From contig JAKPHF010000062.1 in NCBI GenBank assembly GCA_029550525.1, forward strand, positions 186,001-250,000: 64,000 bases of DNA, in the 5' to 3' direction. The notes below the pieces were generated by a model. The model was given only the letters and a program-made list of their open reading frames with translations. It did not search any database and had not been told where the DNA came from. The DNA comes from Planctomycetota bacterium (GTDB lineage: Bacteria; Planctomycetota; Phycisphaerae; UBA1845; PWPN01). The position numbers and the translations under genes are program-made. Below, piece by piece: positions 1 to 64,000 of the stretch (its first letter is position 1; every line of letters starts with the position of its first letter).

Positions 1-765
1 GCCCTGCTGCGAATCCTGTTGCTCCGCGCTTTCCTGCTGATGGCCTTCTTGATCCTCTCCCTCTTGCTTCTGCCCGTCCTGTTGTTTTTGTTCGTTCGAT
101 TCGGGTTGGCTGGCCGGCTGGCTCTGCGGCTGCTCGGGTTGCGATTCCGGCTGCGACGCCGGCTGCGATTCGGGCTGCGATTGCGGCGACTGGTTCTGCT
201 CGTTCTTCTGCTGCTCCTCCTGCTTGTTCTTTTCCTGGTCAAGCAGATGCTTCATGAACAGCTGCGCGGTCTCCATGTTGACCTTGGCGTCCAGGTCGGC
301 CGGATCGGCGGCGATGGCGTCCTTGTAGTACGAGATGGCCAGCTTCAGCTGCTCCAGCGCGGCCTTGACATCCCCCTGCTTGTCCAGCGCGTCGGCGTAG
401 GCGCAGTTGCCCAGATTGAACTTGGCCTTGGCCTCCAATTGGAGGTCGCGACTGGCCAGGGCCTTCAAGAACTGCTCGGCCGCCTTGGCCCGGTCGCCCT
501 TGCGGTAGAACGCCACGCCGCGGTTGTAGGCCAGCTCGGGCGAATCCGGAGCCTTGGACGCGGCCCGGTCGTACAGCTCGAGCGCTTCGTCGATCCGCCC
601 GGACGCCATCGCCGCATTGGCCTCGGCCACCAGTCGGCTCGCTTCCCGGTCCGCCGCTATCGCCGCCGTCGCGAGGCTCAGCGCGACGACGACGATCCAA
701 ACGCCCGCTCGCCGTCCGTGTCCCGCGTTCACGGTTTGGGCTCTCTCAGATTCCCGTGTGCTCAC
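1..765 (-). CDS. BatC-like TPR protein, 3' end cut by window edge
   Basis: Exported tetratricopeptide protein, last gene of the Bat operon. The GTG at 765 has GGAGG nine bases upstream and overlaps the end of batB by 20 bases. A second in-frame GTG at 732 would start right at the signal peptide (WIVVVALSLATAAIA). After the signal come TPR-type helices (about residues 40-150, with AYNRGVAFYRKGD and AKFNLGNCAYADA), then a low-complexity tail rich in Gln, Ser, Pro and Glu with SQPESQPASQPE-type repeats. The tail is still open at base 1, so the C-terminus is missing. TPR proteins following BatA/BatB are called BatC and are thought to scaffold the membrane VWA proteins. The fold and context are clear; the exact function is inferred. 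Confidence 0.8.
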   Translation of the reverse strand, partial: MSTRESERAQTVNAGHGRRAGVWIVVVALSLATAAIAADREASRLVAEANAAMASGRIDEALELYDRAASKAPDSPELAYNRGVAFYRKGDRAKAAEQFLKALASRDLQLEAKAKFNLGNCAYADALDKQGDVKAALEQLKLAISYYKDAIAADPADLDAKVNMETAQLFMKHLLDQEKNKQEEQQKNEQNQSPQSQPESQPASQPESQPEQPQSQPASQPESNEQKQQDGQKQEGEDQEGHQQESAEQQDSQQG

Positions 766-1789
766 CGTCTGACGCCTCCACGTCCCCCCGCGTCTCCCGC
801 ATCAAGCTCGCCGTCAGCAGCAGAACCAGCGCCGCCCCGGCGAACCATTGGAACCGCGGCTTATACCGTTCGATCCGTGTGGCCTCGAATTCGCGTTGCT
901 CGCCCTGAGCGATCTTGTCCAGGTAAATCTGCTGTCCCAGGTCGAAGTTGCTCGTGCCGGCCGGCACGTACGCACCGCCGCCCGCGATCGCCATCTGTCG
1001 CAACGGCTCCGGGTTCATCTTCGACCAGACCTCCTGCCCGTCGTACTGCAGGTAGAGGCGCTGGCCGTTCTTCTCCATCGGGATGCGGGCTCCCTCGTCC
1101 GTGCTGCCCAGGCCTACCGTAAAGACGCGAATGCCCTTTTCCTGGAAGGCCTTGGTCGCCGCCTCGACGGGATAGCTCTCCTGATCCTCGCCGTCGGTGA
1201 TGACGATGATAGCCTTGTACTTCTTGATGGGGTCCACGAACGAGTCGGCCGCCAGCCGCACTGCGTCGCCGATGAGCGTCCCGCCGCGTGTGCTGGTCAG
1301 CGGGCCGACCTCGTCGAGCGTCATGCGAAACGCGCTGTAGTTGATCGTCAGGGGACAGTTCAGCACCGCCGTGCCCGCGAACGTCACCAACCCGACGCGG
1401 TCGCCGCCGAGCACTTGCAGCACGTCGTCGATTGCCTGCTTGGCCCGCTCCAGGCGGTTGGGCTTGATATCCTCGGCCAGCATCGAACGCGAGACGTCCA
1501 GCACGAACATGATGTCGATCCCCCGCCGGGGAACGTCCTCGTACGTCACGCCCCATCGCGGCCCGACCGCCCCCAGCACGATGGCCACCATCGCCGCCAG
1601 CACCAGGATCGACCGCACCCACTGACGCGCCACGCTCACCTGCGGCAACAGATGCGCGTGCAGGTTCCAGGTGGCGAACGCGCGCAGCGCCCGTTGCTTG
1701 CGGTACTGCCCGTACCACACCACGGCCGCCAGTGCGGGCACCGCCCACAACAGGTGCAGATAAGCCAGGTTGTCGAAGCGAATGTTCAT
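746..1789 (-). CDS. BatB-like membrane-anchored VWA protein
   Basis: 347 residues. Membrane segments lie at about 10-26, 58-76 and near 318-334, with a von Willebrand factor A domain between. The MIDAS metal site is visible as D98-x-S100-x-S102 (LDVSRSM), followed by the TFAGTAVLNCPLT and VITDGED segments typical of VWA. BatA/BatB proteins sit in the inner membrane with the VWA domain outside and work with MoxR ATPases. It follows batA, and its 3' end overlaps the TPR gene. The ATG is preceded by GCTTTCCC, which is not a Shine-Dalgarno sequence; a heptamer repeat array starts six bases upstream of the ATG. Confidence 0.9.
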   Translation of the reverse strand: MNIRFDNLAYLHLLWAVPALAAVVWYGQYRKQRALRAFATWNLHAHLLPQVSVARQWVRSILVLAAMVAIVLGAVGPRWGVTYEDVPRRGIDIMFVLDVSRSMLAEDIKPNRLERAKQAIDDVLQVLGGDRVGLVTFAGTAVLNCPLTINYSAFRMTLDEVGPLTSTRGGTLIGDAVRLAADSFVDPIKKYKAIIVITDGEDQESYPVEAATKAFQEKGIRVFTVGLGSTDEGARIPMEKNGQRLYLQYDGQEVWSKMNPEPLRQMAIAGGGAYVPAGTSNFDLGQQIYLDKIAQGEQREFEATRIERYKPRFQWFAGAALVLLLTASLMRETRGDVEASDGEHTGI

Positions 1790-1794
1790 GGGAA

Positions 1795-1948
1795 AGCTGT
1801 AAGCTATAAGCTCTAAGCTATGAGCCAGAATGAGTCATTCGTCATTCGGGCTTCTTTCGTCATTCGGATTTCGTCATTCGTCATTCAGCCGACTGCTGAT
1901 AGCTGACAGCTGATAGCTCCTCCTGTCTCCTGCCTTCTGTCTCCTTCC
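1795..1948. repeat. Compound heptamer tandem-repeat array between batA and batB
   Basis: Almost the whole 161-base gap between the batA stop codon and the batB start is degenerate 7-bp repeats in four blocks. 1795-1826: AGCTGTA, AGCTATA, AGCTCTA, AGCTATG, AGCC. About 1835-1887: TCATTCG units, some separated by short spacers. About 1895-1919: GCTGATA, GCTGACA, GCTGATA. About 1919-1948: TCCTGTC, TCCTGCC, TTCTGTC. The last block ends three bases before the batA stop codon. Confidence 0.85.
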
Positions 1949-1950
1949 TT

Positions 1951-3039
1951 TTACGGTATCCTTCGCAACCACGTATTCGAGAGAATCAGCTCCAGCGCGA
2001 GCAGACCGAACACGCACAGCAGCAGCGGCGGCAGCGTGACCGGCCCCAGCCGCACCGCCGACGTCGCCCATTCGGTCGTCTGGAAGTACCGCTTTTCTTC
2101 GGTCCGGCTCCGCTCGAGCTTGTCGATCTCCGCGTATACGTTAGCCAGCGACTCGGTATTGTTGGCCGGGAAATACTTGCCGCCCGTCTTGTCCGCGATC
2201 TTGCGCAGCGTCTCCTCGTCGATGGACACCGGCATGCGCTGGTATCGCTCGCGACCGAACGGGTCGGTGACCTTGAACGGCGCCCAGCCGTCCGTCCCCG
2301 CCCCGATGGTGTAGACCTTGATGCCGTACGTCGCGGCCAGTTCCGCAGCCTGTAGCGGCGGGATGACACCCGCGTTGCTCTCGCCGTCCGTCAGCAGAAT
2401 GATGATCTTGCTCTTGATCTGCTGAAGCTGGCCCCGGCTGCGCTGCCGTTCGAGGGCCCGCAGATGCTCGACGGCCAGAGCGATCGCGTCGCCGATAGCC
2501 GTCTGCCCTTCCTCTTCGGTCTTGGCGATCTCCGTCCGGTTGAGGCTCTCGATGAGGTAGCCGTGGTCGAGCGTGAGCGGGCACTTGCTGTCAGCATACG
2601 TGCCATAGACGATCAGGCCGATCAGGTCATTGGGCCGTCCCTTGAGCTGGCCGTCGCCCAGGACGAAATCGCGCACCACTTTGCGAACCGCGGTCAACCG
2701 ATCCACCGGCTTGCCGTCCAGCCGGAAATCCATGGCCTGCATGCTGCCCGAGCGGTCCACCACGATCTGGATGGCGATGCCTTCTGAGAAGATTCGCGTC
2801 TGCTCGTCGGGCTTCTGGGGCCGGGCCAGCGCGACCACCAGAAGCACGATGGCCGCCGTCCGCAGCACGGGCAGCAGCCACCGGGCCCGCATGGTCCAGG
2901 TCGTACCGAGCCCTTCCAGTGGACGAACGGAGGAAAACCGCACCGTCCCCCGCCGCCGGCGGTCACACATCCGCCACCAGACCAGCGGCACCACCAATAG
3001 AAGTAACAGGAACCATTTGGAGGTCGGATCGAGAATCAC
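1951..3039 (-). CDS. BatA-like membrane-anchored VWA protein
   Basis: 362 residues. Starts with GTG at 3039, with GGAGG seven bases upstream, overlapping the end of the BatD-like gene by four bases. Membrane segments at about 9-22 and 55-72, a VWA domain with MIDAS D95-x-S97-x-S99 (VVDRSGSMQAMDF), and a C-terminal membrane segment near 338-355. The paired VWA genes batA and batB are the hallmark of the Bat operon, reported in other bacteria to affect aerotolerance and stress survival. The segment KYFPANNTESLANVYAEID is the usual BatA motif after the VWA fold. Confidence 0.9.
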   Translation of the reverse strand: MILDPTSKWFLLLLLVVPLVWWRMCDRRRRGTVRFSSVRPLEGLGTTWTMRARWLLPVLRTAAIVLLVVALARPQKPDEQTRIFSEGIAIQIVVDRSGSMQAMDFRLDGKPVDRLTAVRKVVRDFVLGDGQLKGRPNDLIGLIVYGTYADSKCPLTLDHGYLIESLNRTEIAKTEEEGQTAIGDAIALAVEHLRALERQRSRGQLQQIKSKIIILLTDGESNAGVIPPLQAAELAATYGIKVYTIGAGTDGWAPFKVTDPFGRERYQRMPVSIDEETLRKIADKTGGKYFPANNTESLANVYAEIDKLERSRTEEKRYFQTTEWATSAVRLGPVTLPPLLLCVFGLLALELILSNTWLRRIP

Positions 3040-4154
3040 GCCCGCACCTCCTCGACCTGCGAATCGTCCTGCCGCCCGGCGCCGGAGTCTCGCTGGTTCT
3101 GCAATCGTCCGTCTTGTCGCTCCTCAGCACCGGGCGTGGTTTCGTCCACGAACACCCGCGCGGTGGTCAGCGCCGACTGCACTTCGCTCGGTGCCGGATC
3201 GTAACGGGCGAACTTGACCATGTCAGCCGCCTGCAGGAACTCACCCAGTAGAAGCTTGTGCTTGGTATTGAGTTCCGAGGCCGAGCGTACCTCGGCGAGG
3301 AACTCCGGCGTCGTTCGCTCGGGGGCCATCAGCCCGAACCGCCGCTCGATGTATTCGCGGACGATCCCGCTCAACCGGAAATAGAACTCCTGCACACGGC
3401 CGGTTTCGACCAGCCGATCTTCCTCCAGCCGCTGCAAGGCGAAGAACGCCCACTCGTGCGGCGGCAGCGGTGTGGGTTCGGCTGCCTTGCGTCGCCGCCG
3501 GCGAAGCAGCCAAACGATCGCAGCCAGCGCCACGACACCCGCGGCCGCGGCCGTCCACCGCCACCATGCCCGCGTGCGATCCGCGGGCAACTCCACCGTG
3601 CCCTTGATGTCTTTGAACTTGGCGGGGTCGAACTGGCCGGCCAACAGCGAGGTGACTTCGATTTTGAACGGATCGGTGGCGATCTCGCCTTCGACAGGCT
3701 TGCCGGGATCGCGCCGGTCCTCGAACTTCACTGTGAAGCCCGGCACTTCCAACTCGCCCGACAGGAAGCTTTCCAGAACGTACTCCTGTGTCCACACCCG
3801 CACCGGTGTGGTTCCGCCGTCTGTTTTCACGCTCCGCGGCACGGCCGCACGCTCGCGAAAGTCGCGAATCTCGAACTCGCTCAGCTTCTCGCCGAATGAG
3901 GGCATCTTCACGTCCACGCCGTCGGCGGCTTGGACCTCGATGACCAGCTCAAGCTTCTCGGCGATGGTGATCCGCGGCTTGTCCGCGCGAACCGTCAAGG
4001 TCACCGGCCCGCGCTCCACCTGTTTCTCCACCGGCAGCACCGCCTCCGCCTGCGGCGTGTCGGCCTCCTTCGTCCGGCATCCGCCCAGCGGCGCGCAGGC
4101 CAGCCCCACGATCACCCACAGCGCGAGGGTTCGGGATGGTGCCCACGCCTTCAT
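3036..4154 (-). CDS. BatD-like lipoprotein with one membrane segment
   Basis: 372 residues. An N-terminal signal ends in a lipobox (LGGC, lipidated Cys about residue 26). A beta-rich region follows at about 45-190, like the BatD/oxygen-tolerance domain, then one membrane helix near 197-217 (AAAAGVVALAAIVWLL) and a basic cytoplasmic stretch. The C-terminal helical region contains the REYIERRFGL segment seen in Bat-operon DUF4381-like proteins. It overlaps the DUF58 gene by four bases at its start and batA by four bases at its end, so the three are translationally coupled. Lipoprotein assignment is from sequence; role is inferred from the operon. Confidence 0.8.
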   Translation of the reverse strand: MKAWAPSRTLALWVIVGLACAPLGGCRTKEADTPQAEAVLPVEKQVERGPVTLTVRADKPRITIAEKLELVIEVQAADGVDVKMPSFGEKLSEFEIRDFRERAAVPRSVKTDGGTTPVRVWTQEYVLESFLSGELEVPGFTVKFEDRRDPGKPVEGEIATDPFKIEVTSLLAGQFDPAKFKDIKGTVELPADRTRAWWRWTAAAAGVVALAAIVWLLRRRRRKAAEPTPLPPHEWAFFALQRLEEDRLVETGRVQEFYFRLSGIVREYIERRFGLMAPERTTPEFLAEVRSASELNTKHKLLLGEFLQAADMVKFARYDPAPSEVQSALTTARVFVDETTPGAEERQDGRLQNQRDSGAGRQDDSQVEEVRA

Positions 4155-5026
4155 CGCCGCGCCTCCCTCGCCCGGAAGAACCGCGTGAGCGGCTCGATGA
4201 ACGACTCGCCGGTGCGGGTGTAGATTGCCTCGACATCCATCCGGCGGAACAACCGGTCCCGCGTTTCCGCCGCCTGTTGGGCTTGAGCTCGGTAGCGTTC
4301 ACGGACGCGGCGGCTCGACGTGTCCACCAGCACCATCCGACCCGTCTCGTTGTCTTTCAGCTCGACCAATCCAACGTCGGGCAGCTCGCGCTCGCGGATA
4401 TCCTCGACGACGATGGGGATGAGATCGTGCCGGCGTCGGGCCACCCGCATGGGCTGCTCGTACGCCCCGCCCTGGAAATCGCTGGCCAGAAACACCACGC
4501 TCTTGCGCTTGATGGCCGTGTTCAGATGCTCGAGCGGCACGGCCAAGTCCGTCCCCCGACCGACGGGCTGGTGATACAGCAGCTCGCGGATGACCCGCAA
4601 CACGTGCTGCGGCCCCTTGCGAGCGGGCACCACTTTTTCGATGCGATCGGTGAAGCAGATCAGCCCCACCTTGTCGTTGTTGCGGATGGCCGAGAACGCC
4701 AGCGTGGCACAGACTTCGGCCACCAGTTCCCGCTTGAGCTGATCCCGCGTGCCGAACGAATGCGACGCGCTCATGTCCACCATGAGCATGACCGTCAGCT
4801 CGCGCTCCTCGCGAAAGACCTTCACGAAGGGCCGGCCGTAGCGGGCGCTGACGTTCCAGTCGATGGCACGAACGTCATCACCGACGCGATACTCGCGAAC
4901 CTCCTCGAACTCCATGCCCCGCCCCTTGAAGGCGGAGTGATACTGCCCGCTCATCACGTCGTTCACGATGTGCGACGTGCGGATCTCGATCCGGCGTATC
5001 TTCTTGAGGAGTTCCGCGGGAATCAT
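4151..5026 (-). CDS. DUF58 domain protein
   Basis: 291 residues, cytoplasmic, no membrane segment. The DUF58 signature is clear: EVREYRVGDDVRAIDWNVSA at about residues 43-61, followed by a VWA-like core with a metal-site-like D84-M-S-A-S88. DUF58 proteins are regularly coded beside MoxR ATPases and Bat VWA proteins and probably act as an adaptor between them. The ATG at 5026 is preceded by AGCTTTCTTCC, with no Shine-Dalgarno; a heptamer array begins eight bases upstream of the start codon. The array next to batB is nearly the same sequence in the same position. Confidence 0.9.
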   Translation of the reverse strand: MIPAELLKKIRRIEIRTSHIVNDVMSGQYHSAFKGRGMEFEEVREYRVGDDVRAIDWNVSARYGRPFVKVFREERELTVMLMVDMSASHSFGTRDQLKRELVAEVCATLAFSAIRNNDKVGLICFTDRIEKVVPARKGPQHVLRVIRELLYHQPVGRGTDLAVPLEHLNTAIKRKSVVFLASDFQGGAYEQPMRVARRRHDLIPIVVEDIRERELPDVGLVELKDNETGRMVLVDTSSRRVRERYRAQAQQAAETRDRLFRRMDVEAIYTRTGESFIEPLTRFFRAREARR

Positions 5027-5033
5027 GGAAGAA

Positions 5034-5127
5034 AGCTGTAAGCTCTAAGCTATAAGCTATATGCCAGAGAAAGAGCCGCCATACACGCTACCTCAAGCCT
5101 CAGGTCTCAAGTCTCAGGCCTCGAGCC

Positions 5128-5132
<5 letters not shown>
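5034..5132. repeat. Two heptamer tandem-repeat arrays between moxR and the DUF58 gene
   Basis: Block 1 (5034-5065): AGCTGTA, AGCTCTA, AGCTATA, AGCTATA, TGCC. Block 2 (5091-5132): CCTCAAG, CCTCAGG, TCTCAAG, TCTCAGG, CCTCGAG, CCTCACG, six perfect 7-bp steps. The moxR stop codon (complement of 5128-5130) lies inside the last unit of block 2. About 25 bases between the blocks show no repeat. Confidence 0.85.
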
Positions 5133-6126
<994 letters not shown>

Positions 6127-6306
6127 GGGGTCCTTTCCTGTCCTGTCCCGACACGGGCCGTGGTCCCGGCCTGCACGTCCGATCCCGCCACCATCCCCGT
6201 CAGGCCGCGATCCCGCAGGGATGCCCTTCCGCCGGACCGCCGACAGCTCGCCGAAATCGGGCGCAAGCACGGCTGTCAGGCGAACGAAATGTCTCAGGTT
6301 ACCCGA

Positions 6307-6338
6307 ATCGCGCCCGCCGACAAGTCGGCGGGCGCGAT
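6307..6338. repeat. Perfect 14-bp GC-rich palindrome upstream of moxR
   Basis: ATCGCGCCCGCCGA, loop CAAG, then the exact complement TCGGCGGGCGCGAT. It lies 181 bases upstream of the moxR start, in the 426-base gap 6127-6552. There is no T run, so it is not a classic terminator. It could be a dispersed repeat or leader structure. Apart from this and the hairpin at 6470-6513, nothing else was recognised in the gap. Confidence 0.7.
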
Positions 6339-6469
6339 CGGGGGCTGGATAGTTGAACCTACGATGATTTGATTTGGGAAGTTCGACGGCGACGGTCTGC
6401 CGCCCGCCGCCGGCAGGTCGGCTGCCGCGTCCTCTGTGAGCCTCATTCCGAAAGGTCAGCCCCAATCCT

Positions 6470-6513
6470 GGAAGGGATGTGCGTTCCGGTGGCACGCAAC
6501 GCACATCCCTTCC
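6470..6513 (-). other. 15-bp perfect hairpin downstream of the Hsp20 cluster
   Basis: GGAAGGGATGTGCGT (6470-6484) pairs exactly with ACGCACATCCCTTCC (6499-6513) across a 14-base loop. It sits 40 bases past the stop of the last hsp20 gene on the minus strand, where a transcript end or 3' stabilising structure would be expected. No T tract follows on the minus strand, so it is not a standard intrinsic terminator. Confidence 0.6.
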
Positions 6514-6552
6514 GGATTGCGGCTCCACTCCGCAAGGCCGATGCCCGAACGC

Positions 6553-7026
6553 TTAGCCTTCCTTCACCTGGATCTTCTTACGCTGAGCGTCCGGCGCCTT
6601 GGGCAGCGTGATGGTCAGCGTGCCGTTCTTGCACACCGCTTCGACCTTGTCGGGATCCACCGGCGTGGGCAGTTGAATCGTCCGCTGGAAGCGGCCGAAG
6701 CTCCGCTCCATGAACTGATAGTTGCGCTCCTTGCCTTCGCGTTCCTGCTTCTTCTCGCCGCGGATGGTCAGCGTGTCGCCGGTTACATCGATGTCGATGT
6801 CCTTCGGGTCCACGCCCGGCAGTTCAGCCGTCACGGTGATCTCGTTTTCACTCTCGGCCAGATCCATCGGCGGTCCTACGGTCAGGCCCTGAGCCAGCGT
6901 CCCCCACGGATCGCGGAAGAACTGGTCAAACAGCTGATCCATCTCCGTCCGCAGCCGGGCCAGGCCCGTTCCGCCATTCGTACGGCCTTCCATCATCTTG
7001 CTTCGCCAAGGAATAAGGTTCATCAT
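6553..7026 (-). CDS. Small heat-shock protein (Hsp20/alpha-crystallin), third of cluster
   Basis: About 157 residues. Alpha-crystallin domain at about 45-145 with the core GTLTITLPKA near the C-terminus and a C-terminal KIQV, the I-x-V type motif used for oligomer contacts. sHSPs are ATP-independent holdases that bind unfolding proteins in the cytoplasm. ATG codons at 7026 and 7023 are both possible: GGGAGG precedes them, and spacing favours 7023 slightly. It is the last of three tandem hsp20 genes and is separated from the second by two heptamer arrays. The three paralogues differ enough to be distinct chaperones. Confidence 0.93.
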   Translation of the reverse strand: MMNLIPWRSKMMEGRTNGGTGLARLRTEMDQLFDQFFRDPWGTLAQGLTVGPPMDLAESENEITVTAELPGVDPKDIDIDVTGDTLTIRGEKKQEREGKERNYQFMERSFGRFQRTIQLPTPVDPDKVEAVCKNGTLTITLPKAPDAQRKKIQVKEG

Positions 7027-7045
7027 GACACCTCCCATTGTTATA

Positions 7046-7121
7046 AGCTGTGAGCTATGAGCTCTGAGCTGTGAGCCAAACAACCGGCTGATAGCTGAGA
7101 GCCGATAGCTGATAGCTATTC
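7046..7121. repeat. Two heptamer arrays between hsp20 genes 2 and 3
   Basis: Block 1 (7046-7077): AGCTGTG, AGCTATG, AGCTCTG, AGCTGTG, AGCC. Block 2 (7087-7121): GCTGATA, GCTGAGA, GCCGATA, GCTGATA, GCTATTC. The TAG stop codon of the upstream hsp20 gene (complement of 7116-7118) lies in the last unit of block 2, the same layout as at moxR. Confidence 0.85.
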
Positions 7122-7514
7122 CCCCTTTACTTCGATCCGGCGAGGTCTGAACGCTTCCGACTTGGGCAGGTGCAATGTCACCACGCCGTTCTTGCACTCA
7201 GCCTCAATCTTGTCGGCATCGATGCCCTCGCCCACTGTGAAGGTCCGGTGGAAGTCGCCCGTGCCATACTCGCAACGCAGATAGCACGCATCCTCCTGCT
7301 CGCGCGGTTCCACTTTGCCGTGAACGGTGAGCAGCCCGTTCTCATACTCGATGTCGATATCGCCCGGCTCGACCCCCGGCATATCCAGCACGAGGAGCAA
7401 GCCGTCTTTCTGTTCGATGATGTCCACCAGCGGTGCGTACACGCGGCGCGTTCGCGCCGGCTCGGCCCGCCGGACTTCGCTTTGACCTTGCCTGACAAGC
7501 GTTTCGGTTGCCAT
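7116..7514 (-). CDS. Small heat-shock protein (Hsp20/alpha-crystallin), second of cluster
   Basis: 132 residues from the ATG at 7514, with GGAGGT at good spacing. The alpha-crystallin domain starts around residue 25 (VYAPLVDIIEQKDGLLLVLDMPGV) and ends with GVVTLHLPKSEAFRPRRIEV, carrying the GVxTLxLPK strand and a C-terminal I-E-V motif. It belongs to the short bacterial class that begins directly with the crystallin fold. It lies between the two other hsp20 genes on the minus strand, 61 bases after the first. Confidence 0.93.
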   Translation of the reverse strand: MATETLVRQGQSEVRRAEPARTRRVYAPLVDIIEQKDGLLLVLDMPGVEPGDIDIEYENGLLTVHGKVEPREQEDACYLRCEYGTGDFHRTFTVGEGIDADKIEAECKNGVVTLHLPKSEAFRPRRIEVKGE

Positions 7515-7575
7515 GTCGTTACCTCCGCTCGGTTGTTCGTTCCTGTCTGCCGCCTGGACTCGAACCGGCACGCGA

Positions 7576-8001
7576 TCAGGCCGCAGTGACCGTGATCTTG
7601 CGCGGCTTGGCCTCTTCGGCCTTCGGCAAGATGACCTTCAGCACGCCGTGATGCAGGTGAGCCTCGACCTTGTCCGCATCCACGTCACCCGGCAGCGAAA
7701 CCACACGCTCGAACTGGCCCCACCCGCGCTCCTGCCGATGATAGGTCAGCCCCTTGCCCGACATGGGCTCGCGCTTTCCACGAATCGTGAGTTCGTCGCC
7801 GATGGTGAAAACTTCCAGGTCCTCTTGAGCAACGCCCGGAATCTCCGCCTCGGCGTAATAATTGTCACGATCCTCCCAGACGTTCAGGGGCGGAAACACA
7901 CCGGATGTTGAACCACCGTTGCTCTCGAGATTGTCGATCAAGTGCGAGAGTTCTCGACGAAGTTGCATGAAGGGCCAAACCGGATCCAATAATCTGGACA
8001 T
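7576..8001 (-). CDS. Small heat-shock protein (Hsp20/alpha-crystallin), first of cluster
   Basis: 141 residues. The ATG at 8001 is preceded by CAGGAGGTTACACCG, a strong ribosome site. The N-terminus MSRLLDPVWPFMQLRRELSH is the standard Hsp20 start, the crystallin core follows (YYAEAEIPGVAQEDLEVF, GVLKVILPKAEEAKPRKITV), and I-T-V is present at the C-terminus. As first gene of the triple cluster, its upstream region (8002-8276) should hold the promoter. A 10-bp palindrome is seen there at 8168-8190, but no clear heat-shock sigma site or CIRCE element. Confidence 0.94.
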   Translation of the reverse strand: MSRLLDPVWPFMQLRRELSHLIDNLESNGGSTSGVFPPLNVWEDRDNYYAEAEIPGVAQEDLEVFTIGDELTIRGKREPMSGKGLTYHRQERGWGQFERVVSLPGDVDADKVEAHLHHGVLKVILPKAEEAKPRKITVTAA

Positions 8002-8167
8002 CGGTGTAACCTCCTGTTGATGGTGCCACGCTGGGCCGCCCCGGCGGCGGCCGACTCACGAGAACCATGTATGCAAAGGCTGTACCAGCGCGTCACCGGC
8101 CCCACGGACGTAACGAAACCCCCGAAAAATGGGCGATTTATGAGAAGTGACGCTGAGAAAGGCATTC

Positions 8168-8190
8168 ACCTTTGCCATTTTGGCAAAGGT
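8168..8190. promoter_or_regulatory. 10-bp perfect palindrome upstream of the hsp20 cluster
   Basis: ACCTTTGCCA-TTT-TGGCAAAGGT. It lies 167 bases upstream of the first hsp20 start and 87 bases past the hydrolase stop codon. It could be a regulator-binding site for the heat-shock cluster or a hairpin ending the hydrolase transcript. No T tract follows on the minus strand, so the operator reading is slightly favoured. Confidence 0.4.
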
Positions 8191-8276
8191 CATATTGGCA
8201 GAGAATTTTCCCGACCCGCGACATCAGGACCGCAAAAAATCCAGGTACACGGAGCAGGCATCAATCCGCGGCATGT

Positions 8277-9260
8277 TCAGCGGTTCTTGACGATCCATTC
8301 CACCGCGTCCGCGGCGGCCTTTTCGGGCATGACGTGACCCGCGTCGTACCACTTCAGCTCCTTGGGCGCCCTGGCCGCGCGGTATAGATTTCGAGCGGCA
8401 TCCTCGGGAATGAACGGATCTTTCTTGCCGTTCTGCATGAGCAGCGGCCGCGGGGCGAACTCGGCGACGGCCACCTCCGGCCGAATGGTCGCGTAGCGAT
8501 CCAGGAGTGTCTTCTCACTCCGCCGGCCGCCGAACAGACCGCCGACACCCGACACCGGGCTCTTGCCGTCTTGCGCTCCCGTGCCCGCGCCCTGCAGGAC
8601 CAACATGGAGATGCGCCGGTCCGCCGAACCGGCCAGCGTCCCGAACCACGCCCCCAGCGAATAGCCGATCACCGGAACGCCCTTGTCCATGTCCAGGTCC
8701 TTCCGCGTCTTCATCGCGTCGAGCGTCTGGCGAATGTCGATGATCGCGCCGACGACGTTGCGATACGCCTGGGCCACGTCCTCGCAGGCGAGCAGTTCCT
8801 CGGGCTTCGCGTCGCCGGCCCGATCGCCGTGCAGCGGCAGATCTGGCGCCACACAGGCAAAGCCGCGCAAGGTCAGCGTCTTGCCCATCTCCCGCGTGAT
8901 CTGGCGACGATCGCCGCCCAGGGCATGCACCAGCAGCACGGCCGGAAACGGCCCCTTACCCCTCTCAGGCAGCGTGACCAACACCGGCACTTCCTCACCC
9001 CGCAGGTTGCGAAAGCGAAACTCGTACTGCCGCGTGCCGGCGATCCCGCCGTCTTTCACTTCGCCCTGCTCGACGATCTCGAGCCGCACGGGCGCATCGT
9101 AGTCGAACACTTCCGGCGTCCATTCGCGCGAAGCCGCCGCCGCTTGGCGCTCCAGGCCAGGCAATCCGCCCTGCCACCCGATCGCCAGCGCGATGGCAAA
9201 GATCGCCGACCACCCGGCCCTGCCACCAGCCCGCATACGGATCTTGCGTCGCTTGCTCAT
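8277..9260 (-). CDS. Exported alpha/beta hydrolase, dienelactone hydrolase/acetyl-esterase type
   Basis: 327 residues from the ATG at 9260. A basic N-terminus and hydrophobic stretch (AIFAIALAIGW) form a signal or anchor. The nucleophile elbow is G-Y-S-L-G (VPVIGYSLGAWFG), and the catalytic His is in WYDAGHVMPEKAA near the C-terminus. The PAVLLVHALGGDRRQ segment supplies the oxyanion-hole region. Such enzymes hydrolyse esters, often acetyl or feruloyl groups on plant glycans; the substrate here is unknown. The start overlaps the stop of the small upstream gene by four bases (ATGA). Confidence 0.85.
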   Translation of the reverse strand: MSKRRKIRMRAGGRAGWSAIFAIALAIGWQGGLPGLERQAAAASREWTPEVFDYDAPVRLEIVEQGEVKDGGIAGTRQYEFRFRNLRGEEVPVLVTLPERGKGPFPAVLLVHALGGDRRQITREMGKTLTLRGFACVAPDLPLHGDRAGDAKPEELLACEDVAQAYRNVVGAIIDIRQTLDAMKTRKDLDMDKGVPVIGYSLGAWFGTLAGSADRRISMLVLQGAGTGAQDGKSPVSGVGGLFGGRRSEKTLLDRYATIRPEVAVAEFAPRPLLMQNGKKDPFIPEDAARNLYRAARAPKELKWYDAGHVMPEKAAADAVEWIVKNR

Positions 9261-9523
9261 GCGTTCGAACTCCGTTGCCGTTCCAGATCCCGGCGTACCT
9301 CCGGCAAGAGGTAGCGATCCTCGAGCTCCGGTACGTTGGCCAAGCCGGCAACCGTTCGCTCGTACCGTGTGGCCACGTCGGCGGCGGTGTCCACGAACAG
9401 CACCCGCCGTCCCTTCAGCACGCACAGCCCGCCGCCCTCGCCGCCCATGGGTTCGGCCCGCACGTCGATCCCGATCTCTTCCGCCACGGCGAGCAGTGCC
9501 TCCAGCCGACTGCCGATGTCCAT
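9257..9523 (-). CDS. Small conserved protein of unknown function
   Basis: 88 residues from the ATG at 9523, preceded by GAGGGG. No named domain is recognised. The sequence is compact and charged (GGLCVLKGRRVLFVDTAADVATRYERT, then YLLPEVRRDLERQR). Similar short proteins with a GGLC-x-x-KG start and a LLPEVR end are, to my memory, common in Planctomycetota, so it is probably a real conserved gene. It is translationally coupled to the hydrolase and lies divergently from the histidine kinase gene. Confidence 0.7.
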   Translation of the reverse strand: MDIGSRLEALLAVAEEIGIDVRAEPMGGEGGGLCVLKGRRVLFVDTAADVATRYERTVAGLANVPELEDRYLLPEVRRDLERQRSSNA

Positions 9524-9604
9524 CCCACTGCCCCTCAAGTCCGTTTGCGACGACTGCCGATAACTTCTACTGCGTACCCAACGCCCACGATGCGGTGCTG
9601 TGCC

Positions 9605-9622
9605 CCCGTCGCGTGCGACGGG
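9605..9622. repeat. Palindromic element CCCGTCGC-GT-GCGACGGG, copy 1
   Basis: Perfect 8-bp stem with two central bases, in the divergent gap between the 88-residue protein gene and the histidine kinase gene. Closely related copies lie in front of ruvC (55870-55885 and 55900-55916). Confidence 0.6.
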
Positions 9623-9680
9623 TCCGGTGCCGCACACGGCATCGCCGAGCAAAACTGACCAGCGCCTCACGGGAACCGTT

Positions 9681-10577
9681 ATGTCCTTCAGCCGTGCCAA
9701 AGCCCCAACGCGAGTTCCCCCTCCGCGTGGCGATGCTTCGAACGTTTCTGCGTCTGCGGACAACGTGTCATCATTCCCGGCGGCCCCGGCCGGCTACGAC
9801 GCCATTACCACTCTAACCACGCACGCCGACCGCCTGCAATCCGAGTTGGATAAGCTCGCTGGGCAGATCGATCAACTGCACGCCCAGCTTCGCCAGGCCC
9901 AGAAACTGGCCAGCCTCGGAGCGACGGCGGCCGTGATCGCCCACGAGTTCAACAACCTGTTCACCCCCATCGTGGCCTACGCCCGTCATGCGCTGGACAC
10001 CAACGACGTCCCGCTCATGCAGCGGGCATTGGAGAAGACGCTCGCCCAGGTCGAGGTCATGCGCAACATGTCCGACCGCATCATCGGCCTGGCCAAGCAA
10101 GGCGACTCGGCCATCAAAGCGGTGAACGTCGCCCAGATCGCCACCAACGCCGTCGAGTGTCTCTGCCGCGATCTGGGCCGCGACAACATCACGCTCCAGA
10201 TCCAGATCGACCCCACGCTGGCCGTACGAGCCAACGAGGGCTCGCTCCTGCAGGTGCTGTTCAATCTGGTGATCAACGCCCGCCAGGCGATGCTCGGCCG
10301 CCGGGGCCGTCTGACCATCGACGCCGCCGCCCGCAACGGCCGCGTCCAGATCAACGTCCGTGACACCGGCTGCGGCATCCCGCCCGAGAACCTCGAACGC
10401 ATCTTCGAGCCGTTCTTCACCACCAAGACCGGTGCCGACAAGCCCGACCGCCGCGGCCTCGGCCTTGGCCTGGCCATCTGCCGCGACATGATCGAGGAGT
10501 TGAACGGCACCATCCGCGTGACCAGCGAAGTCAACGTCGGCACCACGTTCACGATCGACCTGCCGCAGGCGGAGTGA
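9681..10577 (+). CDS. Soluble histidine kinase
   Basis: 298 residues from the ATG at 9681. No membrane segment. A short coiled coil (about 45-77, ADRLQSELDKLAGQIDQLHAQL) leads to the phosphoacceptor helix with H88 (VIAHEFNNLFTPIVAYA), a HisKA variant lacking the usual RTPL. The HATPase domain shows the N box (LFNLVINARQAM), DTGCGIP, FFTTK and GLGLGLAIC. It would phosphorylate a response regulator, but none is coded nearby, so it is an orphan in this window. No sensor domain is seen; the N-terminal 40 residues are disordered-looking. Confidence 0.9.
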   Translation: MSFSRAKAPTRVPPPRGDASNVSASADNVSSFPAAPAGYDAITTLTTHADRLQSELDKLAGQIDQLHAQLRQAQKLASLGATAAVIAHEFNNLFTPIVAYARHALDTNDVPLMQRALEKTLAQVEVMRNMSDRIIGLAKQGDSAIKAVNVAQIATNAVECLCRDLGRDNITLQIQIDPTLAVRANEGSLLQVLFNLVINARQAMLGRRGRLTIDAAARNGRVQINVRDTGCGIPPENLERIFEPFFTTKTGADKPDRRGLGLGLAICRDMIEELNGTIRVTSEVNVGTTFTIDLPQAE

Positions 10578-10677
10578 GAACGACACGGCGACGCGTCGTT
10601 CCTTCCCGTTGCACCTGGCGGCCGCCCGTCGATACAATGCCTGTGGTCACCTTCGTGGACACCTGGGAGCCTTCGAG

Positions 10678-11151
10678 TTGATCCGCAACGCCATCATGGC
10701 CGACGTGCCGCAGATTCACCGGTTGATCACGCATCACGCCGAGTTCAACCGAATGTTGTTTCGATCGCACGCCGACCTCTACGAGCACCTTCGCGATTTC
10801 TTCGTGTTCGTCGAGCGCGACGGCGAGGCGGACCAGGTGCTGGGCTGTGCCGCTCTCGAGCTCGTCTGGCGCGATCTGGCCGAAATCAAGAGCCTGGCCG
10901 TGAGCGAGGAGCGCCGAGGCCAGGGCATCGGGCGCCAATTGGTCGAGGCCACGCTGTACGAGGCCCGCCGGCTGGGGCTGAGCCGAGTGTTCGCACTCAC
11001 TCGCGAGCAAGGCTTTTTCGAGAGGCTCGGCTTCCAGATGGTGTCGAAGGAAACGCTGCCTCACAAGGTCTGGACGGATTGCGTTCGGTGCCCGTTACAG
11101 GAGCAGTGCGACGAAATCGCCATGGTCATGAATCTGGTGCCATCGACATGA
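10678..11151 (+). CDS. GNAT acetyltransferase, short N-acetylglutamate synthase type
   Basis: 157 residues from TTG at 10678, which has GGGAG upstream and gives the usual start (x)IRNAIMADVPQIHRLI; an ATG at 10696 is an alternative. GNAT acetyl-CoA motif A is EERRGQGIGRQLVEA (R-x-x-G-x-G). The C-terminal HKVWTDCVRCPLQEQCDEIAM, with Cys pairs followed by CDE-x-AM, is characteristic of the short ArgA-like N-acetylglutamate synthases. These acetylate glutamate in arginine synthesis. No other arg gene is nearby. Its stop overlaps the next start (ATGA). Confidence 0.8.
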   Translation: MIRNAIMADVPQIHRLITHHAEFNRMLFRSHADLYEHLRDFFVFVERDGEADQVLGCAALELVWRDLAEIKSLAVSEERRGQGIGRQLVEATLYEARRLGLSRVFALTREQGFFERLGFQMVSKETLPHKVWTDCVRCPLQEQCDEIAMVMNLVPST

Positions 11152-11564
11152 AGCGAGCAAAACCCGACAAGCATCGCCGGGCCAAGGCTGTCGCCGTGGC
11201 CGTCGCCGCGCTGGCCGCGGGAATCGGGCTGCTGGTGTTGAGCCGGATGGTGATCGCCTCGGGCCGGAAGGCGGCAGAGGAAGCCGCCGCGGCCGCCCAG
11301 ACTCAACCGGCAGGCACGACCGCCCCGGCCACCGACCCCCTCGGCACGCCCGCCGTCGCCGATCCTGATCCGGCCCGTCGCACGCCGCCCGCCGACCCCA
11401 AGGCCGTAACCGCCCAGCGGCTCGGCGGGCTTCTCCTGCTGTTCAGCTTGATGTGCTTCGCGCTGGTCGTCATCTGCATCGGCTGGATCGTCCACGACAT
11501 CCGCCGCTCGCGCCCGGCCTGGATGACGCAAACCAAGTACCCCGTACACCAACGCCGCAAATAA
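11148..11564 (+). CDS. Small protein with two membrane helices, unknown function
   Basis: 138 residues. One hydrophobic helix at about 14-36 (AVAVAVAALAAGIGLLVLS) and a second at about 92-114 (LLLLFSLMCFALVVICIGWIV). A proline/alanine/threonine-rich linker between them (QPAGTTAPATDPLG) is probably outside the membrane. The start overlaps the acetyltransferase stop by four bases, so the two are translated together. No family recognised. Confidence 0.75.
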   Translation: MKRAKPDKHRRAKAVAVAVAALAAGIGLLVLSRMVIASGRKAAEEAAAAAQTQPAGTTAPATDPLGTPAVADPDPARRTPPADPKAVTAQRLGGLLLLFSLMCFALVVICIGWIVHDIRRSRPAWMTQTKYPVHQRRK

Positions 11565-11600
11565 GTCGGGAAACGCGGATCCCGGGAGACAGGCGTCCGG

Positions 11601-11623
11601 GAGGCGGGCGTCTCGCCCGCCTC
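11601..11623. repeat. 10-bp GC-rich hairpin in a convergent gap
   Basis: GAGGCGGGCG-TCT-CGCCCGCCTC, between the convergent ends of the small membrane protein gene and the GH2 gene. No T tract on either side. It may stop transcription from both sides or be a dispersed palindrome. Confidence 0.5.
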
Positions 11624-11647
11624 TGGGCCAAAGCCGCCTGGCTCACT

Positions 11648-11675
11648 GCTGAGAGCTGACAGCTGATAGCTGACG
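11648..11675. repeat. Heptamer array abutting the GH2 stop codon
   Basis: GCTGAGA, GCTGACA, GCTGATA, GCTGACG: four exact 7-bp steps, ending one base before the stop codon of the GH2 gene (complement of 11677-11679). Related to the GCTGATA blocks at 1895 and 7087. Confidence 0.8.
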
Positions 11676-11676
11676 T

Positions 11677-13599
11677 CTACCCGATCTTGTGCTCTTCGAC
11701 CACGTCCTGTGCTTGGTGGATGCGCTCCGCCATCAGACGCTCCCGCCACATCGCTTCCATCCCGTGATCGCTCGTCCTCGCCGCCACATTCACCGTTTGC
11801 TCGCAGTCCGGTCCCGCGGTGACCGCGGCAATCTCCCGCAACGGAATCTTGGGGGTTCGGTCCGCGCGAAGCAGACCGTTGGCTTCCTGATACGTGTCGG
11901 CGAATTGCGTGTAACAGAACCCCGAAAAGATGGGCAGCGACCGCACGGCCTTGAGCAACGCTGCATAGCGATGCGCAAGCTCCTTCGGTGTACGGGCCCG
12001 CGAGTACCCCCAGGCCCCCTCGTCATCCTCGCTGTAACAGATTCCGCCAAACTCCGTGAGCATGATCGGCCGCGCCGGCTCGGACACCATGTCATCCAGT
12101 GCGAGCAGTCGTCCCGCCGGACGCTCCCGCTCGACCAGCTTCGCGAAAGGCCGGTCCTCCGCCCCATAGCGACGGATCAACTTCTCCGGATCGTTCTCGT
12201 AGTCGTGAATCGCCACGATGTCCGTCGCCACGCTCTCCCAACCGTCGTTGCCGACCACCGGGCGCGACGGATCCAGCGTCTTGGTCAGGTGATACAGCGC
12301 CTTGACGTAATGCCGCTGCGAGGGGCTGTCCGGCAGGTCCGGCACGCCCCACGACTCGTTCAGCGGCACCCACGCCACGATGCACGGGTGGCTCACGTCC
12401 CGCTCGATCGCCTCGGTCCACTCCTGGTACACCTGCTTGACCGAGCGCTTGGTGAACCGGTACGCGCTAGGCATCTCCGCCCATACCAGCAGCCCCAGCC
12501 GATCCGCCCAGTACAGGTACCGCGGATCCGAGATCTTTTGGTGCCGCCGAACGCCGTTGAACCCCATCGCCAGCGCCAGTTCGACGTCGCGCCGGGCCGC
12601 CTGATCATCCGGCGGCGTGAGTCCCGTCTCGGGCCAATAGCCCTGGTCCAGCACCATGCGAAGCGGCAACGGACGCCCGTTCAGCACGAACCGATTGCCC
12701 TGAATCCCGATGGAACGCAGCGCGGTGTAGCTTTCGATCCGGTCCAGCACGCGGCCGTCGCGGTCCAGCAATTCCAGCGTCGCATCAATGAGCTTCGGAC
12801 TGGACGGATGCCATAGCAACTCGTTGCGTCCGTCGTCGATGCCTGGATCGGACAGACGAACACCTCGGTGGACCTCGCCATTGATCACGGCATACGTGTC
12901 GTCGCTGAGCAGCTGGTCACCACAGGACAAGCGAACCCGGAGCCTGGCGGCGTCGCGAGCCGGCCCGTCCATCCGGGCTTCCAGCATCACTTCCCACCGC
13001 TCCATGATGGGCGTCCAACGTACGTAATCGATCCGCGTCTCCGGAATGCATTCAAGCCACACCGTCTGCCAGATGCCCGTCGTCCGGGGATACCAGATCG
13101 AATGCGGCTCGCGCTTCCAATCCTGCTTGCCGCGCGGCTTTGTCAAGTCGAGCGGATTGTCTTCCGCGCGGACGATGACCGTCTGCTCACCTTCCACCAG
13201 TAAATCGGTGATGTCCAGCGAGAACGGCGTGTAACCCCCGTGATGGCCACCTGCCCGGTGCCCGTTGACCCACACCGTCGCCGTGGTGTCGACCGCTCCG
13301 AAATGCAGCATGAGCCGATCGCCCTCGCGGCGATCCGGCGCGATGAACTGCCGGCGATACCAGACAGACTGATACAGACCGGTGTCGCCCACGCCGCTGG
13401 CCGGTGTTTCGGGCGCGTACGGCACGTGAATCGTGCGATCCCACCGCACTTCGCGGGGCAGCCGCCATGATGCGTCGGCGTCGATGGCAAAATCCCACAC
13501 GCCGTTCAGACACGTCCAATCGTCCCGCTGAAACTGCGGCCGCGGATGCCCGAAGCGCTCGCGAAGCTCATCCTGCGGATTGCATTTCTCGGCGATCAA
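11677..13599 (-). CDS. Glycoside hydrolase family 2 protein
   Basis: About 640 residues from a TTG at 13599 (AGGAG seven bases upstream). An in-frame ATG at 13752 would add 51 residues that do not look like the family. Domain order is typical GH2: jelly-roll sugar-binding domain (about 15-190, with WDFAIDADASWRLP and VWVNGHRAGGHHGGYTPF), Ig-like domain, then TIM barrel from about residue 300. The acid/base Glu is in WVPLNESWG and the nucleophile in MLTEFGG. Substrates of the family are beta-galactosides, glucuronides or mannosides; which one cannot be told. No signal peptide in the chosen model, so it may be cytoplasmic. Confidence 0.88.
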   Translation of the reverse strand: MIAEKCNPQDELRERFGHPRPQFQRDDWTCLNGVWDFAIDADASWRLPREVRWDRTIHVPYAPETPASGVGDTGLYQSVWYRRQFIAPDRREGDRLMLHFGAVDTTATVWVNGHRAGGHHGGYTPFSLDITDLLVEGEQTVIVRAEDNPLDLTKPRGKQDWKREPHSIWYPRTTGIWQTVWLECIPETRIDYVRWTPIMERWEVMLEARMDGPARDAARLRVRLSCGDQLLSDDTYAVINGEVHRGVRLSDPGIDDGRNELLWHPSSPKLIDATLELLDRDGRVLDRIESYTALRSIGIQGNRFVLNGRPLPLRMVLDQGYWPETGLTPPDDQAARRDVELALAMGFNGVRRHQKISDPRYLYWADRLGLLVWAEMPSAYRFTKRSVKQVYQEWTEAIERDVSHPCIVAWVPLNESWGVPDLPDSPSQRHYVKALYHLTKTLDPSRPVVGNDGWESVATDIVAIHDYENDPEKLIRRYGAEDRPFAKLVERERPAGRLLALDDMVSEPARPIMLTEFGGICYSEDDEGAWGYSRARTPKELAHRYAALLKAVRSLPIFSGFCYTQFADTYQEANGLLRADRTPKIPLREIAAVTAGPDCEQTVNVAARTSDHGMEAMWRERLMAERIHQAQDVVEEHKIG

Positions 13600-13826
13600 C
13601 GCCCTGCTCCTGGAAATCGGTGCACGAATCGTGAAACGAACCTCGACGCCACGCGTCGAGCCTCGGCTTGCCTCGAATTGGCCGTCGAAGAGGTGAGACT
13701 CGGGTGCCGCGCGGCCACGCTCCGTGCAAAGACTGCTTTGCCCGGCCCGCAAACCCCTGCGGGCTCACATGATCTTACTCACGCAATCAGGGTTGGTTCA
13801 GGGATCGGCGGAGAAAAAAAGTGAGC

Positions 13827-16091
13827 TTACCCCGGCACAATGGCCCGGCAGTCCCGGAGGTATCGAGGAAGGGCATCGTCCAGTTCCGGCATGATCGTTG
13901 CTCGCTCGCTGCCGAGCACGCTGTAGTATGGCCGGCGGGCGCTGAGGCCCAGACTCTGCATCGAGCAGCCCTTGATTGCCGACGCCTCCATCCCCGCCAG
14001 CCGCGCTGCTCGACGGGCCAGCTCCAGCCAACTCACCGCGCCGCGGCTGGCCAGATGCCATCGGCCCGATTCGCCGTCGAGCAGCAGATCGAGGCTCGCG
14101 TGAACCAGATCGGGGACGTAGGTCGGCGAAACAAACGCATCCTCCGCCGCACGCACGCTCTCTCCCGCCGCCAGCCGACACAGCGCCACGGTCACGAAGT
14201 TGTAATCGTCCCAGGGGCCGAAGAACGCACTCGTGCGAATGACCAGCGCGGCTGAGAACGCCCGCAGCACGCCTCGCTCGGCCTGCAGTTTCGAGACGCC
14301 GTACGTGCCCAGCGGTCGCGGACGGTCCGTCTCGACATACGGGACTCGCTTGCGGCCGTCGAATACCAGGTCCGAGGAGAAGGTCAGTAGTTGGACGTCC
14401 CGTCGCGCGCACGCCCGCGCGAGACAGATGGCGCCTACAGTGTTCTCGCGAAAACACTGCGCCTTCAGCTGCTCTGCCTCGTCCACGCGCACGAAGCCGG
14501 CGGCGTTGATCACCGCCCAGGGCCGCCAGCGATCCAACCCCTCGTCCACGAGGCACGGATCGGCGATATCGAACTCCTCGCGACCGACCAGCGTGTACAC
14601 CAGCCCCCGCGATTCGCAGATCCGGGCGAACGCCCGGCCCAGCGTTCCTCGGCCAACGATCAGGATGGGCCGAGCCGCCGGCCATCCGCCGGCCTGCATG
14701 GATTCCTGCGACGGAGGGTCTGGCGCGTACGTCAGCCGGCTGGGCCGCCGCCACCAGCCCGACACGTGCAAAACCGCATGATCGGGCCTCCGGCCACTGG
14801 CCAAGTCGCGAATCATCCCTGCCAGCGCTGTCGGCCGCGGGACCGGCGACCGCAGATCGAACACGCCCGCCTCATACGTTCCCGTGCACCGTGTCACTAA
14901 TTTGTCCCAGTCGAACGCCCCCAGCAGACTCCATGCCGTGATCGCTCGCACGTCGGCTCCCTTCGACCGCACGCTCATCGCCGCGTTCCAGATCTCGTGC
15001 AGCCACCGCATCTGCTCCTCGCGCGTCGAGTGCAGATGCACCTCCGTCACCGCGATCGGCCGCCGGTAGCGAGTCCACACCTCCCAGAGCATGCTGGCCG
15101 CGTCGGGCATCGGCTCCACCGGCACGCGAACCGCTTCCACGTCGGCGTAGCGATCGCGGCCATTGCCCCCGTGCGTGCAGGCCGGGTATCGCGAAAGATC
15201 CTCGTCCAGATAGCGAACGCTCGTCACGTAGTGATTCACGCCCACCACGTCCGGCGGGCAGGCGTGTTCGATGAACCAGTGCAACTCCGCCGAGCGGGCC
15301 CCATGCTCCCGCAGGTAATCCCACATGGGGTGATCGCGGTTCACCCACCCGCAGAGGAGATCGAAGCTCAACCAGCGCCGCAGGTTTTCGAAATGTGCCT
15401 GGTAGGCCAGCCGTGGCGTGCTGCAGACCTTGCCGAGATCTTCGGTCTGGATGAGTTGAGCCCGTGGATTGACCCCGCGAATCGCTTCCATGCACCGAAT
15501 CGTGGCCGCACACTGGTTCAAGAGTGCCCGCACGAAAGATCGGTCATCGCGATGATGCGGATACCAGTGGCCGTAGAGGCAACTGAACCGTGCCGTGGTC
15601 AACGGCTCGTTCACCGGCGTGTACATGTCGATCCACGGATAGCGCTCCGCCACCGCCCGGCCGTAGGCAGCCAGCCCCTCCACGAACGTGCTGCTCAGCA
15701 GATCGGTGTACGCCGGACCGCTGCCGTGATGAACCAGTCCGGCAATGGGCGTCAGCCCCAGCTCGCGCAGCATGCCGAGACGTCGATCCGGCCACGCCCA
15801 GTTCATCCGCGAGGGCTCATCCGGCGCGACGTGCTCCCACAGAACCGGGTAGCGGATCACCCGCACGCCCAGCTCGGCAAACCGCACCAGGTCGCTTTCT
15901 CGCCTCAGGTGACCGCTGAACGCCAGTTGGTCGTGGAAACGGTCCACAATCCGGTTCCGCGTGCACTCGATCCCCATCCAGATTTCGAGATCCGGCCAGT
16001 AACCCTTCCCGTGCTTGACTTCGGTTGATGGCATGGGCGCTGCGTTCGATCCGACCAGTTTGACCGCGCACTGCGTGCCGATCGTCGGCAC
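13827..16091 (-). CDS. Fusion: GH1-like glycosidase + RmlD-like dTDP-4-dehydrorhamnose reductase
   Basis: 754 residues from a GTG at 16091; an ATG at 16034 is the alternative start. Residues about 30-430 form a family-1-like TIM barrel: acid/base E162 in TPVNEP and likely nucleophile E350 in AVTEVH. Residues about 473-754 are an RmlD/extended short-chain reductase: Rossmann GRGTLG at 480-485, NAAGFVRVDEAE, and the Y597-x-x-x-K601 pair (YGVSK). RmlD reduces dTDP-4-keto-rhamnose; here it may act on a keto-sugar linked to the glycosidase step. The reading frame is continuous through the junction. No rmlABC genes are nearby. The next upstream gene (16453) reads the same way but 361 bases away. 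Confidence 0.85.
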   Translation of the reverse strand: MPTIGTQCAVKLVGSNAAPMPSTEVKHGKGYWPDLEIWMGIECTRNRIVDRFHDQLAFSGHLRRESDLVRFAELGVRVIRYPVLWEHVAPDEPSRMNWAWPDRRLGMLRELGLTPIAGLVHHGSGPAYTDLLSSTFVEGLAAYGRAVAERYPWIDMYTPVNEPLTTARFSCLYGHWYPHHRDDRSFVRALLNQCAATIRCMEAIRGVNPRAQLIQTEDLGKVCSTPRLAYQAHFENLRRWLSFDLLCGWVNRDHPMWDYLREHGARSAELHWFIEHACPPDVVGVNHYVTSVRYLDEDLSRYPACTHGGNGRDRYADVEAVRVPVEPMPDAASMLWEVWTRYRRPIAVTEVHLHSTREEQMRWLHEIWNAAMSVRSKGADVRAITAWSLLGAFDWDKLVTRCTGTYEAGVFDLRSPVPRPTALAGMIRDLASGRRPDHAVLHVSGWWRRPSRLTYAPDPPSQESMQAGGWPAARPILIVGRGTLGRAFARICESRGLVYTLVGREEFDIADPCLVDEGLDRWRPWAVINAAGFVRVDEAEQLKAQCFRENTVGAICLARACARRDVQLLTFSSDLVFDGRKRVPYVETDRPRPLGTYGVSKLQAERGVLRAFSAALVIRTSAFFGPWDDYNFVTVALCRLAAGESVRAAEDAFVSPTYVPDLVHASLDLLLDGESGRWHLASRGAVSWLELARRAARLAGMEASAIKGCSMQSLGLSARRPYYSVLGSERATIMPELDDALPRYLRDCRAIVPG

Positions 16092-16452
16092 ACGCCTACC
16101 GACCTAGTTTTGATCCGTCGCACACGTTTGGGTCTGGTGGCATGCACGGCACTTGTCCTCCGTGCCGCCCTGCAGAAATGGTCCGTGCCCCCCTGAAACG
16201 CCTTCCCCCGACCGCCCCCGCCACTACGAACCTGCCCCAACACTCACCGCACGCAGCGAGCGGCGGGGCTCGCCCCCGCCGTCTCTTTCCGAGTTAAGTG
16301 CGCTCTCCTCCGCCCGTCAAATCTCGCAAGCGGACCCCACCCCACCGTCCGTTTCACATCAGGTGTGCCCTCTCTCCCTGGCAACCTTGCCACGGATCCA
16401 GCTCGGAACCAGTTGCGTCAAGACTCCCTCCCCTTTCTTATCCGTCGCACGA
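16092..16452. other. Intergenic stretch without a recognisable gene
   Basis: 361 bases. Base composition is less GC-biased than in the flanking genes. The only structure seen is the palindromic element at 16255-16286. Open frames on the plus strand here have no family resemblance and look accidental. Confidence 0.5.
16255..16286. repeat. Dispersed hairpin element, copy 1
   Basis: AGCGAGCGGCGGG, five variable bases, CCCCCGCCG, one base, CTCT. The stem is CGGCGGGG/CCCCGCCG with a five-base loop. A second copy with the same flanks and a different loop is at 62753-62784. Confidence 0.7.
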
Positions 16453-16971
16453 TCAGGTTCGGATTGCGCCTCTTGCATCTCCCATGTACACCGTGAAGCA
16501 AGGAGGACTCCCAGTCGGGCCTTGGATCACCATCGCGTGAATACGGGCCGGCATCGGCGGGGTCTGGCAACGCAACCGCCACGATCCGGTTTCGTACACA
16601 GACACACGATGTTTTCGCCCACCAGCCACGACAAGATACCTGCTATCGCACGAGAAGCAGAGGGAAGACCAGACTAGCCCGGAGAAGGTGGCAATCGTCT
16701 GAAGTGGACCTGCGAGTCTTGGATCCCACACCTTCACAGTCCCATCGGAGCACAAGAACGCCGTGTAAGTGCAGTCGGCCCTCGTCGTGGGCATTCCGGA
16801 CCTCGGTGAGGACGACCTGTTCTTTCCGCTTCCCAGCCAGACGGGTCCGGCCTGAGTCCGGCCGACCCCACAGACGGCCAAGTTGTCAAATCGAGTGGCC
16901 CAAATGGCCTGGCACGGTCGAAGTATTCCTAGGCGGAGGCTGGCGAGCAGGGTTCGCAAGCGGAGGCCCAA
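16453..16971 (-). CDS. WD40-like repeat fragment, possibly a decayed gene
   Basis: 172 codons. The middle looks like WD40 propeller sequence: YTAFLCSDGTVKVWD, then a repeat built from SLCFSCDSRYLVVAGGRKH and VSVYETGSW, then TVYMGDARGAIRT, where the frame stops just before the W-D that should close the next repeat. About two blades are present, far short of a seven-bladed propeller. The first 40 residues look like noise. Codon use is unlike the neighbours, with low G/C bias in third positions. Best reading: the remnant of a larger WD40 gene; a short real protein is less likely. Confidence 0.45.
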   Translation of the reverse strand: MGLRLRTLLASLRLGILRPCQAIWATRFDNLAVCGVGRTQAGPVWLGSGKNRSSSPRSGMPTTRADCTYTAFLCSDGTVKVWDPRLAGPLQTIATFSGLVWSSLCFSCDSRYLVVAGGRKHRVSVYETGSWRLRCQTPPMPARIHAMVIQGPTGSPPCFTVYMGDARGAIRT

Positions 16972-17247
16972 CCGAATCGGTCAGCCTCTCCGAGCGGGCG
17001 CCCGGTCTGCCGGAGGGCGTTCGTCGCCGGGCCTGACGCGACCCGGACGGCATGAGCAGGATAGGCGGCTATTGCCCTGCTAACCGGCCGGAACCGCCAA
17101 CCGGCCGCGGCCCGGCGGCCTGCGAGAGCTGCTGAAAGCTTTTGGACGGGCTTCCCTGCGGGCCCGGAATGAGGTATAAGATAACAGAGCCGCGTTCTTA
17201 GCGCGAACGGCGGCCCTCTCATGTCGCATTCGGATTGGGGCACGAAC

Positions 17248-18318
17248 ATGTCAGAAAAAACCAGATCGGCGGAAGCGGTCCAGCAGCGCGCAACCGAGCA
17301 CCGTATTGGCTTCACGCTCATCGAGATTCTGGTCGTGGTGGCGATCATCGCTCTGCTCATCGCCATCCTTCTGCCGGCGCTGACCGCAGCTCGCAATGAG
17401 GCCTACTCGGCCCAGTGCCTGAGCAACCTCAAGCAGGTCGGCAACGGTCTGCAGATGCACTTGGTCGAGCAGGGCATGCGGAAGGAGCGTATCAGCACAA
17501 ACTACGGCTGGGCCACCTACTCGTACCGGGCCAACCAGGGAGCCGGCAAGCTGTTCATGTGCCCGGCCGACACCAATCCCAAGCCCATCCCGCCGCTGTT
17601 CGCCGACATCTATGAAGGCAGCGATTACCGCGGTCGAGTGGCCAGCGACGGCGTGTTCAACACGATCCGTCCCAATCCTGCCGGCGGCAATCTCCTCGAC
17701 ATCCAGGACAGCGTCAACGACACATGGTTCGGCCGTGACGCAAGTGACGGCACGGGCGACGTGGATCTGCTGCTCAAATACACCACCGACAAGGGTGCAA
17801 CCACCACTGACGTCGGCGTGCAACAAGTGGATTCAAGCTGGTCGTTCAGGGTGCTCAACCACAAGGGCCAGCTCATGTGGGCCAATCCCAGCAGCGGTGT
17901 CCCCACGCAGCGGCTTCCGCTCATGTGGTTGAGCTATGGCGCCAATGCGTCGGCGGGTCTCCGCGAGATGAAAGGAAACCCCATCCTGCTCATCGAGAAC
18001 CGCAACCCCGGCGTGTTCCCGGAAGACTTCCGCGTGCGCGGCGGGCGGCCGGCCGACAAACTCAAACAGGTCCTGCGGTTCCGCCACGGGGCACGCAACA
18101 ACGTCCCCGGTTTCAAGGATCCCCAGGACAGCACGTACGTGGCCCGCGAGCGCGCCAGCTCCTTGTTCTACGACGGGCACGGCGAGCGACTGCACTACAA
18201 GCAAATTATCGACCCGGCCGCTCCCGAACCCAACACGAACAAAACGACCGGGGAGCCCCTGTACGCTCGCACGCTGTGGATCGGCACGCGCCGTACGAGC
18301 AACATCAGGTTTGATTAA
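17248..18318 (+). CDS. Prepilin-type N-methylation domain protein
   Basis: About 356 residues from the ATG at 17248 (TGGGG upstream); an ATG at 17221 is the alternative. The class III signal [21 protein letters not shown] follows a charged leader: cleavage falls after Gly and the mature protein would start with methyl-Phe. A globular periplasmic part follows. Near the end is [16 protein letters not shown], the H-X9-DG-type motif of planctomycete pseudopilins (DUF1559-like). These proteins are probably assembled by a type II secretion/pilus-like machine. It converges with the glycerophosphodiesterase gene, with five bases between the stop codons. Confidence 0.88.
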
Positions 18319-18323
18319 ACGCG

Positions 18324-19718
18324 TCAGGATCCGGCCGCTCGGATGACGTCGAATACCATGTCCGGCCGGTCGGAGATGATCGCATCGACGCCGATCTTGA
18401 TCAGAAAGCTCACGTCCTGCGGGTCGTTGACCGTCCAAACGAACACGCTGAGCCCGCACTCGTGGGCCAGGCGCACGAAGCCCGGATCCACGTGCGTGAC
18501 CGCCGTGCCGATCGCGGATGCCCGGATCTCCAGCGCCCGCGTCACGGCGGCCCGCCATGCTGCGGCGTCCAGCCCGGGATTGCCCACCAGCCACGTCGTC
18601 GGCAGGCGCGGCTCGATCCGGGCGATCTCCTCCACCGCCTTGTCATAGAACGAGAAGATCATCACGTCCTGCGGTTCGACACCCGCCGCCTGGATGGCCT
18701 TCACCACGTCCGGCGCGATGTGCTCTTCCTTGATCTCAATCACCAGACGCAGCTTTCCCCGAGTCAGCTCCAGCGTCTCGAGCAGCGTGGGAATCCGCTC
18801 GCCCGCGTACTTCGGCGCCTTCCACTTGCCCGCGTCGAGCCGGCGAGTTTCTTCGAGCGTCATCTCCGACAGGCGGCCCTTCGTGCCCGTCGTCCGCTCG
18901 AGCGTGCGATCATGCATGAGCACGGGCACCTTGTCCTTGGTGAGGTACACATCGCACTCGGCCATGTCGGCACCGGCCTCGATGGCCAGGCGATACGCGG
19001 CCAGCGTGTTCTCCGGCGCGATCCAGGAAAAGCCTCGGTGCGCCACCACCAGCGGACGCGTGCGAATTTCTCCCCCCTCGCCGCATGCGGTAGCCGTCAG
19101 CGGCGCCACGCGAACTCGATCGATCATCACGGTCGCTCCATTCACCCGCAAGCCCACCCGGCCAGCCCGCGCGAACTCGCCGCCCCGATACGAACGAATG
19201 GCCATCCGGTCGTTGATGTATCCGCAAATCCAGGGACCGGCCGCCTCCAGACGGACGCGGCATGTCCGGCCACCCTCGAAGAACGCGTCACCACTGCTCA
19301 ACCGCAGCACGTGCCAACCCTGCTGGCCCGCCGGTCGTTTGGCGGCGATCTCCAACCCGTTGCTACGCTTGGTATCCTGGCGAATCGTGAATTGCACACC
19401 GGGAGCCGTTGCGCCCCCCTCGCGAATCACGATCGCGAACCAGCGCGACGGATCCTTGGCCGAAGCGAACGCGACATCCGCCTCGACCACCACGTCCTGC
19501 AACGCCTCGTCGCCCAACCAGAGCGTCGATTCAGCCGCCGCCCCCGAGGCCGCCCCCTTCAGCTTGTCCCCCTCGATCGACCACGAGCCCTGGCCCTCGA
19601 CTCTGAACTCCGCGGGCAAGCTCGCCATCGAAGCAGCCTCGTACATCCGAGCCTGCGGTGCTTCCGCCGCCCAAGCACTGCTCACTGCCACCAGCATGAT
19701 GAACGCCGTGGATCTCAT
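18324..19718 (-). CDS. Secreted glycerophosphodiester phosphodiesterase with N-terminal beta-sandwich domain
   Basis: 464 residues. Signal peptide at 1-18 (FIMLVAVSSAWAAEA). Residues about 25-207 form a LamG/DUF1080-like beta-sandwich (SWSIEGDKLKG, GYINDRMAIRSYRGGEFARAGRVGL). Residues about 222-460 are the GDPD TIM barrel: H227-R-G, PENT, E254-x-D256 and H269-D, the general acid/base and metal ligands of the family. It cleaves glycerophosphodiesters to glycerol-3-phosphate and an alcohol, outside the cytoplasm. The added domain may target a polymer. It is 12 bases from the metallophosphoesterase gene, so the two are likely co-transcribed, a plausible phosphorus-salvage pair. Confidence 0.9.
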   Translation of the reverse strand: MRSTAFIMLVAVSSAWAAEAPQARMYEAASMASLPAEFRVEGQGSWSIEGDKLKGAASGAAAESTLWLGDEALQDVVVEADVAFASAKDPSRWFAIVIREGGATAPGVQFTIRQDTKRSNGLEIAAKRPAGQQGWHVLRLSSGDAFFEGGRTCRVRLEAAGPWICGYINDRMAIRSYRGGEFARAGRVGLRVNGATVMIDRVRVAPLTATACGEGGEIRTRPLVVAHRGFSWIAPENTLAAYRLAIEAGADMAECDVYLTKDKVPVLMHDRTLERTTGTKGRLSEMTLEETRRLDAGKWKAPKYAGERIPTLLETLELTRGKLRLVIEIKEEHIAPDVVKAIQAAGVEPQDVMIFSFYDKAVEEIARIEPRLPTTWLVGNPGLDAAAWRAAVTRALEIRASAIGTAVTHVDPGFVRLAHECGLSVFVWTVNDPQDVSFLIKIGVDAIISDRPDMVFDVIRAAGS

Positions 19719-19730
19719 TGGTCGTCTCCC

Positions 19731-22355
19731 CTATCTGGACTCCGTCGTGAACGCGTACACCGTCCCGTCCCAGGCCGCCACGACAATCGCGTTGCCGCTG
19801 ACCGCCGCCGTCGAAGCGATCGGCACACCGAGTCGATACCGCCAGACCAGGCTGCCGCTGTTGACGTCCAACGCGTAGAAGTAACCGTCGTTCGAACCGA
19901 AGTACACGATCTCGCCCACGATCACTGGCGAACTCGTGATCGTGGCCTCGTCGCGATGGTAGGGAATGGACGACACCACTCCTGCAGTCACGGGGAAGCG
20001 CCAAAGCAACCGGCCCGTCTGTTTGTCGAAGCCGTGCATGGCCGCGGAGGGCTTGTCGTCGCCCGGCCACTTGACCTGGCCGCCGCCCACGCACACCACG
20101 CGCTCTCCCACCGCCGGTGTGCCCGTCTCGTTACCCAGTGGCACCTCGATGCCCTGGTCGGCCGAGCCACCCGACTGACCTGTGGACGCCGGTCTGTCCA
20201 TCCGGCCCTGCCAGATCACGTCACCGGTCTTGCCATCAAGGCACAACAGCGTCTTTTGATTCTGGAACACGTACAGCCGATCGCCTGCCTCGTTCCGTTC
20301 GACGACGGCCGGCACGACCGCCACCGTGGACACCACGGTCTTGGCCTGATTCCAAACGATCTCCCCGCTGGCAGGATCGAGAGCCCGCACGAACGGACCG
20401 CCCTGGTACACCAGACCGCTGCCCAGGCTCGGCCCGGAGTACACGTGAGGCCACCAATCGCGTCCGCCGGGCTGCTTCCAGAGAGGCTTGCCGTCCTCGA
20501 GGCTATACGCGCCGAAACCGTTGCATCGCCCCGCGTACACGACCTTGCCGTCCGTAACCGGGAAGCTCAACTCCCAGCGATCGTTCTCCTCATGGGCCAG
20601 TGATGCCACCCATTTCTGCTTGCCGTCACGATCGAGGCAATAGAGCTTGGCCGCCTGCGAAACGGCCAGCACGTTGTCCTCCCACACGGCCAGGCTGTGC
20701 TGAATCGATGAATCCACCGGCGTGCGCCACAACGGCCGGCCGGTAACCAGATCCAGCGCATGAACAGCGCAATCGTCGAGCGACTCGCTGAAACCCGTTC
20801 CGACGTAAACTCTCCCATCGGCGATGACCGGGCTGGCCAGCAGGATCGTGCCGCCCACGTTGGTGGCCCACGCCATCGACAACGGCGGCCTGGGCCCCTC
20901 GCTCACGTAGCCGCGATGACCGGCGTCGTTGTGGAAGAATCGCCACGGCTCGCCCATTCGCGGCGGCGAACCGGCACGCCTGCTCACCGCGAACCGCGAG
21001 TTTGCCTTCCACTCGCTGCCGTCAGCGGCGGTGACCTCAATCCGCAGCTCCGCATTTTGCTTCGAGAAACCCTGGGGGACGCGGCAACTGCCTCTCCACA
21101 TCCATCGTCCGTCGGGTGCAAGCTTTCCGGTCAGCGGCTGCGCGCTGTCGGCGAAGGCCAGTGTGTAGCGAACCTCCTTCACCCGCACGGCCGTATCGTA
21201 CGCCAGCACCTGAATGCTCACCGTCTCGCCGTTCACCACCGCACCGTCGGCTGGATGAATCACCTCCACCCGCTGCTCCTGCTGACCCACGCGCCACTCG
21301 CAGGTGAGCCGGTCGCCATCGACATGAATGATGCGGAACCCCCGCGGGCTGCGGTCGATGCCGCCGAATCGCAAGGGCGCACTGTTCACGTCGAGGATGC
21401 CGTCGCGCACGCGTTCCCGCCGTCCATGCCAGTGGCCGGAGAAGATGGCGGCCGTATCAAATCGACTCCACCATTTGAATTCTCCGTTGGTGGGCAGGTA
21501 ATGCTGGAAGACGACGATCCGCTTATCCTTCGCGTTGAGCCGAATATCCTCTTCAATCCACTTTTCCTGCCGGCGCGCAGCCTCTGGGTCCCGGCTCTCG
21601 GCGATGATGTCCTTGGAGATGAAGTGGTAACGCCCGATCGTGAACGAGTAGTAGCGAGGCCCGAGGTACGTTTCGTAATTCTCGGTCCCGCGGAGTTGTC
21701 CGCCGTAATCGTGATTGCCGACCACGTTGTAGTAAGGATACTTCGCCATGGCGATCGCCCTGGCATAGTTGGCCAGTTCACCCGGGTTCTTGCCGCTATT
21801 CACAAGATCGCCGGTGGTGACGATGAACGTGGGCGAATCGGACAGGCGGTTGACCACTCGAAGGTCATCCATCATGGTGGTGGCGGTATCCACCCCTTCG
21901 GTCACGTGGGTGTCGGTCAATTGCACGAAGATGAATCGCTCGGCAAGGCGAGCGGGGTCGCGTACCAGACCGATCTCGCCGGTCTGCGTCTTGCCGCCAA
22001 AGGTCTCGAAATCGGCACTGACGTAGAACTGTTTGGAGGCGCGCCAACCCGCCGGCGTACTGACAAAGGCCGAACCGCTGATCGTCGGGTCGAGTGTAAA
22101 GGCGCAGCTGCCCTCGGCGTCCGTCATGGCCCAACCAACGCCATCGCTGACAGGCATGCCGGCCAGCGCGGGTTCGCCCGCATCGCGCCGACCGTTCCCG
22201 TCGAGGTCCTCGAAGACCGTGACTTTCAGCGTCACGGGTTGTCGGCTCTCAGCCGGAGCCGACGCCGGCGCCGCCGCATTCTGTGCAAAGACGACCGGCG
22301 CCCCACATGCCATCAAAACAGCGAACCCACTTCTCCCGCACCAATTACCGTTCAT
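19731..22355 (-). CDS. Secreted metallophosphoesterase fused to a PQQ-like beta-propeller
   Basis: About 874 residues from the ATG at 22355 (AGGAG seven bases upstream). Signal peptide, then an SdrD-like or metallophos_N beta domain (about 45-110, DLDGNGRRDAGEPALAGMPV). The calcineurin-like domain follows (about 140-390): QLTDTHV, TTGDLVNSG, VVGNHDYGG and FSGHWHGRR give the five metal-ligand motifs. After a linking domain, residues about 500-870 are PQQ/quinoprotein-like repeats (SPVIADGRVYVGTGF, PVIVGEIVYFGSNDGYFYALD), a beta-propeller. The frame is continuous. Substrate is unknown; phosphate-ester cleavage in the periplasm is expected. Confidence 0.88.
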   Translation of the reverse strand: MNGNWCGRSGFAVLMACGAPVVFAQNAAAPASAPAESRQPVTLKVTVFEDLDGNGRRDAGEPALAGMPVSDGVGWAMTDAEGSCAFTLDPTISGSAFVSTPAGWRASKQFYVSADFETFGGKTQTGEIGLVRDPARLAERFIFVQLTDTHVTEGVDTATTMMDDLRVVNRLSDSPTFIVTTGDLVNSGKNPGELANYARAIAMAKYPYYNVVGNHDYGGQLRGTENYETYLGPRYYSFTIGRYHFISKDIIAESRDPEAARRQEKWIEEDIRLNAKDKRIVVFQHYLPTNGEFKWWSRFDTAAIFSGHWHGRRERVRDGILDVNSAPLRFGGIDRSPRGFRIIHVDGDRLTCEWRVGQQEQRVEVIHPADGAVVNGETVSIQVLAYDTAVRVKEVRYTLAFADSAQPLTGKLAPDGRWMWRGSCRVPQGFSKQNAELRIEVTAADGSEWKANSRFAVSRRAGSPPRMGEPWRFFHNDAGHRGYVSEGPRPPLSMAWATNVGGTILLASPVIADGRVYVGTGFSESLDDCAVHALDLVTGRPLWRTPVDSSIQHSLAVWEDNVLAVSQAAKLYCLDRDGKQKWVASLAHEENDRWELSFPVTDGKVVYAGRCNGFGAYSLEDGKPLWKQPGGRDWWPHVYSGPSLGSGLVYQGGPFVRALDPASGEIVWNQAKTVVSTVAVVPAVVERNEAGDRLYVFQNQKTLLCLDGKTGDVIWQGRMDRPASTGQSGGSADQGIEVPLGNETGTPAVGERVVCVGGGQVKWPGDDKPSAAMHGFDKQTGRLLWRFPVTAGVVSSIPYHRDEATITSSPVIVGEIVYFGSNDGYFYALDVNSGSLVWRYRLGVPIASTAAVSGNAIVVAAWDGTVYAFTTESR

Positions 22356-22432
22356 CTGCATTCTCCTGCGGATCTCCTCACCCGCCATTAGACCGCATTC
22401 ATTCGCCTTCAATACTATCGTCTTCTCTATCG

Positions 22433-22456
22433 CCGCGTCACCGCGTCGCCGCGTCG
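22433..22456. repeat. Short octamer tandem repeat
   Basis: CCGCGTCA, CCGCGTCG, CCGCGTCG: three 8-bp units between the UroD-like gene and the metallophosphoesterase gene. The period is 8, unlike the other arrays. Confidence 0.6.
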
Positions 22457-22477
22457 TCTTTCTTCCGCAAGCGGCCC

Positions 22478-23551
22478 TCATCCGCGCATGTACGTCCCCC
22501 AAATCTCCGCCGCCTCCTGCGGATCATCCACGACGGCTTGCACGGCCACACCGGCGACGGGCAGACGCGTGAAGATCCAATCCAGATCGGCCGGGGATAA
22601 TCGGCCCCAGATCAACAGCGGCGCCGCCTGCAGAATCTCCAGATGCGAGGCGTACAGTTCCTCGGCTGAGGGTCCGCCCCCATCCACGTGAAGCTCGAGG
22701 GCTTTGAACGGCATCTTCACATAGAAGCGGGTGGGCACATACTTCGTCGGATGCTGGTGCATGATGCAGCCGTCAAAGGCCGTGACGATCCGCTCGTCCC
22801 ATTCGCGGATGAACTCATCATAGAGCCGCGGCGAGAGCAGCGCTGCCGCATCCTCCTGATGCCAGACGGTTCCCGCCGGCGCCCACATGTTGTAATAGAA
22901 CGAACCCACGCCGCCGTGAAACAGCGGGATGTGCTCGAGTTGCAATCTGCCGAATTCGATCCAGAATTCGGTCAGCTTCGCCGCCACGAGCTTCACCTCT
23001 TCCGGCCGATCGAGCATGGCCATGATGAACTCGGTGCCGCCGTACATCGCCGAGAGCAGATCGGAAATGCCTCGCATCCGCGTGGTGCCGATGGGCCAAC
23101 GGCCGCCGCTGTGCCGTGCCATCTTGTCCAGGAACTCGACGCACTTACGCAACCACGGCGAATCGGCGTCGAACACGGGCACGTCATCGGGACCGTGGAA
23201 GTCGGCGGGCGGCTCGGTGTAAATCGAGCCCGTCTGATGGTCGGCTTTGATGGGACAACCAAGAGCGGCTTCGAGCCAGGGGATACCCCAGAACGCGCTG
23301 GCGCTCCAGATGAAGTCGCCCCCGCAGGACTCGTGAAGCTCGAACAGCCGATCGCAGTCGTCCAGGTAGGGCTCGACGGGAAAGTCTTCGGGCACGAGCG
23401 GTCGATGCGCGGGCAGCGATCGAGAAGCTTCCCAGCGATGCAGCGGGTAGTCGCTGCCCACGAAGAAGCCCAGCAGCCGCCGCTCGTTACGGCGGTCGTA
23501 GTATCGGCGAAACAACTCAACGCGATGCTCGATGGAGAAGAAGCGCTTCAT
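22478..23551 (-). CDS. Uroporphyrinogen decarboxylase-like protein (URO-D fold)
   Basis: 357 residues from the ATG at 23551 (GGGAGG just upstream). It resembles the URO-D/MtaA methyltransferase superfamily of non-heme type: FIWSASAFWGIPWLEAALGCPIK, the HMHQ-like IMHQHPTKYVPTRF and LELHVDGGGPSAEELY segments. Such proteins in planctomycetes usually sit beside sugar-catabolism genes and are not heme enzymes, but no corrinoid partner or methyltransferase is nearby. Cytoplasmic; no signal. It lies upstream of the phosphoesterase gene on the same strand, 122 bases away. Function unassigned. Confidence 0.65.
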   Translation of the reverse strand: MKRFFSIEHRVELFRRYYDRRNERRLLGFFVGSDYPLHRWEASRSLPAHRPLVPEDFPVEPYLDDCDRLFELHESCGGDFIWSASAFWGIPWLEAALGCPIKADHQTGSIYTEPPADFHGPDDVPVFDADSPWLRKCVEFLDKMARHSGGRWPIGTTRMRGISDLLSAMYGGTEFIMAMLDRPEEVKLVAAKLTEFWIEFGRLQLEHIPLFHGGVGSFYYNMWAPAGTVWHQEDAAALLSPRLYDEFIREWDERIVTAFDGCIMHQHPTKYVPTRFYVKMPFKALELHVDGGGPSAEELYASHLEILQAAPLLIWGRLSPADLDWIFTRLPVAGVAVQAVVDDPQEAAEIWGTYMRG

Positions 23552-23711
23552 GTGCCTCCCGCGCATCGGTGGCGTCGGTCGCGAGGTCGGCCGCCGCCGT
23601 GCCACCACCACGGAACCGAGGACCGGCCAAGACGGAGCCGGTGCATTCTATCCCGGCCGGGGGAGTTGATGAAGCGCGCACGCCCCAGAGCGGCAACGTC
23701 AGCTCACACAA

Positions 23712-25712
23712 TCATTTGCCGGCCTGCACCGCGCCGGGCACGCCGGTATTGACCCGCCGAACGGCAAAGTCGTCGAAGTCGGCGCGGAAGGGAAAACCGT
23801 CTTTGTTTTGAGTTCGGCCGCGCAGCCAGACGCTGATGGCCCCGCTCTTGGTACGAACGGGCCCGCTGTCGAAGGGAACGAAGAGACTGTGGACCGACGG
23901 CACATTCGTCCAGCGAATGGTCTCAGCTTTCGGATCGGTGTCCTGACCGGTCACGTCGATGCCCACCTGGCAGACATGATCGAAGTCCACCGCGTACGAG
24001 CAGCGAACGCGCCCGGTGATCCGATAGGTGTCCAGATGCGTCAGTCCGCTCACCTTTTGCACGTACCCACCATCGGCCGGTTGTTGCGTGACCGATCCTC
24101 CCAGGACACGGAGAACCCGGTTAGTGCGCTCGGGCTCGTCGGCGATGTAGCGATGAACCGTGGCGGGCTCGATCGCGAACGGCTTCCAGGCCGCCGGCGC
24201 GCCGGACTCGTTCTCGCTTGCACCCAGCTCGCCCGACTCCATGTCGCCGTTGACCAACAGATTGACCGAGTCGACCGCCTGGTCCCAGTTCTCGACCACG
24301 TGCGCGTACTCGATGATCTGCATGTCGAGATCGAATCCGACATCCTGACCGTTCTTGAACGCCGTTCCTCGCTCGTACAATTCACCCGGCGCCTGGCGGT
24401 ACGGATTGAAACCCGGCTTCTCGTCGCTGATCATCCCCTTGATGTTCACCCAGCCATGCAGCGACGTGTAGTTCTCGATCGACTCGGCCTCGATCGCATA
24501 CGTCTCGCCCGGTTCGAGCGTCACCTCGCCCGGCGAGAAAACTGCGCCGAATGTTCCCCACGACGCATCGCCGGTAAAGATGCCCTCGCCGATGGCGATC
24601 TTCTCGATACCGACGATCGGCCCGTCGGGACCGCCTCGGCGCACGCGCATGGCCACCCGCTGCCGATGGATGCCGGGCTGCGTTCCGCCTGTGCCCGCGT
24701 ACAGGACCACCGCCGCCAGCCCGCGGCCTCGAGCCACGTAGGTCTGACTCCATCGCTTGGAGAAGCCCGCAAATTCGCCGAATTGCTTCTGGATATGCTT
24801 GTTGTACGGGATAAGCAGCCCGTCGCCGTCGCCTGCGATGTACATCCAGAGTTGCCGGGCCACGAAACCCGCTTGCCCGTCCTTGTCGATCCGATAGCAG
24901 GACTGCGGCTGCTCGACCGCCCGCCAGAACATCTGGAACCCGTTGCCCGCCGTCGCGACGGCAAGACGCAGCGCGTACGTCTCGCCGGGGGTCGTGGGCA
25001 CTTCGCCCGAGTTCCAGGCGGCCGACCACTCGTAGTTCTTTGCGCCGCCGCTATCGACTTCGAGCACCGGCACCGTCGGACCGATCTGCTCCCACTGGTC
25101 CGGCGTTCCTGAACCCTTGCGGTGGACTGAAACCAGGAGCGTCTGACTGCCGGGGCCCGCGCCGTCGATACCGTCATGGACGAGTCTGAAGCCCACGCTG
25201 GTCACACCGGTGCCTTTGGCTTCGAACAGTTGGTAATAGGCCGCTGCCGGCTTGTTGTCCCAGGCTTCCATGTCGAACATCGCGTAATAGGAGCTGGGTA
25301 TCACCTTGCGATCGATCGTATCGCCATCGAACGTGTAAACGTTCGTGAACAGCGTCGGGCGAATGAACTTGGAGGGACCGGTGAACAGGAGCGTGTATCG
25401 GCCCGCGCTGCCGCTCATGTAGTACCAGCCGGCGGGTGCCATCTCCCATGTGCCGTGAGACAGGGCCTGACTCATCGAGCCTTCAAGGCTCGCGAAACAA
25501 CGAACCATGGGCAGCGGAAAGATCTCCGGCGAGTCGCCCGGCCGATTGGGACCGAAGTAATCTTCGGCCAGCCCCGTGTTGGCCGGCATGGCCCCGGCAA
25601 CCTCGGGCGTCTTGGGCATCCAGACACGGCCCGTGAACCGGACCTGGGCACTCGCCGCCCCACAAAACAGAAATGAGATGACCAACAGACGCGCAGCAAA
25701 ACAGTGACTCAC
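23712..25712 (-). CDS. Large secreted protein, carbohydrate-binding-like C-terminus, unknown function
   Basis: 666 residues from a GTG at 25712, which has GAGGAG seven bases upstream and starts exactly at a signal peptide (RLLVISFLFCGAASAQ). No catalytic motif is recognised. Much of the protein is beta-rich. From about residue 510 the segment SVNLLVNGDMESG begins a jelly-roll like CBM4/CBM9 domains that ends with RADFDDFAVRR. Family CBMs of this kind bind glucans or other glycans. It follows the secreted gene at 25889 on the same strand, 176 bases after its stop. Confidence 0.75.
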   Translation of the reverse strand: MSHCFAARLLVISFLFCGAASAQVRFTGRVWMPKTPEVAGAMPANTGLAEDYFGPNRPGDSPEIFPLPMVRCFASLEGSMSQALSHGTWEMAPAGWYYMSGSAGRYTLLFTGPSKFIRPTLFTNVYTFDGDTIDRKVIPSSYYAMFDMEAWDNKPAAAYYQLFEAKGTGVTSVGFRLVHDGIDGAGPGSQTLLVSVHRKGSGTPDQWEQIGPTVPVLEVDSGGAKNYEWSAAWNSGEVPTTPGETYALRLAVATAGNGFQMFWRAVEQPQSCYRIDKDGQAGFVARQLWMYIAGDGDGLLIPYNKHIQKQFGEFAGFSKRWSQTYVARGRGLAAVVLYAGTGGTQPGIHRQRVAMRVRRGGPDGPIVGIEKIAIGEGIFTGDASWGTFGAVFSPGEVTLEPGETYAIEAESIENYTSLHGWVNIKGMISDEKPGFNPYRQAPGELYERGTAFKNGQDVGFDLDMQIIEYAHVVENWDQAVDSVNLLVNGDMESGELGASENESGAPAAWKPFAIEPATVHRYIADEPERTNRVLRVLGGSVTQQPADGGYVQKVSGLTHLDTYRITGRVRCSYAVDFDHVCQVGIDVTGQDTDPKAETIRWTNVPSVHSLFVPFDSGPVRTKSGAISVWLRGRTQNKDGFPFRADFDDFAVRRVNTGVPGAVQAGK

Positions 25713-25888
25713 GGCAGTTCTCCTCTTTTGCCAATACCGTCTATCGACGCGCCCTGAAGATAACGGGCCGGAAGTCTGTTTGCACGCCTGAAAGGCTTTA
25801 CCCGGGCACTTTTTTCGATTTGGGATCGCCGGGCTTGCCCGGCTTGCCCCGACCAACTCAGGCCCGCCGGGCGGCGGCTCACATCGAC

Positions 25889-27568
25889 TCAGCGGGCAGC
25901 CATCTCGAAACGGATCGTACCCGTGTCGTCGGCTCGGATGAGAATGCCGTTCCGGCCGGCCGCGCTCTCGATCGTGCCCGCCGCGCAGCGCAACCGGTAA
26001 GCAAAACCGTTGTGCAAATACTCGACGCTGTCCGCGGCGACACGTTGGATGGGAACGGACTTGCCCGGACTCCAGCTCAGCTCGAGCCCCCACTCCGTCC
26101 GCGCCGTCACGCCCTGCAGCCGGCAGGTGAGCCGGGCCGGCTCGCAGCGGATACCGAGTTCCCCGCCGCCTGGGGCCGATACGGCAATGAGCAGCGCGTC
26201 GGGATCGCTGACCGTCACGCGGCACGTGGACGGTTGATCACCGGTCAACGGTCTGCGCGTGCCGTCCGCACCGAGCAGGACCGGCCGAAGCCCCGCGCGG
26301 TGATCCGGCGAACTCCAGTTGAAGCCATCCACCACGGGCAACGTATCGTACGTGCACGCATGCGTGGTCACGTTCTTTTCCAGGTAGCGTTCGACATAAT
26401 CCTCGTCGAACAGGTGCAGATCGCGAATGCGACAGCCGCCCTGCTCGACCAGCAGGTTCATGCGATAGAACCGGCTGTTGTACCAGATGCTCTGACGGCC
26501 TTCGTTCTTCCAGTCGGTGAGCGCGGACACCGACGTGGCCGGCGTGTGCGGGAACGTGCGGCGGAACCACTCGCCGGAAGCGCTCAGTGTCTCGACGCGA
26601 ATACGGCCCGCCCGCGACCATTCGGCCAGGAGGCGCATCTGATCGGTCAACCCCTTGGACATGTCGGGCCAGCCGAACGAGTTTTCCTGCCCGACCTGGG
26701 CGTAGCCGAAGCCGAGTGAGGGCGTCGCGAAGTTCACGTTGAAGAACCAGCGCACCCAGTCGGGATTGCCGCCTGCCTGCGGGTAGACCGGCTCGAGCGA
26801 TACCACGCCCTGGGCAGCTTCGCCGAGACCGTGGTCGTACTGGTAGATGGGATCGCTGCCGAGCATGCGAAAGACGGGCACGTTCAGTTGCCGCTCAGCG
26901 CTTTGAGCGGGCATGAACGCGTTGCGACGACTGGGATAATACGCCTGGTTCCAATAGCCGCCCCACAACGTGTAGCCGTCGGTGCCCACCTGGTCTTTGC
27001 AAATGCACGCCGCAACAATGCCGTACTTGTCGGCCAGATAGTTCAATGTGTGCGCGTCGATTAACCAGCAGCCGACCGACCGCGGCCACCGGCCGAACGC
27101 CGCACGAAAGCGCTCCATATACACGTCGATCAACTTTTCTCGCTGGGCCGGCGTGTATCCCACCGTGAAGCCCACGTCGGTGTGCCAGTCCCAGGGGAAC
27201 CGCCCCCGCCACGTCAGCCCGGCCGCCTCCACCTGCGGCTGCACCACCTCCAGCCACGCACCGATCTCGTCCGTCTCGCGCAACTCGCGGCGAAGCAATT
27301 CCACGAAGCGATCCTGCACCAGCGCGTCGTACTGGATCAGAAACGTCACCGGCAGGCCGTACTCGCGGGCCAGCCGAATCTGCTGCACCACCGGCTCGTA
27401 CAGGTCCACCTGCACCCGCGGCTCGACCCCGCGAATAAAGTTGACCACGTTGACCACCCCCGACCCGCCCTCCGCCGGCCGCGTTCCACTCGCCACCGCC
27501 ATGCTGGCGGCAAGCACAGTTGACACCACCGAGAATCCGATCCGTCTGAATTGAAAACGCCATCGCAT
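25889..27568 (-). CDS. Secreted protein with polysaccharide-deacetylase/GH57-like fold, unknown substrate
   Basis: 559 residues from the ATG at 27568 (GGAGGG nine bases upstream). Signal peptide 1-25 (VVSTVLAASMAVASG). The N-terminal half, from VVNVVNFIRGVEPRVQVDLY to GCWLIDAHTLNYLADKYGI, resembles NodB-like/DUF3863-type (beta/alpha) barrels: a conserved Asp-Ala-His, an Arg-Gly-Val-Glu start and WDWHTDVGFTVGYT. The C-terminal third is beta-rich. I cannot name the reaction. It is grouped with carbohydrate genes and exported, so glycan modification is likely. Confidence 0.7.
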   Translation of the reverse strand: MRWRFQFRRIGFSVVSTVLAASMAVASGTRPAEGGSGVVNVVNFIRGVEPRVQVDLYEPVVQQIRLAREYGLPVTFLIQYDALVQDRFVELLRRELRETDEIGAWLEVVQPQVEAAGLTWRGRFPWDWHTDVGFTVGYTPAQREKLIDVYMERFRAAFGRWPRSVGCWLIDAHTLNYLADKYGIVAACICKDQVGTDGYTLWGGYWNQAYYPSRRNAFMPAQSAERQLNVPVFRMLGSDPIYQYDHGLGEAAQGVVSLEPVYPQAGGNPDWVRWFFNVNFATPSLGFGYAQVGQENSFGWPDMSKGLTDQMRLLAEWSRAGRIRVETLSASGEWFRRTFPHTPATSVSALTDWKNEGRQSIWYNSRFYRMNLLVEQGGCRIRDLHLFDEDYVERYLEKNVTTHACTYDTLPVVDGFNWSSPDHRAGLRPVLLGADGTRRPLTGDQPSTCRVTVSDPDALLIAVSAPGGGELGIRCEPARLTCRLQGVTARTEWGLELSWSPGKSVPIQRVAADSVEYLHNGFAYRLRCAAGTIESAAGRNGILIRADDTGTIRFEMAAR

Positions 27569-27749
27569 TTTGCGTGTACCCTCCGCTGCACGCCGGTCAG
27601 TCGGGACTGTCGCCGTCGCACAGTATGCCGGGCATAACGTTCGCTCGCAATTCCGTATCAAACAAATCGCGACCGTGGGGAGCGGCAGACGCTCCCACAC
27701 GGTCGCGCAACGGTCACGAATAGCGGTTATGGGCGGGCGATGATCGCGA

Positions 27750-28628
27750 TCACTTCACGCCCAGATCGGCCTTGACCTTGTTGAAGTACTCGACACACTG
27801 GGCCACGTCGGCCTGATTGTTCTCCATGTTGTGTTCATACTCGATCGAAAACACGCCGGCAAAGCCCATTTTCTGCACGGCGGCCAGTAGATCCTTCATG
27901 GGCACCACGCCCGTGCCGTATGGAACGTCGTGCGCGTCAGGGCCGATCTTGTTCACGTCCTTGAGGTGCATGCTCACCAGCCGCCCGCGATACTTGCGAA
28001 TGGCTTCCACGCCGTCCAAGCCGGAGCGAGCCCAATGGCCGTTGTCGGCACAGCAACCGATCCAGTTGCTGCAACCTTCCAGCGCCTTCATGACCTCGTC
28101 CGGATTCCAGTAAGTGTACTCGGGCCTCTTGGGATCTTTCGCGTGGTTATGGATGGCCACCTTGACCTTGTACTCCTGAGCAAGCTTGTCGAGCATGGGC
28201 AAATTCTTGGGGTCGGGCTCGCTAACGATGTACTCGATGCCCATGTCCTTGCAAAACGCAAAGACCGGCCGGGCGGCCGCTTCGTCTTTCAACTCGTGAA
28301 AATAGTATCCAACGAGCTTGACGCCCGCATCCGCCAGTTTCTGCTTGACCTGCTTGCGAACGTCTTCGGCCAGCGTCGGCTCGAACTTCGTCTCGCCGTG
28401 CGCGGGGCTGATCTTTTGCCACGAATACGTCTCGACGTACTTGGCTTCCGCCTGCTTGCTCTTGTCGATGGCCTCGAACAGCGTGAAGCGGTTGAACGTG
28501 TACGTCATGACCGCCAGCCGCCACTCCTGATCGCCCTGCCGATTGCGTTGCGCATCCTGCGCCCACAGCGTCGATCCGCCGATCGCAAACCCCAACCACG
28601 CAATGGCAAGCACGCTCTTATTCATCAT
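27750..28628 (-). CDS. Exported xylose-isomerase-like TIM barrel (sugar phosphate isomerase/epimerase family)
   Basis: 292 residues. Signal peptide 1-23, then a TIM barrel of the AP-endonuclease 2/xylose-isomerase-like family. Probable metal ligands are the Glu of KYVETYSW, H of AIHNH, D and H of CADNGHW and E of SIEYEHN. It is strongly similar to the C-terminal domain of the next gene upstream (shared WRL-YTF-TLFEAIDK start and GFAGVFSIEYEH end), so the two are paralogues. The family includes epimerases and keto-sugar isomerases. It follows the fusion gene by 79 bases, which are filled by a heptamer array. SD AAGGGG. Confidence 0.88.
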   Translation of the reverse strand: MMNKSVLAIAWLGFAIGGSTLWAQDAQRNRQGDQEWRLAVMTYTFNRFTLFEAIDKSKQAEAKYVETYSWQKISPAHGETKFEPTLAEDVRKQVKQKLADAGVKLVGYYFHELKDEAAARPVFAFCKDMGIEYIVSEPDPKNLPMLDKLAQEYKVKVAIHNHAKDPKRPEYTYWNPDEVMKALEGCSNWIGCCADNGHWARSGLDGVEAIRKYRGRLVSMHLKDVNKIGPDAHDVPYGTGVVPMKDLLAAVQKMGFAGVFSIEYEHNMENNQADVAQCVEYFNKVKADLGVK

Positions 28629-28653
28629 GGTTAAACCCCTTGTACCGCGTCTC

Positions 28654-28704
28654 TTCTGACTCCTGACCCCTGTCTCCTGTCTCTTGCCTTCTGTCTCCTG
28701 CCTG
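28654..28704. repeat. Heptamer array between the TIM-barrel fusion and its paralogue
   Basis: TTCTGAC, TCCTGAC, CCCTGTC, TCCTGTC, TCTTGCC, TTCTGTC, TCCTGCC: seven unbroken 7-bp steps. The array ends five bases before the stop codon of the gene at 28708-30807. The TCCTGTC unit is the same as in the block at 1919-1948. Confidence 0.9.
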
Positions 28705-28707
28705 TAA

Positions 28708-30807
28708 TCACTTCTTCATCAACTCGCGCGTCTGCTCGTGGAAGTACTTGATACACTCGGCGATCTCCGGCATGGAGTTCAGCCAGTTGTGCTCATACTC
28801 GATCGAAAAGACGCCGGCGAACTTCTGACGGTTCAGTTCGGCCAGGATGGCTTTCATGTCCGCCTTGCCCGTTCCCCAGATCACATCGTGAGCCTCAGGC
28901 TTGCCGAACTCATTGAGGTCCTTGAGATGCGATGAGATGATCCGGCCTTCAAGCATGCGGATCGCTTCGACGGGATTGATCCCCGAGCGCATCCAGTGCC
29001 CGGTGTCGGCACAAGCCCCGATCCGCGGGTTGCGATTCTTGACCGCCTCGAGCACGACCTTGGGATCCCAGTAGATCGACGGCTTGGGGTGATTGTGGAC
29101 GGCCAGGTTGATGCCGTACTTCTGCGTGAGTGCGTCGATGGTGTCCCACATCTCCGGCGTGTTGGCCGGCTCGGAAACCAGCGTCTCGATGCCCATGTCG
29201 CGGGCGAACGCAAAGACCTTCTCCGCCTCGGCCGTGCTGAAGTTGACCACGCCGTAGTTCACCGCCTTGATGCCCGTCTGCTCGAGTTTGCGGCGAACCT
29301 GCTCGCGCACCTCAGGCGAGGCGTTGTGATCGAACCGCACGTTTGGCTGATCAGGGCTGAGCACCTGGCCCGGGAACAGCTCGATGTAATTGAGCCCCAG
29401 GGCCCGGGCCTTGTCGATGGCCTCGAACAGCGTGTACTTGTGGAACGTGTATGCCTGCGTCCCCAGACGCCACAGATTCGCCCCGCCCTCGCTCATCGGC
29501 AACTCCTTGACCAGGACCTTTCGAAATTCGACGTACGCCTCGCGGTTGTGCGAATCCTGCAACCCGATCAGGCCCGACCGCGGCCGGCCGGCCAAGCCCG
29601 GCACATATCGGCCGTCCACGTCCACGACCGGGATGTTGTCGCAGAACACCTTCAGGCGATAACCGTCGCAATGGATTTCGGTCTCATGCCAGACGTCCGC
29701 CCGCTCGTCCGGCCGCGGATTCACCGCCACCAGCCCATAGGGCGCGCCCGTGCAGTGCGGCAGATCGCGGTATTCGTTCGAAATCTGGATCTCCGTCCCA
29801 GTCACCCAGGGATACCCTTCCTCGAGGGCCCGCACGAAGATGCCGCTGTTGCCACCCAAGCCGACTCGCCACTGCACGCGAAGAATGAAGTTCTCGAACT
29901 GCCTGGGCACGTACATCCACTCGCCGCCTTTGTGGCTCTCACTGCGGATGACGCCTTCCGGAGTAACCCAGAACCCCTCGGGCTTGCCCTTGATCTTCCA
30001 ACCATCGAGGTTCTTGCCGTTGAACAGCGGTGTGAAACCTTCTTCCGAAGGATCGGGCAACGCACCCGCCAGCCAGCGGATCGACTGCATGAACAGCCGC
30101 CGCACGTTGGGATCGCGAAACTCGCTCGGCCCGTGACCCGGCTCCAGATAGACCACCGTGCTGTTGCGATACCGATGCGTCCAACCCAGCACCGGCATGG
30201 AATCGGGATTGTCGGTGGTCAGCAGCGGCGTGACGCCCTTGGCGATGGGCACGTTCCCGTACGTCTCGCCCACGATCTCAAAGTCGTCCATGAACCGCGT
30301 GATCGGGTGCGACTTGTCGGCGATCTTCACCTTGATCTTCTGATCGTGCTTGTACGTCGATCCGGGATGCCCGGCCTCGGGCTGCAGCACGTAGCGCCCG
30401 CCGATGATCTTCTCGGCCTCGGCCCACTCGGGGAAGATGGCGATGGCGTGGTGCACGACGAGCAGCGGCTTGCCGGCCTCGAGCAGATTCAACAGGTTCT
30501 GTCGATCCGGCTCGGCGAGCTTCTGGTTGAACCCGTACCAGAGCATCACGTCGTAGCTGTCGGCCTTGTTGGCCGCGAACATCGCCGCCGCCTCGGGCAG
30601 CTTCGCTTCCGTCCAGACGATGTCCGGCTGACCGTCGAACATCTGGAAGAACTCAGTGTGATCAAACGGGTGCCCACCCGTGACCACCATCACACGGATG
30701 ATCCGCTCGCGTCCGACGTTCGCCAAGTCGGCCGGATCGGCGGCAACGGCTTGCATGCAGAGCCCGGCCACCACGGCCGCGGCCGAAAATACTTGCGTGT
30801 GCGACAT
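28708..30807 (-). CDS. Three-domain fusion: ThuA + DUF1080 (3-keto-glycoside hydrolase type) + TIM-barrel isomerase
   Basis: 699 residues from the ATG at 30807 (AGGAAGGAAAG upstream). Signal peptide 1-22. Residues about 36-250 are ThuA-like (VTGGHPFDHTEFFQMF, LLVVHHAIAIFPEW, GRYVLQPEAGHPGSTYKHD, VVYLEPGHGPSEF). Residues about 257-434 are DUF1080 (FTPLFNGKNLDGWKIKG, NSGIFVRA, PDERADVWHETEI). Residues about 446-699 are a xylose-isomerase-like TIM barrel with NLAVHNHP, CADTGHW and FSIEYEHNW metal motifs. DUF1080 proteins have been linked to hydrolysis of 3-keto-glycosides and ThuA to sugar uptake or use. The secreted fusion would combine these steps. The frame is unbroken. Confidence 0.9.
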   Translation of the reverse strand: MSHTQVFSAAAVVAGLCMQAVAADPADLANVGRERIIRVMVVTGGHPFDHTEFFQMFDGQPDIVWTEAKLPEAAAMFAANKADSYDVMLWYGFNQKLAEPDRQNLLNLLEAGKPLLVVHHAIAIFPEWAEAEKIIGGRYVLQPEAGHPGSTYKHDQKIKVKIADKSHPITRFMDDFEIVGETYGNVPIAKGVTPLLTTDNPDSMPVLGWTHRYRNSTVVYLEPGHGPSEFRDPNVRRLFMQSIRWLAGALPDPSEEGFTPLFNGKNLDGWKIKGKPEGFWVTPEGVIRSESHKGGEWMYVPRQFENFILRVQWRVGLGGNSGIFVRALEEGYPWVTGTEIQISNEYRDLPHCTGAPYGLVAVNPRPDERADVWHETEIHCDGYRLKVFCDNIPVVDVDGRYVPGLAGRPRSGLIGLQDSHNREAYVEFRKVLVKELPMSEGGANLWRLGTQAYTFHKYTLFEAIDKARALGLNYIELFPGQVLSPDQPNVRFDHNASPEVREQVRRKLEQTGIKAVNYGVVNFSTAEAEKVFAFARDMGIETLVSEPANTPEMWDTIDALTQKYGINLAVHNHPKPSIYWDPKVVLEAVKNRNPRIGACADTGHWMRSGINPVEAIRMLEGRIISSHLKDLNEFGKPEAHDVIWGTGKADMKAILAELNRQKFAGVFSIEYEHNWLNSMPEIAECIKYFHEQTRELMKK

Positions 30808-30978
30808 GGCAGCTTTCCTTCCTGGACCGGCAGCCGGTCCGATTGTGCTTTGCGTGCCTCCAAAGGGGTTTACCATCTTGGCCCCGCTCGCCCGCCAGAT
30901 CAAGTCTGCCGTGTTTCCGACATCGCCGCCAATCACTTCAGCCGTCACGCCGGTGTTCCAGACCATGCCCGCGATCCA

Positions 30979-30984
30979 TATAAT
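30979..30984 (+). promoter_or_regulatory. -10 element of rnpB
   Basis: Perfect TATAAT seven bases before the first base of the P1 helix of RNase P RNA. The -35 region 17 bases upstream (TTCCAG) is a poor match. Confidence 0.6.
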
Positions 30985-30990
30985 CGGGTA

Positions 30991-31477
30991 GGTGGAGCAG
31001 GCGAGGCGATCGCTCGGCCGGAGTCATTCGGCCGGGAGGAAAGTCCGAACTGGATAGGGCACGGTGGTTGCTAACGGCAACCCGGCGCGAGCCGAGGGAA
31101 AGTGCCACAGAAAACATACCGCCGTTGACGCGTGACGATGTGCACTGACGTCCACAAAATCTGCCGGGTTGAACCTGGCGACGCGCCGCCCCACGAATCG
31201 CGGCGCTCTGGTCGCGTCAGTGTATGTTGTCACGCGTCAACGGTAAGGGTGAAAAGGTGCGGTAAGAGCGCACCGCGGCACGGGTGACCGTGCTGGCAGG
31301 GCAAACCCCACCGCCAGCAAGCCCAAATAGGCAGCCAGAGGCGGCCCGTCTCGTCACGAGCTGCGGGTAGGGTGCTCGAGCGGCCTGGCGACAGGTCGCC
31401 CAGATGAATGATCGCCGTCCGGCATCGTCCCTGCGACGCCGGATAACAGAATTCGGCTTATTCGCCGGCTCCACCCT
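30991..31477 (+). ncRNA. rnpB: RNase P RNA, bacterial type A, with a very long P12
   Basis: Catalytic RNA of RNase P, which trims tRNA 5' ends. The P1 strands GGTGGAGC (30991-30998) and GCTCCACC (31468-31475) pair. Conserved landmarks in order: GAGGAAAGTCCGAAC, ACAGAAAACATACCG, GGGTGAAAAGGTGCGGTAAG, AGCGCACCG, CAAATAGGCAG, GGGTAGGGTGCTCGAG, AGATGAATGATCGCC, ACAGAATTCGGCTTAT. P12 starts with CCGTTGACGCGTGAC (31122-31136), pairing exactly with GTCACGCGTCAACGG (31229-31243), and encloses 92 more bases with further stems (CACTGACG/CGTCAGTG). About 487 nt compared with 377 in E. coli. Confidence 0.97.
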
Positions 31478-31545
31478 TGTTTGCTGATCCTCCGCCCAAC
31501 ATCCGCCCGTTCTGGGCAAGGCGGCTGAGAACCGAACCATAGAGG

Positions 31546-31587
31546 CGCGCAGGCACGAAAACGTTATCTTTGTGCCTGCGCGTCTTT
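31546..31587 (+). terminator. Hairpin terminator after rnpB
   Basis: CGCGCAGGCAC (31546-31556) pairs exactly with GTGCCTGCGCG (31572-31582), followed by TCTTT. It lies between the end of RNase P RNA and the next gene. The T run is short, so some read-through is possible. Confidence 0.65.
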
Positions 31588-31619
31588 GTGGAGCGTTCAC
31601 TTTCAGGGAGCAACCTCAA

Positions 31620-33308
31620 ATGATTCCACTCCTCCACGCCGTTATTCTGGGGATCGTCCTGTCTGCATCCCCGTCAGTTGACGTGCAGGACACTCGCCTG
31701 ACGATCAAGACCGCGACAGTCGAAGTAGTGTTTGATGGCCCCGTGCTCACCAGCCTGCGTCCCGCCGGCAGCACCGTCGAGTTCATCCACCCGAACGCGT
31801 CGGGACCGGGCGTCGATCTGATGTACCTGGACTCGAGCACCGTCGGAACCGACAAGCAGCAGACCATCGCCGTTCGCAAGCTGTCGGATTTCGCCGCTCG
31901 CGTCGAGATCAGCGGCGCGGACACCGAACGGACGCTGACCATCGTGCCCGATCCCGACACGGGCGACATTCGGATCACGCCCGACGGCGTCTCTAATCGC
32001 CGCGGCCTGCGAGCCGTTCGCTGGACACTGGCGGCCCATCCGCAAGCCACCGCCATCCTGCCTTGCGTCAACGGCCTGGAGGTCCGCTCCGATCGGCCTC
32101 ATCCGCCCACCCGCCGTTTCCCTTGGCCGTTCGAATGGAACGCCCAACTGGCCATCCTGCAACAGGCTGACGCATCGGTGATGGTCCACTGTGAGGACCG
32201 GGCGTATCAGTTCAAGGCCCTCCACCTCATCCGCAGCGGCGACCGCGTGGATCTCGGCTTTGAATCCGAGCCGCCCGGCCCGCTTTGGGACAATCGCACT
32301 GCCGGCGGCATCGAATGGCGGCTCAACGCTTACCGGGGCGACTGGAAGACGCCCGCCACCCGTTACAGAAAATGGATGGAACACGCCTATGACCTTGCAG
32401 CGAAACGGCAGCACCGTCCGGCGTGGGTGAAAGACATCAAGTTCGTGCAGTGCTGGGCGGCGCCTGTCCCCGAGATGCTCGACGCACTGGCCGCCGTGCA
32501 CCCTCCGCACGAAACGCTCATCCACCTATCAGATTGGCGCACGGACAAGTACGACGTGAACTACCCCGAGTATACTCCGAGCGATCAAACACTGGCCTAC
32601 ATGGCCAAGGCACGCGAGATGGGCTTTCATGTCATGCCCCATTTCAACTACTACTGCGTGTGGTATCAGCACCCCTTCTATCAAAAGGTCCGTGACTTCC
32701 AACTGCGAACCGTCGATCAAAACCGGCCCGACGGCTGGCACTGGCCGCCCGAGACGCATAACTACACCCGCATGGCCTACATCCATCCCGGCTTCGGCGT
32801 CTGGCGCAACAAACTGATCGAGGTGGTGAGCGAAGCCTGCAGCAAGACCGGCACCGACGTCGCCTTCCTCGACCAGACCTTGTGCACCTGGAACACCGAC
32901 AACGGCCTCGTGCAGGGCATGAACACCATCGAAGGCATGCACAAGCTCCAGGAGCAACTCGCCGCCATCCACCCCGGGCTCGTGCTGGCCGGCGAAGGTC
33001 TGAACGAGATTTCGTTTCAATGGCAGTGCTTCGCCCAGGCCCACATTTTCGAGGGTTGGGGCAAGCTCGAGCAAAAGCACGTGGACGCCCAACACAGCAT
33101 CTGTCAGTTCCTCTGGGGCGACCACACCCGACTCATCGGCTATTACCATGTGAGCCCCGGCAACGAGGACTTCGACAAGGGCATCGCTACGTACGAACGT
33201 ATGGGCGCCCTGCCCACCATCGTAACCAACAACCCCAAGGATCTCCGCGAGCCCTCGGAGCTCACTCGGCGGATCCTCGACCGAGCGGCAGGAAGGGATA
33301 GAGAATGA
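31620..33308 (+). CDS. Secreted glycoside-hydrolase-like protein (TIM barrel, unclassified)
   Basis: 562 residues from the ATG at 31620 (AGGGAG upstream). Signal peptide about 1-18 (LHAVILGIVLSASPS). N-terminal beta-sandwich (about 20-250), then a TIM barrel from about residue 270 (WVKDIKFVQCWAAPVPEML). The barrel shows GFHVMPHFNYYCVW, VAFLDQTLCTW and LVLAGEGLNE; by position the Asp in FLDQ and Glu in GEGLNE are candidate catalytic residues. The layout matches DUF6259-like/GH-A or GH36-like proteins seen in planctomycetes, but I cannot place it in a numbered family. It stands alone on the plus strand. Confidence 0.75.
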   Translation: MIPLLHAVILGIVLSASPSVDVQDTRLTIKTATVEVVFDGPVLTSLRPAGSTVEFIHPNASGPGVDLMYLDSSTVGTDKQQTIAVRKLSDFAARVEISGADTERTLTIVPDPDTGDIRITPDGVSNRRGLRAVRWTLAAHPQATAILPCVNGLEVRSDRPHPPTRRFPWPFEWNAQLAILQQADASVMVHCEDRAYQFKALHLIRSGDRVDLGFESEPPGPLWDNRTAGGIEWRLNAYRGDWKTPATRYRKWMEHAYDLAAKRQHRPAWVKDIKFVQCWAAPVPEMLDALAAVHPPHETLIHLSDWRTDKYDVNYPEYTPSDQTLAYMAKAREMGFHVMPHFNYYCVWYQHPFYQKVRDFQLRTVDQNRPDGWHWPPETHNYTRMAYIHPGFGVWRNKLIEVVSEACSKTGTDVAFLDQTLCTWNTDNGLVQGMNTIEGMHKLQEQLAAIHPGLVLAGEGLNEISFQWQCFAQAHIFEGWGKLEQKHVDAQHSICQFLWGDHTRLIGYYHVSPGNEDFDKGIATYERMGALPTIVTNNPKDLREPSELTRRILDRAAGRDRE

Positions 33309-33419
33309 CGCGATGCAGCGGCGAGATTCGCTCCGACGAGCCAACCTGATGCAACGACAGAGGATGGAATACTCGAAGGACGCATGGGACGGCAGCCCCT
33401 CCGTCCGCCGTCCCTGTGA

Positions 33420-34511
33420 TCATCTGGCTGTTACGGCCACAGGCGGCTTGGGGACCATGAAAGTCGTCTGACATTGCAGGCAGGACGTCAGCTTGCCTCG
33501 CAGGGCAGCAGGCAGCACCAGCCGTTTGCTGCATTTGGGGCACAACACCGCAACCACTCCATCGGCTGCGGGAGCGGCGAGCGCACCGCCGGGCGACCCC
33601 GCAGGGGGGACGAGGAACGCGGTGGCACACTTCTCGCACCGATGAAGCTTGCCCCGCTGGTCGGCATTCATTTGATGCGAGTACCCACACTTGGGGCAAA
33701 GCACGCCGATTTTCACTGGGGCAGCCCGGCTAGGTGAGGCGCCAGTCGATGCCGTGGGCTGGGGCGGCAGCGCGTCCTTGGTGTTCATCTCCGCCCGAAA
33801 TTTATCCCGCTTGTGCTTCTCGACCCGTCGACGGCGGATTTCCCGCAATTGCCGCTCGCGCTCGGCAGCCCTCCGTTCCGCATCGTCGGGGAGCAGCCGC
33901 GCTTTTTGTTTGCCCCCCACCGCCTTCTCGTGGCAGTAGGCCAGCAGCAGTTCGAATTCCCGGCATTGGATCTGCCTCAAAACCGCCTCGCCGGCCGGCT
34001 TGATCTTCCCGGCACTAGCCTGCGCGAGTGCATCACAGAACAGGAAGGCTTCCCATCGCTGGTCCTGCTCGAGCATCTCCCGCAGCCGTCGTACACACGG
34101 ATCCGCCGCCGTCGCGCTGGCAGTCAAGGCATAGGCGGTCAGATCCTGGTAAATCGCGTGGTGTCCGCCGAGTTGTTTGAAGAGCTCTTTGGCTTTGTCA
34201 AAATGCCGGGCGTGCCGCTCGCACAGCCCCGTGAGGTACGCCCGCTCGGCGTCGCCGGCGACCTGGGCAAACATGGCGCAGTCGCCCGGCCAGCCCAACC
34301 ACAAATACAGCAGGGCCCGAACAGCCGCCCCCATCTTCTCGTCGGCCAGGCTTTCGCACCCGAACAGTTCCCGGTCCTCCGCCGCCTCCAGCCGTTTCCT
34401 GCCAACGCGATGGCCCTCGCCGATCCATGAGAGGCCGGGCAGCCCCGCACCGCGGAGGAGTACCAGCTTGGCCATTTCCGGCGAGAAATTTCCGAGATCC
34501 AGTCCGATCAT
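33420..34511 (-). CDS. Protein with two C-terminal zinc-ribbon motifs and coiled coil, unknown function
   Basis: 363 residues from the ATG at 34511 (GGAG upstream). The open frame continues upstream but has no family features there. The N-terminal two-thirds is helical, with an arginine/glutamate-rich coiled coil (RRAAERERQLREIRRRRVEKHKRD). Two similar ribbons end the protein: CPKCGYSHQM with RCEKC (about 270-297), and CPKCSKRLVL with SCLQC (about 322-350), each a C-x2-C pair about 20 residues apart like the MJ0042-type ribbons common in planctomycetes. No enzyme motif. It is divergent to the Gfo/Idh gene. Confidence 0.7.
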   Translation of the reverse strand: MIGLDLGNFSPEMAKLVLLRGAGLPGLSWIGEGHRVGRKRLEAAEDRELFGCESLADEKMGAAVRALLYLWLGWPGDCAMFAQVAGDAERAYLTGLCERHARHFDKAKELFKQLGGHHAIYQDLTAYALTASATAADPCVRRLREMLEQDQRWEAFLFCDALAQASAGKIKPAGEAVLRQIQCREFELLLAYCHEKAVGGKQKARLLPDDAERRAAERERQLREIRRRRVEKHKRDKFRAEMNTKDALPPQPTASTGASPSRAAPVKIGVLCPKCGYSHQMNADQRGKLHRCEKCATAFLVPPAGSPGGALAAPAADGVVAVLCPKCSKRLVLPAALRGKLTSCLQCQTTFMVPKPPVAVTAR

Positions 34512-34789
34512 CTGTTCGGGCTCCGCTTTTCCGCTCCAGATCCTCAATCGGCATATCGACCCGATCGGCGAAGGGCTGAATCTCCACGCCGCCACCCGTG
34601 CCCCCAAAGGGCAGCGGTAACGCAGGTTTTCCTTCCTAACCTGGCGCTTCGTTCCAGGTTCCAGGGCCGTGAGCTCTGGCGGAGGTGACATTTTCGGTCG
34701 TTCACGATACCCTGGGGGCTTTGCTCGGTTCTGCAGCATCACCCAACCCGCCGGTCGCCGCCTCGCGGGTTCACAAGCAAGGAGCAACG

Positions 34790-36109
34790 ATGGAAGGAAA
34801 CACTCGCAACACGCAATCGCCCAAACCGCTCGCTTCGACCTCAACCCGCCGGAGCTGGACCCGTAGAAAGTTCCTCGGGGCAACCGCCGGCACGCTGGCC
34901 GCGGCCGGAGTCGCCGCGCGGGCTCAGTCCGCCGCCAAGCCGGGGCGAATTCTCGGAGCCAACGACCGCATCCGCATGGGCATCATCGGGTCCGGCGGCA
35001 TGGGCCGCTATCACGTGGTAAGCATGCTCGACAACTTCAAGGACGTCGAGTTCATCGCGATCTGCGACGTGAGCGAGGCCGCCCGCAACGAGGCCGCTAA
35101 GCTTGCCGCCGACCGCGGCAGCACCAACTGCAAGCTCTTCAACGAGCACGAGAAGCTCCTCGAGATGAAAGAGATCGACGGCGTGGTCATCGGCAGCCCC
35201 GACCACTGGCATGCCCGCCACCTCATCGACACGGTCAACGCCGGCAAAGACGCCTACTGTGAAAAGCCCATGTCCTGGTCGATCGAGCAGGGCCTCGAGA
35301 TGATCAAGGCCGTGCGAGCCACCGACCGCATCGTGCAAATCGGCATGCAACGCCGCAGTACGCCGCCGGTCATGGAAGCCAAGAAGATCATCGATAGTGG
35401 CTTCCTCGGCGAGGTGAGTCTCGTGCGGGCTCAGTGGTACTGGCACATGCAGGAAACGCTCGATCCCGCCGCGGTCAAGGTGAACGGCAAGGTCGATTGG
35501 GATCGATTCCAGGCCCCCGTGCCTCCCGAGAAGCGCCGCCCGTTCGACCCCGTACGGTACGCCCGCTGGCGATATTTCTGGGACTATTCCGGCGGAAACA
35601 TGACCGATCAGGGTACGCACCTGATGGACGTGATCCAGTGGTTCTTCAATGACAGCAAGCCGCCGTTGGCGGCTCAGGAGGCGGGCGAAGTCTACCAGCT
35701 CAAGGGCTACGAGACGCCCGACACGTTCTGCGCCATCTTCGAATATCCCAAGTTCATGGCCACCTGGACGCTGACCTACACCAACAACTGGACCAACGGC
35801 TGGTCCATCATCGTCCACGGCAGCAAGGGCAGCCTCGAACTGGATGACTTCGGGGCCCGGTTCCTGGATAACAACCACTGGATACCGGATTGGCGTACCA
35901 AAGCTCCGCCGCCCAAGCACGAAATCAAGGGCGGCCTGAGGGTCGATCTGCACGAGAAGAACTTCTTCGACTGCATGCGCTCGCGCAAAGAGCCCAATGC
36001 TCCGGTCGAGATCGGTCATCAGGCGGTCACCGCACTGCACCTGGCCAACGCCGCTCATCACGCCCGGCGCCGCGTGACCCTTGATCCGCAGACTTACAAG
36101 GTGAGCTGA
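34790..36109 (+). CDS. Tat-exported Gfo/Idh/MocA family oxidoreductase
   Basis: 439 residues from the ATG at 34790 (AAGGAG upstream). A twin-arginine signal (TRRKFLGATAGTLAAAG, about 24-40) is followed by the NAD(P)-binding domain (GIIGSGGMGRYH, 65-75) and the family motif E158-K159-P160. The C-terminal alpha/beta domain has RWRYFWDYSGGNMTDQGTH, the usual planctomycete segment with candidate active-site His. These enzymes oxidise or reduce sugars and cyclitols, often at C-3, and when exported are thought to act on periplasmic sugars. It is followed by a good intrinsic terminator, so it is probably monocistronic. Confidence 0.93.
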   Translation: MEGNTRNTQSPKPLASTSTRRSWTRRKFLGATAGTLAAAGVAARAQSAAKPGRILGANDRIRMGIIGSGGMGRYHVVSMLDNFKDVEFIAICDVSEAARNEAAKLAADRGSTNCKLFNEHEKLLEMKEIDGVVIGSPDHWHARHLIDTVNAGKDAYCEKPMSWSIEQGLEMIKAVRATDRIVQIGMQRRSTPPVMEAKKIIDSGFLGEVSLVRAQWYWHMQETLDPAAVKVNGKVDWDRFQAPVPPEKRRPFDPVRYARWRYFWDYSGGNMTDQGTHLMDVIQWFFNDSKPPLAAQEAGEVYQLKGYETPDTFCAIFEYPKFMATWTLTYTNNWTNGWSIIVHGSKGSLELDDFGARFLDNNHWIPDWRTKAPPPKHEIKGGLRVDLHEKNFFDCMRSRKEPNAPVEIGHQAVTALHLANAAHHARRRVTLDPQTYKVS

Positions 36110-36171
36110 CTCGCGCGAACCACACCACGACGGATCTCGTTCACGAGTCCTCCATTCGATCGCAGTCACTC

Positions 36172-36206
36172 GAAGCCCCGGCCCAAGCTGGCCGGGGCTT
36201 CTTTTA
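36172..36206 (+). terminator. Intrinsic terminator of the Gfo/Idh gene
   Basis: AAGCCCCGGC (36173-36182) pairs with GCCGGGGCTT (36191-36200), plus one inner C-G pair, six-base loop, followed by CTTTTATAT. Confidence 0.85.
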
Positions 36207-36245
36207 TATATCACGCCACGAGCAATCTTCACGGCGCATAAAAAA

Positions 36246-36306
36246 GCCTGGTCGCGGGTAGACGGGCAAGGGGGGGATTGCCCATCCATGTGGGGTGCGA
36301 CCAGGC
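36246..36306. other. Nested palindromic element, candidate structured RNA
   Basis: Outer stem GCCTGGTCGC (36246-36255) with GCGACCAGGC (36297-36306), both perfect. Inside it is a second hairpin: GGGCAA (36264-36269) and TTGCCC (36278-36283) around a run of seven G. It lies between the terminators of two convergent genes in the 421-base gap 36110-36530. No T run follows it. Confidence 0.5.
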
Positions 36307-36460
36307 GAAGCGAGATCGACCTAGGGTTGGCTCCGATCCCAGGCCGGAGTGTTCATCCGAAACCATTATGCACTACCGCCTGCCGCAGTCAAGAGTTAGT
36401 TGAATTTTATGTTGTACGAGGAAACGGGCGCCCCACCCCCTCCGGCGGTCTCGCGCAACA

Positions 36461-36494
36461 AAAAGGGCCGCCGGAAGATGAGCTTCCGGCAGCC
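36461..36494 (-). terminator. Intrinsic terminator of the second prepilin gene
   Basis: On the minus strand GGCTGCCGGAAG pairs with CTTCCGGCGGCC (one G-T pair) around CTCAT, followed by CTTTTTGTTG. It is 37 bases past the stop codon. Confidence 0.85.
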
Positions 36495-36530
36495 ACCGTT
36501 TAGGTCACCCGTAGGTTCGCGAATCGAGCT

Positions 36531-37472
36531 TTACGGGTAGATAAAAGAGTCAGTCGAGCCGAGTGGAGCCAGTTTGCTGTTGGCGTCGGTGATTGGAGTA
36601 CCCTGGACGCGATCGCGGTACCCGTTGGCCATGGTCGTGGAGGTCCAGCGGGTGTAGATGTTGTCCTTGGCGGCACCGGCCAACGGCGTCATGACGAAAT
36701 CGACGTGAGCGTCAGCGTACATGACGTTCTGGCCTTCGCCCTCGCCTGCCCCGCCGTGGTTCGGCGAGTTCCACCTCTTCCAGTCATCCGGCGCGCTCGT
36801 GCTGCTCGGGATATCATTACTGAAGGCCGGCGGCTGGTCCTTCCTGCCTTCGAGCCACGCGCCGTACGGGCCCTTATCCGCCGCGAGAGCCATGTCCTGG
36901 TCTACGCTGGGGCTGGGCCGGCCGTTCTTGCCGAAAGGTACCTGATAGCCATAGCTGCACTGCTTGTAGCCTTCTTCAAACGAGTTCGGGACAGCGTCGG
37001 TATCGCTGTCGCCCCGACCAAAGTCCCAGTAGTCCTGCGGGTTGTCATCCGTATTCGGCTGATCTTCGCTGGACGGGCAGACGAACGACTTCGGCGAGGA
37101 GGCACCCGACCGAACCAGGTACCAGAAGGCACGCGTCGTCGAAACATTCAAGCTCTCCGAATTCGTCTCGCCCGCATCCGGTTGGTTCAGTACACCACGC
37201 TTGGCGCCGATCCGGTTGATGTACTGGACTGCAGTTACCCCCGAGTCAGAGGTAGTCTTGTGGGCCGGGATCGGCCATTCGTCGTTGTTGGCCACGGCGT
37301 ACGTCGAGAAGCCGGTGCCGGTGCCCTTCAGGTTGGCCGCGCACACCGTCCGCTTGGACAGCTCGCGTGCCCGGGCCAAGCTGGGCAGCAGGATCGAGAT
37401 CAGCAGGGCGATGATGGCCACCACCACCAGCAGCTCGATCAGCGTAAAGCCGCGATTCTTCCTTTGCCTCAT
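36531..37472 (-). CDS. Prepilin-type N-methylation domain protein
   Basis: 313 residues from the ATG at 37472 (GGGAGGTG upstream). Short basic leader MRQRKNRG, then [21 protein letters not shown], the class III signal with the +5 Glu needed for methylation and assembly. The globular part ends with [14 protein letters not shown], the H-X9-DG-type signature. Similar in kind to the protein at 17248 but not close in sequence. Such pseudopilins occur in dozens of copies in planctomycetes. It is flanked by a clean terminator and a long upstream region, so it is likely transcribed alone. Confidence 0.93.
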
Positions 37473-38187
37473 GATGACACCTCCCGTGCACTCAGGCACA
37501 TGCGCATCGGCCGTCACGTCGCGATAACCGCAGGATCGGGATTGAATAACAGGTATGAGGGCGATTCCTCGTCCGCCATTCACCGACCATGCCGGTCGCG
37601 GCCGTCCGGGCCGTGCATCCCGCCGCCGATCGAGGCAGTCACTCGACGACGGAAAGCCTAACCTCAACTCGCACCGGCGACACTCGCCGGCCGAGTTACC
37701 TAATCCGAATTACCACGCACGACTCTCCCGCGCAGCTACAACTGCGAAGGACGAGTTTGCCGCAATCGGAAACGCCACCGACAAACCTCTGCCTTCCCAC
37801 GGAAGGCACTGCCATGATGAATGGAAATCGATGCTTTCACAAGCCGGCATGCCACCGACACGCGAAGGCATCCCTGAGTGGGTTACGGACGGATCGAGGA
37901 ACACACTAGAGAATCAATCAGATAATGGCGGATGACAATCGTCATCGAGACACATAACGAGACCTCGTATATATAAATCGTATCAATCGCTCGCCCGCCG
38001 ATCGGTCTCGTCACTATACCGGCGTGCGAGCCTCCGTAACCTCTACACAATTTAACCTCGTCTCGCGCGACCTGTCAACACTTTTTCCGGGCACTTGCGG
38101 GTGTTCTCGGTCCGATTGCCTGAGCATCCGCTTCCGACAAGGTCCGGAAAAATGTCTCCTCCCGCGCTCGCCAGGCGGACATTCGCC
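37473..38187. other. Long intergenic stretch without a recognisable gene
   Basis: 715 bases between divergently read genes. Open frames here lack start sites and family features. An AT-rich patch (about 37965-37985, TATATATAAA) and a small hairpin (TGCCTTCC-CAC-GGAAGGCA near 37791) are the only structures seen. It probably holds the promoter and leader of the prepilin gene. Confidence 0.5.
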
Positions 38188-38215
38188 TTGACCTCGCCCG
38201 AATGCGGGTTATATT
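38188..38215 (+). promoter_or_regulatory. Sigma-70-type promoter of the PilZ gene
   Basis: -35 TTGACC (38188-38193), 16-base spacer, -10 TATATT (38210-38215): five of six matches in each hexamer. Transcription would start near 38222, leaving a leader of about 140 bases that contains a direct repeat (AGCCGGCGCGTCACA and AGCCGGCGTCACA). Confidence 0.6.
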
Positions 38216-38364
38216 TAAACTGAAATTGACCCATAACTCCAGATGAGCCGGCGCGTCACATCAGCCGGCGTCACAGACGTTCGACCATTCGGACGCCATC
38301 GGCGTTAAATCGATTAAACACATAAGGGCAGTCCATCCCAGGAGCTGCGATCAGGAGTCTCGGA

Positions 38365-38826
38365 ATGGGTCGAATACAAACCGAAGGGTGGCCCGTTCAT
38401 TCCGCCGTCCCCGGTGCGGCCATGACAGCAACCACTCGTATTTCCCCATCGACCGTCAGCGAAACTTTCACTGCCCGTCAGACCGTACGGCGCCCGCTTC
38501 GCTGCAAGCTGGTCCTCGTGAATGACGTAATGTCGGCTCCCGTTCATGCGGGTGTCATTCCGGGTGAGTGCCTCAACGTCTCCGACGGCGGCCTCTACGC
38601 CGTAGTACCGCTCGGTTGCGGCGTCAGGGTCGGCCGCCGATACACCTGCCGGCTCTTCATACCTGAGCGAGGCCCCGAACCCGGCCCGGTTCAGACCGTC
38701 TCCCAACAAGGCATGGTGCTTCGGACGGAGCTACTGGCGGGCGGCGGGCGGGATGAGGACCGGCTGGGTGTCGCCATCAAGCTCATCGGTCATCGCAGCG
38801 GTGTGATGCCTCTCCCCACGACGTAG
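38365..38826 (+). CDS. PilZ-domain protein, probable c-di-GMP binder
   Basis: 153 residues from the ATG at 38365 (AGGAG seven bases upstream); an ATG at 38422 is possible. The two PilZ ligand motifs are present: R42-x-x-x-R46 (RRPLR) and N71-x-S73-x-x-G76 (NVSDGG). The rest fits a single PilZ barrel ending in GVAIKLIG. With both motifs intact it should bind cyclic di-GMP and act as an effector, for example on surface structures or secretion. No cyclase is nearby. It has its own promoter. Confidence 0.8.
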   Translation: MGRIQTEGWPVHSAVPGAAMTATTRISPSTVSETFTARQTVRRPLRCKLVLVNDVMSAPVHAGVIPGECLNVSDGGLYAVVPLGCGVRVGRRYTCRLFIPERGPEPGPVQTVSQQGMVLRTELLAGGGRDEDRLGVAIKLIGHRSGVMPLPTT

Positions 38827-38896
38827 CCGTTCGGGAAGCATCCGATATTCGGGCAACGAGTTTTCATCTGCGCACAGCCCCCGTCCGACCGCTCCG

Positions 38897-40348
38897 TTAC
38901 CGCGGCGGGCGGTAGACGTGCGTCGTGGTTCCGTAAGCCAGTTCGGCCGCCTCCCCGACGGTCTCCGAGAGCGTCGGATGCGAGTGGATGGTCAAGCCAA
39001 CATCCTCGGCCGTGGCCCCCATCTCGATGGCCAGCGTGCCTTCAGCGATCAGTTCGCCCGCCCCCACGCCCACGATCCCCACGCCCAGGATCCGCTTGGA
39101 ATGCGGGCTGACGATGATCTTGGTCAGGCCGTCGTTACGGCCGATGGCTGTAGCCCGGCCCGACGCCCCCCACGGGAACTTGCCGACCTGGATTTCGATC
39201 CCCTTCTCTTTTGCCTGCGTTTCGGTCAGGCCCGCCCAGGCCACTTCCGGATCCGTGAACACTACGCCCGGAATGGCCCGCACATCGAAGGCGGCCTTGT
39301 CGCCAGCGATGGCTTCGACAGCCACCTTCGCTTCCTTGGACGCCTTGTGAGCCAGCATCGGCTCGCCAGCCACGTCACCGATGGCGTAGATATGCTCGTC
39401 GGCGGTGCGAAGCTGCTCGTTCACCTCGATGAACCCGCGTGGCGGCAAGACGCGCACCTTCGTGTTCTCCAGACCAAGGTCCTGGCTGTTGGGCGTCCGC
39501 CCCACCGCGATGAGCACACGATCGAAGGTCTGCTCGGCGGCAGCTTTGCCTTCCCCCACGGCAGCGCCTTCGAACTGCACGGCCACGGCGCTACCCGTGT
39601 CAGTCATACCGCTGACCTTCGTGCCCAACAGAATCTGCTTGAACGTCGTCTCGAGCCGCTTCTGCAGCACGCGGACCAGATCGCGATCGGCGCCCGGCAA
39701 GAGACCGTCGGTCATCTCCACCACGCTGACCTGACTGCCCAACGCAGCGTATACCGTGCCCATCTCCAGGCCGATGTAGCCGCCGCCGATGACCAGCAGC
39801 GATCGCGGCACGTCGGGCAACTCGAGAGCCGCCGTCGAGTCCATGACCCGCGGGCTGTCCAACTGCAACGACGGGATCACCGCCGGCCGCGACCCCACGG
39901 CCAGAATGCACTTGTCGTACGTCAGGCGCCCGCGGTCGGCCGGCCCGCCCTTTTCGCTGCTCAACAGCAGCGTCTGCGAGTTCTCGAACCGGGCCCACGC
40001 CTGAATGATCTCCACGCCTCGTGCCTTGGCCAGCTGTCGCACGCCGCCCGCGTTCTTGCTGACGACGCTGTTCTTCCACTTGCGGACGGCATCGATGTCG
40101 ATCTTCGGCTCGCCGAACGACACGCCCCACTCGGCCGCTTCACGTGTCTCGGCAATCAGTCGGGCAATGTGTAGCAGCGCTTTGGAGGGAATGCACCCGC
40201 GGTTGAGGCACACGCCGCCGGGTTGCGGATCCGCATCGACGATCACCGTCTTGATGCCCCGGTCGGCGGCCGCAAACGCCGCGGCGTATCCGCCCGGCCC
40301 CGCACCAATGACGACCAACTCCGTTTTGCGCGTGTCATTCTGTGCCAT
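38897..40348 (-). CDS. lpdA: Dihydrolipoyl dehydrogenase (E3)
   Basis: 483 residues. FAD-binding GAGPGGYAAA at about 15-24, redox disulfide C47/C52 in GGVCLNRGCIPSKAL, NAD-binding GGGYIGLEMGTVYAALG, and the C-terminal His-Glu pair in IHSHPTLSETVGEAAE. It reoxidises the dihydrolipoyl arm of E2, giving NADH. Third gene of the pyruvate dehydrogenase operon after aceE and aceF. One detail: Arg follows Asn in the disulfide motif, where Val or more rarely Arg is usual. The 82-base gap before it carries weak heptamer repeats. SD AAGG. Confidence 0.95.
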   Translation of the reverse strand: MAQNDTRKTELVVIGAGPGGYAAAFAAADRGIKTVIVDADPQPGGVCLNRGCIPSKALLHIARLIAETREAAEWGVSFGEPKIDIDAVRKWKNSVVSKNAGGVRQLAKARGVEIIQAWARFENSQTLLLSSEKGGPADRGRLTYDKCILAVGSRPAVIPSLQLDSPRVMDSTAALELPDVPRSLLVIGGGYIGLEMGTVYAALGSQVSVVEMTDGLLPGADRDLVRVLQKRLETTFKQILLGTKVSGMTDTGSAVAVQFEGAAVGEGKAAAEQTFDRVLIAVGRTPNSQDLGLENTKVRVLPPRGFIEVNEQLRTADEHIYAIGDVAGEPMLAHKASKEAKVAVEAIAGDKAAFDVRAIPGVVFTDPEVAWAGLTETQAKEKGIEIQVGKFPWGASGRATAIGRNDGLTKIIVSPHSKRILGVGIVGVGAGELIAEGTLAIEMGATAEDVGLTIHSHPTLSETVGEAAELAYGTTTHVYRPPR

Positions 40349-40366
40349 GGTTAACCTTGTTTGTCC

Positions 40367-40423
40367 GTTGCCAGTGGTTCGTGGTCAGTTGTCGGCGTCG
40401 TGGTCTGCCGGTCTGTGGTGGAC
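40367..40423. repeat. Weak heptamer array between aceF and lpdA
   Basis: GTTGCCA, GTGGTTC, GTGGTCA, GTTGTCG in exact 7-bp steps (40367-40394), then looser G/T-rich units to about 40423. It ends eight bases before the aceF stop codon. Less regular than the other arrays. Confidence 0.55.
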
Positions 40424-40430
40424 CATTCGC

Positions 40431-41786
40431 CTACGCTTCCAGCAACAGCATCTCCGGGTCTTCGAGCAAACTCGCCAGCTTGCGAATGAATCGCGCTCCG
40501 TCGGCCCCGTTGATGATCCGGTGATCGTATGACAGGCACAGCGGCAAAATCAGCCGCGTGGCCAACTGCCCGTCGCGAACGACCGGCTGCTCCTTGTTGC
40601 GGGCCATGCCCAGAATCGCCACTTCGGGATAGTTCACGATGGGCGTGAAGGCCGTCCCGCCGATGCCGCCCAGGTTGGTCACGGTGAACGTGCCGCCGCG
40701 CATCTCGTCCCGGCTCACCTTGCGTTGCCGCGTTCGCTCGGCCAGTTCCGCCATCTCCGCCGCGATATCCAGGACACGCTTGCGATCCACGTCGCGAATG
40801 ACCGGCACCATCAATCCGGCCGGCGTATCCACTGCCACGCCAATGTGATAGTACCGCTTGTAGATCAGTTCGCCGCTGCGCGGATCGTACGAGGCGTTGA
40901 AAATCGGGAACTCCTTCAGCGCCGCCGCAGCAGCCTTGACCACGAACGCCGTCACGGTCAGTTTTACGCCGCCTTCGCCGGCCTTGCTACGGTGCCGCTT
41001 GCGCAACGCCTCCAACGCGGTGATATCCACTTCTTCGAACTGCGTGACGTGCGGGCCGACCCAACTGGCCAGCAGATTCTCCGCCGTCTTGCGCTGCAGG
41101 CTCGACAAGGCCACTCGCTCGACGGCCCCCCACTGAGCGAAGTCGGGCAACGGCGGAAGTGCCACGGCACCACCTGCCACCGGCGCGCCGCCGGTCATAC
41201 GCTGCTTGACGAACTCCTTGACGTCCTCTTCCGTGATGCGCACGCCCGGCTTGAGCGCCGCCACCTCATGCAGTTCGACGCCCAGCTCGCGGGCCAGTCG
41301 CCGCGTCCCGGGGCCCGCCGGCACCATCTCGCCTTCACTCGCCGGACGAGGCGCCGGTTCCGCCGCCTTGGCCGGTTCACGCTTCGCCGGCGGCGGTGGC
41401 GGCGGTTGCACGGTGGCCGGCATTCGCGACTCCGGCGTCACCGGCTGCTTGGCCTCCGCCACTGTCGGCTTGGCCTTCGGTTCCGGCGCTGCCGGTTTGG
41501 CGGCCTCCTGGGCTTGCGGCGCCTTGGCTTCCGCCGGCGCTGCCGCTCCGTTGTCCTCTACCGTCAACAACGTCTGGCCGACTTTGACCTTGTCGCCCTT
41601 CTTCACGTGCAGCTTGGCGATGCGCCCGCCGAACGGGCAAGGCACCTCGACCACTGCCTTGTCCGTCTCGATCTCCAGGACCGGCTGCTCGGGCTGAACT
41701 GTATCGCCCTCGGCCACCAGCACCTGGACCACATCGCCATACGCCACGCCTTCGCCGAGATCGGGAAGCTTGAATTCCTGCGCCAC
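40431..41786 (-). CDS. aceF: Pyruvate dehydrogenase dihydrolipoyl acetyltransferase (E2)
   Basis: 451 residues from a GTG at 41786 (AAAGGGA upstream), 12 bases after the aceE stop. One lipoyl domain (1-80) with the lipoylated Lys in ETDKAVVEVP, an Ala/Pro/Glu-rich linker, the peripheral subunit-binding domain (about 158-195, TRRLARELGVELHEVAALKP), and the catalytic domain ending with SYDHRIINGADGARF, whose H-x-x-x-D-G is the acetyltransferase motif. It transfers the acetyl group from E1 to CoA. Only one lipoyl domain, fewer than the three in E. coli. Confidence 0.95.
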   Translation of the reverse strand: MAQEFKLPDLGEGVAYGDVVQVLVAEGDTVQPEQPVLEIETDKAVVEVPCPFGGRIAKLHVKKGDKVKVGQTLLTVEDNGAAAPAEAKAPQAQEAAKPAAPEPKAKPTVAEAKQPVTPESRMPATVQPPPPPPAKREPAKAAEPAPRPASEGEMVPAGPGTRRLARELGVELHEVAALKPGVRITEEDVKEFVKQRMTGGAPVAGGAVALPPLPDFAQWGAVERVALSSLQRKTAENLLASWVGPHVTQFEEVDITALEALRKRHRSKAGEGGVKLTVTAFVVKAAAAALKEFPIFNASYDPRSGELIYKRYYHIGVAVDTPAGLMVPVIRDVDRKRVLDIAAEMAELAERTRQRKVSRDEMRGGTFTVTNLGGIGGTAFTPIVNYPEVAILGMARNKEQPVVRDGQLATRLILPLCLSYDHRIINGADGARFIRKLASLLEDPEMLLLEA

Positions 41787-41798
41787 CGTTGTTCCCTT

Positions 41799-44480
41799 TC
41801 ACGCATCCATCGGATCGATCGCGGCCGGATGGAGCCCCAGGTCCCGGATCGCCCGCTGAACTTCCCCAAACTCCAACTCACCCCGCCGAGCCAGAGCCGT
41901 CAACGCCGCCACAACCACATGTTCGGCATCCACCTCGAAGTGCCGCCGCAATGCTTGGCGAGTCTCGCTCCGCCCGAACCCGTCGGTCCCCAACGTGATC
42001 AACCCGCCCGGAACCCACTTGGCGATCTGGTCGGGCACCGCCTTCATGTAATCCGAGGACGCGACGAACGGACCCGATACGTTCTCGAGCACCTGCTCCA
42101 GATAGCTCTTGCGCGGCGGCTCGCCCGGATGAAGCATGTTCCACCGCTCGACCTGCAGGCAGTCTCGCCGCAACTCGTTGTAACTGGTCGCGCTCCAGAC
42201 GTCGGCGGCGATACCGTATTTCTCGGCCAGAATGTCGGCCGCCCGCAGAACCTCCCGCAAAATGGTCCCGCTGCCCAGCAACTGCACTTGCCGGCCCTTG
42301 CGGCCTTCGATGGGTGAGGCCCGGAACTTGTAGAGCCCCTTCAGGATGCCCTCTTCCACTCCCTGCGGCATGGGCGGCTGCGGGTAGTTCTCGTTGTAGA
42401 TGGTCAGGTAATAGAAGCCCGTGTTCTGCTCCTCGAACATGTACCGGAGCCCGTCGCGAATGATCACCGCCAGCTCAAAAGCGAAGGCCGGGTCATACGC
42501 GCGAACGGTCGGATAGGCCGAGGCAAGCAAGTGACTGTGGCCGTCCTCGTGCTGCAGACCTTCGCCGTTGATGGTCGTGCGGCCGGCCGTGCCACCCATC
42601 ATGAAGCCCCGTGTCCTCATCTCGGCGGCGGCCCAGATCAGGTCGCCGATCCGCTGGAACCCGAACATCGAGTAGTAGATGAAAAACGGAATCATGTTGA
42701 TGCCGTGCGTCGCGTAGGCCGTGCCCGCCGCGATGAACGACGCCATCGAACCTGCCTCGGTGATACCCTCTTCGAGGATCTGACCGTCCTTGCTCTCGCG
42801 ATAATACAAGAGCGTGTCGCGGTCCACCGGCTCGTACAACTGCCCCTTGCTCGAGTAGATGCCGGCCTGGCGAAACAGCGGCTCGAGCCCGAACGTGCGG
42901 GCCTCGTCCGGAATGATGGGCACGATGTACTTGCCAATGTCCTTGTCCTTGATGAGCTTGGCGAACAGCCGAGCAAACGCCATCATCGTCGAAGCTTCGC
43001 GCTCGCCCGTGCCCTCGTGGAATTCGGCGAACAGTTGGACGTCCGGCGTCTTGTGCGGAGGGGCGTTGGCGATGCGCTTGGGCACAAACCCGCCCAGGCT
43101 CTCGCGTCGCTTGCGCAGATACTGGATCTCCGGACTGTCGTCCGGCGGTTTGTAGAACGGAGCCTGCGCCACCTCGCTGTCGGAGATGGGAATCCCGAAC
43201 CGCGAACGGAACTGGGCCAATTCGTACTCGTTGAGCTTTTTCTGCTGGTGGGTGATGTTCTTGCCTTCACCCGCTTCGCCCAGCCCATAGCCCTTGATGG
43301 TCTTGGCCAATATGACCGTGGGCGCGCCTTTGAATTCCACCGCCGCCTTGTAAGCCGCGTAGACTTTCTCCGGATCGTGCCCGCCCCGCCGCATCTTCTG
43401 CAACTGTTCGTCGGAGAGGTCCTCGACCATCTTGGCCAGTTCGGGATACTTGCCGAAGAAGTGCTCGCGAATGTACGCGCCGCTGGAGACGGAGTACTTC
43501 TGCGAGTCCCCATCGACGATCTCTTCCATGCGGCGGACGAGCCAGCCGTCCTTGTCCTTGGCCAGCAGAGGATCCCAATCATCACCCCAGATGACCTTGA
43601 TGACGTTCCAGCCGGCGCCTCTGAACGCCGCTTCGAGCTCCTGGATGATCTTGCCGTTGCCGCGAACCGGGCCGTCCAGCCGCTGGAGGTTGCAGTTGAT
43701 CACCCAGGTGAGATTGTCGAGCTGCTCGCGCGAAGCCAGCGTGATGGCGCCGAGCGTTTCCGGCTCGTCCACCTCGCCGTCGCCCAGGAACGCCCACACG
43801 CGGCAATTGCTCGTATCGAGCAGTCCGCGATGCTGCAGGTAGCGGTTGAACCGCGCCTGATAGATGCTCATGATAGGCCCGAGCCCCATCGATACGGTGG
43901 GAAACTCCCAGAAGTCGGGCATCAGCCAGGGATGGGGATACGACGAGAGGCCGCCCTCCGGCTTGAGCTCGCGCCGAAAATTCTGGAGCTGCTGCTCGGT
44001 AATGCGCCCTTCAAGAAACGCCCGGGCGTAAATACCCGGCGATGCGTGCCCCTGGAAATAAATCTGGTCGCCGCAGCCGCCGTTGTCGCGCCCCTTGAAG
44101 AAGTGGTTGAACGCCACTTCGTACAGGTTGGCTGCCGACGCGTACGTCGAGATGTGACCACCGATGCCGGGCGACTCCCGATTAGCCCGCACGACCATGG
44201 CCATCGCATTCCAACGGATAATGCTCTTGATCCGCCGCTCAATCTCGCGGTCGCCCGGATAAATCGGCTGCTGATCGGCGGGGATGGTGTTAATGTATGG
44301 CGTCGTAACGACATACGGAACATTCACGCCACGGCGACGCAATTCCGTCTGGAGTTCCTGGACGATTTCGAGGGCACGCTCGGGCCCTTGTGACTTGAGC
44401 ACGTAATCCAGTGACTCGAGCCACTCCTTCGTCTCTTCGTCCAGATGATTGGGCGCTACGTACGTTTCCGTATCCGCCAT
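41799..44480 (-). CDS. aceE: Pyruvate dehydrogenase E1, homodimeric type
   Basis: 893 residues from the ATG at 44480 (GAGG upstream), close to the 887 of E. coli AceE. The thiamine-pyrophosphate motif is GDGEVDEPETLGAITLASRE followed by INCNLQRLDGP. FFKGRDNGGCGDQIYFQGHASPG and VYNEN/YPQP-type segments are AceE-specific. It decarboxylates pyruvate and passes the acetyl unit to E2. First gene of aceE-aceF-lpdA. The promoter should be in 44481-44814. Confidence 0.96.
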   Translation of the reverse strand: MADTETYVAPNHLDEETKEWLESLDYVLKSQGPERALEIVQELQTELRRRGVNVPYVVTTPYINTIPADQQPIYPGDREIERRIKSIIRWNAMAMVVRANRESPGIGGHISTYASAANLYEVAFNHFFKGRDNGGCGDQIYFQGHASPGIYARAFLEGRITEQQLQNFRRELKPEGGLSSYPHPWLMPDFWEFPTVSMGLGPIMSIYQARFNRYLQHRGLLDTSNCRVWAFLGDGEVDEPETLGAITLASREQLDNLTWVINCNLQRLDGPVRGNGKIIQELEAAFRGAGWNVIKVIWGDDWDPLLAKDKDGWLVRRMEEIVDGDSQKYSVSSGAYIREHFFGKYPELAKMVEDLSDEQLQKMRRGGHDPEKVYAAYKAAVEFKGAPTVILAKTIKGYGLGEAGEGKNITHQQKKLNEYELAQFRSRFGIPISDSEVAQAPFYKPPDDSPEIQYLRKRRESLGGFVPKRIANAPPHKTPDVQLFAEFHEGTGEREASTMMAFARLFAKLIKDKDIGKYIVPIIPDEARTFGLEPLFRQAGIYSSKGQLYEPVDRDTLLYYRESKDGQILEEGITEAGSMASFIAAGTAYATHGINMIPFFIYYSMFGFQRIGDLIWAAAEMRTRGFMMGGTAGRTTINGEGLQHEDGHSHLLASAYPTVRAYDPAFAFELAVIIRDGLRYMFEEQNTGFYYLTIYNENYPQPPMPQGVEEGILKGLYKFRASPIEGRKGRQVQLLGSGTILREVLRAADILAEKYGIAADVWSATSYNELRRDCLQVERWNMLHPGEPPRKSYLEQVLENVSGPFVASSDYMKAVPDQIAKWVPGGLITLGTDGFGRSETRQALRRHFEVDAEHVVVAALTALARRGELEFGEVQRAIRDLGLHPAAIDPMDA

Positions 44481-44814
44481 GAGGACCCTCATCTCCTGAT
44501 ATATGTTGAAACAGTCGTGGAAACGACTCTGGCCGGTGCAGCGTGGGGGCAGTCGCCCGCGATGGAGGGAACTATCGCGCCGGCACTCTCGATCCATTCA
44601 CAAATGCTGCACGTCTTAGTCGTTTTTCTATTCTGCCGGGTCCGGCGAGGCCCGGCAAAACATCCAACACGCCCCATTTTAATGAGGAACACGCGTTTCG
44701 ACCAACGAAGACGCCGGATCCCGCGTGTGCCGACCGAATGACGGCCGTGCCGCAGCCCGTCGGGGGCCATCCGCACGCTTCACTGCCCCTTCGCACGGGC
44801 CCGAAAAACAAGCG
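44481..44814. other. Intergenic region upstream of aceE
   Basis: 334 bases. Contains a hairpin (TGCCGGG / CCCGGCA, near 44634-44658) and a moderately AT-rich patch (ATTAAAAT on the minus strand, near 44675-44685) that could be a promoter. No gene seen. Confidence 0.45.
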
Positions 44815-45864
44815 TCAGACCGCCACCTCCCGTTGCTGACGCTGCGACTCATAAACGCCCTCGAGAATCCGGACGACCTTCAGCGATTCCTCCGGCGGAA
44901 CGGGCGAGGGCTTGCCGTTCACCACCGCGTCGGCGAATTCCTCAATTACCGACCAGTGACCACACTCCAACTCGGGAAGCGGCTCCAGTGAAACGTCCAT
45001 CAAGCGGCGCTCCCGCGCCGTCGCCACGACGCCGCTGGGCCAGGAGACACCGGCTTTGCTGCCCAAAATCGTGCAGCTGATGGTCTCCTGCTCGGGAATG
45101 TGGGCCAGCCAGGAGGTCTCCAGCGACAGCGTCAGGTCCGACTCGAAACGGACCATGGCGCATGCGAAGTCCTCCACATCGAACGTGCCGCGATCCCACT
45201 CGCCCCAGCCCCCGGGAATGGCGTCGCTCTTGGCCAGAAAAGTGCCCATGTGCCCCGTCACTCGGACCGGCTCGGGAAAGTCGAGCAGGTGCAAGACCAC
45301 GTCGAGGCAGTGCACGCCCATGTCCATGCACACCCCTCCGCCCGATAATTCTTTGCGGACAAATCCTGGCGCACAGGGCAGCAGATTGCGCCTCAGGGCC
45401 CACGCCCGGGCGTAGTAGGGCTGTCCGAGGTTGCCCTCATCGATCCATCGCTTGATCGCCCGCGTGATACCGCGGTAGCGATGGTTTTTCATCACGCAAA
45501 CCAGCCGCCCCGCCGCCTTGCCGGCCGCGATGACGGCCTCGACCTCTGCCGGCGTGGTCGCCAGCGGCTTTTCGCACAACACGTGCTTGCCCGCCGCCAA
45601 CGCCGCGAGTGTGACCGGCCCATGAAGCCGGTTCGGCACGCAGACGTCCACCGCGTCGATGCCTTTCAGATCCAGCAGCCGGCGGTAATCCGTGAAGACC
45701 TGTGGGATCCCGTACCGGTCCGCCACCTCACGGACTCGCTCCTCGCGGACGTCGGCCGCGGCCACGTATTCGACGTTGCCCAGCCGTGCCCAGCCCGGCA
45801 GATGAAAGCGCGTCACCACGTCGCCTGTCCCGATGAATCCGATCCGCAGCGTGCGCGATTTCAT
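44815..45864 (-). CDS. Gfo/Idh/MocA family oxidoreductase, cytoplasmic
   Basis: 349 residues from the ATG at 45864 (AAGGAGAGG upstream). No signal peptide. NAD(P)-binding GFIGTGDVVTRFHLPGW at about 9-25 and the catalytic E98-K99-P100 (CEKPLATT). The C-terminal domain has GGVCMDMGVHCLDVVLHLL, the segment carrying the active-site Asp and His. Sugar or cyclitol dehydrogenase; substrate unknown. In contrast to the Gfo proteins at 34790 and 58858 it is not exported. Confidence 0.93.
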   Translation of the reverse strand: MKSRTLRIGFIGTGDVVTRFHLPGWARLGNVEYVAAADVREERVREVADRYGIPQVFTDYRRLLDLKGIDAVDVCVPNRLHGPVTLAALAAGKHVLCEKPLATTPAEVEAVIAAGKAAGRLVCVMKNHRYRGITRAIKRWIDEGNLGQPYYARAWALRRNLLPCAPGFVRKELSGGGVCMDMGVHCLDVVLHLLDFPEPVRVTGHMGTFLAKSDAIPGGWGEWDRGTFDVEDFACAMVRFESDLTLSLETSWLAHIPEQETISCTILGSKAGVSWPSGVVATARERRLMDVSLEPLPELECGHWSVIEEFADAVVNGKPSPVPPEESLKVVRILEGVYESQRQQREVAV

Positions 45865-46083
45865 CGAACGACCTCTCCTTGCGAAGGCGACCCCGCAAGC
45901 CGAGCCGCCCGCCGCCTGGGAATGAGGAACCTCGGGTGCCCAATTCCAAGCACCGCCGCCTCACCCAAGCTTAGACCGCAAGGAGAAGAAAACAGGATTG
46001 GCGGTGTGAGAGACCAGCGTGACGGAATCGCCGCTCACAGCGTCACGACACCGCCCGACATCGGTTCGGGTAAGGAAACGTCC

Positions 46084-47244
46084 TTACCCCAGCGCCGCCC
46101 GCAAATCCGCCACCAGGTCATCCGGATGCTCGATGCCCAGTGACATGCGAACGGTGGACGGACTGATGCCGCCTTCCGTTCGGGCTTGCTCGGAGATGGA
46201 CGAGTGGCTCATGGTCCAGGGCTGCTCGATAAGCGACTCCACGCCGCCCAGCGACTCGGCCAGTGAGAACAACTCCAGTCGTGCGAAGAACTCGTCCAAG
46301 TTCACCTTGTCGAGATCCGCGTCGAAGCTGACCATGCCGCCGAAGCCGCGCATCTGCTTTTTCGCCAACGCATGGCCGGGATGCGTCTCGAGGCCGGGAT
46401 AGTAGACCTTCTTGACCTTGGGATGATCGGCCAGGAACCGAGCCACCGCCATGGCGTTGCGCTGATGGGCTTCCATCCGATAGGCTAACGTCTTGACGCC
46501 GCGGAGCACCAGCCAGGCATCGAAGGGCGAGCACGCCGTGCCCAGGGCGTTGACCAGGAACGCGATGCGTTCGCCGAGCTTGGCGTCGCGCGTGATGATC
46601 GCGCCGCCGACCACGTCGCTGTGCCCGTTGAGATACTTGGTGGTCGAGTGCACGACGATGTCCACACCGAACTCGAAGGGGCGCTGGAAATACGGGCTCA
46701 TGAACGTGTTGTCGGCGATGCTCAATAGCCCGTGCTCGCGAGCGACGGCGGTGATCGCAGCGATGTCCACGATATTCAACAGCGGGTTCGAGGGCGTCTC
46801 GATCAAAACCGCTTTCGTGTTTGGCCGGATCGCTTTGCGGACCTCGTCGGGGTCGCTCATGTTCACGAACGACGTCTCGACGCCGTGCGTCGGCAGGACC
46901 GTGTTCAGAAAGCGAATGGTCCCGCTGTAGATATCCTTGCCCGTGACGATGTGGTCGCCGGCCTTGAACAAGTATCCGAGCGTGGTGAACGTGGCCATGC
47001 CCGTACACGTGACCCACGCCCCGGTCCCGCCCTCCAGGGCGGCCAGGTTGTCGGCCAGGGCCTGCCGCGTCGGGTTGCCCGATCGCGTGTAGTCATAGCC
47101 CTTGTGCTGGCCGATTCGCTCGAACGCGAACGTCGAGGACGGATAGATGGGCGTGGTGACCGAATTGTACGCCGTGTCCTTGTACACGCCTTCATGAACG
47201 GACAGGGTTTCCAACCGGTACTCTCGTTGTTCCTTACGGCTCAT
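46084..47244 (-). CDS. PLP-dependent trans-sulfuration enzyme (cystathionine gamma-synthase/lyase family)
   Basis: 386 residues from the ATG at 47244 (GGAGAAC upstream); the open frame continues upstream without homology. Cys/Met-metabolism PLP family: YDYTRSGNPTR at about 50-60, IADNTF with the PLP-binding Asp178, and the Schiff-base Lys203 in VVHSTTKYLNGHSDVVGG. C-terminal SLGGVESLIEQPWTMSH is the usual substrate-site segment. It could be MetB, MetC, CTH or methionine gamma-lyase; sequence alone does not decide. Stands between an oxidoreductase and a sulfatase gene, with gaps of about 200 bases. Confidence 0.9.
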   Translation of the reverse strand: MSRKEQREYRLETLSVHEGVYKDTAYNSVTTPIYPSSTFAFERIGQHKGYDYTRSGNPTRQALADNLAALEGGTGAWVTCTGMATFTTLGYLFKAGDHIVTGKDIYSGTIRFLNTVLPTHGVETSFVNMSDPDEVRKAIRPNTKAVLIETPSNPLLNIVDIAAITAVAREHGLLSIADNTFMSPYFQRPFEFGVDIVVHSTTKYLNGHSDVVGGAIITRDAKLGERIAFLVNALGTACSPFDAWLVLRGVKTLAYRMEAHQRNAMAVARFLADHPKVKKVYYPGLETHPGHALAKKQMRGFGGMVSFDADLDKVNLDEFFARLELFSLAESLGGVESLIEQPWTMSHSSISEQARTEGGISPSTVRMSLGIEHPDDLVADLRAALG

Positions 47245-47439
47245 CAGCTTTGTTCTCCGGGCCCGCGGTGCATGAGGGTCAAAACGGTGGAAGAGTATAG
47301 TGACTTTGGCCCGGCGGTGCGAATAGCACGGCCCCGCGCCCCGGCAACGGCCTCGGCGTTCTAACGTCCAGGAGTGACAGCCTGCCCAAAGGGCACGCGT
47401 CGACAAGCGCCCCGCTTCCGCACACCTCGGCCGGCCACT

Positions 47440-48789
47440 CTACCCGCCTGCGACTTTGGGTCGCGGCTTGGGTTCGGGCATCCCGGCGAGTATTGCCCTG
47501 AACCGCTGCCGAGCCGCCTGTACTTCGGCGTCGGTTGAAGAGGTCACATCCCGATAGCCCGTGCCATCGCGCGACTCGCCGCAATCGAAGAACCGCGGCG
47601 GACGGCCGCCTCTGGGGATTTCAAGCAACCAGCGGTCGCTGCGCAGCACGCGGCCATCGTCCAGGAAGCTGTATATCCAGTCGCGATGACGGACGGTCTC
47701 GCCCCGCATGAGCGGCACCAGGCTCTTGCCGTCAAAAACCACGTCCTTCGGCAGTTGAACGCCGGCGAGTTCCGCCAGCGTGGGCATCATGTCGGTCAGG
47801 TCGCCCAGCGCGCGGGACGCCCCCTTCGCGGGCTTGACTCCCGGCCCCCACACGATGAACGGGACGCGGACCCCCTGCTCGGACACCTTGCCCTTGCCGC
47901 GGCCGCCCGTGCCGTTGTCCCCCACGAAAATCACCACGGTTTTGTCGGCCAAGCCCAGCGTCTCCAGCCCGGTACGCAGCCGACCCATGAGATGGTCGAG
48001 GTATTCGAGATTCGACTTGAAGCCCTCGGGCCGACGCTGGCTCGGATGCTCGGGATCCGGCGTCGGTTCCCACGGTGTGTGTGTCAGCACCGACGTGTGA
48101 TACACGAAAAAGCGCTCGTCCTTGTGCCTCCGGGCGAAGTCGAGGATGAAATCCAGGAACAGGTCGGGACCGTAGTCATCCGCCCGCGTCGGCAGGTATT
48201 TACCGTTCTCGACGATGCACGGATGCCAGAACCGTGCGGTCTTGGTGCCGTTCTTGCCCTCATGCCGCCCCGTATGAACCACGCCGTCGGGCAGATTGTG
48301 CGTGTAGGCCCACATCCGGTACTCGTCGAAGCCGCAATCGTGAACGAGCGTGGGAATCTTGCCGGGCAACTGCCACTTGCCAGCCAGGGCCGTGACGTAA
48401 CCGGCCGACTTCATCAGGTCGCCGATGGTGAAGTGGTTGGCGATCTCGTACTGCGGCGAGTCCTTGGCCGGCTTGAAGGCCTCGTTGTTCATGCCCAGGT
48501 AGCCGTTGCGGAAGCCGTACTGCCCGGTCATGAGGCAAACCCGGGTCGGCGTGCACAGCGGCGTCGCATAGAACGTGTCGAGTCGCAGGCCCTGCTCGGC
48601 CATGCGATCGAGGTTGGGCGTACGGTGCTCGGTGTTGCCGTAGCAGCCCAGCTCGGCCGCCCCCAGGTCGTCGGCCAGCACCAGGATCACGTTGGGTCGA
48701 TCGGCGCCCGCGGCCTGCAGCGGCGTGCCCGCAAGTCCGACGGCCCCGATCATCACCAGCCCGATTGAAGCAACAGGGGTTCGCGTCAT
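47440..48789 (-). CDS. Secreted type I (formylglycine) sulfatase
   Basis: 449 residues. Signal peptide 1-28. Metal site D40-D41 in LVLADDLGAAELGCYG, catalytic C79-T-P-T-R (C-x-P-x-R, the Cys is converted to formylglycine), then LMTGQYGFRNGY. The later GDNGTGGRGKGKVSEQGVRVPFIV segment holds the second metal-ligand set. It removes sulfate esters from glycans or steroids outside the cytoplasm. A maturing enzyme (anSME or FGE) is not in the window. Sulfatases are numerous in planctomycetes. Confidence 0.93.
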   Translation of the reverse strand: MTRTPVASIGLVMIGAVGLAGTPLQAAGADRPNVILVLADDLGAAELGCYGNTEHRTPNLDRMAEQGLRLDTFYATPLCTPTRVCLMTGQYGFRNGYLGMNNEAFKPAKDSPQYEIANHFTIGDLMKSAGYVTALAGKWQLPGKIPTLVHDCGFDEYRMWAYTHNLPDGVVHTGRHEGKNGTKTARFWHPCIVENGKYLPTRADDYGPDLFLDFILDFARRHKDERFFVYHTSVLTHTPWEPTPDPEHPSQRRPEGFKSNLEYLDHLMGRLRTGLETLGLADKTVVIFVGDNGTGGRGKGKVSEQGVRVPFIVWGPGVKPAKGASRALGDLTDMMPTLAELAGVQLPKDVVFDGKSLVPLMRGETVRHRDWIYSFLDDGRVLRSDRWLLEIPRGGRPPRFFDCGESRDGTGYRDVTSSTDAEVQAARQRFRAILAGMPEPKPRPKVAGG

Positions 48790-48888
48790 AACGGTGCATT
48801 ATGTGCCGGGAGACGGGTTGCACGCCAGGGCTTTACGTTTTCTGTCCGTGCCGCGAAGAGGCAAGCTCGGTCCATCCGTTCCCCGCGT

Positions 48889-48978
48889 GCCGCGTCCATC
48901 CTTCTCTCCCACTCCCCCCTCATTTCTTCCTCGCCGCGTCATCCTTCTCTCCCCACCCCTCGCCGCGTCGATCCTCGC
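48889..48978. repeat. Imperfect direct repeat in the divergent gap before the ABC exporter
   Basis: Units built from CGCGTC, ATCCTTCTCTCCC and AC occur at about 48889-48912 and 48934-48956, with a third partial unit CGCCGCGTCGATCC at 48961. The same CCTTCTCTCCCCAC string occurs once more near 53742. Confidence 0.5.
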
Positions 48979-49023
48979 CCCGCGCTCGCCGGGGGGCGCG
49001 CTTGCGGGTATATTACGCCGCCT

Positions 49024-51267
49024 ATGGATATTGCCGGCACCATCGCAACGGAAGCGGAAATACGTCATCGCAAGAAGATGGCCTCGTCGTTCGGGCCGTT
49101 CAAGCGGCTCCTCGGCTACGTCTGGCCGCAAAAGCGCTACCTGATCCCCGCCGTCAGTTGCATCATCCTGATGGCGGTCACCTACTCGTTCAGCCTGGGC
49201 TCCATCCCGTTCATTCTGACCGTCCTCATGCGGCCGCAGGGCCTGCACGGCTGGGTCGCACAAACGGCGATAGAGCAACAACTTAAGGCGACTTTTGGCG
49301 TGCATTCGTGGCGTGACGCCGACGTGCCCGGCATCAAAGACGGCACCGTCAAGGTCACCGAGGTCAAGGACGATTCCCCGCTGCTGAAGGCGGGCATCCC
49401 TGGCGGAGCCTTCATCCTCGCCGTTAACGGCCAAACCGGAAAGGCGGCCGAGATCTTCAAAGCCATGGTCCAGGCCGGCGACACGATGCAAATCACGTAC
49501 CGCCTGCCTACCGACTTGGCCGTCGAGACCACACCGGCACCGGTGACACCGGCCGCCGGCGAGCCTGCCGAGCCGGTCTATGTCACCCGCCAGACGACCG
49601 TCAAACCCAAGCCCATGGACGCCCGGTACCGGGCCGGCCTCTGGGCGGTGTCGTTCATCCCGGGCGGTACCAAGCCGGAAGAAAAATGGCGTACGCTGAT
49701 CTCGGTCCTGGCCGTGCTGATGACGCTCGTGCTCATCGGCAACATTGCCCGCTTCTGGGCGGAGTACCTGACCGTCCTGGTCAACTGCCGGGCGATCATG
49801 GACATCCGGCGCGAAATGTACGCGCACATTCTCAAACTGCCGCTCAGCCACTTCAGCCGCCACACCACGGACACCATGAACCGCGTCCAGGTGGACACCA
49901 ACGACATCTTCCGCGGCTTGAGCAACTTCTTCGAGAAAGTGATCACCGAGCCGTTCAAAGCGCTCGGCGTAACCATCGTGGCGTTCACTTGGGACTGGAA
50001 GATGACGCTCGGCGTCATGGTAGCCACGCCCGTGGCCGCCTTGCTCATCCGTACGCTGGGCAAGCGCATTCGCCGAGCCAACCGCCGAGCCCTGCAAAGC
50101 TACGCCAAGATGCTGGGCGCACTCGAAAGCACGCTCACCGGCATGCGAGTGGTCAAGGGCTACGGACGCGAGAACTACGAGCGCAAGCGGCTGTTCAACA
50201 TCGACCGCGGCGTCTTGCGCCAACAGTTGAAGATGGGCCGAACCGAGGCTCTCGCCTCACCGGCCCTGGAGCTGCTCGCCTTTGTCGCCATCACCGGAGC
50301 GATCCTGTACTTCGGCCATGGCATCCTGCTGAAGGAAGGCGAAGCCGACGTCACTCACTTCATCACCATGATCGTGCTGCTGGCGGCCATTCTCGATCCG
50401 GTGCGGAAGCTGACCACCGTGTACCCCAAGATCCAGCGGGCCAACGCCGCCGCCGAGCGCGTCTTCGAGATCATCGACAGCCCCAGCGAGTACGCCCAGG
50501 ACGCGGGCAAACCGCGGATCAAGCCGCTGCGGGACTCCATCCAGTTCGAGAACGTCACCTTCTACTATCCCGAGGCGACGCGGCCGGCCGTCCGCAACGT
50601 ATCGCTGACCGTCAAACGCGGCGAGATCGTCGCTCTGGTGGGTGCCAACGGCTCGGGCAAGACCACGCTGGTCAGCCTCCTACCGCGCTTCTTCCCCATC
50701 ACCAGCGGCCGCATCCTCATCGACGGCCAGGACATCAACGAGGTCTCGCTCCGATCGCTGCGCGAGCAGTTCAGCCTCATCACGCAGGACACCGTCATCT
50801 TCCCCGACACCATCCGGGCCAACATCGCCTACGGCAAGATGGGTGCGTCGCAGGAGGAAATCGAGGAGGCCGCCCGCAAAGCCTTCGCCGACGAGTTCAT
50901 TCGCCAGATGCCCGAGGGCTACGACACCGTGGTCGGCGAGCACGGAGCCACGCTGTCCGGCGGCCAAAAGCAGCGAATCTCCATTGCCCGGGCCATCCTT
51001 CGTAATGCCCCCATCACCATCTTCGACGAGGCGACCAGCCAGGTGGACAGCGAGTCGGAGATGAAGATCCACAATGCGCTGGACCTGTTCCTCAAGGACC
51101 GCACGGCGTTCATCATCGCTCACCGGTTCAGCACCATCGCCAACGCCCACCGCATCGTGGTCATGGACGGCGGCGAGGTGGTGGCCATCGGCAAGCACGA
51201 CGAGTTGCTGCAGAGCTGCCCCATGTACGTGCGCCTGTACGAAAACCAGTTCCGCAATCCGGGATAG
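49024..51267 (+). CDS. ABC exporter (MsbA-like half-transporter) with PDZ-like domain between TM1 and TM2
   Basis: 747 residues, about 165 more than usual for MsbA-type half-transporters. TM1 at about 39-62; then residues about 84-165 contain a PDZ-like fold, with the core VTEVKDDSPLLKAGIPGGAFILAVNGQ (conserved SP-x-x-x-AG and NG); then TM2 at about 225-247. Because the N-terminus is inside, this insertion should be on the periplasmic side. The ATPase domain has Walker A GANGSGKTT (about 540), signature LSGGQKQ (about 643) and Walker B ITIFDEAT. It probably exports lipids, polysaccharide intermediates or peptides; with lptB elsewhere in the window, a cell-envelope role is possible. Confidence 0.9.
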   Translation: MDIAGTIATEAEIRHRKKMASSFGPFKRLLGYVWPQKRYLIPAVSCIILMAVTYSFSLGSIPFILTVLMRPQGLHGWVAQTAIEQQLKATFGVHSWRDADVPGIKDGTVKVTEVKDDSPLLKAGIPGGAFILAVNGQTGKAAEIFKAMVQAGDTMQITYRLPTDLAVETTPAPVTPAAGEPAEPVYVTRQTTVKPKPMDARYRAGLWAVSFIPGGTKPEEKWRTLISVLAVLMTLVLIGNIARFWAEYLTVLVNCRAIMDIRREMYAHILKLPLSHFSRHTTDTMNRVQVDTNDIFRGLSNFFEKVITEPFKALGVTIVAFTWDWKMTLGVMVATPVAALLIRTLGKRIRRANRRALQSYAKMLGALESTLTGMRVVKGYGRENYERKRLFNIDRGVLRQQLKMGRTEALASPALELLAFVAITGAILYFGHGILLKEGEADVTHFITMIVLLAAILDPVRKLTTVYPKIQRANAAAERVFEIIDSPSEYAQDAGKPRIKPLRDSIQFENVTFYYPEATRPAVRNVSLTVKRGEIVALVGANGSGKTTLVSLLPRFFPITSGRILIDGQDINEVSLRSLREQFSLITQDTVIFPDTIRANIAYGKMGASQEEIEEAARKAFADEFIRQMPEGYDTVVGEHGATLSGGQKQRISIARAILRNAPITIFDEATSQVDSESEMKIHNALDLFLKDRTAFIIAHRFSTIANAHRIVVMDGGEVVAIGKHDELLQSCPMYVRLYENQFRNPG

Positions 51268-51348
51268 GATCTGACGCGTCGGTTGGGCTCACCGACCCGA
51301 CGGGGACGTGTGTTTGACTCCCCTGTGGGTTAGCGTATCCTTATTTTC

Positions 51349-53052
51349 GTGAACATCCGACTGCCCAAAACGGTTCGGAGCATGCGGCGCGTCCAAACCA
51401 TCGCCCGCGTCCTGACCCATCACGGCCTCGGCCACCTGGTCGACCGGCTGCATCTGAGTCGATACGTTCCGCTCCCCAAACGGTGGAAGCCGGTGCCCGT
51501 CGAACCCGTCGTGGACGCCAGTCTCGGGCGTCGGTTGGCCGCCGCATTCCAGGAGCTCGGGCCGACCTTCGTGAAGTTCGGCCAGATGCTCTCGACACGT
51601 CCCGACCTTGTCGCCCCTGACATCGCCGCCGAACTGTCCAAGCTTCAGGACCAGGTTCCGCCGTTCGATACCGCCCTGGCCCGCCAGATTATCGAGCGCG
51701 ATCTCGGGGCCCCCATCGAACGCTGCTTCCGCAGCTTCGAACCCGAGCCCTTCGCCAGCGGCTCCATCGCTCAGGTCTACAAAGCGGTGATCCGAGGCAA
51801 GGGCGGCCGGCCCGATCAACCGGTGGTGGTCAAGGTCAAACGACCGGACATCGAAGACGTCGTCCGCCTCGACATGACCATCCTGCGATGGATTGCCGAG
51901 CTGGCCGAGCGAGTAACGCCCGAATCCGCCAGTTATCAGCCGAAGATGATCGTCGAGGAGTTCGAGCGGACCATCCTTCGCGAGATGGACCTGATCAACG
52001 AAGCGGCCACCATCACGCGATTCAGCGAGGCCTTCGGCGAAGATCCGTTTTTCCGCCTGCCCCGCGTGCACTGGGAATGCACCGGACCGTCAGTGCTCAC
52101 GCTCGACTGGCTGGAAGGGACGAGCCTCAAGGTGTTGCTCGCCCGCGACGACGAACGCGTGGACCGCAAGGTGCTCGCCGATCGGCTGGCCCGGGCGTTC
52201 GTGCGGCAATTCTTCGAGTTAGGCATCTTTCACGCCGACCCGCATCCCGGCAACCTGCTGATCACGCCGCCGGCCACCATCGGTCTGATCGACTTCGGCC
52301 TGACCGGCCAAATCGATGAGGAGATGCTGAGCCAACTGGTGATCGCGCTGACGGCCGCTCTCACCCGCGAGGGCGACGTGCTCGTTGAGATTCTCGCCGA
52401 CATGAACGCGTTGACCGACGCGACCGACCACCGTCAGCTCCGGCGCGAGTTCATGGAGCTGGTGGACAAGTACTACGGTCTCCCCCTGCACCGATTCGAT
52501 CTCCAGACGCTCTTCTACGAGATCACCGGGCTCATTCAGCGAAACCACGTGACCTTGCCCCGCGAATTCGTCCTCATGGGCAAGGCCCTCGTGCAGATCG
52601 GCGGCATCGGCCTGCAGTTGGACCCGCAGCTCGACCTGCTGGCGCTCATCCGCCCGAGAATTCGCGATCTGGTCGCCAAGCGTTTCGCCCCCTCACGGCT
52701 TCTGCGATCGGCGACCGTCTCGGGCTGGCATTTGCTCAATATCCTCAAGGTCGCCCCTACGCAGATGCGGGACGTCTTTCGTCGCGTCGCCCGCGGCCAA
52801 TGGCAGGTCCACATCCGCCACCAGAATCTAGACGATCTGGCCCATGAGATCGACCGGGCCAGCAATCGGCTGGGCGTCTCCATCATCGTCGCCGCCGTGA
52901 TCGTCGGCAGCTCGTTGATCATCGGAAATGAGACTCGGGTTCCGCTGCTGGGTCTGCCGCTGGCCATCATCGGCGCCTTCGGCTACATCTTCGCTGCTAT
53001 CATGGGCCTTTGGCTCGTGGTCAACATGATCCGCAGCGGCAAACTGTCCTGA
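51349..53052 (+). CDS. UbiB/AarF/ABC1 family atypical kinase
   Basis: 567 residues from a GTG at 51349 with no clear ribosome site; an ATG at 51382 is the alternative. The KxGQ-type motif FVKFGQMLSTRPDLVAPDIAAELSKLQD, the alanine-rich loop PFASGSIAQVYKA, and the catalytic/metal motifs GIFHADPHPGNLL and IGLIDFGLTG are all present. Two membrane helices at the C-terminus (SIIVAAVIVGSSLII and GAFGYIFAAIMGLWLVV). Family members support quinone synthesis or lipid homeostasis through ATPase activity. It follows the ABC exporter gene, 81 bases apart, and may be in one transcript. Confidence 0.93.
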   Translation: MNIRLPKTVRSMRRVQTIARVLTHHGLGHLVDRLHLSRYVPLPKRWKPVPVEPVVDASLGRRLAAAFQELGPTFVKFGQMLSTRPDLVAPDIAAELSKLQDQVPPFDTALARQIIERDLGAPIERCFRSFEPEPFASGSIAQVYKAVIRGKGGRPDQPVVVKVKRPDIEDVVRLDMTILRWIAELAERVTPESASYQPKMIVEEFERTILREMDLINEAATITRFSEAFGEDPFFRLPRVHWECTGPSVLTLDWLEGTSLKVLLARDDERVDRKVLADRLARAFVRQFFELGIFHADPHPGNLLITPPATIGLIDFGLTGQIDEEMLSQLVIALTAALTREGDVLVEILADMNALTDATDHRQLRREFMELVDKYYGLPLHRFDLQTLFYEITGLIQRNHVTLPREFVLMGKALVQIGGIGLQLDPQLDLLALIRPRIRDLVAKRFAPSRLLRSATVSGWHLLNILKVAPTQMRDVFRRVARGQWQVHIRHQNLDDLAHEIDRASNRLGVSIIVAAVIVGSSLIIGNETRVPLLGLPLAIIGAFGYIFAAIMGLWLVVNMIRSGKLS

Positions 53053-53272
53053 TTTGTGGGCGAAGCCGAGCAAGCCCTCCAACCAAACGCCTCGCCGCCC
53101 GCCCGGAAGCAACTTCATGCACCCGCCCCGCGATTCCTCGGGGGTTTCCGGACATGGTTGTCCGCATCGGTTTTGCCGGCAAAACGGGGCTTCTCAGGGC
53201 CCCCTTCCTCCCCAAATCCATCCTGCTTTAGGTTTCGACCGGATAAATAGTTAAAATTTGTGACCTTTCAAT

Positions 53273-53334
53273 TTGATTTCCCACCCGGCGAATTCTACTA
53301 ATTAGATGGAAGCTGTCGTGTCCCCTTTCAACGG
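53273..53334 (+). promoter_or_regulatory. Possible promoter of a short transcript
   Basis: -35-like TTGATT (53273-53278), 17-base spacer, -10-like TACTAA (53296-53301), then about 30 bases to a strong terminator. This would give an RNA of about 60-65 nt. The surrounding 53053-53545 (493 bases) holds no protein gene. Confidence 0.3.
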
Positions 53335-53369
53335 CCCCGTGTCTCTCGCGAGAGAGGCACGGGGTTTTT
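53335..53369 (+). terminator. Strong intrinsic terminator
   Basis: CCCCGTGTCTCTC (53335-53347), loop GCGA, GAGAGGCACGGGG (53352-53364), then TTTTT: a 13-bp stem with one G-T pair. It ends transcription 283 bases past the UbiB stop, or the short RNA proposed just upstream. Confidence 0.9.
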
Positions 53370-53545
53370 ATTGGTCCGGGGCGAACCGTCGCGATGCTGC
53401 CACCACACGACCGTCGGGGACGGTCGTCCGTAGCAGCGGCGGATCGATCCAGTTTTGGCCGAGGCGACTTGTCAATCCGGCAGATTTTGAATATCTTACG
53501 AGACTCACCGGTCAATCCCTCGGGATGGTGGACCGGGTTATCGCC

Positions 53546-53617
53546 GCCGGCGTAGCTCAGCGGTAGAGCACGGCTTTCGTAAAGCTGAGGTCAAGGGTTC
53601 AAATCCCTTCGCCGGCT
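53546..53617 (+). tRNA. tRNA-Thr (anticodon CGT)
   Basis: 72 bases forming a full cloverleaf: acceptor GCCGGCG/CGCCGGC, D arm GCTC-AGCGGTA-GAGC, anticodon stem CGGCT/AGCTG with loop TTCGTAA, T arm AAGGG-TTCAAAT-CCCTT, discriminator T. CCA is not encoded. Reads ACG codons. Confidence 0.97.
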
Positions 53618-53801
53618 GTTTCCCGACGGCATGATTGGCGCGGTTCGACCCGGACGAAAGTTCTGCGCGCGAGGGTCGGCGTGCGAGGTCGGGATGCCTC
53701 GGCCCCGGGATCCGTCGGCCCGCCACTGCGGCCCTCCTCCTTCTCTCCCCACTGCCGTAACTGGTTGATTTCGCGCGGGTTGGTGCGTAGCCTAGCCGTG
53801 C

Positions 53802-54287
53802 ATGAGCATCGATCGAGTGGGTATCGGGACGGATCTGCATCGGCTCGCCGCCGGACGCCGGCTGGTTTTGGGTCACGTGCCCATCGAGTACGATAAGGGG
53901 CCGGTCGGTCACAGCGACGGTGACGTCGTGCTGCACGCCATCATCGACGCCCTGGCCGGGGCCGCGGGGCTGCCCGACATAGGCGAGATGTTCCCGGACA
54001 CCGATCCGGCCTACAAAGACGCCGACAGCGGCCGGCTGTTGACGGCGGCTCTTGAGCGGCTCGCCCAGGCGGGGTATGCCGTGGTCAATGTGGATGTGAC
54101 CATCCACGCCGAACGCCCCAAGCTGAGCCCGCATAAAGCGGCCATTCGCGCCGAGGTTGCCCGGCTCCTGGGCGTGGATGTCCAAGCCGTCAGCATCAAG
54201 GCCAAGACGAACGAGGGTATGGACGCGGTCGGACGAGGAGAAGCCATCGCGTGTACGGTGGTGGCGGGAATCAAAAGAACGCGATAA
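53802..54287 (+). CDS. ispF: 2-C-methyl-D-erythritol 2,4-cyclodiphosphate synthase
   Basis: 161 residues, normal length. Zinc ligands in GTDLHRL (D-x-H) and HSDGDVVLHAI; substrate segments FPDTDPAYKDADS and TNEGMDAVGRGEAI. It makes the cyclic diphosphate intermediate of the non-mevalonate isoprenoid pathway. Followed by cysS after 45 bases, a pairing also seen elsewhere. Confidence 0.97.
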   Translation: MSIDRVGIGTDLHRLAAGRRLVLGHVPIEYDKGPVGHSDGDVVLHAIIDALAGAAGLPDIGEMFPDTDPAYKDADSGRLLTAALERLAQAGYAVVNVDVTIHAERPKLSPHKAAIRAEVARLLGVDVQAVSIKAKTNEGMDAVGRGEAIACTVVAGIKRTR

Positions 54288-54332
54288 CACGGCGCCGCCG
54301 TGAAGCAGTGCCTGTCATAACCCGAGCGGACT

Positions 54333-55832
54333 ATGAGCTTACGAATCTATAACACGCTTTCGCAGAAGAAGGAAGAATTTCGTCCGGTCCACCCGGGCAA
54401 GGTCGGCATGTACGTATGCGGCCCGACCGTCTACAAGCCGAGCCACATCGGCCACGCCGTCGGTCCCATTATCTTCGACACCGTCAAGCGATGGCTGGTG
54501 CACAAGGGCTATGAAGTCACCTGGGTGGTCAACATCACCGACGTGGACGACAAGCTCATCGTCGAGGCCAAGGCCCAGAACACCACCGTGCCCGAACTGG
54601 CCGAGCGCGTCACCAAGAGCTATCTCGAGGCACTCGAGCAACTGGGCGTGCGCGGCATCGACCACATGCCCAAGGCCAGCGAGCACATTCCCGAAATCAT
54701 CGACATGTGCCAGCGGCTGATCGCCAAGAACGCGGCCTACGTCTCGGGCGGCGACGTCTACTTCGACATCACGGCGGCCCGCGACTACCTTAAACTCTCG
54801 CACCGCAAGGCCGAAGAGCAGCAGGCGGGCACGCGGCAACTGGCCAGCGGCGAAAAGCGCAACCCCGGCGATTTCGCCCTGTGGAAAGCGGCCAAGCCCG
54901 ACGAACCGCCGGAGGTGCAGTACGACTCGCCGTGGGGCAAAGGCCGGCCTGGCTGGCACATCGAGTGCTCGGCCATGAGCAGCAAGTACCTCGGCCAACC
55001 CTTCGACATTCACGGCGGCGGGCGGGATCTCATCCACCCGCATCATGACAACGAAATCGCCCAGAGCGAAACTTGCTGCGACAAGCCGTTCGCCAACTAC
55101 TGGATGCACAACGGGCTGACCACGTTCAACACCAAGAAGGTCAGCAAGTCCGATCCGGAGATGGCCCGCATCATGGACCAGCTCGTGCTGGGCAACCTGC
55201 TGAAGAAATACCCCGCCGAGCTGCTGCGGTTCGTGGTGCTCAGCACACATTACCGGCGGCCCATTGAATTCAGCGACGAGGAGATCGCGGCCAAAAAGAA
55301 GGGCCTGGAGTCGTTCTACCGACTGTTCGAACGTATCGAGCGGATCACCGGCCAGGACCCGTATGCGGGCGGACCGACGCTCGATCAGCTTCAGGCCGGT
55401 GGCGTGGACGCGTTCAAGAAGATCTGCGCGGACTTCCAGGACCGCTTCGCCGAAGCCATGGATGACGACTTCAACACCGGGGCTGCCATCGGCGTGCTGT
55501 TCGAAATGGTGCCGGCGATCAACCGCTTCATCGACGAGCACCAGCTCGAAGCCGGTGGCAACGGCGAGATGAAGGCGGTGGCCATGGCGTCGGTGCAGAG
55601 CTTGCGGGCTATGGGCGGCTTCCTGGGCTTGTTCGAGCGACGGCCGCCTGCCTCGGCGGAGTCGTCCGGCGAGCTGGTCGAATCGCTCATGGACGTGCTG
55701 ATCAGCGTGCGCGCCGAGGCCCGCAAAGCCAAACAATACGCACTGTCGGACCTCATCCGTGACCGGCTGGGCGCGCTGGGCATCACGCTCGAGGACCGGC
55801 CCGGCGGAACCGTGTGGCGCAAAACGGACTGA
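54333..55832 (+). CDS. cysS: Cysteinyl-tRNA synthetase
   Basis: 499 residues. Class I synthetase: zinc ligand C29 in MYVCGPTVY, HIGH motif as SHIGHAVGP (about 38-41), ECSAMSSKYLG and HGGGRDLIHPHHDNEIAQSE with the other zinc ligands, and the KMSKS loop as KVSKS at about 269-273. The DALR-like anticodon-binding region is C-terminal. KVSKS differs from the usual KMSKS at the second residue, a tolerated position. Confidence 0.97.
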   Translation: MSLRIYNTLSQKKEEFRPVHPGKVGMYVCGPTVYKPSHIGHAVGPIIFDTVKRWLVHKGYEVTWVVNITDVDDKLIVEAKAQNTTVPELAERVTKSYLEALEQLGVRGIDHMPKASEHIPEIIDMCQRLIAKNAAYVSGGDVYFDITAARDYLKLSHRKAEEQQAGTRQLASGEKRNPGDFALWKAAKPDEPPEVQYDSPWGKGRPGWHIECSAMSSKYLGQPFDIHGGGRDLIHPHHDNEIAQSETCCDKPFANYWMHNGLTTFNTKKVSKSDPEMARIMDQLVLGNLLKKYPAELLRFVVLSTHYRRPIEFSDEEIAAKKKGLESFYRLFERIERITGQDPYAGGPTLDQLQAGGVDAFKKICADFQDRFAEAMDDDFNTGAAIGVLFEMVPAINRFIDEHQLEAGGNGEMKAVAMASVQSLRAMGGFLGLFERRPPASAESSGELVESLMDVLISVRAEARKAKQYALSDLIRDRLGALGITLEDRPGGTVWRKTD

Positions 55833-55869
55833 AACCCGATATAGTGCGTGTGATTCCGTGACGTTGAGC

Positions 55870-55916
55870 CCCGTCGCGTACGACGCGAAGCTGTTTTGCC
55901 CCGTCGCGTGCGACGG
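55870..55916. repeat. Palindromic element CCCGTCGCGTRCGACG, copies 2 and 3
   Basis: CCCGTCGCGTACGACG at 55870-55885 and CCCGTCGCGTGCGACGG at 55900-55916, 30 bases apart and 56 bases before ruvC. Copy 1 is at 9605-9622. Confidence 0.6.
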
Positions 55917-55971
55917 AGGGAAGAATCACGGTTCAACCGTACGCATGTGATCAAGTACTCAGGAATCAGGC

Positions 55972-56511
55972 GTGGCACGCAAGTCAACCATCATCTGCGG
56001 TTTTGATCCCGGCCTGCGAGTGACTGGCTACGGGATCATTCGCGTGGACCACGACTACGACTTCGAGCTACTCGAAGCCGGCGTGCTGCGAGCCGACGTG
56101 AACGCACCTCTGGCCCGGAGGCTGTATGAGTTGGCCGGCGGCGCGGCCGAAGTCCTCAAGGAGTACAAGGTCAACGCGGTCGCCGTCGAGCAGATTTACT
56201 CGCATTATCAGCGGCCGCGGACGGCCATCCTCATGGCCCACGCCCGGGGGGTCATCCTGCTGGAAGCGGCTCGGCAGGGGATTGACGTGCTGCATCTGCC
56301 GGCGACGACCATCAAGAAACACGTGACCGGCAACGGCCGGGCCACCAAGGAGCAGATGCAGCGAGCCGTCGCACAGGCGCTCTCGCTCGCCGAGATGCCC
56401 GAGCCGCCGGACGTCGCCGACGCCCTGGCCATCGCCATGTGCGCCAGCGTGGTCCTGCGGCGGCCGGCCAAGGTGGCCTTGAACGCCAACGACGATCTGC
56501 TCACGACCTGA
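55972..56511 (+). CDS. ruvC: Holliday junction endonuclease RuvC
   Basis: 179 residues from a GTG at 55972 (AGGA upstream). Catalytic acidic residues lie in CGFDPGLRVTGYG, AVEQIYSH and DVADALAIAM, the RNase H-like RuvC set. It cuts Holliday junctions during recombination and repair, together with RuvAB coded next. Confidence 0.96.
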   Translation: MARKSTIICGFDPGLRVTGYGIIRVDHDYDFELLEAGVLRADVNAPLARRLYELAGGAAEVLKEYKVNAVAVEQIYSHYQRPRTAILMAHARGVILLEAARQGIDVLHLPATTIKKHVTGNGRATKEQMQRAVAQALSLAEMPEPPDVADALAIAMCASVVLRRPAKVALNANDDLLTT

Positions 56512-56588
56512 CCTGACCGAGAAGCGAACTTCTCAATGAGGTCCGTCGCGAGCGGACGGCACCAGGCTGGACGGGTGAGAATTCAGGG

Positions 56589-57218
56589 ATGATTGCTCGA
56601 CTGACCGGAATACTGGCCGAAGTGTGCGAAACGCACGTCATCCTGGAGCGCGAGGGGATCGGCTATGAGGTGCTCATCTGCGGCTACGCGCTGGGCGAGC
56701 TGACCGCCCGCCGCGGACAAGAGGTGACGTTCCACACGTTGCAGTACTTGGAAGGCTCGTCCGCGGGCGGCAACATGATCCCCCGACTGGTGGGCTTCCT
56801 GCACCCGGAAGACCGGGCCTTCTTCGAGCGGTTCATCACGGTCAAGGGCATCGGCGTTCGCAAGGCGCTCAAGGCTCTGACCATTTCGACGGCCAAGATG
56901 GCCAGCGCCATCGAGGCGGGCGACGCCAAGAGCCTCAGCCGGCTGCCCGGCATCGGCGCCCGGGCGGCCGACCAGATCGTCGCCGAACTCAAGGGGAAGG
57001 TCGCCAACTTTGCGTTCGGTTCGGACGGCGACGTCCTACCCGAGGCCGCCGTGACCTGGAGCGAGGCCCAGAAGGACGCTATCGAGGTCATGGTCGCGCT
57101 GGGCGAGCGCCGCGTCGATGCCGAACGCTGGCTCCAACGAGCCATTCAACTGGCTCCCGAAACCGAAACCGCCGACGAATGGGTGAGACTGGCCTACCGC
57201 GTTCGTACGGGAGCGTAA
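56589..57218 (+). CDS. ruvA: Holliday junction branch-migration subunit RuvA
   Basis: 209 residues. N-terminal OB fold (MIARLTGILAEV, GYEVLI), the two helix-hairpin-helix motifs (TVKGIGVRKALKAL and RLPGIGARAADQIVAEL), and the flexible-linked C-terminal domain that contacts RuvB (AIEVMVALGERRVDAERWLQRA). Tetramers bind the junction. Confidence 0.96.
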   Translation: MIARLTGILAEVCETHVILEREGIGYEVLICGYALGELTARRGQEVTFHTLQYLEGSSAGGNMIPRLVGFLHPEDRAFFERFITVKGIGVRKALKALTISTAKMASAIEAGDAKSLSRLPGIGARAADQIVAELKGKVANFAFGSDGDVLPEAAVTWSEAQKDAIEVMVALGERRVDAERWLQRAIQLAPETETADEWVRLAYRVRTGA

Positions 57219-57228
57219 CCCCGGGCGC

Positions 57229-57292
57229 GAAGTGAGAAGCGAGAACGGTGTCTGACCTTCTGACTTCCGACCACTGACTTCTGACTGCTGAT
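57229..57292. repeat. Heptamer array between ruvA and ruvB
   Basis: Block 1 (57229-57249): GAAGTGA, GAAGCGA, GAACGGT. Block 2 (57251-57292): TCTGACC, TTCTGAC, TTCCGAC, CACTGAC, TTCTGAC, TGCTGAT. It starts 11 bases after the ruvA stop and ends four bases before the ruvB ATG. Confidence 0.85.
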
Positions 57293-57296
57293 CTTT

Positions 57297-58343
57297 ATGG
57301 CACGAGAGCGAGTCATATCCGCCGGAACCACCAGTCGCGAGGAAGCGCAGTTCAACGAGTCGCTTCGCCCCGAACGCCTGGCAGACGTCGTGGGCCAGGA
57401 GCGGATCGTCGAGCAGTTGCTCATCGCCCTCAAGGCCGCCCAGCAGCGTAACGAACCCCTCGAGCACGTGCTGCTCTCCGGTCCGCCCGGACTGGGCAAG
57501 ACCACGCTGGCCAACGTGATCGCCCGCGAACTGGGCGTGACGCTCCGTGTGACCAGCGGGCCGGCCATCAGCAAGCCCGGCGATCTCATGCACTGGCTCA
57601 CCGAGATGAAACGGGGCGACGTGCTGTTCATCGACGAGATTCACCGGCTCAGCCGCACCGTCGAAGAGTTCCTCTACGCGGCCATGGAAGACTTCCGCGT
57701 GGATTTCACCATCGACAGCGGTATCAGCGGCCGAACCGTCAACATCGCCTTGCAACGCTTCACGCTGATCGGGGCCACCACGCGCTCGGGTCTGCTCACC
57801 GCGGCCATGCGCGACCGGTTCGGCCTGCAGTTTCACCTCGACTTCTACTCCACCCGTGAGCTGGCCGAAATCGTGCGGCGATCGGCTCGCAAGTTGAACG
57901 TCCAGGCCGACGACGAAGCGCTGGGTCTGCTCGCGTCGCGCTCCCGCGGCACGCCCCGTGTGGCCAACCGGCTGCTCAAGCGGGCCCGCGACTATGCCCA
58001 GGTCCGCGGGGACGGCACGCTCTCCAAGGATATCGTGGAAAAGGCTTGCCGTGTTCTGGACATCGACGACCTCGGACTGGACGAGTTGGATCGTTCGGTG
58101 CTCAATGCGTTGATCAAGACGTACAACGGCGGGCCGGCCGGCATCGAAGCGCTCGCGGCCACGCTCGGCCAGGAACGCGACACGCTCGAGGACGTCGTCG
58201 AGCCTTACCTGCTGCAAGTCGGCTTGGTCATTCGCACGCGCCAGGGACGCTGCGCGACCAAAGCCGCTTACGATCGTTTAGGCCTGCCTTACACGCCCAA
58301 GACGCCGATCGATAGTCAGGGAGAGTTGTTCGACGACGAGTAG
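57297..58343 (+). CDS. ruvB: Holliday junction branch-migration ATPase RuvB
   Basis: 348 residues. Walker A GPPGLGKTT at about 62-70, Walker B LFIDEIHRL, sensor/arginine-finger segments GATTRSGLL, and the C-terminal winged helix (YLLQVGLVIRTRQGR). The hexamer pumps DNA through the RuvA-bound junction. The ATG has no Shine-Dalgarno; the heptamer array runs almost to it. Confidence 0.97.
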   Translation: MARERVISAGTTSREEAQFNESLRPERLADVVGQERIVEQLLIALKAAQQRNEPLEHVLLSGPPGLGKTTLANVIARELGVTLRVTSGPAISKPGDLMHWLTEMKRGDVLFIDEIHRLSRTVEEFLYAAMEDFRVDFTIDSGISGRTVNIALQRFTLIGATTRSGLLTAAMRDRFGLQFHLDFYSTRELAEIVRRSARKLNVQADDEALGLLASRSRGTPRVANRLLKRARDYAQVRGDGTLSKDIVEKACRVLDIDDLGLDELDRSVLNALIKTYNGGPAGIEALAATLGQERDTLEDVVEPYLLQVGLVIRTRQGRCATKAAYDRLGLPYTPKTPIDSQGELFDDE

Positions 58344-58400
58344 TGGAGTTGCGGTGGCTAGTCGCCCGATTCTGTCCACGCAGGCGCGAAGCTCCGTAGC

Positions 58401-58709
58401 TCAGCCCAGCAGGGCAAGGGCTTCACGGATCTCAGCGGCGGCGTGTTTGTCGCCGGCCTGCTCAGCAACGGTCAGGGCTTCCGAGAAAACGCTTTTGGCT
58501 TCGTCGTGACGGCCGAGAGAGACCAGAAGATTGGCTTTTTGAAAGTACGCAGGCACGTACTTTCGATCGAGCTCAATCACACGATTGAACTGATTCAATG
58601 CATCGTCCGGCCGGCCTACCTTGACGTATTCCATGGCCAAGGCAAAGTTGAGGAAAGGATCCTCCGGATCGGTGGTGAGCATTTTTTGCAGTTGTTCGAG
58701 TCGAGCCAT
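58401..58709 (-). CDS. Small TPR protein
   Basis: 102 residues, two to three tetratricopeptide repeats (FALAMEYVKVGRPDDALNQF and AYFQKANLLVSLGRHDEAKS). No signal peptide. Short TPR proteins with the LEQLQKMLTTDPEDPFLNFALAMEY kind of start recur in Planctomycetota; role unknown. Convergent with ruvB. GGAAGGAA just before the start. Confidence 0.85.
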   Translation of the reverse strand: MARLEQLQKMLTTDPEDPFLNFALAMEYVKVGRPDDALNQFNRVIELDRKYVPAYFQKANLLVSLGRHDEAKSVFSEALTVAEQAGDKHAAAEIREALALLG

Positions 58710-58857
58710 TTCCTTCCGGCCTGTTGTTTCGCGGCAAGGTCCACTGTACAGTTTGGGCTATGGCGGAGTCAACCCGCTTCGCCGGTTTTGCGTGAAAATT
58801 GCCGACAATGGCCGATTCTGGCCAATCCCGGTCACGAAGTGAGGCACACAGACTGGT

Positions 58858-60147
58858 ATGACCGGCCCCTCCTTGACGCGACGCGCCTTCCTGCAAACGA
58901 GCGCTGCGGCCGCTGCGACTGGATTGTGCACCTCGCATATTGCGCGCGCCGGGGTGCCCTCGAGAGGAGCCAACGAACGGCTGCGTGTGGGCCTGATCGG
59001 CGCCGGAGACCGCGGCACCTTCCTCCTGGAGCGGTTCCTTGACATCAGCCGCCTTCATAACGCGCAGTTGGTGGCTGTTTGCGACCTTTGGAGCCGCCGT
59101 CGCGAGCAAGCCGTGCACATGGTGCAAGAGCGCACCGGCAAGCGGCCCGCCCCGTTTCGTAACACGGACGAGCTGTTTTCCTCCGGCGGACTCGATGCGG
59201 TGATCATCGCCACGCCCGATTTTGCACACGCGCATCAATGCGTCGAGGCCGTGCAAGCCGGTCTCGATGTTTACGTGGAAACACCGCTCGCCCACACGCT
59301 CGAAGAGGCCGAACTCGCTCGCCGGGCGTGTCTGGATTGCGGACGCGTGGTTCAAATGGGAACCGACAACCGCAGCCGGGCCGTTCAGATCGCGGCCGCG
59401 GAATACGTCCGGTCCGGTGCGTTCGGCTCGGTACGAGAGGTCGAGATCGGCCGGCACGTTCACGATCCCCGCCATTGGCGGCGCGACGCTCTCGTCGCCA
59501 CCTTGCGGGAAAGTGACACAGATTGGCGCCGGTATCAGCTCAACCAGCCGGCACGCCCGTTCGATCCCCGGCGGTATCTGGAGTTCCGCCTGTTCTGGCC
59601 CTACTCCAGCGGCCTGCCCGGCCAGTGGCTGAGCCACCATATCGATACGGTGGCCCATGTCGCCGGCGAGAGTTGCCCCATTCGCTGTGTCGCCTCGGGC
59701 AGCGTCGGCTACTGGCACGATGGCCGTGAGAACGTCGACGCGTTCACCGCCTGGTTCGAGTACGCCTCGGGCCTGAAGGTTCGCTATTCGGCCCGCCATG
59801 CCAATGCCGCGGGTGGCGCGTTTGCTCGTTTCTTTTCCGAGCAAGAAATGCTGGATCTCCATGCCGGAACGATCTCGTCCTTGCCATCTCGCTCGGCGTT
59901 GAACACCAAGGACACGAGCGAACACTTGGATGTGGCTTTAAGACCGCTGCCTCGCCAAACTGAGGCCTGTCACCTAGGTAATTGGCTCGATTGCATCCGC
60001 ACGCGCAAGTCCGTCCGGGCCGGCATCGAGGCGGGCTATGCCCATTCCGTCGCCGTGGCGATGGCCGTCCGTGCCCTGCACAGCGGCCGAAGCATCACGT
60101 ACGATCCGGTCAGCCGTCGCATCACCGAGGCTTTAACGCGAACATGA
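58858..60147 (+). CDS. Tat-exported Gfo/Idh/MocA-like oxidoreductase with ETP in place of EKP
   Basis: 429 residues. Twin-arginine signal (TRRAFLQTSAAAAATG), Rossmann GLIGAGDRGTF at about 45-55. The family EKP motif reads E141-T142-P143 (VYVETPLAHT); the Lys, which in typical members lies in the active site, is missing. The planctomycete segment FRLFWPYSSGLPGQWLSHHIDT is kept. It may be a catalytically altered member or use another base. Stands alone on the plus strand. Confidence 0.85.
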   Translation: MTGPSLTRRAFLQTSAAAAATGLCTSHIARAGVPSRGANERLRVGLIGAGDRGTFLLERFLDISRLHNAQLVAVCDLWSRRREQAVHMVQERTGKRPAPFRNTDELFSSGGLDAVIIATPDFAHAHQCVEAVQAGLDVYVETPLAHTLEEAELARRACLDCGRVVQMGTDNRSRAVQIAAAEYVRSGAFGSVREVEIGRHVHDPRHWRRDALVATLRESDTDWRRYQLNQPARPFDPRRYLEFRLFWPYSSGLPGQWLSHHIDTVAHVAGESCPIRCVASGSVGYWHDGRENVDAFTAWFEYASGLKVRYSARHANAAGGAFARFFSEQEMLDLHAGTISSLPSRSALNTKDTSEHLDVALRPLPRQTEACHLGNWLDCIRTRKSVRAGIEAGYAHSVAVAMAVRALHSGRSITYDPVSRRITEALTRT

Positions 60148-60383
60148 ACCAACGGGCATGAAACGTGGGAAGCGATCCCCGTTCATACGGCAAGAAGGAC
60201 CAATGCCGTAAAATGGGCCGCGGGCCGCGCGGGGTTTAACGCCCCTGCGACCCGCGACTGCCTCTCCCCATAAGACACACCGGGACTGTTTCCCCGCACT
60301 CCCGGTCAGCCGGGCGACCGCCCCCCCGAGATGGCCAGTCGCCCTGCCCCTCCAGAAAGCAACCGTCGTCGTGCCCCTGTCCC

Positions 60384-61793
60384 TTACTGCAGAAGGCGCA
60401 GCACGTTCTGCTGTTGTGCGTTGGCCAGGCTCAGCATGGCGGTGGCGGTCTGGATCAGGATCTCCTGCTTCTGCAGGTTGGCCGTCTCCAGCGTGTAATC
60501 CGTCTCGCCGATCTGGCTGGCCGCCAGACTCACGGCTTCCTTCCGCGCCTCCAGCGAATTGTTGGAAGCGGCGATCTGGTACTTGATGAAGCTGCCCAGG
60601 CGGGCCGATGCCGTGGCCACCTGCGTCGCGGCCTCACGAGCAATGGCCAGAGCGTTCGAGTTGGAGGCGGTCAACGAGTGCGCTCCGCCGCTCCTGAGCT
60701 GCGACAGATAACCGAGATCCGATCGCCCCAATTCGAACGTATTGACACCACCGATGCCCAGCGAGGTCCGGCTGTTCGCATTCGTGCCCAGTTGGAACGT
60801 CGCGCCGCCGCCCCCGACAGTCAGCGTGTAGGTCCCGACGGTGTTGTTCGCCAGGTTGAAGCTCAGGCTCAGTCCGCCGCCGTTGTAGAACACTTGCGTG
60901 CCCTGGGCATCGGCCTTGCTCCCGTTGACCGTCACCTTGGCATCGGTGCCCGTGACCTTGGTCACCTGGGCGTTCGTCAGCCAGTCCGAGTCACCCGAGA
61001 TGGTCGTGATCGAAACGAACGAATCCGAGCCAGTGGTGGTGGACATGAGGTTCAGGTTTGCGCCCTGGACGGTCGCGGACACCCCGGTCACCTGCTTCTG
61101 GGCGACGATGGCGGCGATGATCTGGGAGCTGTTGGCACCGCTGTTCAGTGTGATGTTGGCCGTCCCCAGCTTGCCCGTGATCTGAATGACGGTCGGAGCC
61201 GACAGCGGCGTGGCCATGGCCACGTTCATGGTGGAGCTGGCCCGCGTAGCGATGGAGTTGACGGTCACCGTCAGCGCCTGATTGCCGGTGATATTCGGAT
61301 TCCGGCTGTAAACCTTGATGTCTTTGATGGCCGCATTATTGCTGGCAAATGCGGCGATCCGATTCGTGCCGTCGAACAGCTTCTGGCCGTTGAACGTGGC
61401 CTGATTGATGATACGATCGATCGAATCGAGAGACTCATCAATCTGCGCCTGATAGGCAGCCTTCTCCTGAGCAGTCACCGTCGAACCCGTTGCCTTGAGC
61501 ACCAGCCCCTCGATGTCGCTGATCAGTTTGCTCACTTCGGTCAGCGTGCTGTCCGCGACGTTGAGCATCGCTTCGGTTCGACTGTTTGATTCGATGGCCG
61601 CATTCACGGCGGCCAGCTCGGCATTGAGGGCATTCAGCGCCACTACCCCCGCCGGATCGTCGGAAGCGCGGTTGATACGATTACCGGTGGCCAGCCGCGT
61701 CATGGACACGGTGCGCGCACGGTCGGCATTATTCAGAGCCGCGATCATTCGGAGAACGCTTGAACTGCTGTTCGTGCCAACGGTCATTAACAT
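60384..61793 (-). CDS. Flagellin
   Basis: 469 residues. N-terminal D0/D1 (SMTRLATGNRINRASDDPAG) and C-terminal D0/D1 (IGETDYTLETANLQKQEIL to QQQNVLRLLQ) are typical, with a middle surface domain rich in Thr, Asn and Gly. Flagellins self-assemble into the filament after type III export. Starts with ATG at 61793; the in-frame ATG at 61787 is equally possible (GGGGGA upstream). No other flagellar gene is nearby; it appears monocistronic. Confidence 0.95.
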   Translation of the reverse strand: MLMTVGTNSSSSVLRMIAALNNADRARTVSMTRLATGNRINRASDDPAGVVALNALNAELAAVNAAIESNSRTEAMLNVADSTLTEVSKLISDIEGLVLKATGSTVTAQEKAAYQAQIDESLDSIDRIINQATFNGQKLFDGTNRIAAFASNNAAIKDIKVYSRNPNITGNQALTVTVNSIATRASSTMNVAMATPLSAPTVIQITGKLGTANITLNSGANSSQIIAAIVAQKQVTGVSATVQGANLNLMSTTTGSDSFVSITTISGDSDWLTNAQVTKVTGTDAKVTVNGSKADAQGTQVFYNGGGLSLSFNLANNTVGTYTLTVGGGGATFQLGTNANSRTSLGIGGVNTFELGRSDLGYLSQLRSGGAHSLTASNSNALAIAREAATQVATASARLGSFIKYQIAASNNSLEARKEAVSLAASQIGETDYTLETANLQKQEILIQTATAMLSLANAQQQNVLRLLQ

Positions 61794-61877
61794 GGTCAGT
61801 CCCCCTAGCTCGGCGAGAGATCTTGGCTCTTGCGGAGCCGAGGGAACGGTAAGATATAACCCGCGAAGTCAACCGCG

Positions 61878-61899
61878 ATCCGCCGAAAAAACGGCGGAT
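61878..61899. promoter_or_regulatory. Hairpin in the divergent region upstream of the flagellin gene
   Basis: ATCCGCCG-AAAAAA-CGGCGGAT, a perfect 8-bp stem, 85 bases upstream of the flagellin start in the 363-base gap 61794-62156. No sigma-28 or sigma-54 promoter was recognised. Possible operator. Confidence 0.4.
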
Positions 61900-62156
61900 T
61901 TCGCCTAAGTCACGTCGTTGGCAAGAAGTTGCGATGGGCAGATTTTTTGCCGGCCGAACGTCCGCTTTTTCGCGTCCGGTCCGCTGACGATCGAATAAGG
62001 CTTTATCAGGCGTTGGTTCGCCGGCTCACGGCCGAGCGATGTGGTGGAATGCGAACCGGCCGGACGCCGTTCGTTGCAATGCGCGCCGGCGCTTTCTACA
62101 CTAGTTCGGTGGTCGGAAAGACGGTACGTCCGGCCGAAGTGAAAGCGAGATGCCAC

Positions 62157-62699
62157 ATGCCGAACTACGCATTACTGACCGCCTCAGGAAAGGATCGTCC
62201 GGGAATCGTCGCATCCATCGCCAAGGTGCTCGTCGAGCAGGACTGCAACATTGAGGATTCGCAGATGGCCCGGCTCGGCCCCGACTTCGCCTGCATGCTC
62301 GTGATCCGCATGCCCGAAGGCATGGTCAGCGAACAGTTGACGTCACATCTGCAGCCCGTGGCGAGTGAGTTCGGTTTGCGCACGTACGCTCAGGACCTGC
62401 GTCCCGAGGAAGCCGGCGAGACCCGATCCGATCAGCCCAAGCACGTCATCCACGTCTACGGCGCCGACCGCAAAGGCATCGTCCATCGGATCAGCCAGCA
62501 TCTGGCCGAGCGCAGCGTGAACATCACCAACCTGCACACCGAAGTGATTCATCACGCCCAACCGCTGTACGTCATGCTCATCGAGGTGGAGATCCCGCCC
62601 TACGTAGACTCGGGCCGGCTGCAGGACGAGTTGGCCGCCATCGGCAAGCAGATCGACGTGGTCGTGTCGATGAAGCCCAAGGACGACGCACGGTTCTGA
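62157..62699 (+). CDS. Double ACT-domain protein, GcvR-like
   Basis: 180 residues from the ATG at 62157; the frame is open upstream without homology. Two ACT domains: YALLTASGKDRPGIVASIAKVL (about 4-80) and HVIHVYGADRKGIVHRISQHL (about 97-175). This arrangement is that of GcvR and related regulators that bind amino acids, probably glycine or another small one. No DNA-binding domain. Cytoplasmic. Confidence 0.88.
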   Translation: MPNYALLTASGKDRPGIVASIAKVLVEQDCNIEDSQMARLGPDFACMLVIRMPEGMVSEQLTSHLQPVASEFGLRTYAQDLRPEEAGETRSDQPKHVIHVYGADRKGIVHRISQHLAERSVNITNLHTEVIHHAQPLYVMLIEVEIPPYVDSGRLQDELAAIGKQIDVVVSMKPKDDARF

Positions 62700-62752
62700 C
62701 CCGCACGCGAAAGCAAAACCGCGAGCAGAACGCAAACGACATGCATACACCC

Positions 62753-62784
62753 AGCGAGCGGCGGGTTTTACCCCCGCCGACTCT
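62753..62784. repeat. Dispersed hairpin element, copy 2
   Basis: AGCGAGCGGCGGG, TTTTA, CCCCCGCCG, A, CTCT: identical to the copy at 16255-16286 outside the loop and one base. It lies between the convergent ACT-domain and lptB genes. Confidence 0.7.
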
Positions 62785-62834
62785 GTTGCGCGTGAAGAGA
62801 GTTCCTCCACGGCATCGCAGCGCGAACGAGCGTC

Positions 62835-63614
62835 TCACATGGCCGTGCTTTCGACCGGTTCCCGGTCGTCGAACTCGTCGCCGCGGAACGTGCTGCCCAA
62901 GTAGATGCGCCGAACCTTCGAGTCGTTGATCAGGGCCCGCGGTGAACCTTCGGCGATGACCTGCCCCTCATGGATGATGTAGCTGCGATCGGTGACCGAG
63001 AGCGTCTCGCGGACGTTGTGGTCGGTGAGCAGAATGGCGATCCCGTGCTCCTCCCGCAGCCGCCGGATCTCCTTCTGCAAGCCCTCGACGGCAATGGGGT
63101 CCACGCCGCTGAACGGCTCGTCCAGGAGGATCAGTTGGGGATCGGTGACCAGGGCGCGGGCGATCTCCAGCCGCCGCCGCTCGCCGCCCGAGAGGTTTCG
63201 GGCGTCCTGGTCCGCCAGGTGCAGCAGGCCGAACTGGTCCAGGAGGCTGTCAGCCCGCTGCAGGCGCTCGCGCCGGCGCAACGGCATCGACTCCAGGATG
63301 GCCAGGAGATTCCGACGGACGCTCAGCCGCTGAAAAACGCTGGGCTCCTGCGAGAGGTATCCTAGACCCCGCTGGGCTCGCTTGTACATCGGAAGCGAGG
63401 CGATGTCCTCGCCGTTGAATATGACTTTGCCGGCATCGGGCGTAATCATCCCGATGGTGATGCGGAAACTCGTCGTCTTGCCCGCGCCGTTGCGGCCCAG
63501 CAGACCAACGATCTCCGCCCGGTGAACCGTATAGCTGACCCGGTCCACGACGGTTCGGCTTCCATACCGCTTCACCAAATCGATTGTTTCGAGCAGTTTG
63601 GGTGAACTGGCCAT
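62835..63614 (-). CDS. lptB: Lipopolysaccharide export ATPase LptB
   Basis: 259 residues from the ATG at 63614 (GAGG upstream). Walker A GRNGAGKTT, Q-loop SQEPSVFQRLSVRRNL, signature LSGGERRRLEIARAL, Walker B LILLDEPFSGVDP, and switch His in LTDHN. The signature and SQEPSVF segment are those of LptB, which powers transport of lipopolysaccharide to the outer membrane with LptFG. Planctomycetes carry LPS-like lipids and lpt genes. lptA/lptC would be expected upstream, just outside the window. Confidence 0.93.
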   Translation of the reverse strand: MASSPKLLETIDLVKRYGSRTVVDRVSYTVHRAEIVGLLGRNGAGKTTSFRITIGMITPDAGKVIFNGEDIASLPMYKRAQRGLGYLSQEPSVFQRLSVRRNLLAILESMPLRRRERLQRADSLLDQFGLLHLADQDARNLSGGERRRLEIARALVTDPQLILLDEPFSGVDPIAVEGLQKEIRRLREEHGIAILLTDHNVRETLSVTDRSYIIHEGQVIAEGSPRALINDSKVRRIYLGSTFRGDEFDDREPVESTAM

Positions 63615-64000
63615 CAGATCCTCATCCGGTTCCACCGACAGGGTATTTTCCCCCCGGCTCCCGGTGGACAAACTGTTGAAAACAAGGGCAACTCAGACGG
63701 ACGACCGTCGAAATCGAGCACTGACTGTCGCTGTGCCCTCATCAAAACTCGCCGCGAGGAATTTCAGCACTCCCTTGTCACTGCAGCAGTTAACAAAGTA
63801 TCCCATTCCCGCGCCCGCCCCAGGGCCGGCCGGGGCCAGTACTTGCCCCGATCCAGACCGAAGCGAGCAACCACCTTTCCCAAATTGTGGATAACCGGCC
63901 GGCACGGCTTATCTAATCCACCGCATTCGGCCGAAGTTTGGGATAATTCCGACGTCGGCCGTCCAGCTTCGACGATACCCGCTCGGCCAGTAGACGAAGA
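63615..64000. other. Intergenic end region with one DnaA-box-like site
   Basis: 386 bases without a convincing gene. One exact TTATCCACA (minus strand, complement of 63886-63894) and a similar TTGTCCACC at about 63663 are present. Single sites occur by chance, so this is not evidence for an origin. Confidence 0.3.

Follow-up and report, generated by a model that had tools for sequence, protein, structure and literature searches.

A planctomycete gene fusion joining ThuA, DUF1080 and TIM-barrel domains, and its possible role in 3-keto-glycoside cleavage

Introduction

What role might be played by a single polypeptide in which a ThuA domain, a DUF1080 domain and a xylose-isomerase-like TIM barrel are joined? 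Cleavage of sugars via 3-keto intermediates has been recognised as widespread only recently, and enzymes of this route are often named isomerase, hydrolase or domain of unknown function. A gene encoding these three domains in one chain lies in the 64,000-nucleotide stretch of planctomycete DNA analysed here, referred to below as the window. A first-pass annotation of the window had described the gene product as a secreted fusion of domains usually found in separate proteins, accompanied by a stand-alone paralogue of the last domain, and had proposed, together with exported Gfo/Idh/MocA oxidoreductases, a periplasmic 3-keto-sugar route of oxidation, cleavage and isomerisation.

Results

The fusion gene

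Translation of the fusion gene (Table 1) revealed no internal stop codon along its entire length. Because the ATG at 30807 is preceded by AGGAAGG, this start was preferred to that of a longer mechanical ORF reaching 30966. In Pfam searches, all three domains scored above the curated cut-offs, namely, ThuA (PF06283; residues 67-245, E 1.8e-23, 84.4 bits against a gathering cut-off of 33.4), 3-keto-disaccharide hydrolase, i.e., DUF1080 (PF06439; residues 257-434, E 5.5e-35, 121.6 bits against a gathering cut-off of 26.8), and AP_endonuc_2, corresponding to the TIM barrel (PF01261; residues 464-682, E 5.4e-20). The separately encoded barrel shares 46% identity with residues 440-695 of the fusion and presents the same active-site residues as does the fused barrel. 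The description of this locus as a triple fusion with a stand-alone barrel paralogue is thus confirmed.

The N-termini of both proteins appear Sec-like by eye, with the probable cleavage sites falling at MSHTQVFSAAAVVAGLCMQAVA/AD in the fusion and MMNKSVLAIAWLGFAIGGSTLWA/QD in the paralogue, and a hydrophobic start was likewise seen by eye in all five triple fusions considered below. Judging from these N-termini, export of the fusion via a Sec signal peptide is probable. At the linker that precedes the barrel, the sequence AAGGAG followed at a distance of 6-9 bases by ATG is present in four of the five triple fusions, and Met438 of the window protein could possibly serve as an internal translation start. 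In an AlphaFold model of the fusion (mean pLDDT 88), only residues 1-32, comprising the signal peptide and the start of the chain, and linker residues 438-444 fell below a pLDDT of 50; given the pTM of 0.65, the model does not fix how the domains are arranged relative to one another.

The contig carrying the fusion spans 635 kb, and the draft genome, at 5.8 Mb, has an estimated contamination of 5.89%. That it represents an assembly chimera or a chance observation was ruled out by the presence of full-length relatives in four other genomes, at 73, 62, 57, and 53% identity.

Table 1. Positions in the window of the fusion gene, its parts and neighbouring features.
Feature	Position	Strand	Remarks
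ThuA-DUF1080-TIM fusion gene	28708..30807	-	699 aa; intact ORF (translation, Pfam)
Probable Sec signal peptide	30742..30807	-	residues 1-22; by eye
ThuA domain	30058..30702	-	about residues 36-250; Pfam, alignment
DUF1080 / 3-keto-disaccharide hydrolase domain	29500..30039	-	residues 257-436; motif Q417-D-S-H420
Linker with candidate internal start	29494..29508	-	AAGGAG, 6 bases, in-frame ATG (Met438)
Xylose-isomerase-like TIM barrel	28711..29478	-	residues 444-699; H571, H573, D601, H627, E670
Stand-alone TIM-barrel paralogue	27750..28628	-	292 aa; signal-like start; AP_endonuc_2 E 2e-20
RNase P RNA gene	30994-31476	+	between fusion and Gfo at 34790
ORF	31572-33308	+	between fusion and Gfo at 34790
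ORF	33420-34883	-	between fusion and Gfo; overlaps first bases of Gfo at 34790
Gfo/Idh/MocA oxidoreductase	34790..36109	+	Tat-like start; keeps EKP; best solved match DgpA

The TIM barrel

In AtOGE, a proven 3-keto-O-glycoside beta-eliminase, a metal, likely Mn2+, is bound by His132, Asp163, His189 and, weakly, Glu233, and His134 is required for activity, whereas in C-glycoside eliminases (CGEs) a Glu replaces His132 of AtOGE, according to the passages on these enzymes in PMC10628242. The fused barrel was aligned by phmmer over about 100 residues (E 2.9e-7) with PDB entry 8bvk, which we infer to be AtOGE from the agreement of its residue numbers with those in that source. In this alignment, His132, His134, Asp163, and His189 of 8bvk correspond one to one with His571, His573, Asp601, and His627 of the fusion, such that the AtOGE-like set of three metal ligands and the catalytic His is present. 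Glu670, found after strand 8 of the model, lies beyond the aligned region. None of the five positions varied among the 75 barrels compared, the two of the window included, in a set from which L044-L046, which duplicate the window, L001 and L002, were omitted, in which identical barrels were counted once, and from which barrels with 200 or fewer barrel positions or an E value not better than 1e-30 were dropped. The Glu that serves the CGE alpha-subunit as strand-5 metal ligand was not found in the fused barrel, where this position is occupied by His571.

Resemblance to isomerases was also considered. NCBIfam models of IolE and L-ribulose-5-phosphate 3-epimerase matched the fused barrel weakly, with scores falling short of the cut-offs (30.1 vs. 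290 bits for IolE; 23.5 vs. 317 bits for NF009688), as did Art22 (8z1i) in sequence (E 6.8e-4). In structural comparisons, the best matches were 3p6l (Z 38.0) and 3lmz (Z 32.4), whose titles suggest that they were named isomerases through annotation alone. Third in rank was 'isomerase Art22' (8z1i; Z 28.0), and other matches included D-tagatose 3-epimerase and UlaE (Z 25.5), the C-glycoside eliminase 7exz (Z 24.3), and xylose isomerase (Z about 24). As epimerases and C-glycoside eliminases score alike, structural comparison alone cannot separate them. Because the barrel presents the His-x-His/Asp/His/Glu site of AtOGE, and because paired 'isomerases' are known that act as eliminase and hydratase, elimination and/or hydration would seem more likely than isomerisation as its chemistry.

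The DUF1080 and ThuA domains

Among the solved matches of the model, the better-ranked DUF1080 entries mostly carry 'putative' titles. Where a title specifies a function, it reads '3-keto-glycoside eliminase/hydratase' (8rr2 and 9fbe) and '3-keto-2-hydroxy-glucal-hydratase' (8tda and 8v31). In 9fbe, which contains bound 2-hydroxy-3-keto-glucal, an Asn is found where 8rr2 presents the His of a QDHG motif, suggesting this His to be catalytic. In the window subfamily, the motif reads QDSH or QDAH in 10 of 10 sequences (QDSHN in the window itself), with the His thus being displaced by one place relative to the QDHG of 8rr2. Among proteins in which the barrel and DUF1080 are joined in the opposite order, QDHG is found in nine and either QYHG or QFHG in another five, these being counts of rows that fit the search pattern, with many DUF1080 rows falling outside the pattern and uncounted either way. 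Given the displaced His, activity of DUF1080 in the fusion is less sure than is that of the barrel, and the domain may act differently from those of the 8rr2 type. As for substrates, DUF1080 has been proposed as a 3'-ketolactose hydrolase and DUF1080 proteins have been tied to the use of 3-keto-disaccharides (passages in PMC9007349).

In the ThuA domain, G44-G45-H46, H119-H120, H167, E181, and H225 are invariant in 10 of 10 aligned rows and, as such, the domain could be active. A sequence search returned one weak solved match, and a Foldseek search with the whole model listed the ThuA-like entry 4e5v. At second hand, the thuAB operon has been tied to 3-keto disaccharides (cited in a passage of PMC4765114).

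The oxidising partner

The exported Gfo/Idh/MocA oxidoreductase of the first-pass annotation is indeed encoded at 34790 and begins with a twin-arginine-like sequence. DgpA, its best solved match, is an oxidoreductase in C-glycoside breakdown. A single operon comprising this gene and the fusion was rejected, as the two lie on opposite strands with an RNase P RNA gene and two ORFs between them. Given 43 matches to a Gfo query in the genome, some Gfo would fall within 4 kb by chance in about 6% of cases. Beside the fusion in G001 and G006, and divergent from it, lies a member of another Gfo subfamily; in G010, a member of this linked subfamily is found 3.6 kb from the fusion, with other ORFs in between. 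As three relatives thus present the other subfamily beside or close to the fusion, the gene at 34790 probably does not encode its conserved partner, although a role for this Gfo is conceivable in view of its match to DgpA.

The orthologue of the linked Gfo in the window genome (61% identity) is found on another contig, C82, where the neighbouring ORFs include no evident sugar genes in Pfam searches, three of the nine having no match or weak ones only. Full-length orthologues (at least 378 bits) are found in G001, G006, G010, and the window genome, whereas the best scores in the eight family members lacking the triple fusion did not exceed 252 bits and that in G008, which contains the fusion, was 242 bits. 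Orthologues are accordingly present in four of five genomes with the triple fusion and in none of the eight others (one-sided Fisher p 0.007, or 0.018 without G001, the source of the query, with neither value corrected for relatedness or incomplete genomes).

The lysine of the EKP motif is important in Gfo/Idh/MocA dehydrogenases. This lysine is absent from all four linked Gfos, which instead present EPP, EAP, ETP, and ESP, whereas the nearest solved matches, the dehydrogenases 8tdf and 8tdh, contain it. GH109 glycosidases also depart from EKP. Such glycosidases act through transient oxidation and elimination (passages in PMC10628242). For the three Gfos linked to the fusion in G001, G006, and G010, the best NCBIfam match was the glycoside 3-dehydrogenase BT_2158 (NF058561), at 100.9, 137.9, and 117.5 bits, all far below the equivalog cut-off of 750 bits.

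Distribution of the fusion

The whole fusion was used as query in searches of 61 near genomes, 397 genomes of the class, 392 of the phylum, and 13 of the family, sets which overlap. The full triple fusion was found in five of the 13 family genomes, namely, the window genome (G000), G001, G006, G008, and G010, with those other than the window's sharing 53-73% identity with it. Outside the family, no triple fusion was seen among the matches listed in the near-genome, class and phylum searches; in the latter two, the two best candidates per genome were scored at E limits of 1e-60 and 1e-70, such that a very divergent triple fusion could escape. In a scan of named genomes, where the loci found with the fusion are nearly all from Planctomycetota metagenome assemblies, the complete fusion was present at two of 43 loci, L001 and L002. 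These are evidently the same loci as in G001 and G008, given that the fusion ORFs of 723 and 889 aa agree.

ThuA-DUF1080 without the barrel was found in four of the 13 family genomes (G004, G005, G011, and G012), as was DUF1080-TIM without ThuA in G009. The Pfam scan covered the window and eight fusion relatives, including G004, G005, G009, and G011, with L052 lying outside it. Completeness is 77% for G001, 72% for G006, 84% for G002, and 55% for G011, so that absence of a gene from these genomes is weak evidence. The earlier statement that the domains are usually separate holds for the triple fusion, although relatives also present fusions of two domains, namely, ThuA-DUF1080 within the family and TIM-DUF1080. 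A clean split in all relatives, which the first-pass annotation had named as evidence against its proposal, was not observed, the parts being split in some relatives and fused in five genomes. As a system, the triple fusion is not new in kind, being a rarely seen rearrangement of parts already known.

Unfused and reverse-order forms

In G011, the unfused form is seen as three adjacent genes, with a ThuA-DUF1080 gene being followed by two separate TIM genes. An RNase P RNA gene adjoins this locus as it does the fusion in the window, although with its orientation relative to the gene reversed. As such, simple conserved synteny with RNase P was rejected and adjacency alone is claimed. Three window genes at 38.9-44.6 kb, about 8 kb from the fusion and read from their sequences as a pyruvate dehydrogenase set, have relatives in G004 and G012 (67%, about 60%, and 75% identity), with ThuA-DUF1080 lying ~3 kb away from these. 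Together, the gene neighbourhoods in G011, G004, and G012 point to fusion of adjacent genes at a roughly conserved place.

In a tree of ThuA-DUF1080, the five triple fusions group weakly (70/76). In the TIM tree, the fused barrels fall in three places and a single clade was rejected (AU p 0.013, an optimistic value since the test was chosen after the tree had been inspected). A single origin of the fusion was, therefore, not retained, with origin, splitting or replacement all being compatible with the trees.

The barrel and DUF1080 are also found joined barrel-first, with 40 of the 75 barrels in the TIM tree being so labelled. In 11 of 11 such candidates checked against Pfam, including L022 from a Verrucomicrobia record, DUF1080 lies behind the barrel, while L006, from a Caldithrix record, was so labelled by single-sequence search alone. 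Five of the 40 rows contained no DUF1080 by single-sequence search, four of these being among the 11 checked against Pfam and the fifth being L012. Domains fused in both orders usually act together.

Discussion

On the basis of these findings, it is considered somewhat probable that the fusion is exported and that its several domains break glycosidic bonds in sugars oxidised at C3, by a route other than classical hydrolysis. In this scheme, a 3-keto-glycoside would first be generated by a Gfo/Idh/MocA dehydrogenase exported through the twin-arginine system. From this, the metal-dependent TIM barrel would expel the aglycone, or a sugar in its place, by elimination to yield 2-hydroxy-3-keto-glucal. 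DUF1080 and/or the second TIM barrel would then add water to release the free 3-keto-sugar, with ThuA binding or converting that sugar; which barrel would eliminate and which would hydrate, the nature of the glycoside and the step catalysed by ThuA are tentative parts of this scheme, as is export, read by eye. Observed are one chain comprising three families, an intact TIM site, recurrence in relatives, fusions in the opposite order and an accompanying Gfo subfamily. Counting against this explanation are the high rank of 'isomerase' Art22 among the structural matches, the shifted His of DUF1080, the linked Gfos lacking the EKP lysine, G008 with no clear linked-Gfo orthologue and the position of the window copy on C82, as does the finding that deletion of BT2157 or BT2158 did not impair the growth of Bacteroides on raffinose-family oligosaccharides (PMC11501099). 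A more elaborate version, in which one exported chain would combine a 3-keto-glycoside eliminase, a 2-hydroxy-3-keto-glucal hydratase and a third, ThuA-mediated step, with the glucal being passed between domains, a dedicated Tat-exported subfamily of dehydrogenases lacking the EKP lysine, and an internal start from which a free-standing, cytoplasmic barrel could also be made, is speculative and rather doubtful when taken as a whole. As regards the periplasmic 3-keto-sugar route of the first-pass annotation, the keto-sugar domains and the export-like start are consistent with it and, of the readings considered, a route through 3-keto-glycosides has most support, whereas isomerisation as its last step fits less well than would elimination or hydration by an AtOGE-type site.

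Were DUF1080 to cleave the 3-keto-glycoside, the TIM barrel could instead isomerise or epimerise the keto-sugar released. The links of DUF1080 proteins to 3-keto-disaccharide use, the fold matches to Art22, D-tagatose 3-epimerase, UlaE and xylose isomerase, and the weak matches to Art22 in sequence and to L-ribulose-5-phosphate 3-epimerase in NCBIfam would agree with such a division of labour. Yet, strand 5 contributes as its first ligand a His that is followed two positions later by another, which is the AtOGE pattern, every NCBIfam isomerase or epimerase cut-off was missed widely, and the two best structural matches are isomerases by annotation only, judging by their titles; isomerisation is accordingly held to be unlikely. 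More improbable still is that the protein acts on polysaccharides, with DUF1080 being a binding module or classical glycosidase and the ThuA and TIM domains being accessory. From genomic and transcriptomic data, backbone cleavage of xanthan in Thermogutta has been proposed as a function of DUF1080, which is abundant in planctomycetes (passages in PMC5673643), and the displaced QDHG His of the window domain is in line with a function of this kind. Such a function is at odds with the PDB titles of four solved DUF1080 entries, which name them as 3-keto-sugar eliminases/hydratases, and with the finding that DUF1080 is fused to one and the same family of TIM barrels on either side, as fits consecutive steps.

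The least probable of the explanations considered, and a very improbable one, is that the fusion arose by chance loss of a stop codon between neighbours, with the chain being tolerated and having no joint function. The separate neighbouring ThuA-DUF1080, TIM, and TIM genes of G011 and the failure of the TIM tree to group the five fused barrels could be so explained; the barrel active site is, however, intact in five genomes down to 53% identity, and two-domain fusions in the opposite order exist. Returning to cleavage of C3-oxidised glycosides as the preferred reading, the joining of DUF1080, TIM and ThuA, with DUF1080 and TIM also found joined the other way round elsewhere, hints at the domains that work consecutively and assigns ThuA a position in the route that can be put to the test; it would also provide an enzyme for the route in one chain. 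With 15 matches to DUF1080 in the window genome alone, and 43 to a single Gfo query, firm assignment would help in reading many genomes.

Several known systems resemble the proposed route. The Agrobacterium tumefaciens operon encoding AtOGE and AtHYD includes, as is the case here, a Gfo oxidoreductase along with a pair of 'sugar phosphate isomerases', for which oxidation, elimination, hydration, and reduction were proposed, and its eliminase shares the metal-binding and catalytic His set with the fused barrel, although the proteins are separate and not part of one export-like chain (passages in PMC10628242). The evidence presented there for AtHYD as the hydratase partner of AtOGE is preliminary, while its PDB entry, 8ro4, is titled hydratase; 'ThuA' does not appear in PMC10628242, nor is DUF1080 mentioned in its relevant passages. 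In the LgdA-LgdB1-LgdB2-LgdC pathway of Bacillus smithii, one of two paired 'sugar phosphate isomerases' eliminates 3-keto-levoglucosan and the other hydrates 2-hydroxy-3-keto-glucal; here too the proteins are separate, the substrate is an anhydrosugar and the passages of PMC7676230 that describe the pathway mention neither DUF1080 nor ThuA. In the literature searched, which excludes most subscription journals, no paper naming both 'ThuA' and 'DUF1080' was found.

Bacteroides BT2156-BT2160 and the structures 3osd (BT2157), 8tda, 8rr2, and 9fbe present the same DUF1080 fold as does the fusion, with QDHG in 8rr2 as opposed to QDSH here; the latter three entries are presumed to be BT2157 as well. 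A 2024 Nature paper reportedly addresses the Bacteroides 3-keto pathway. BT2157 has been called a 3-ketotrehalose hydrolase (a passage in PMC9007349), and the BT_2158 family is described as glycoside 3-dehydrogenase in NCBIfam. ThuA/ThuB of Agrobacterium and rhizobia share with the fusion a ThuA domain, and their operon has been tied to 3-keto-disaccharides (cited in a passage of PMC4765114); in these species, ThuA is a separate protein. Finally, the C-glycoside eliminases DgpB-DgpC and PuCGE present the same TIM fold as does the fused barrel (7exz) and the same catalytic His as does AtOGE, yet contain a Glu where AtOGE and the fused barrel have His (passages in PMC10628242). These eliminases include a second subunit, and it is to DgpA that the window Gfo at 34790 is best matched.

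Linker, dehydrogenases and neighboring genes

Comparison of the linkers of the five triple fusions (ThuA-DUF1080-TIM barrel) revealed AAGGAG-N6-9-ATG in four of them, the remaining linker sequence being variable. Judged from sequence, this stretch could correspond to a putative internal start for the barrel or could simply reflect Lys-Glu codons.

In the Gfo/Idh/MocA subfamily accompanying the fusion, the lysine of the EKP motif is absent, with EPP, EAP, ETP and ESP found instead (four sequences).

Fusions of other architecture were also seen. In six of opposite order (L005, L007, L015, L028, L074 and L022, the last from a Verrucomicrobia record), two DUF1080 stretches lie behind the barrel. 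In locus L085, an AP_endonuc_2 TIM barrel is followed by a sulfatase in a single 773-residue ORF, with alpha-L-fucosidase and Gfo genes nearby.

Features considered, with coordinates
Feature	Location	Strand
Long ORF, 3' of TIM paralogue	window 23712-26225	-
Long ORF, 3' of TIM paralogue	window 25889-27700	-
AAGGAG-N6-ATG, in frame, in linker ahead of TIM barrel	window 29494-29508	-
Bacterial class A RNase P RNA	window 30994-31476	+
DUF6259 protein gene, between RNase P and Gfo genes	window 31572-33308	+
TIM barrel-sulfatase fusion	L085:10849-13167	-
Tat-like Gfo/Idh/MocA, accompanying subfamily	L096:8621-10201	-
Orthologue of L096 Gfo	L001:575-2056	
Orthologue of L096 Gfo	L077:3907-5334	
Orthologue of L096 Gfo	L078:11294-12730	

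Neither ORF downstream of the paralogue matched Pfam or NCBIfam at E 0.001. The RNase P RNA, at 483 bases, is some 100 bases longer than the 377-base copy in locus L086. By eye, the DUF6259 protein presents a possible signal peptide.
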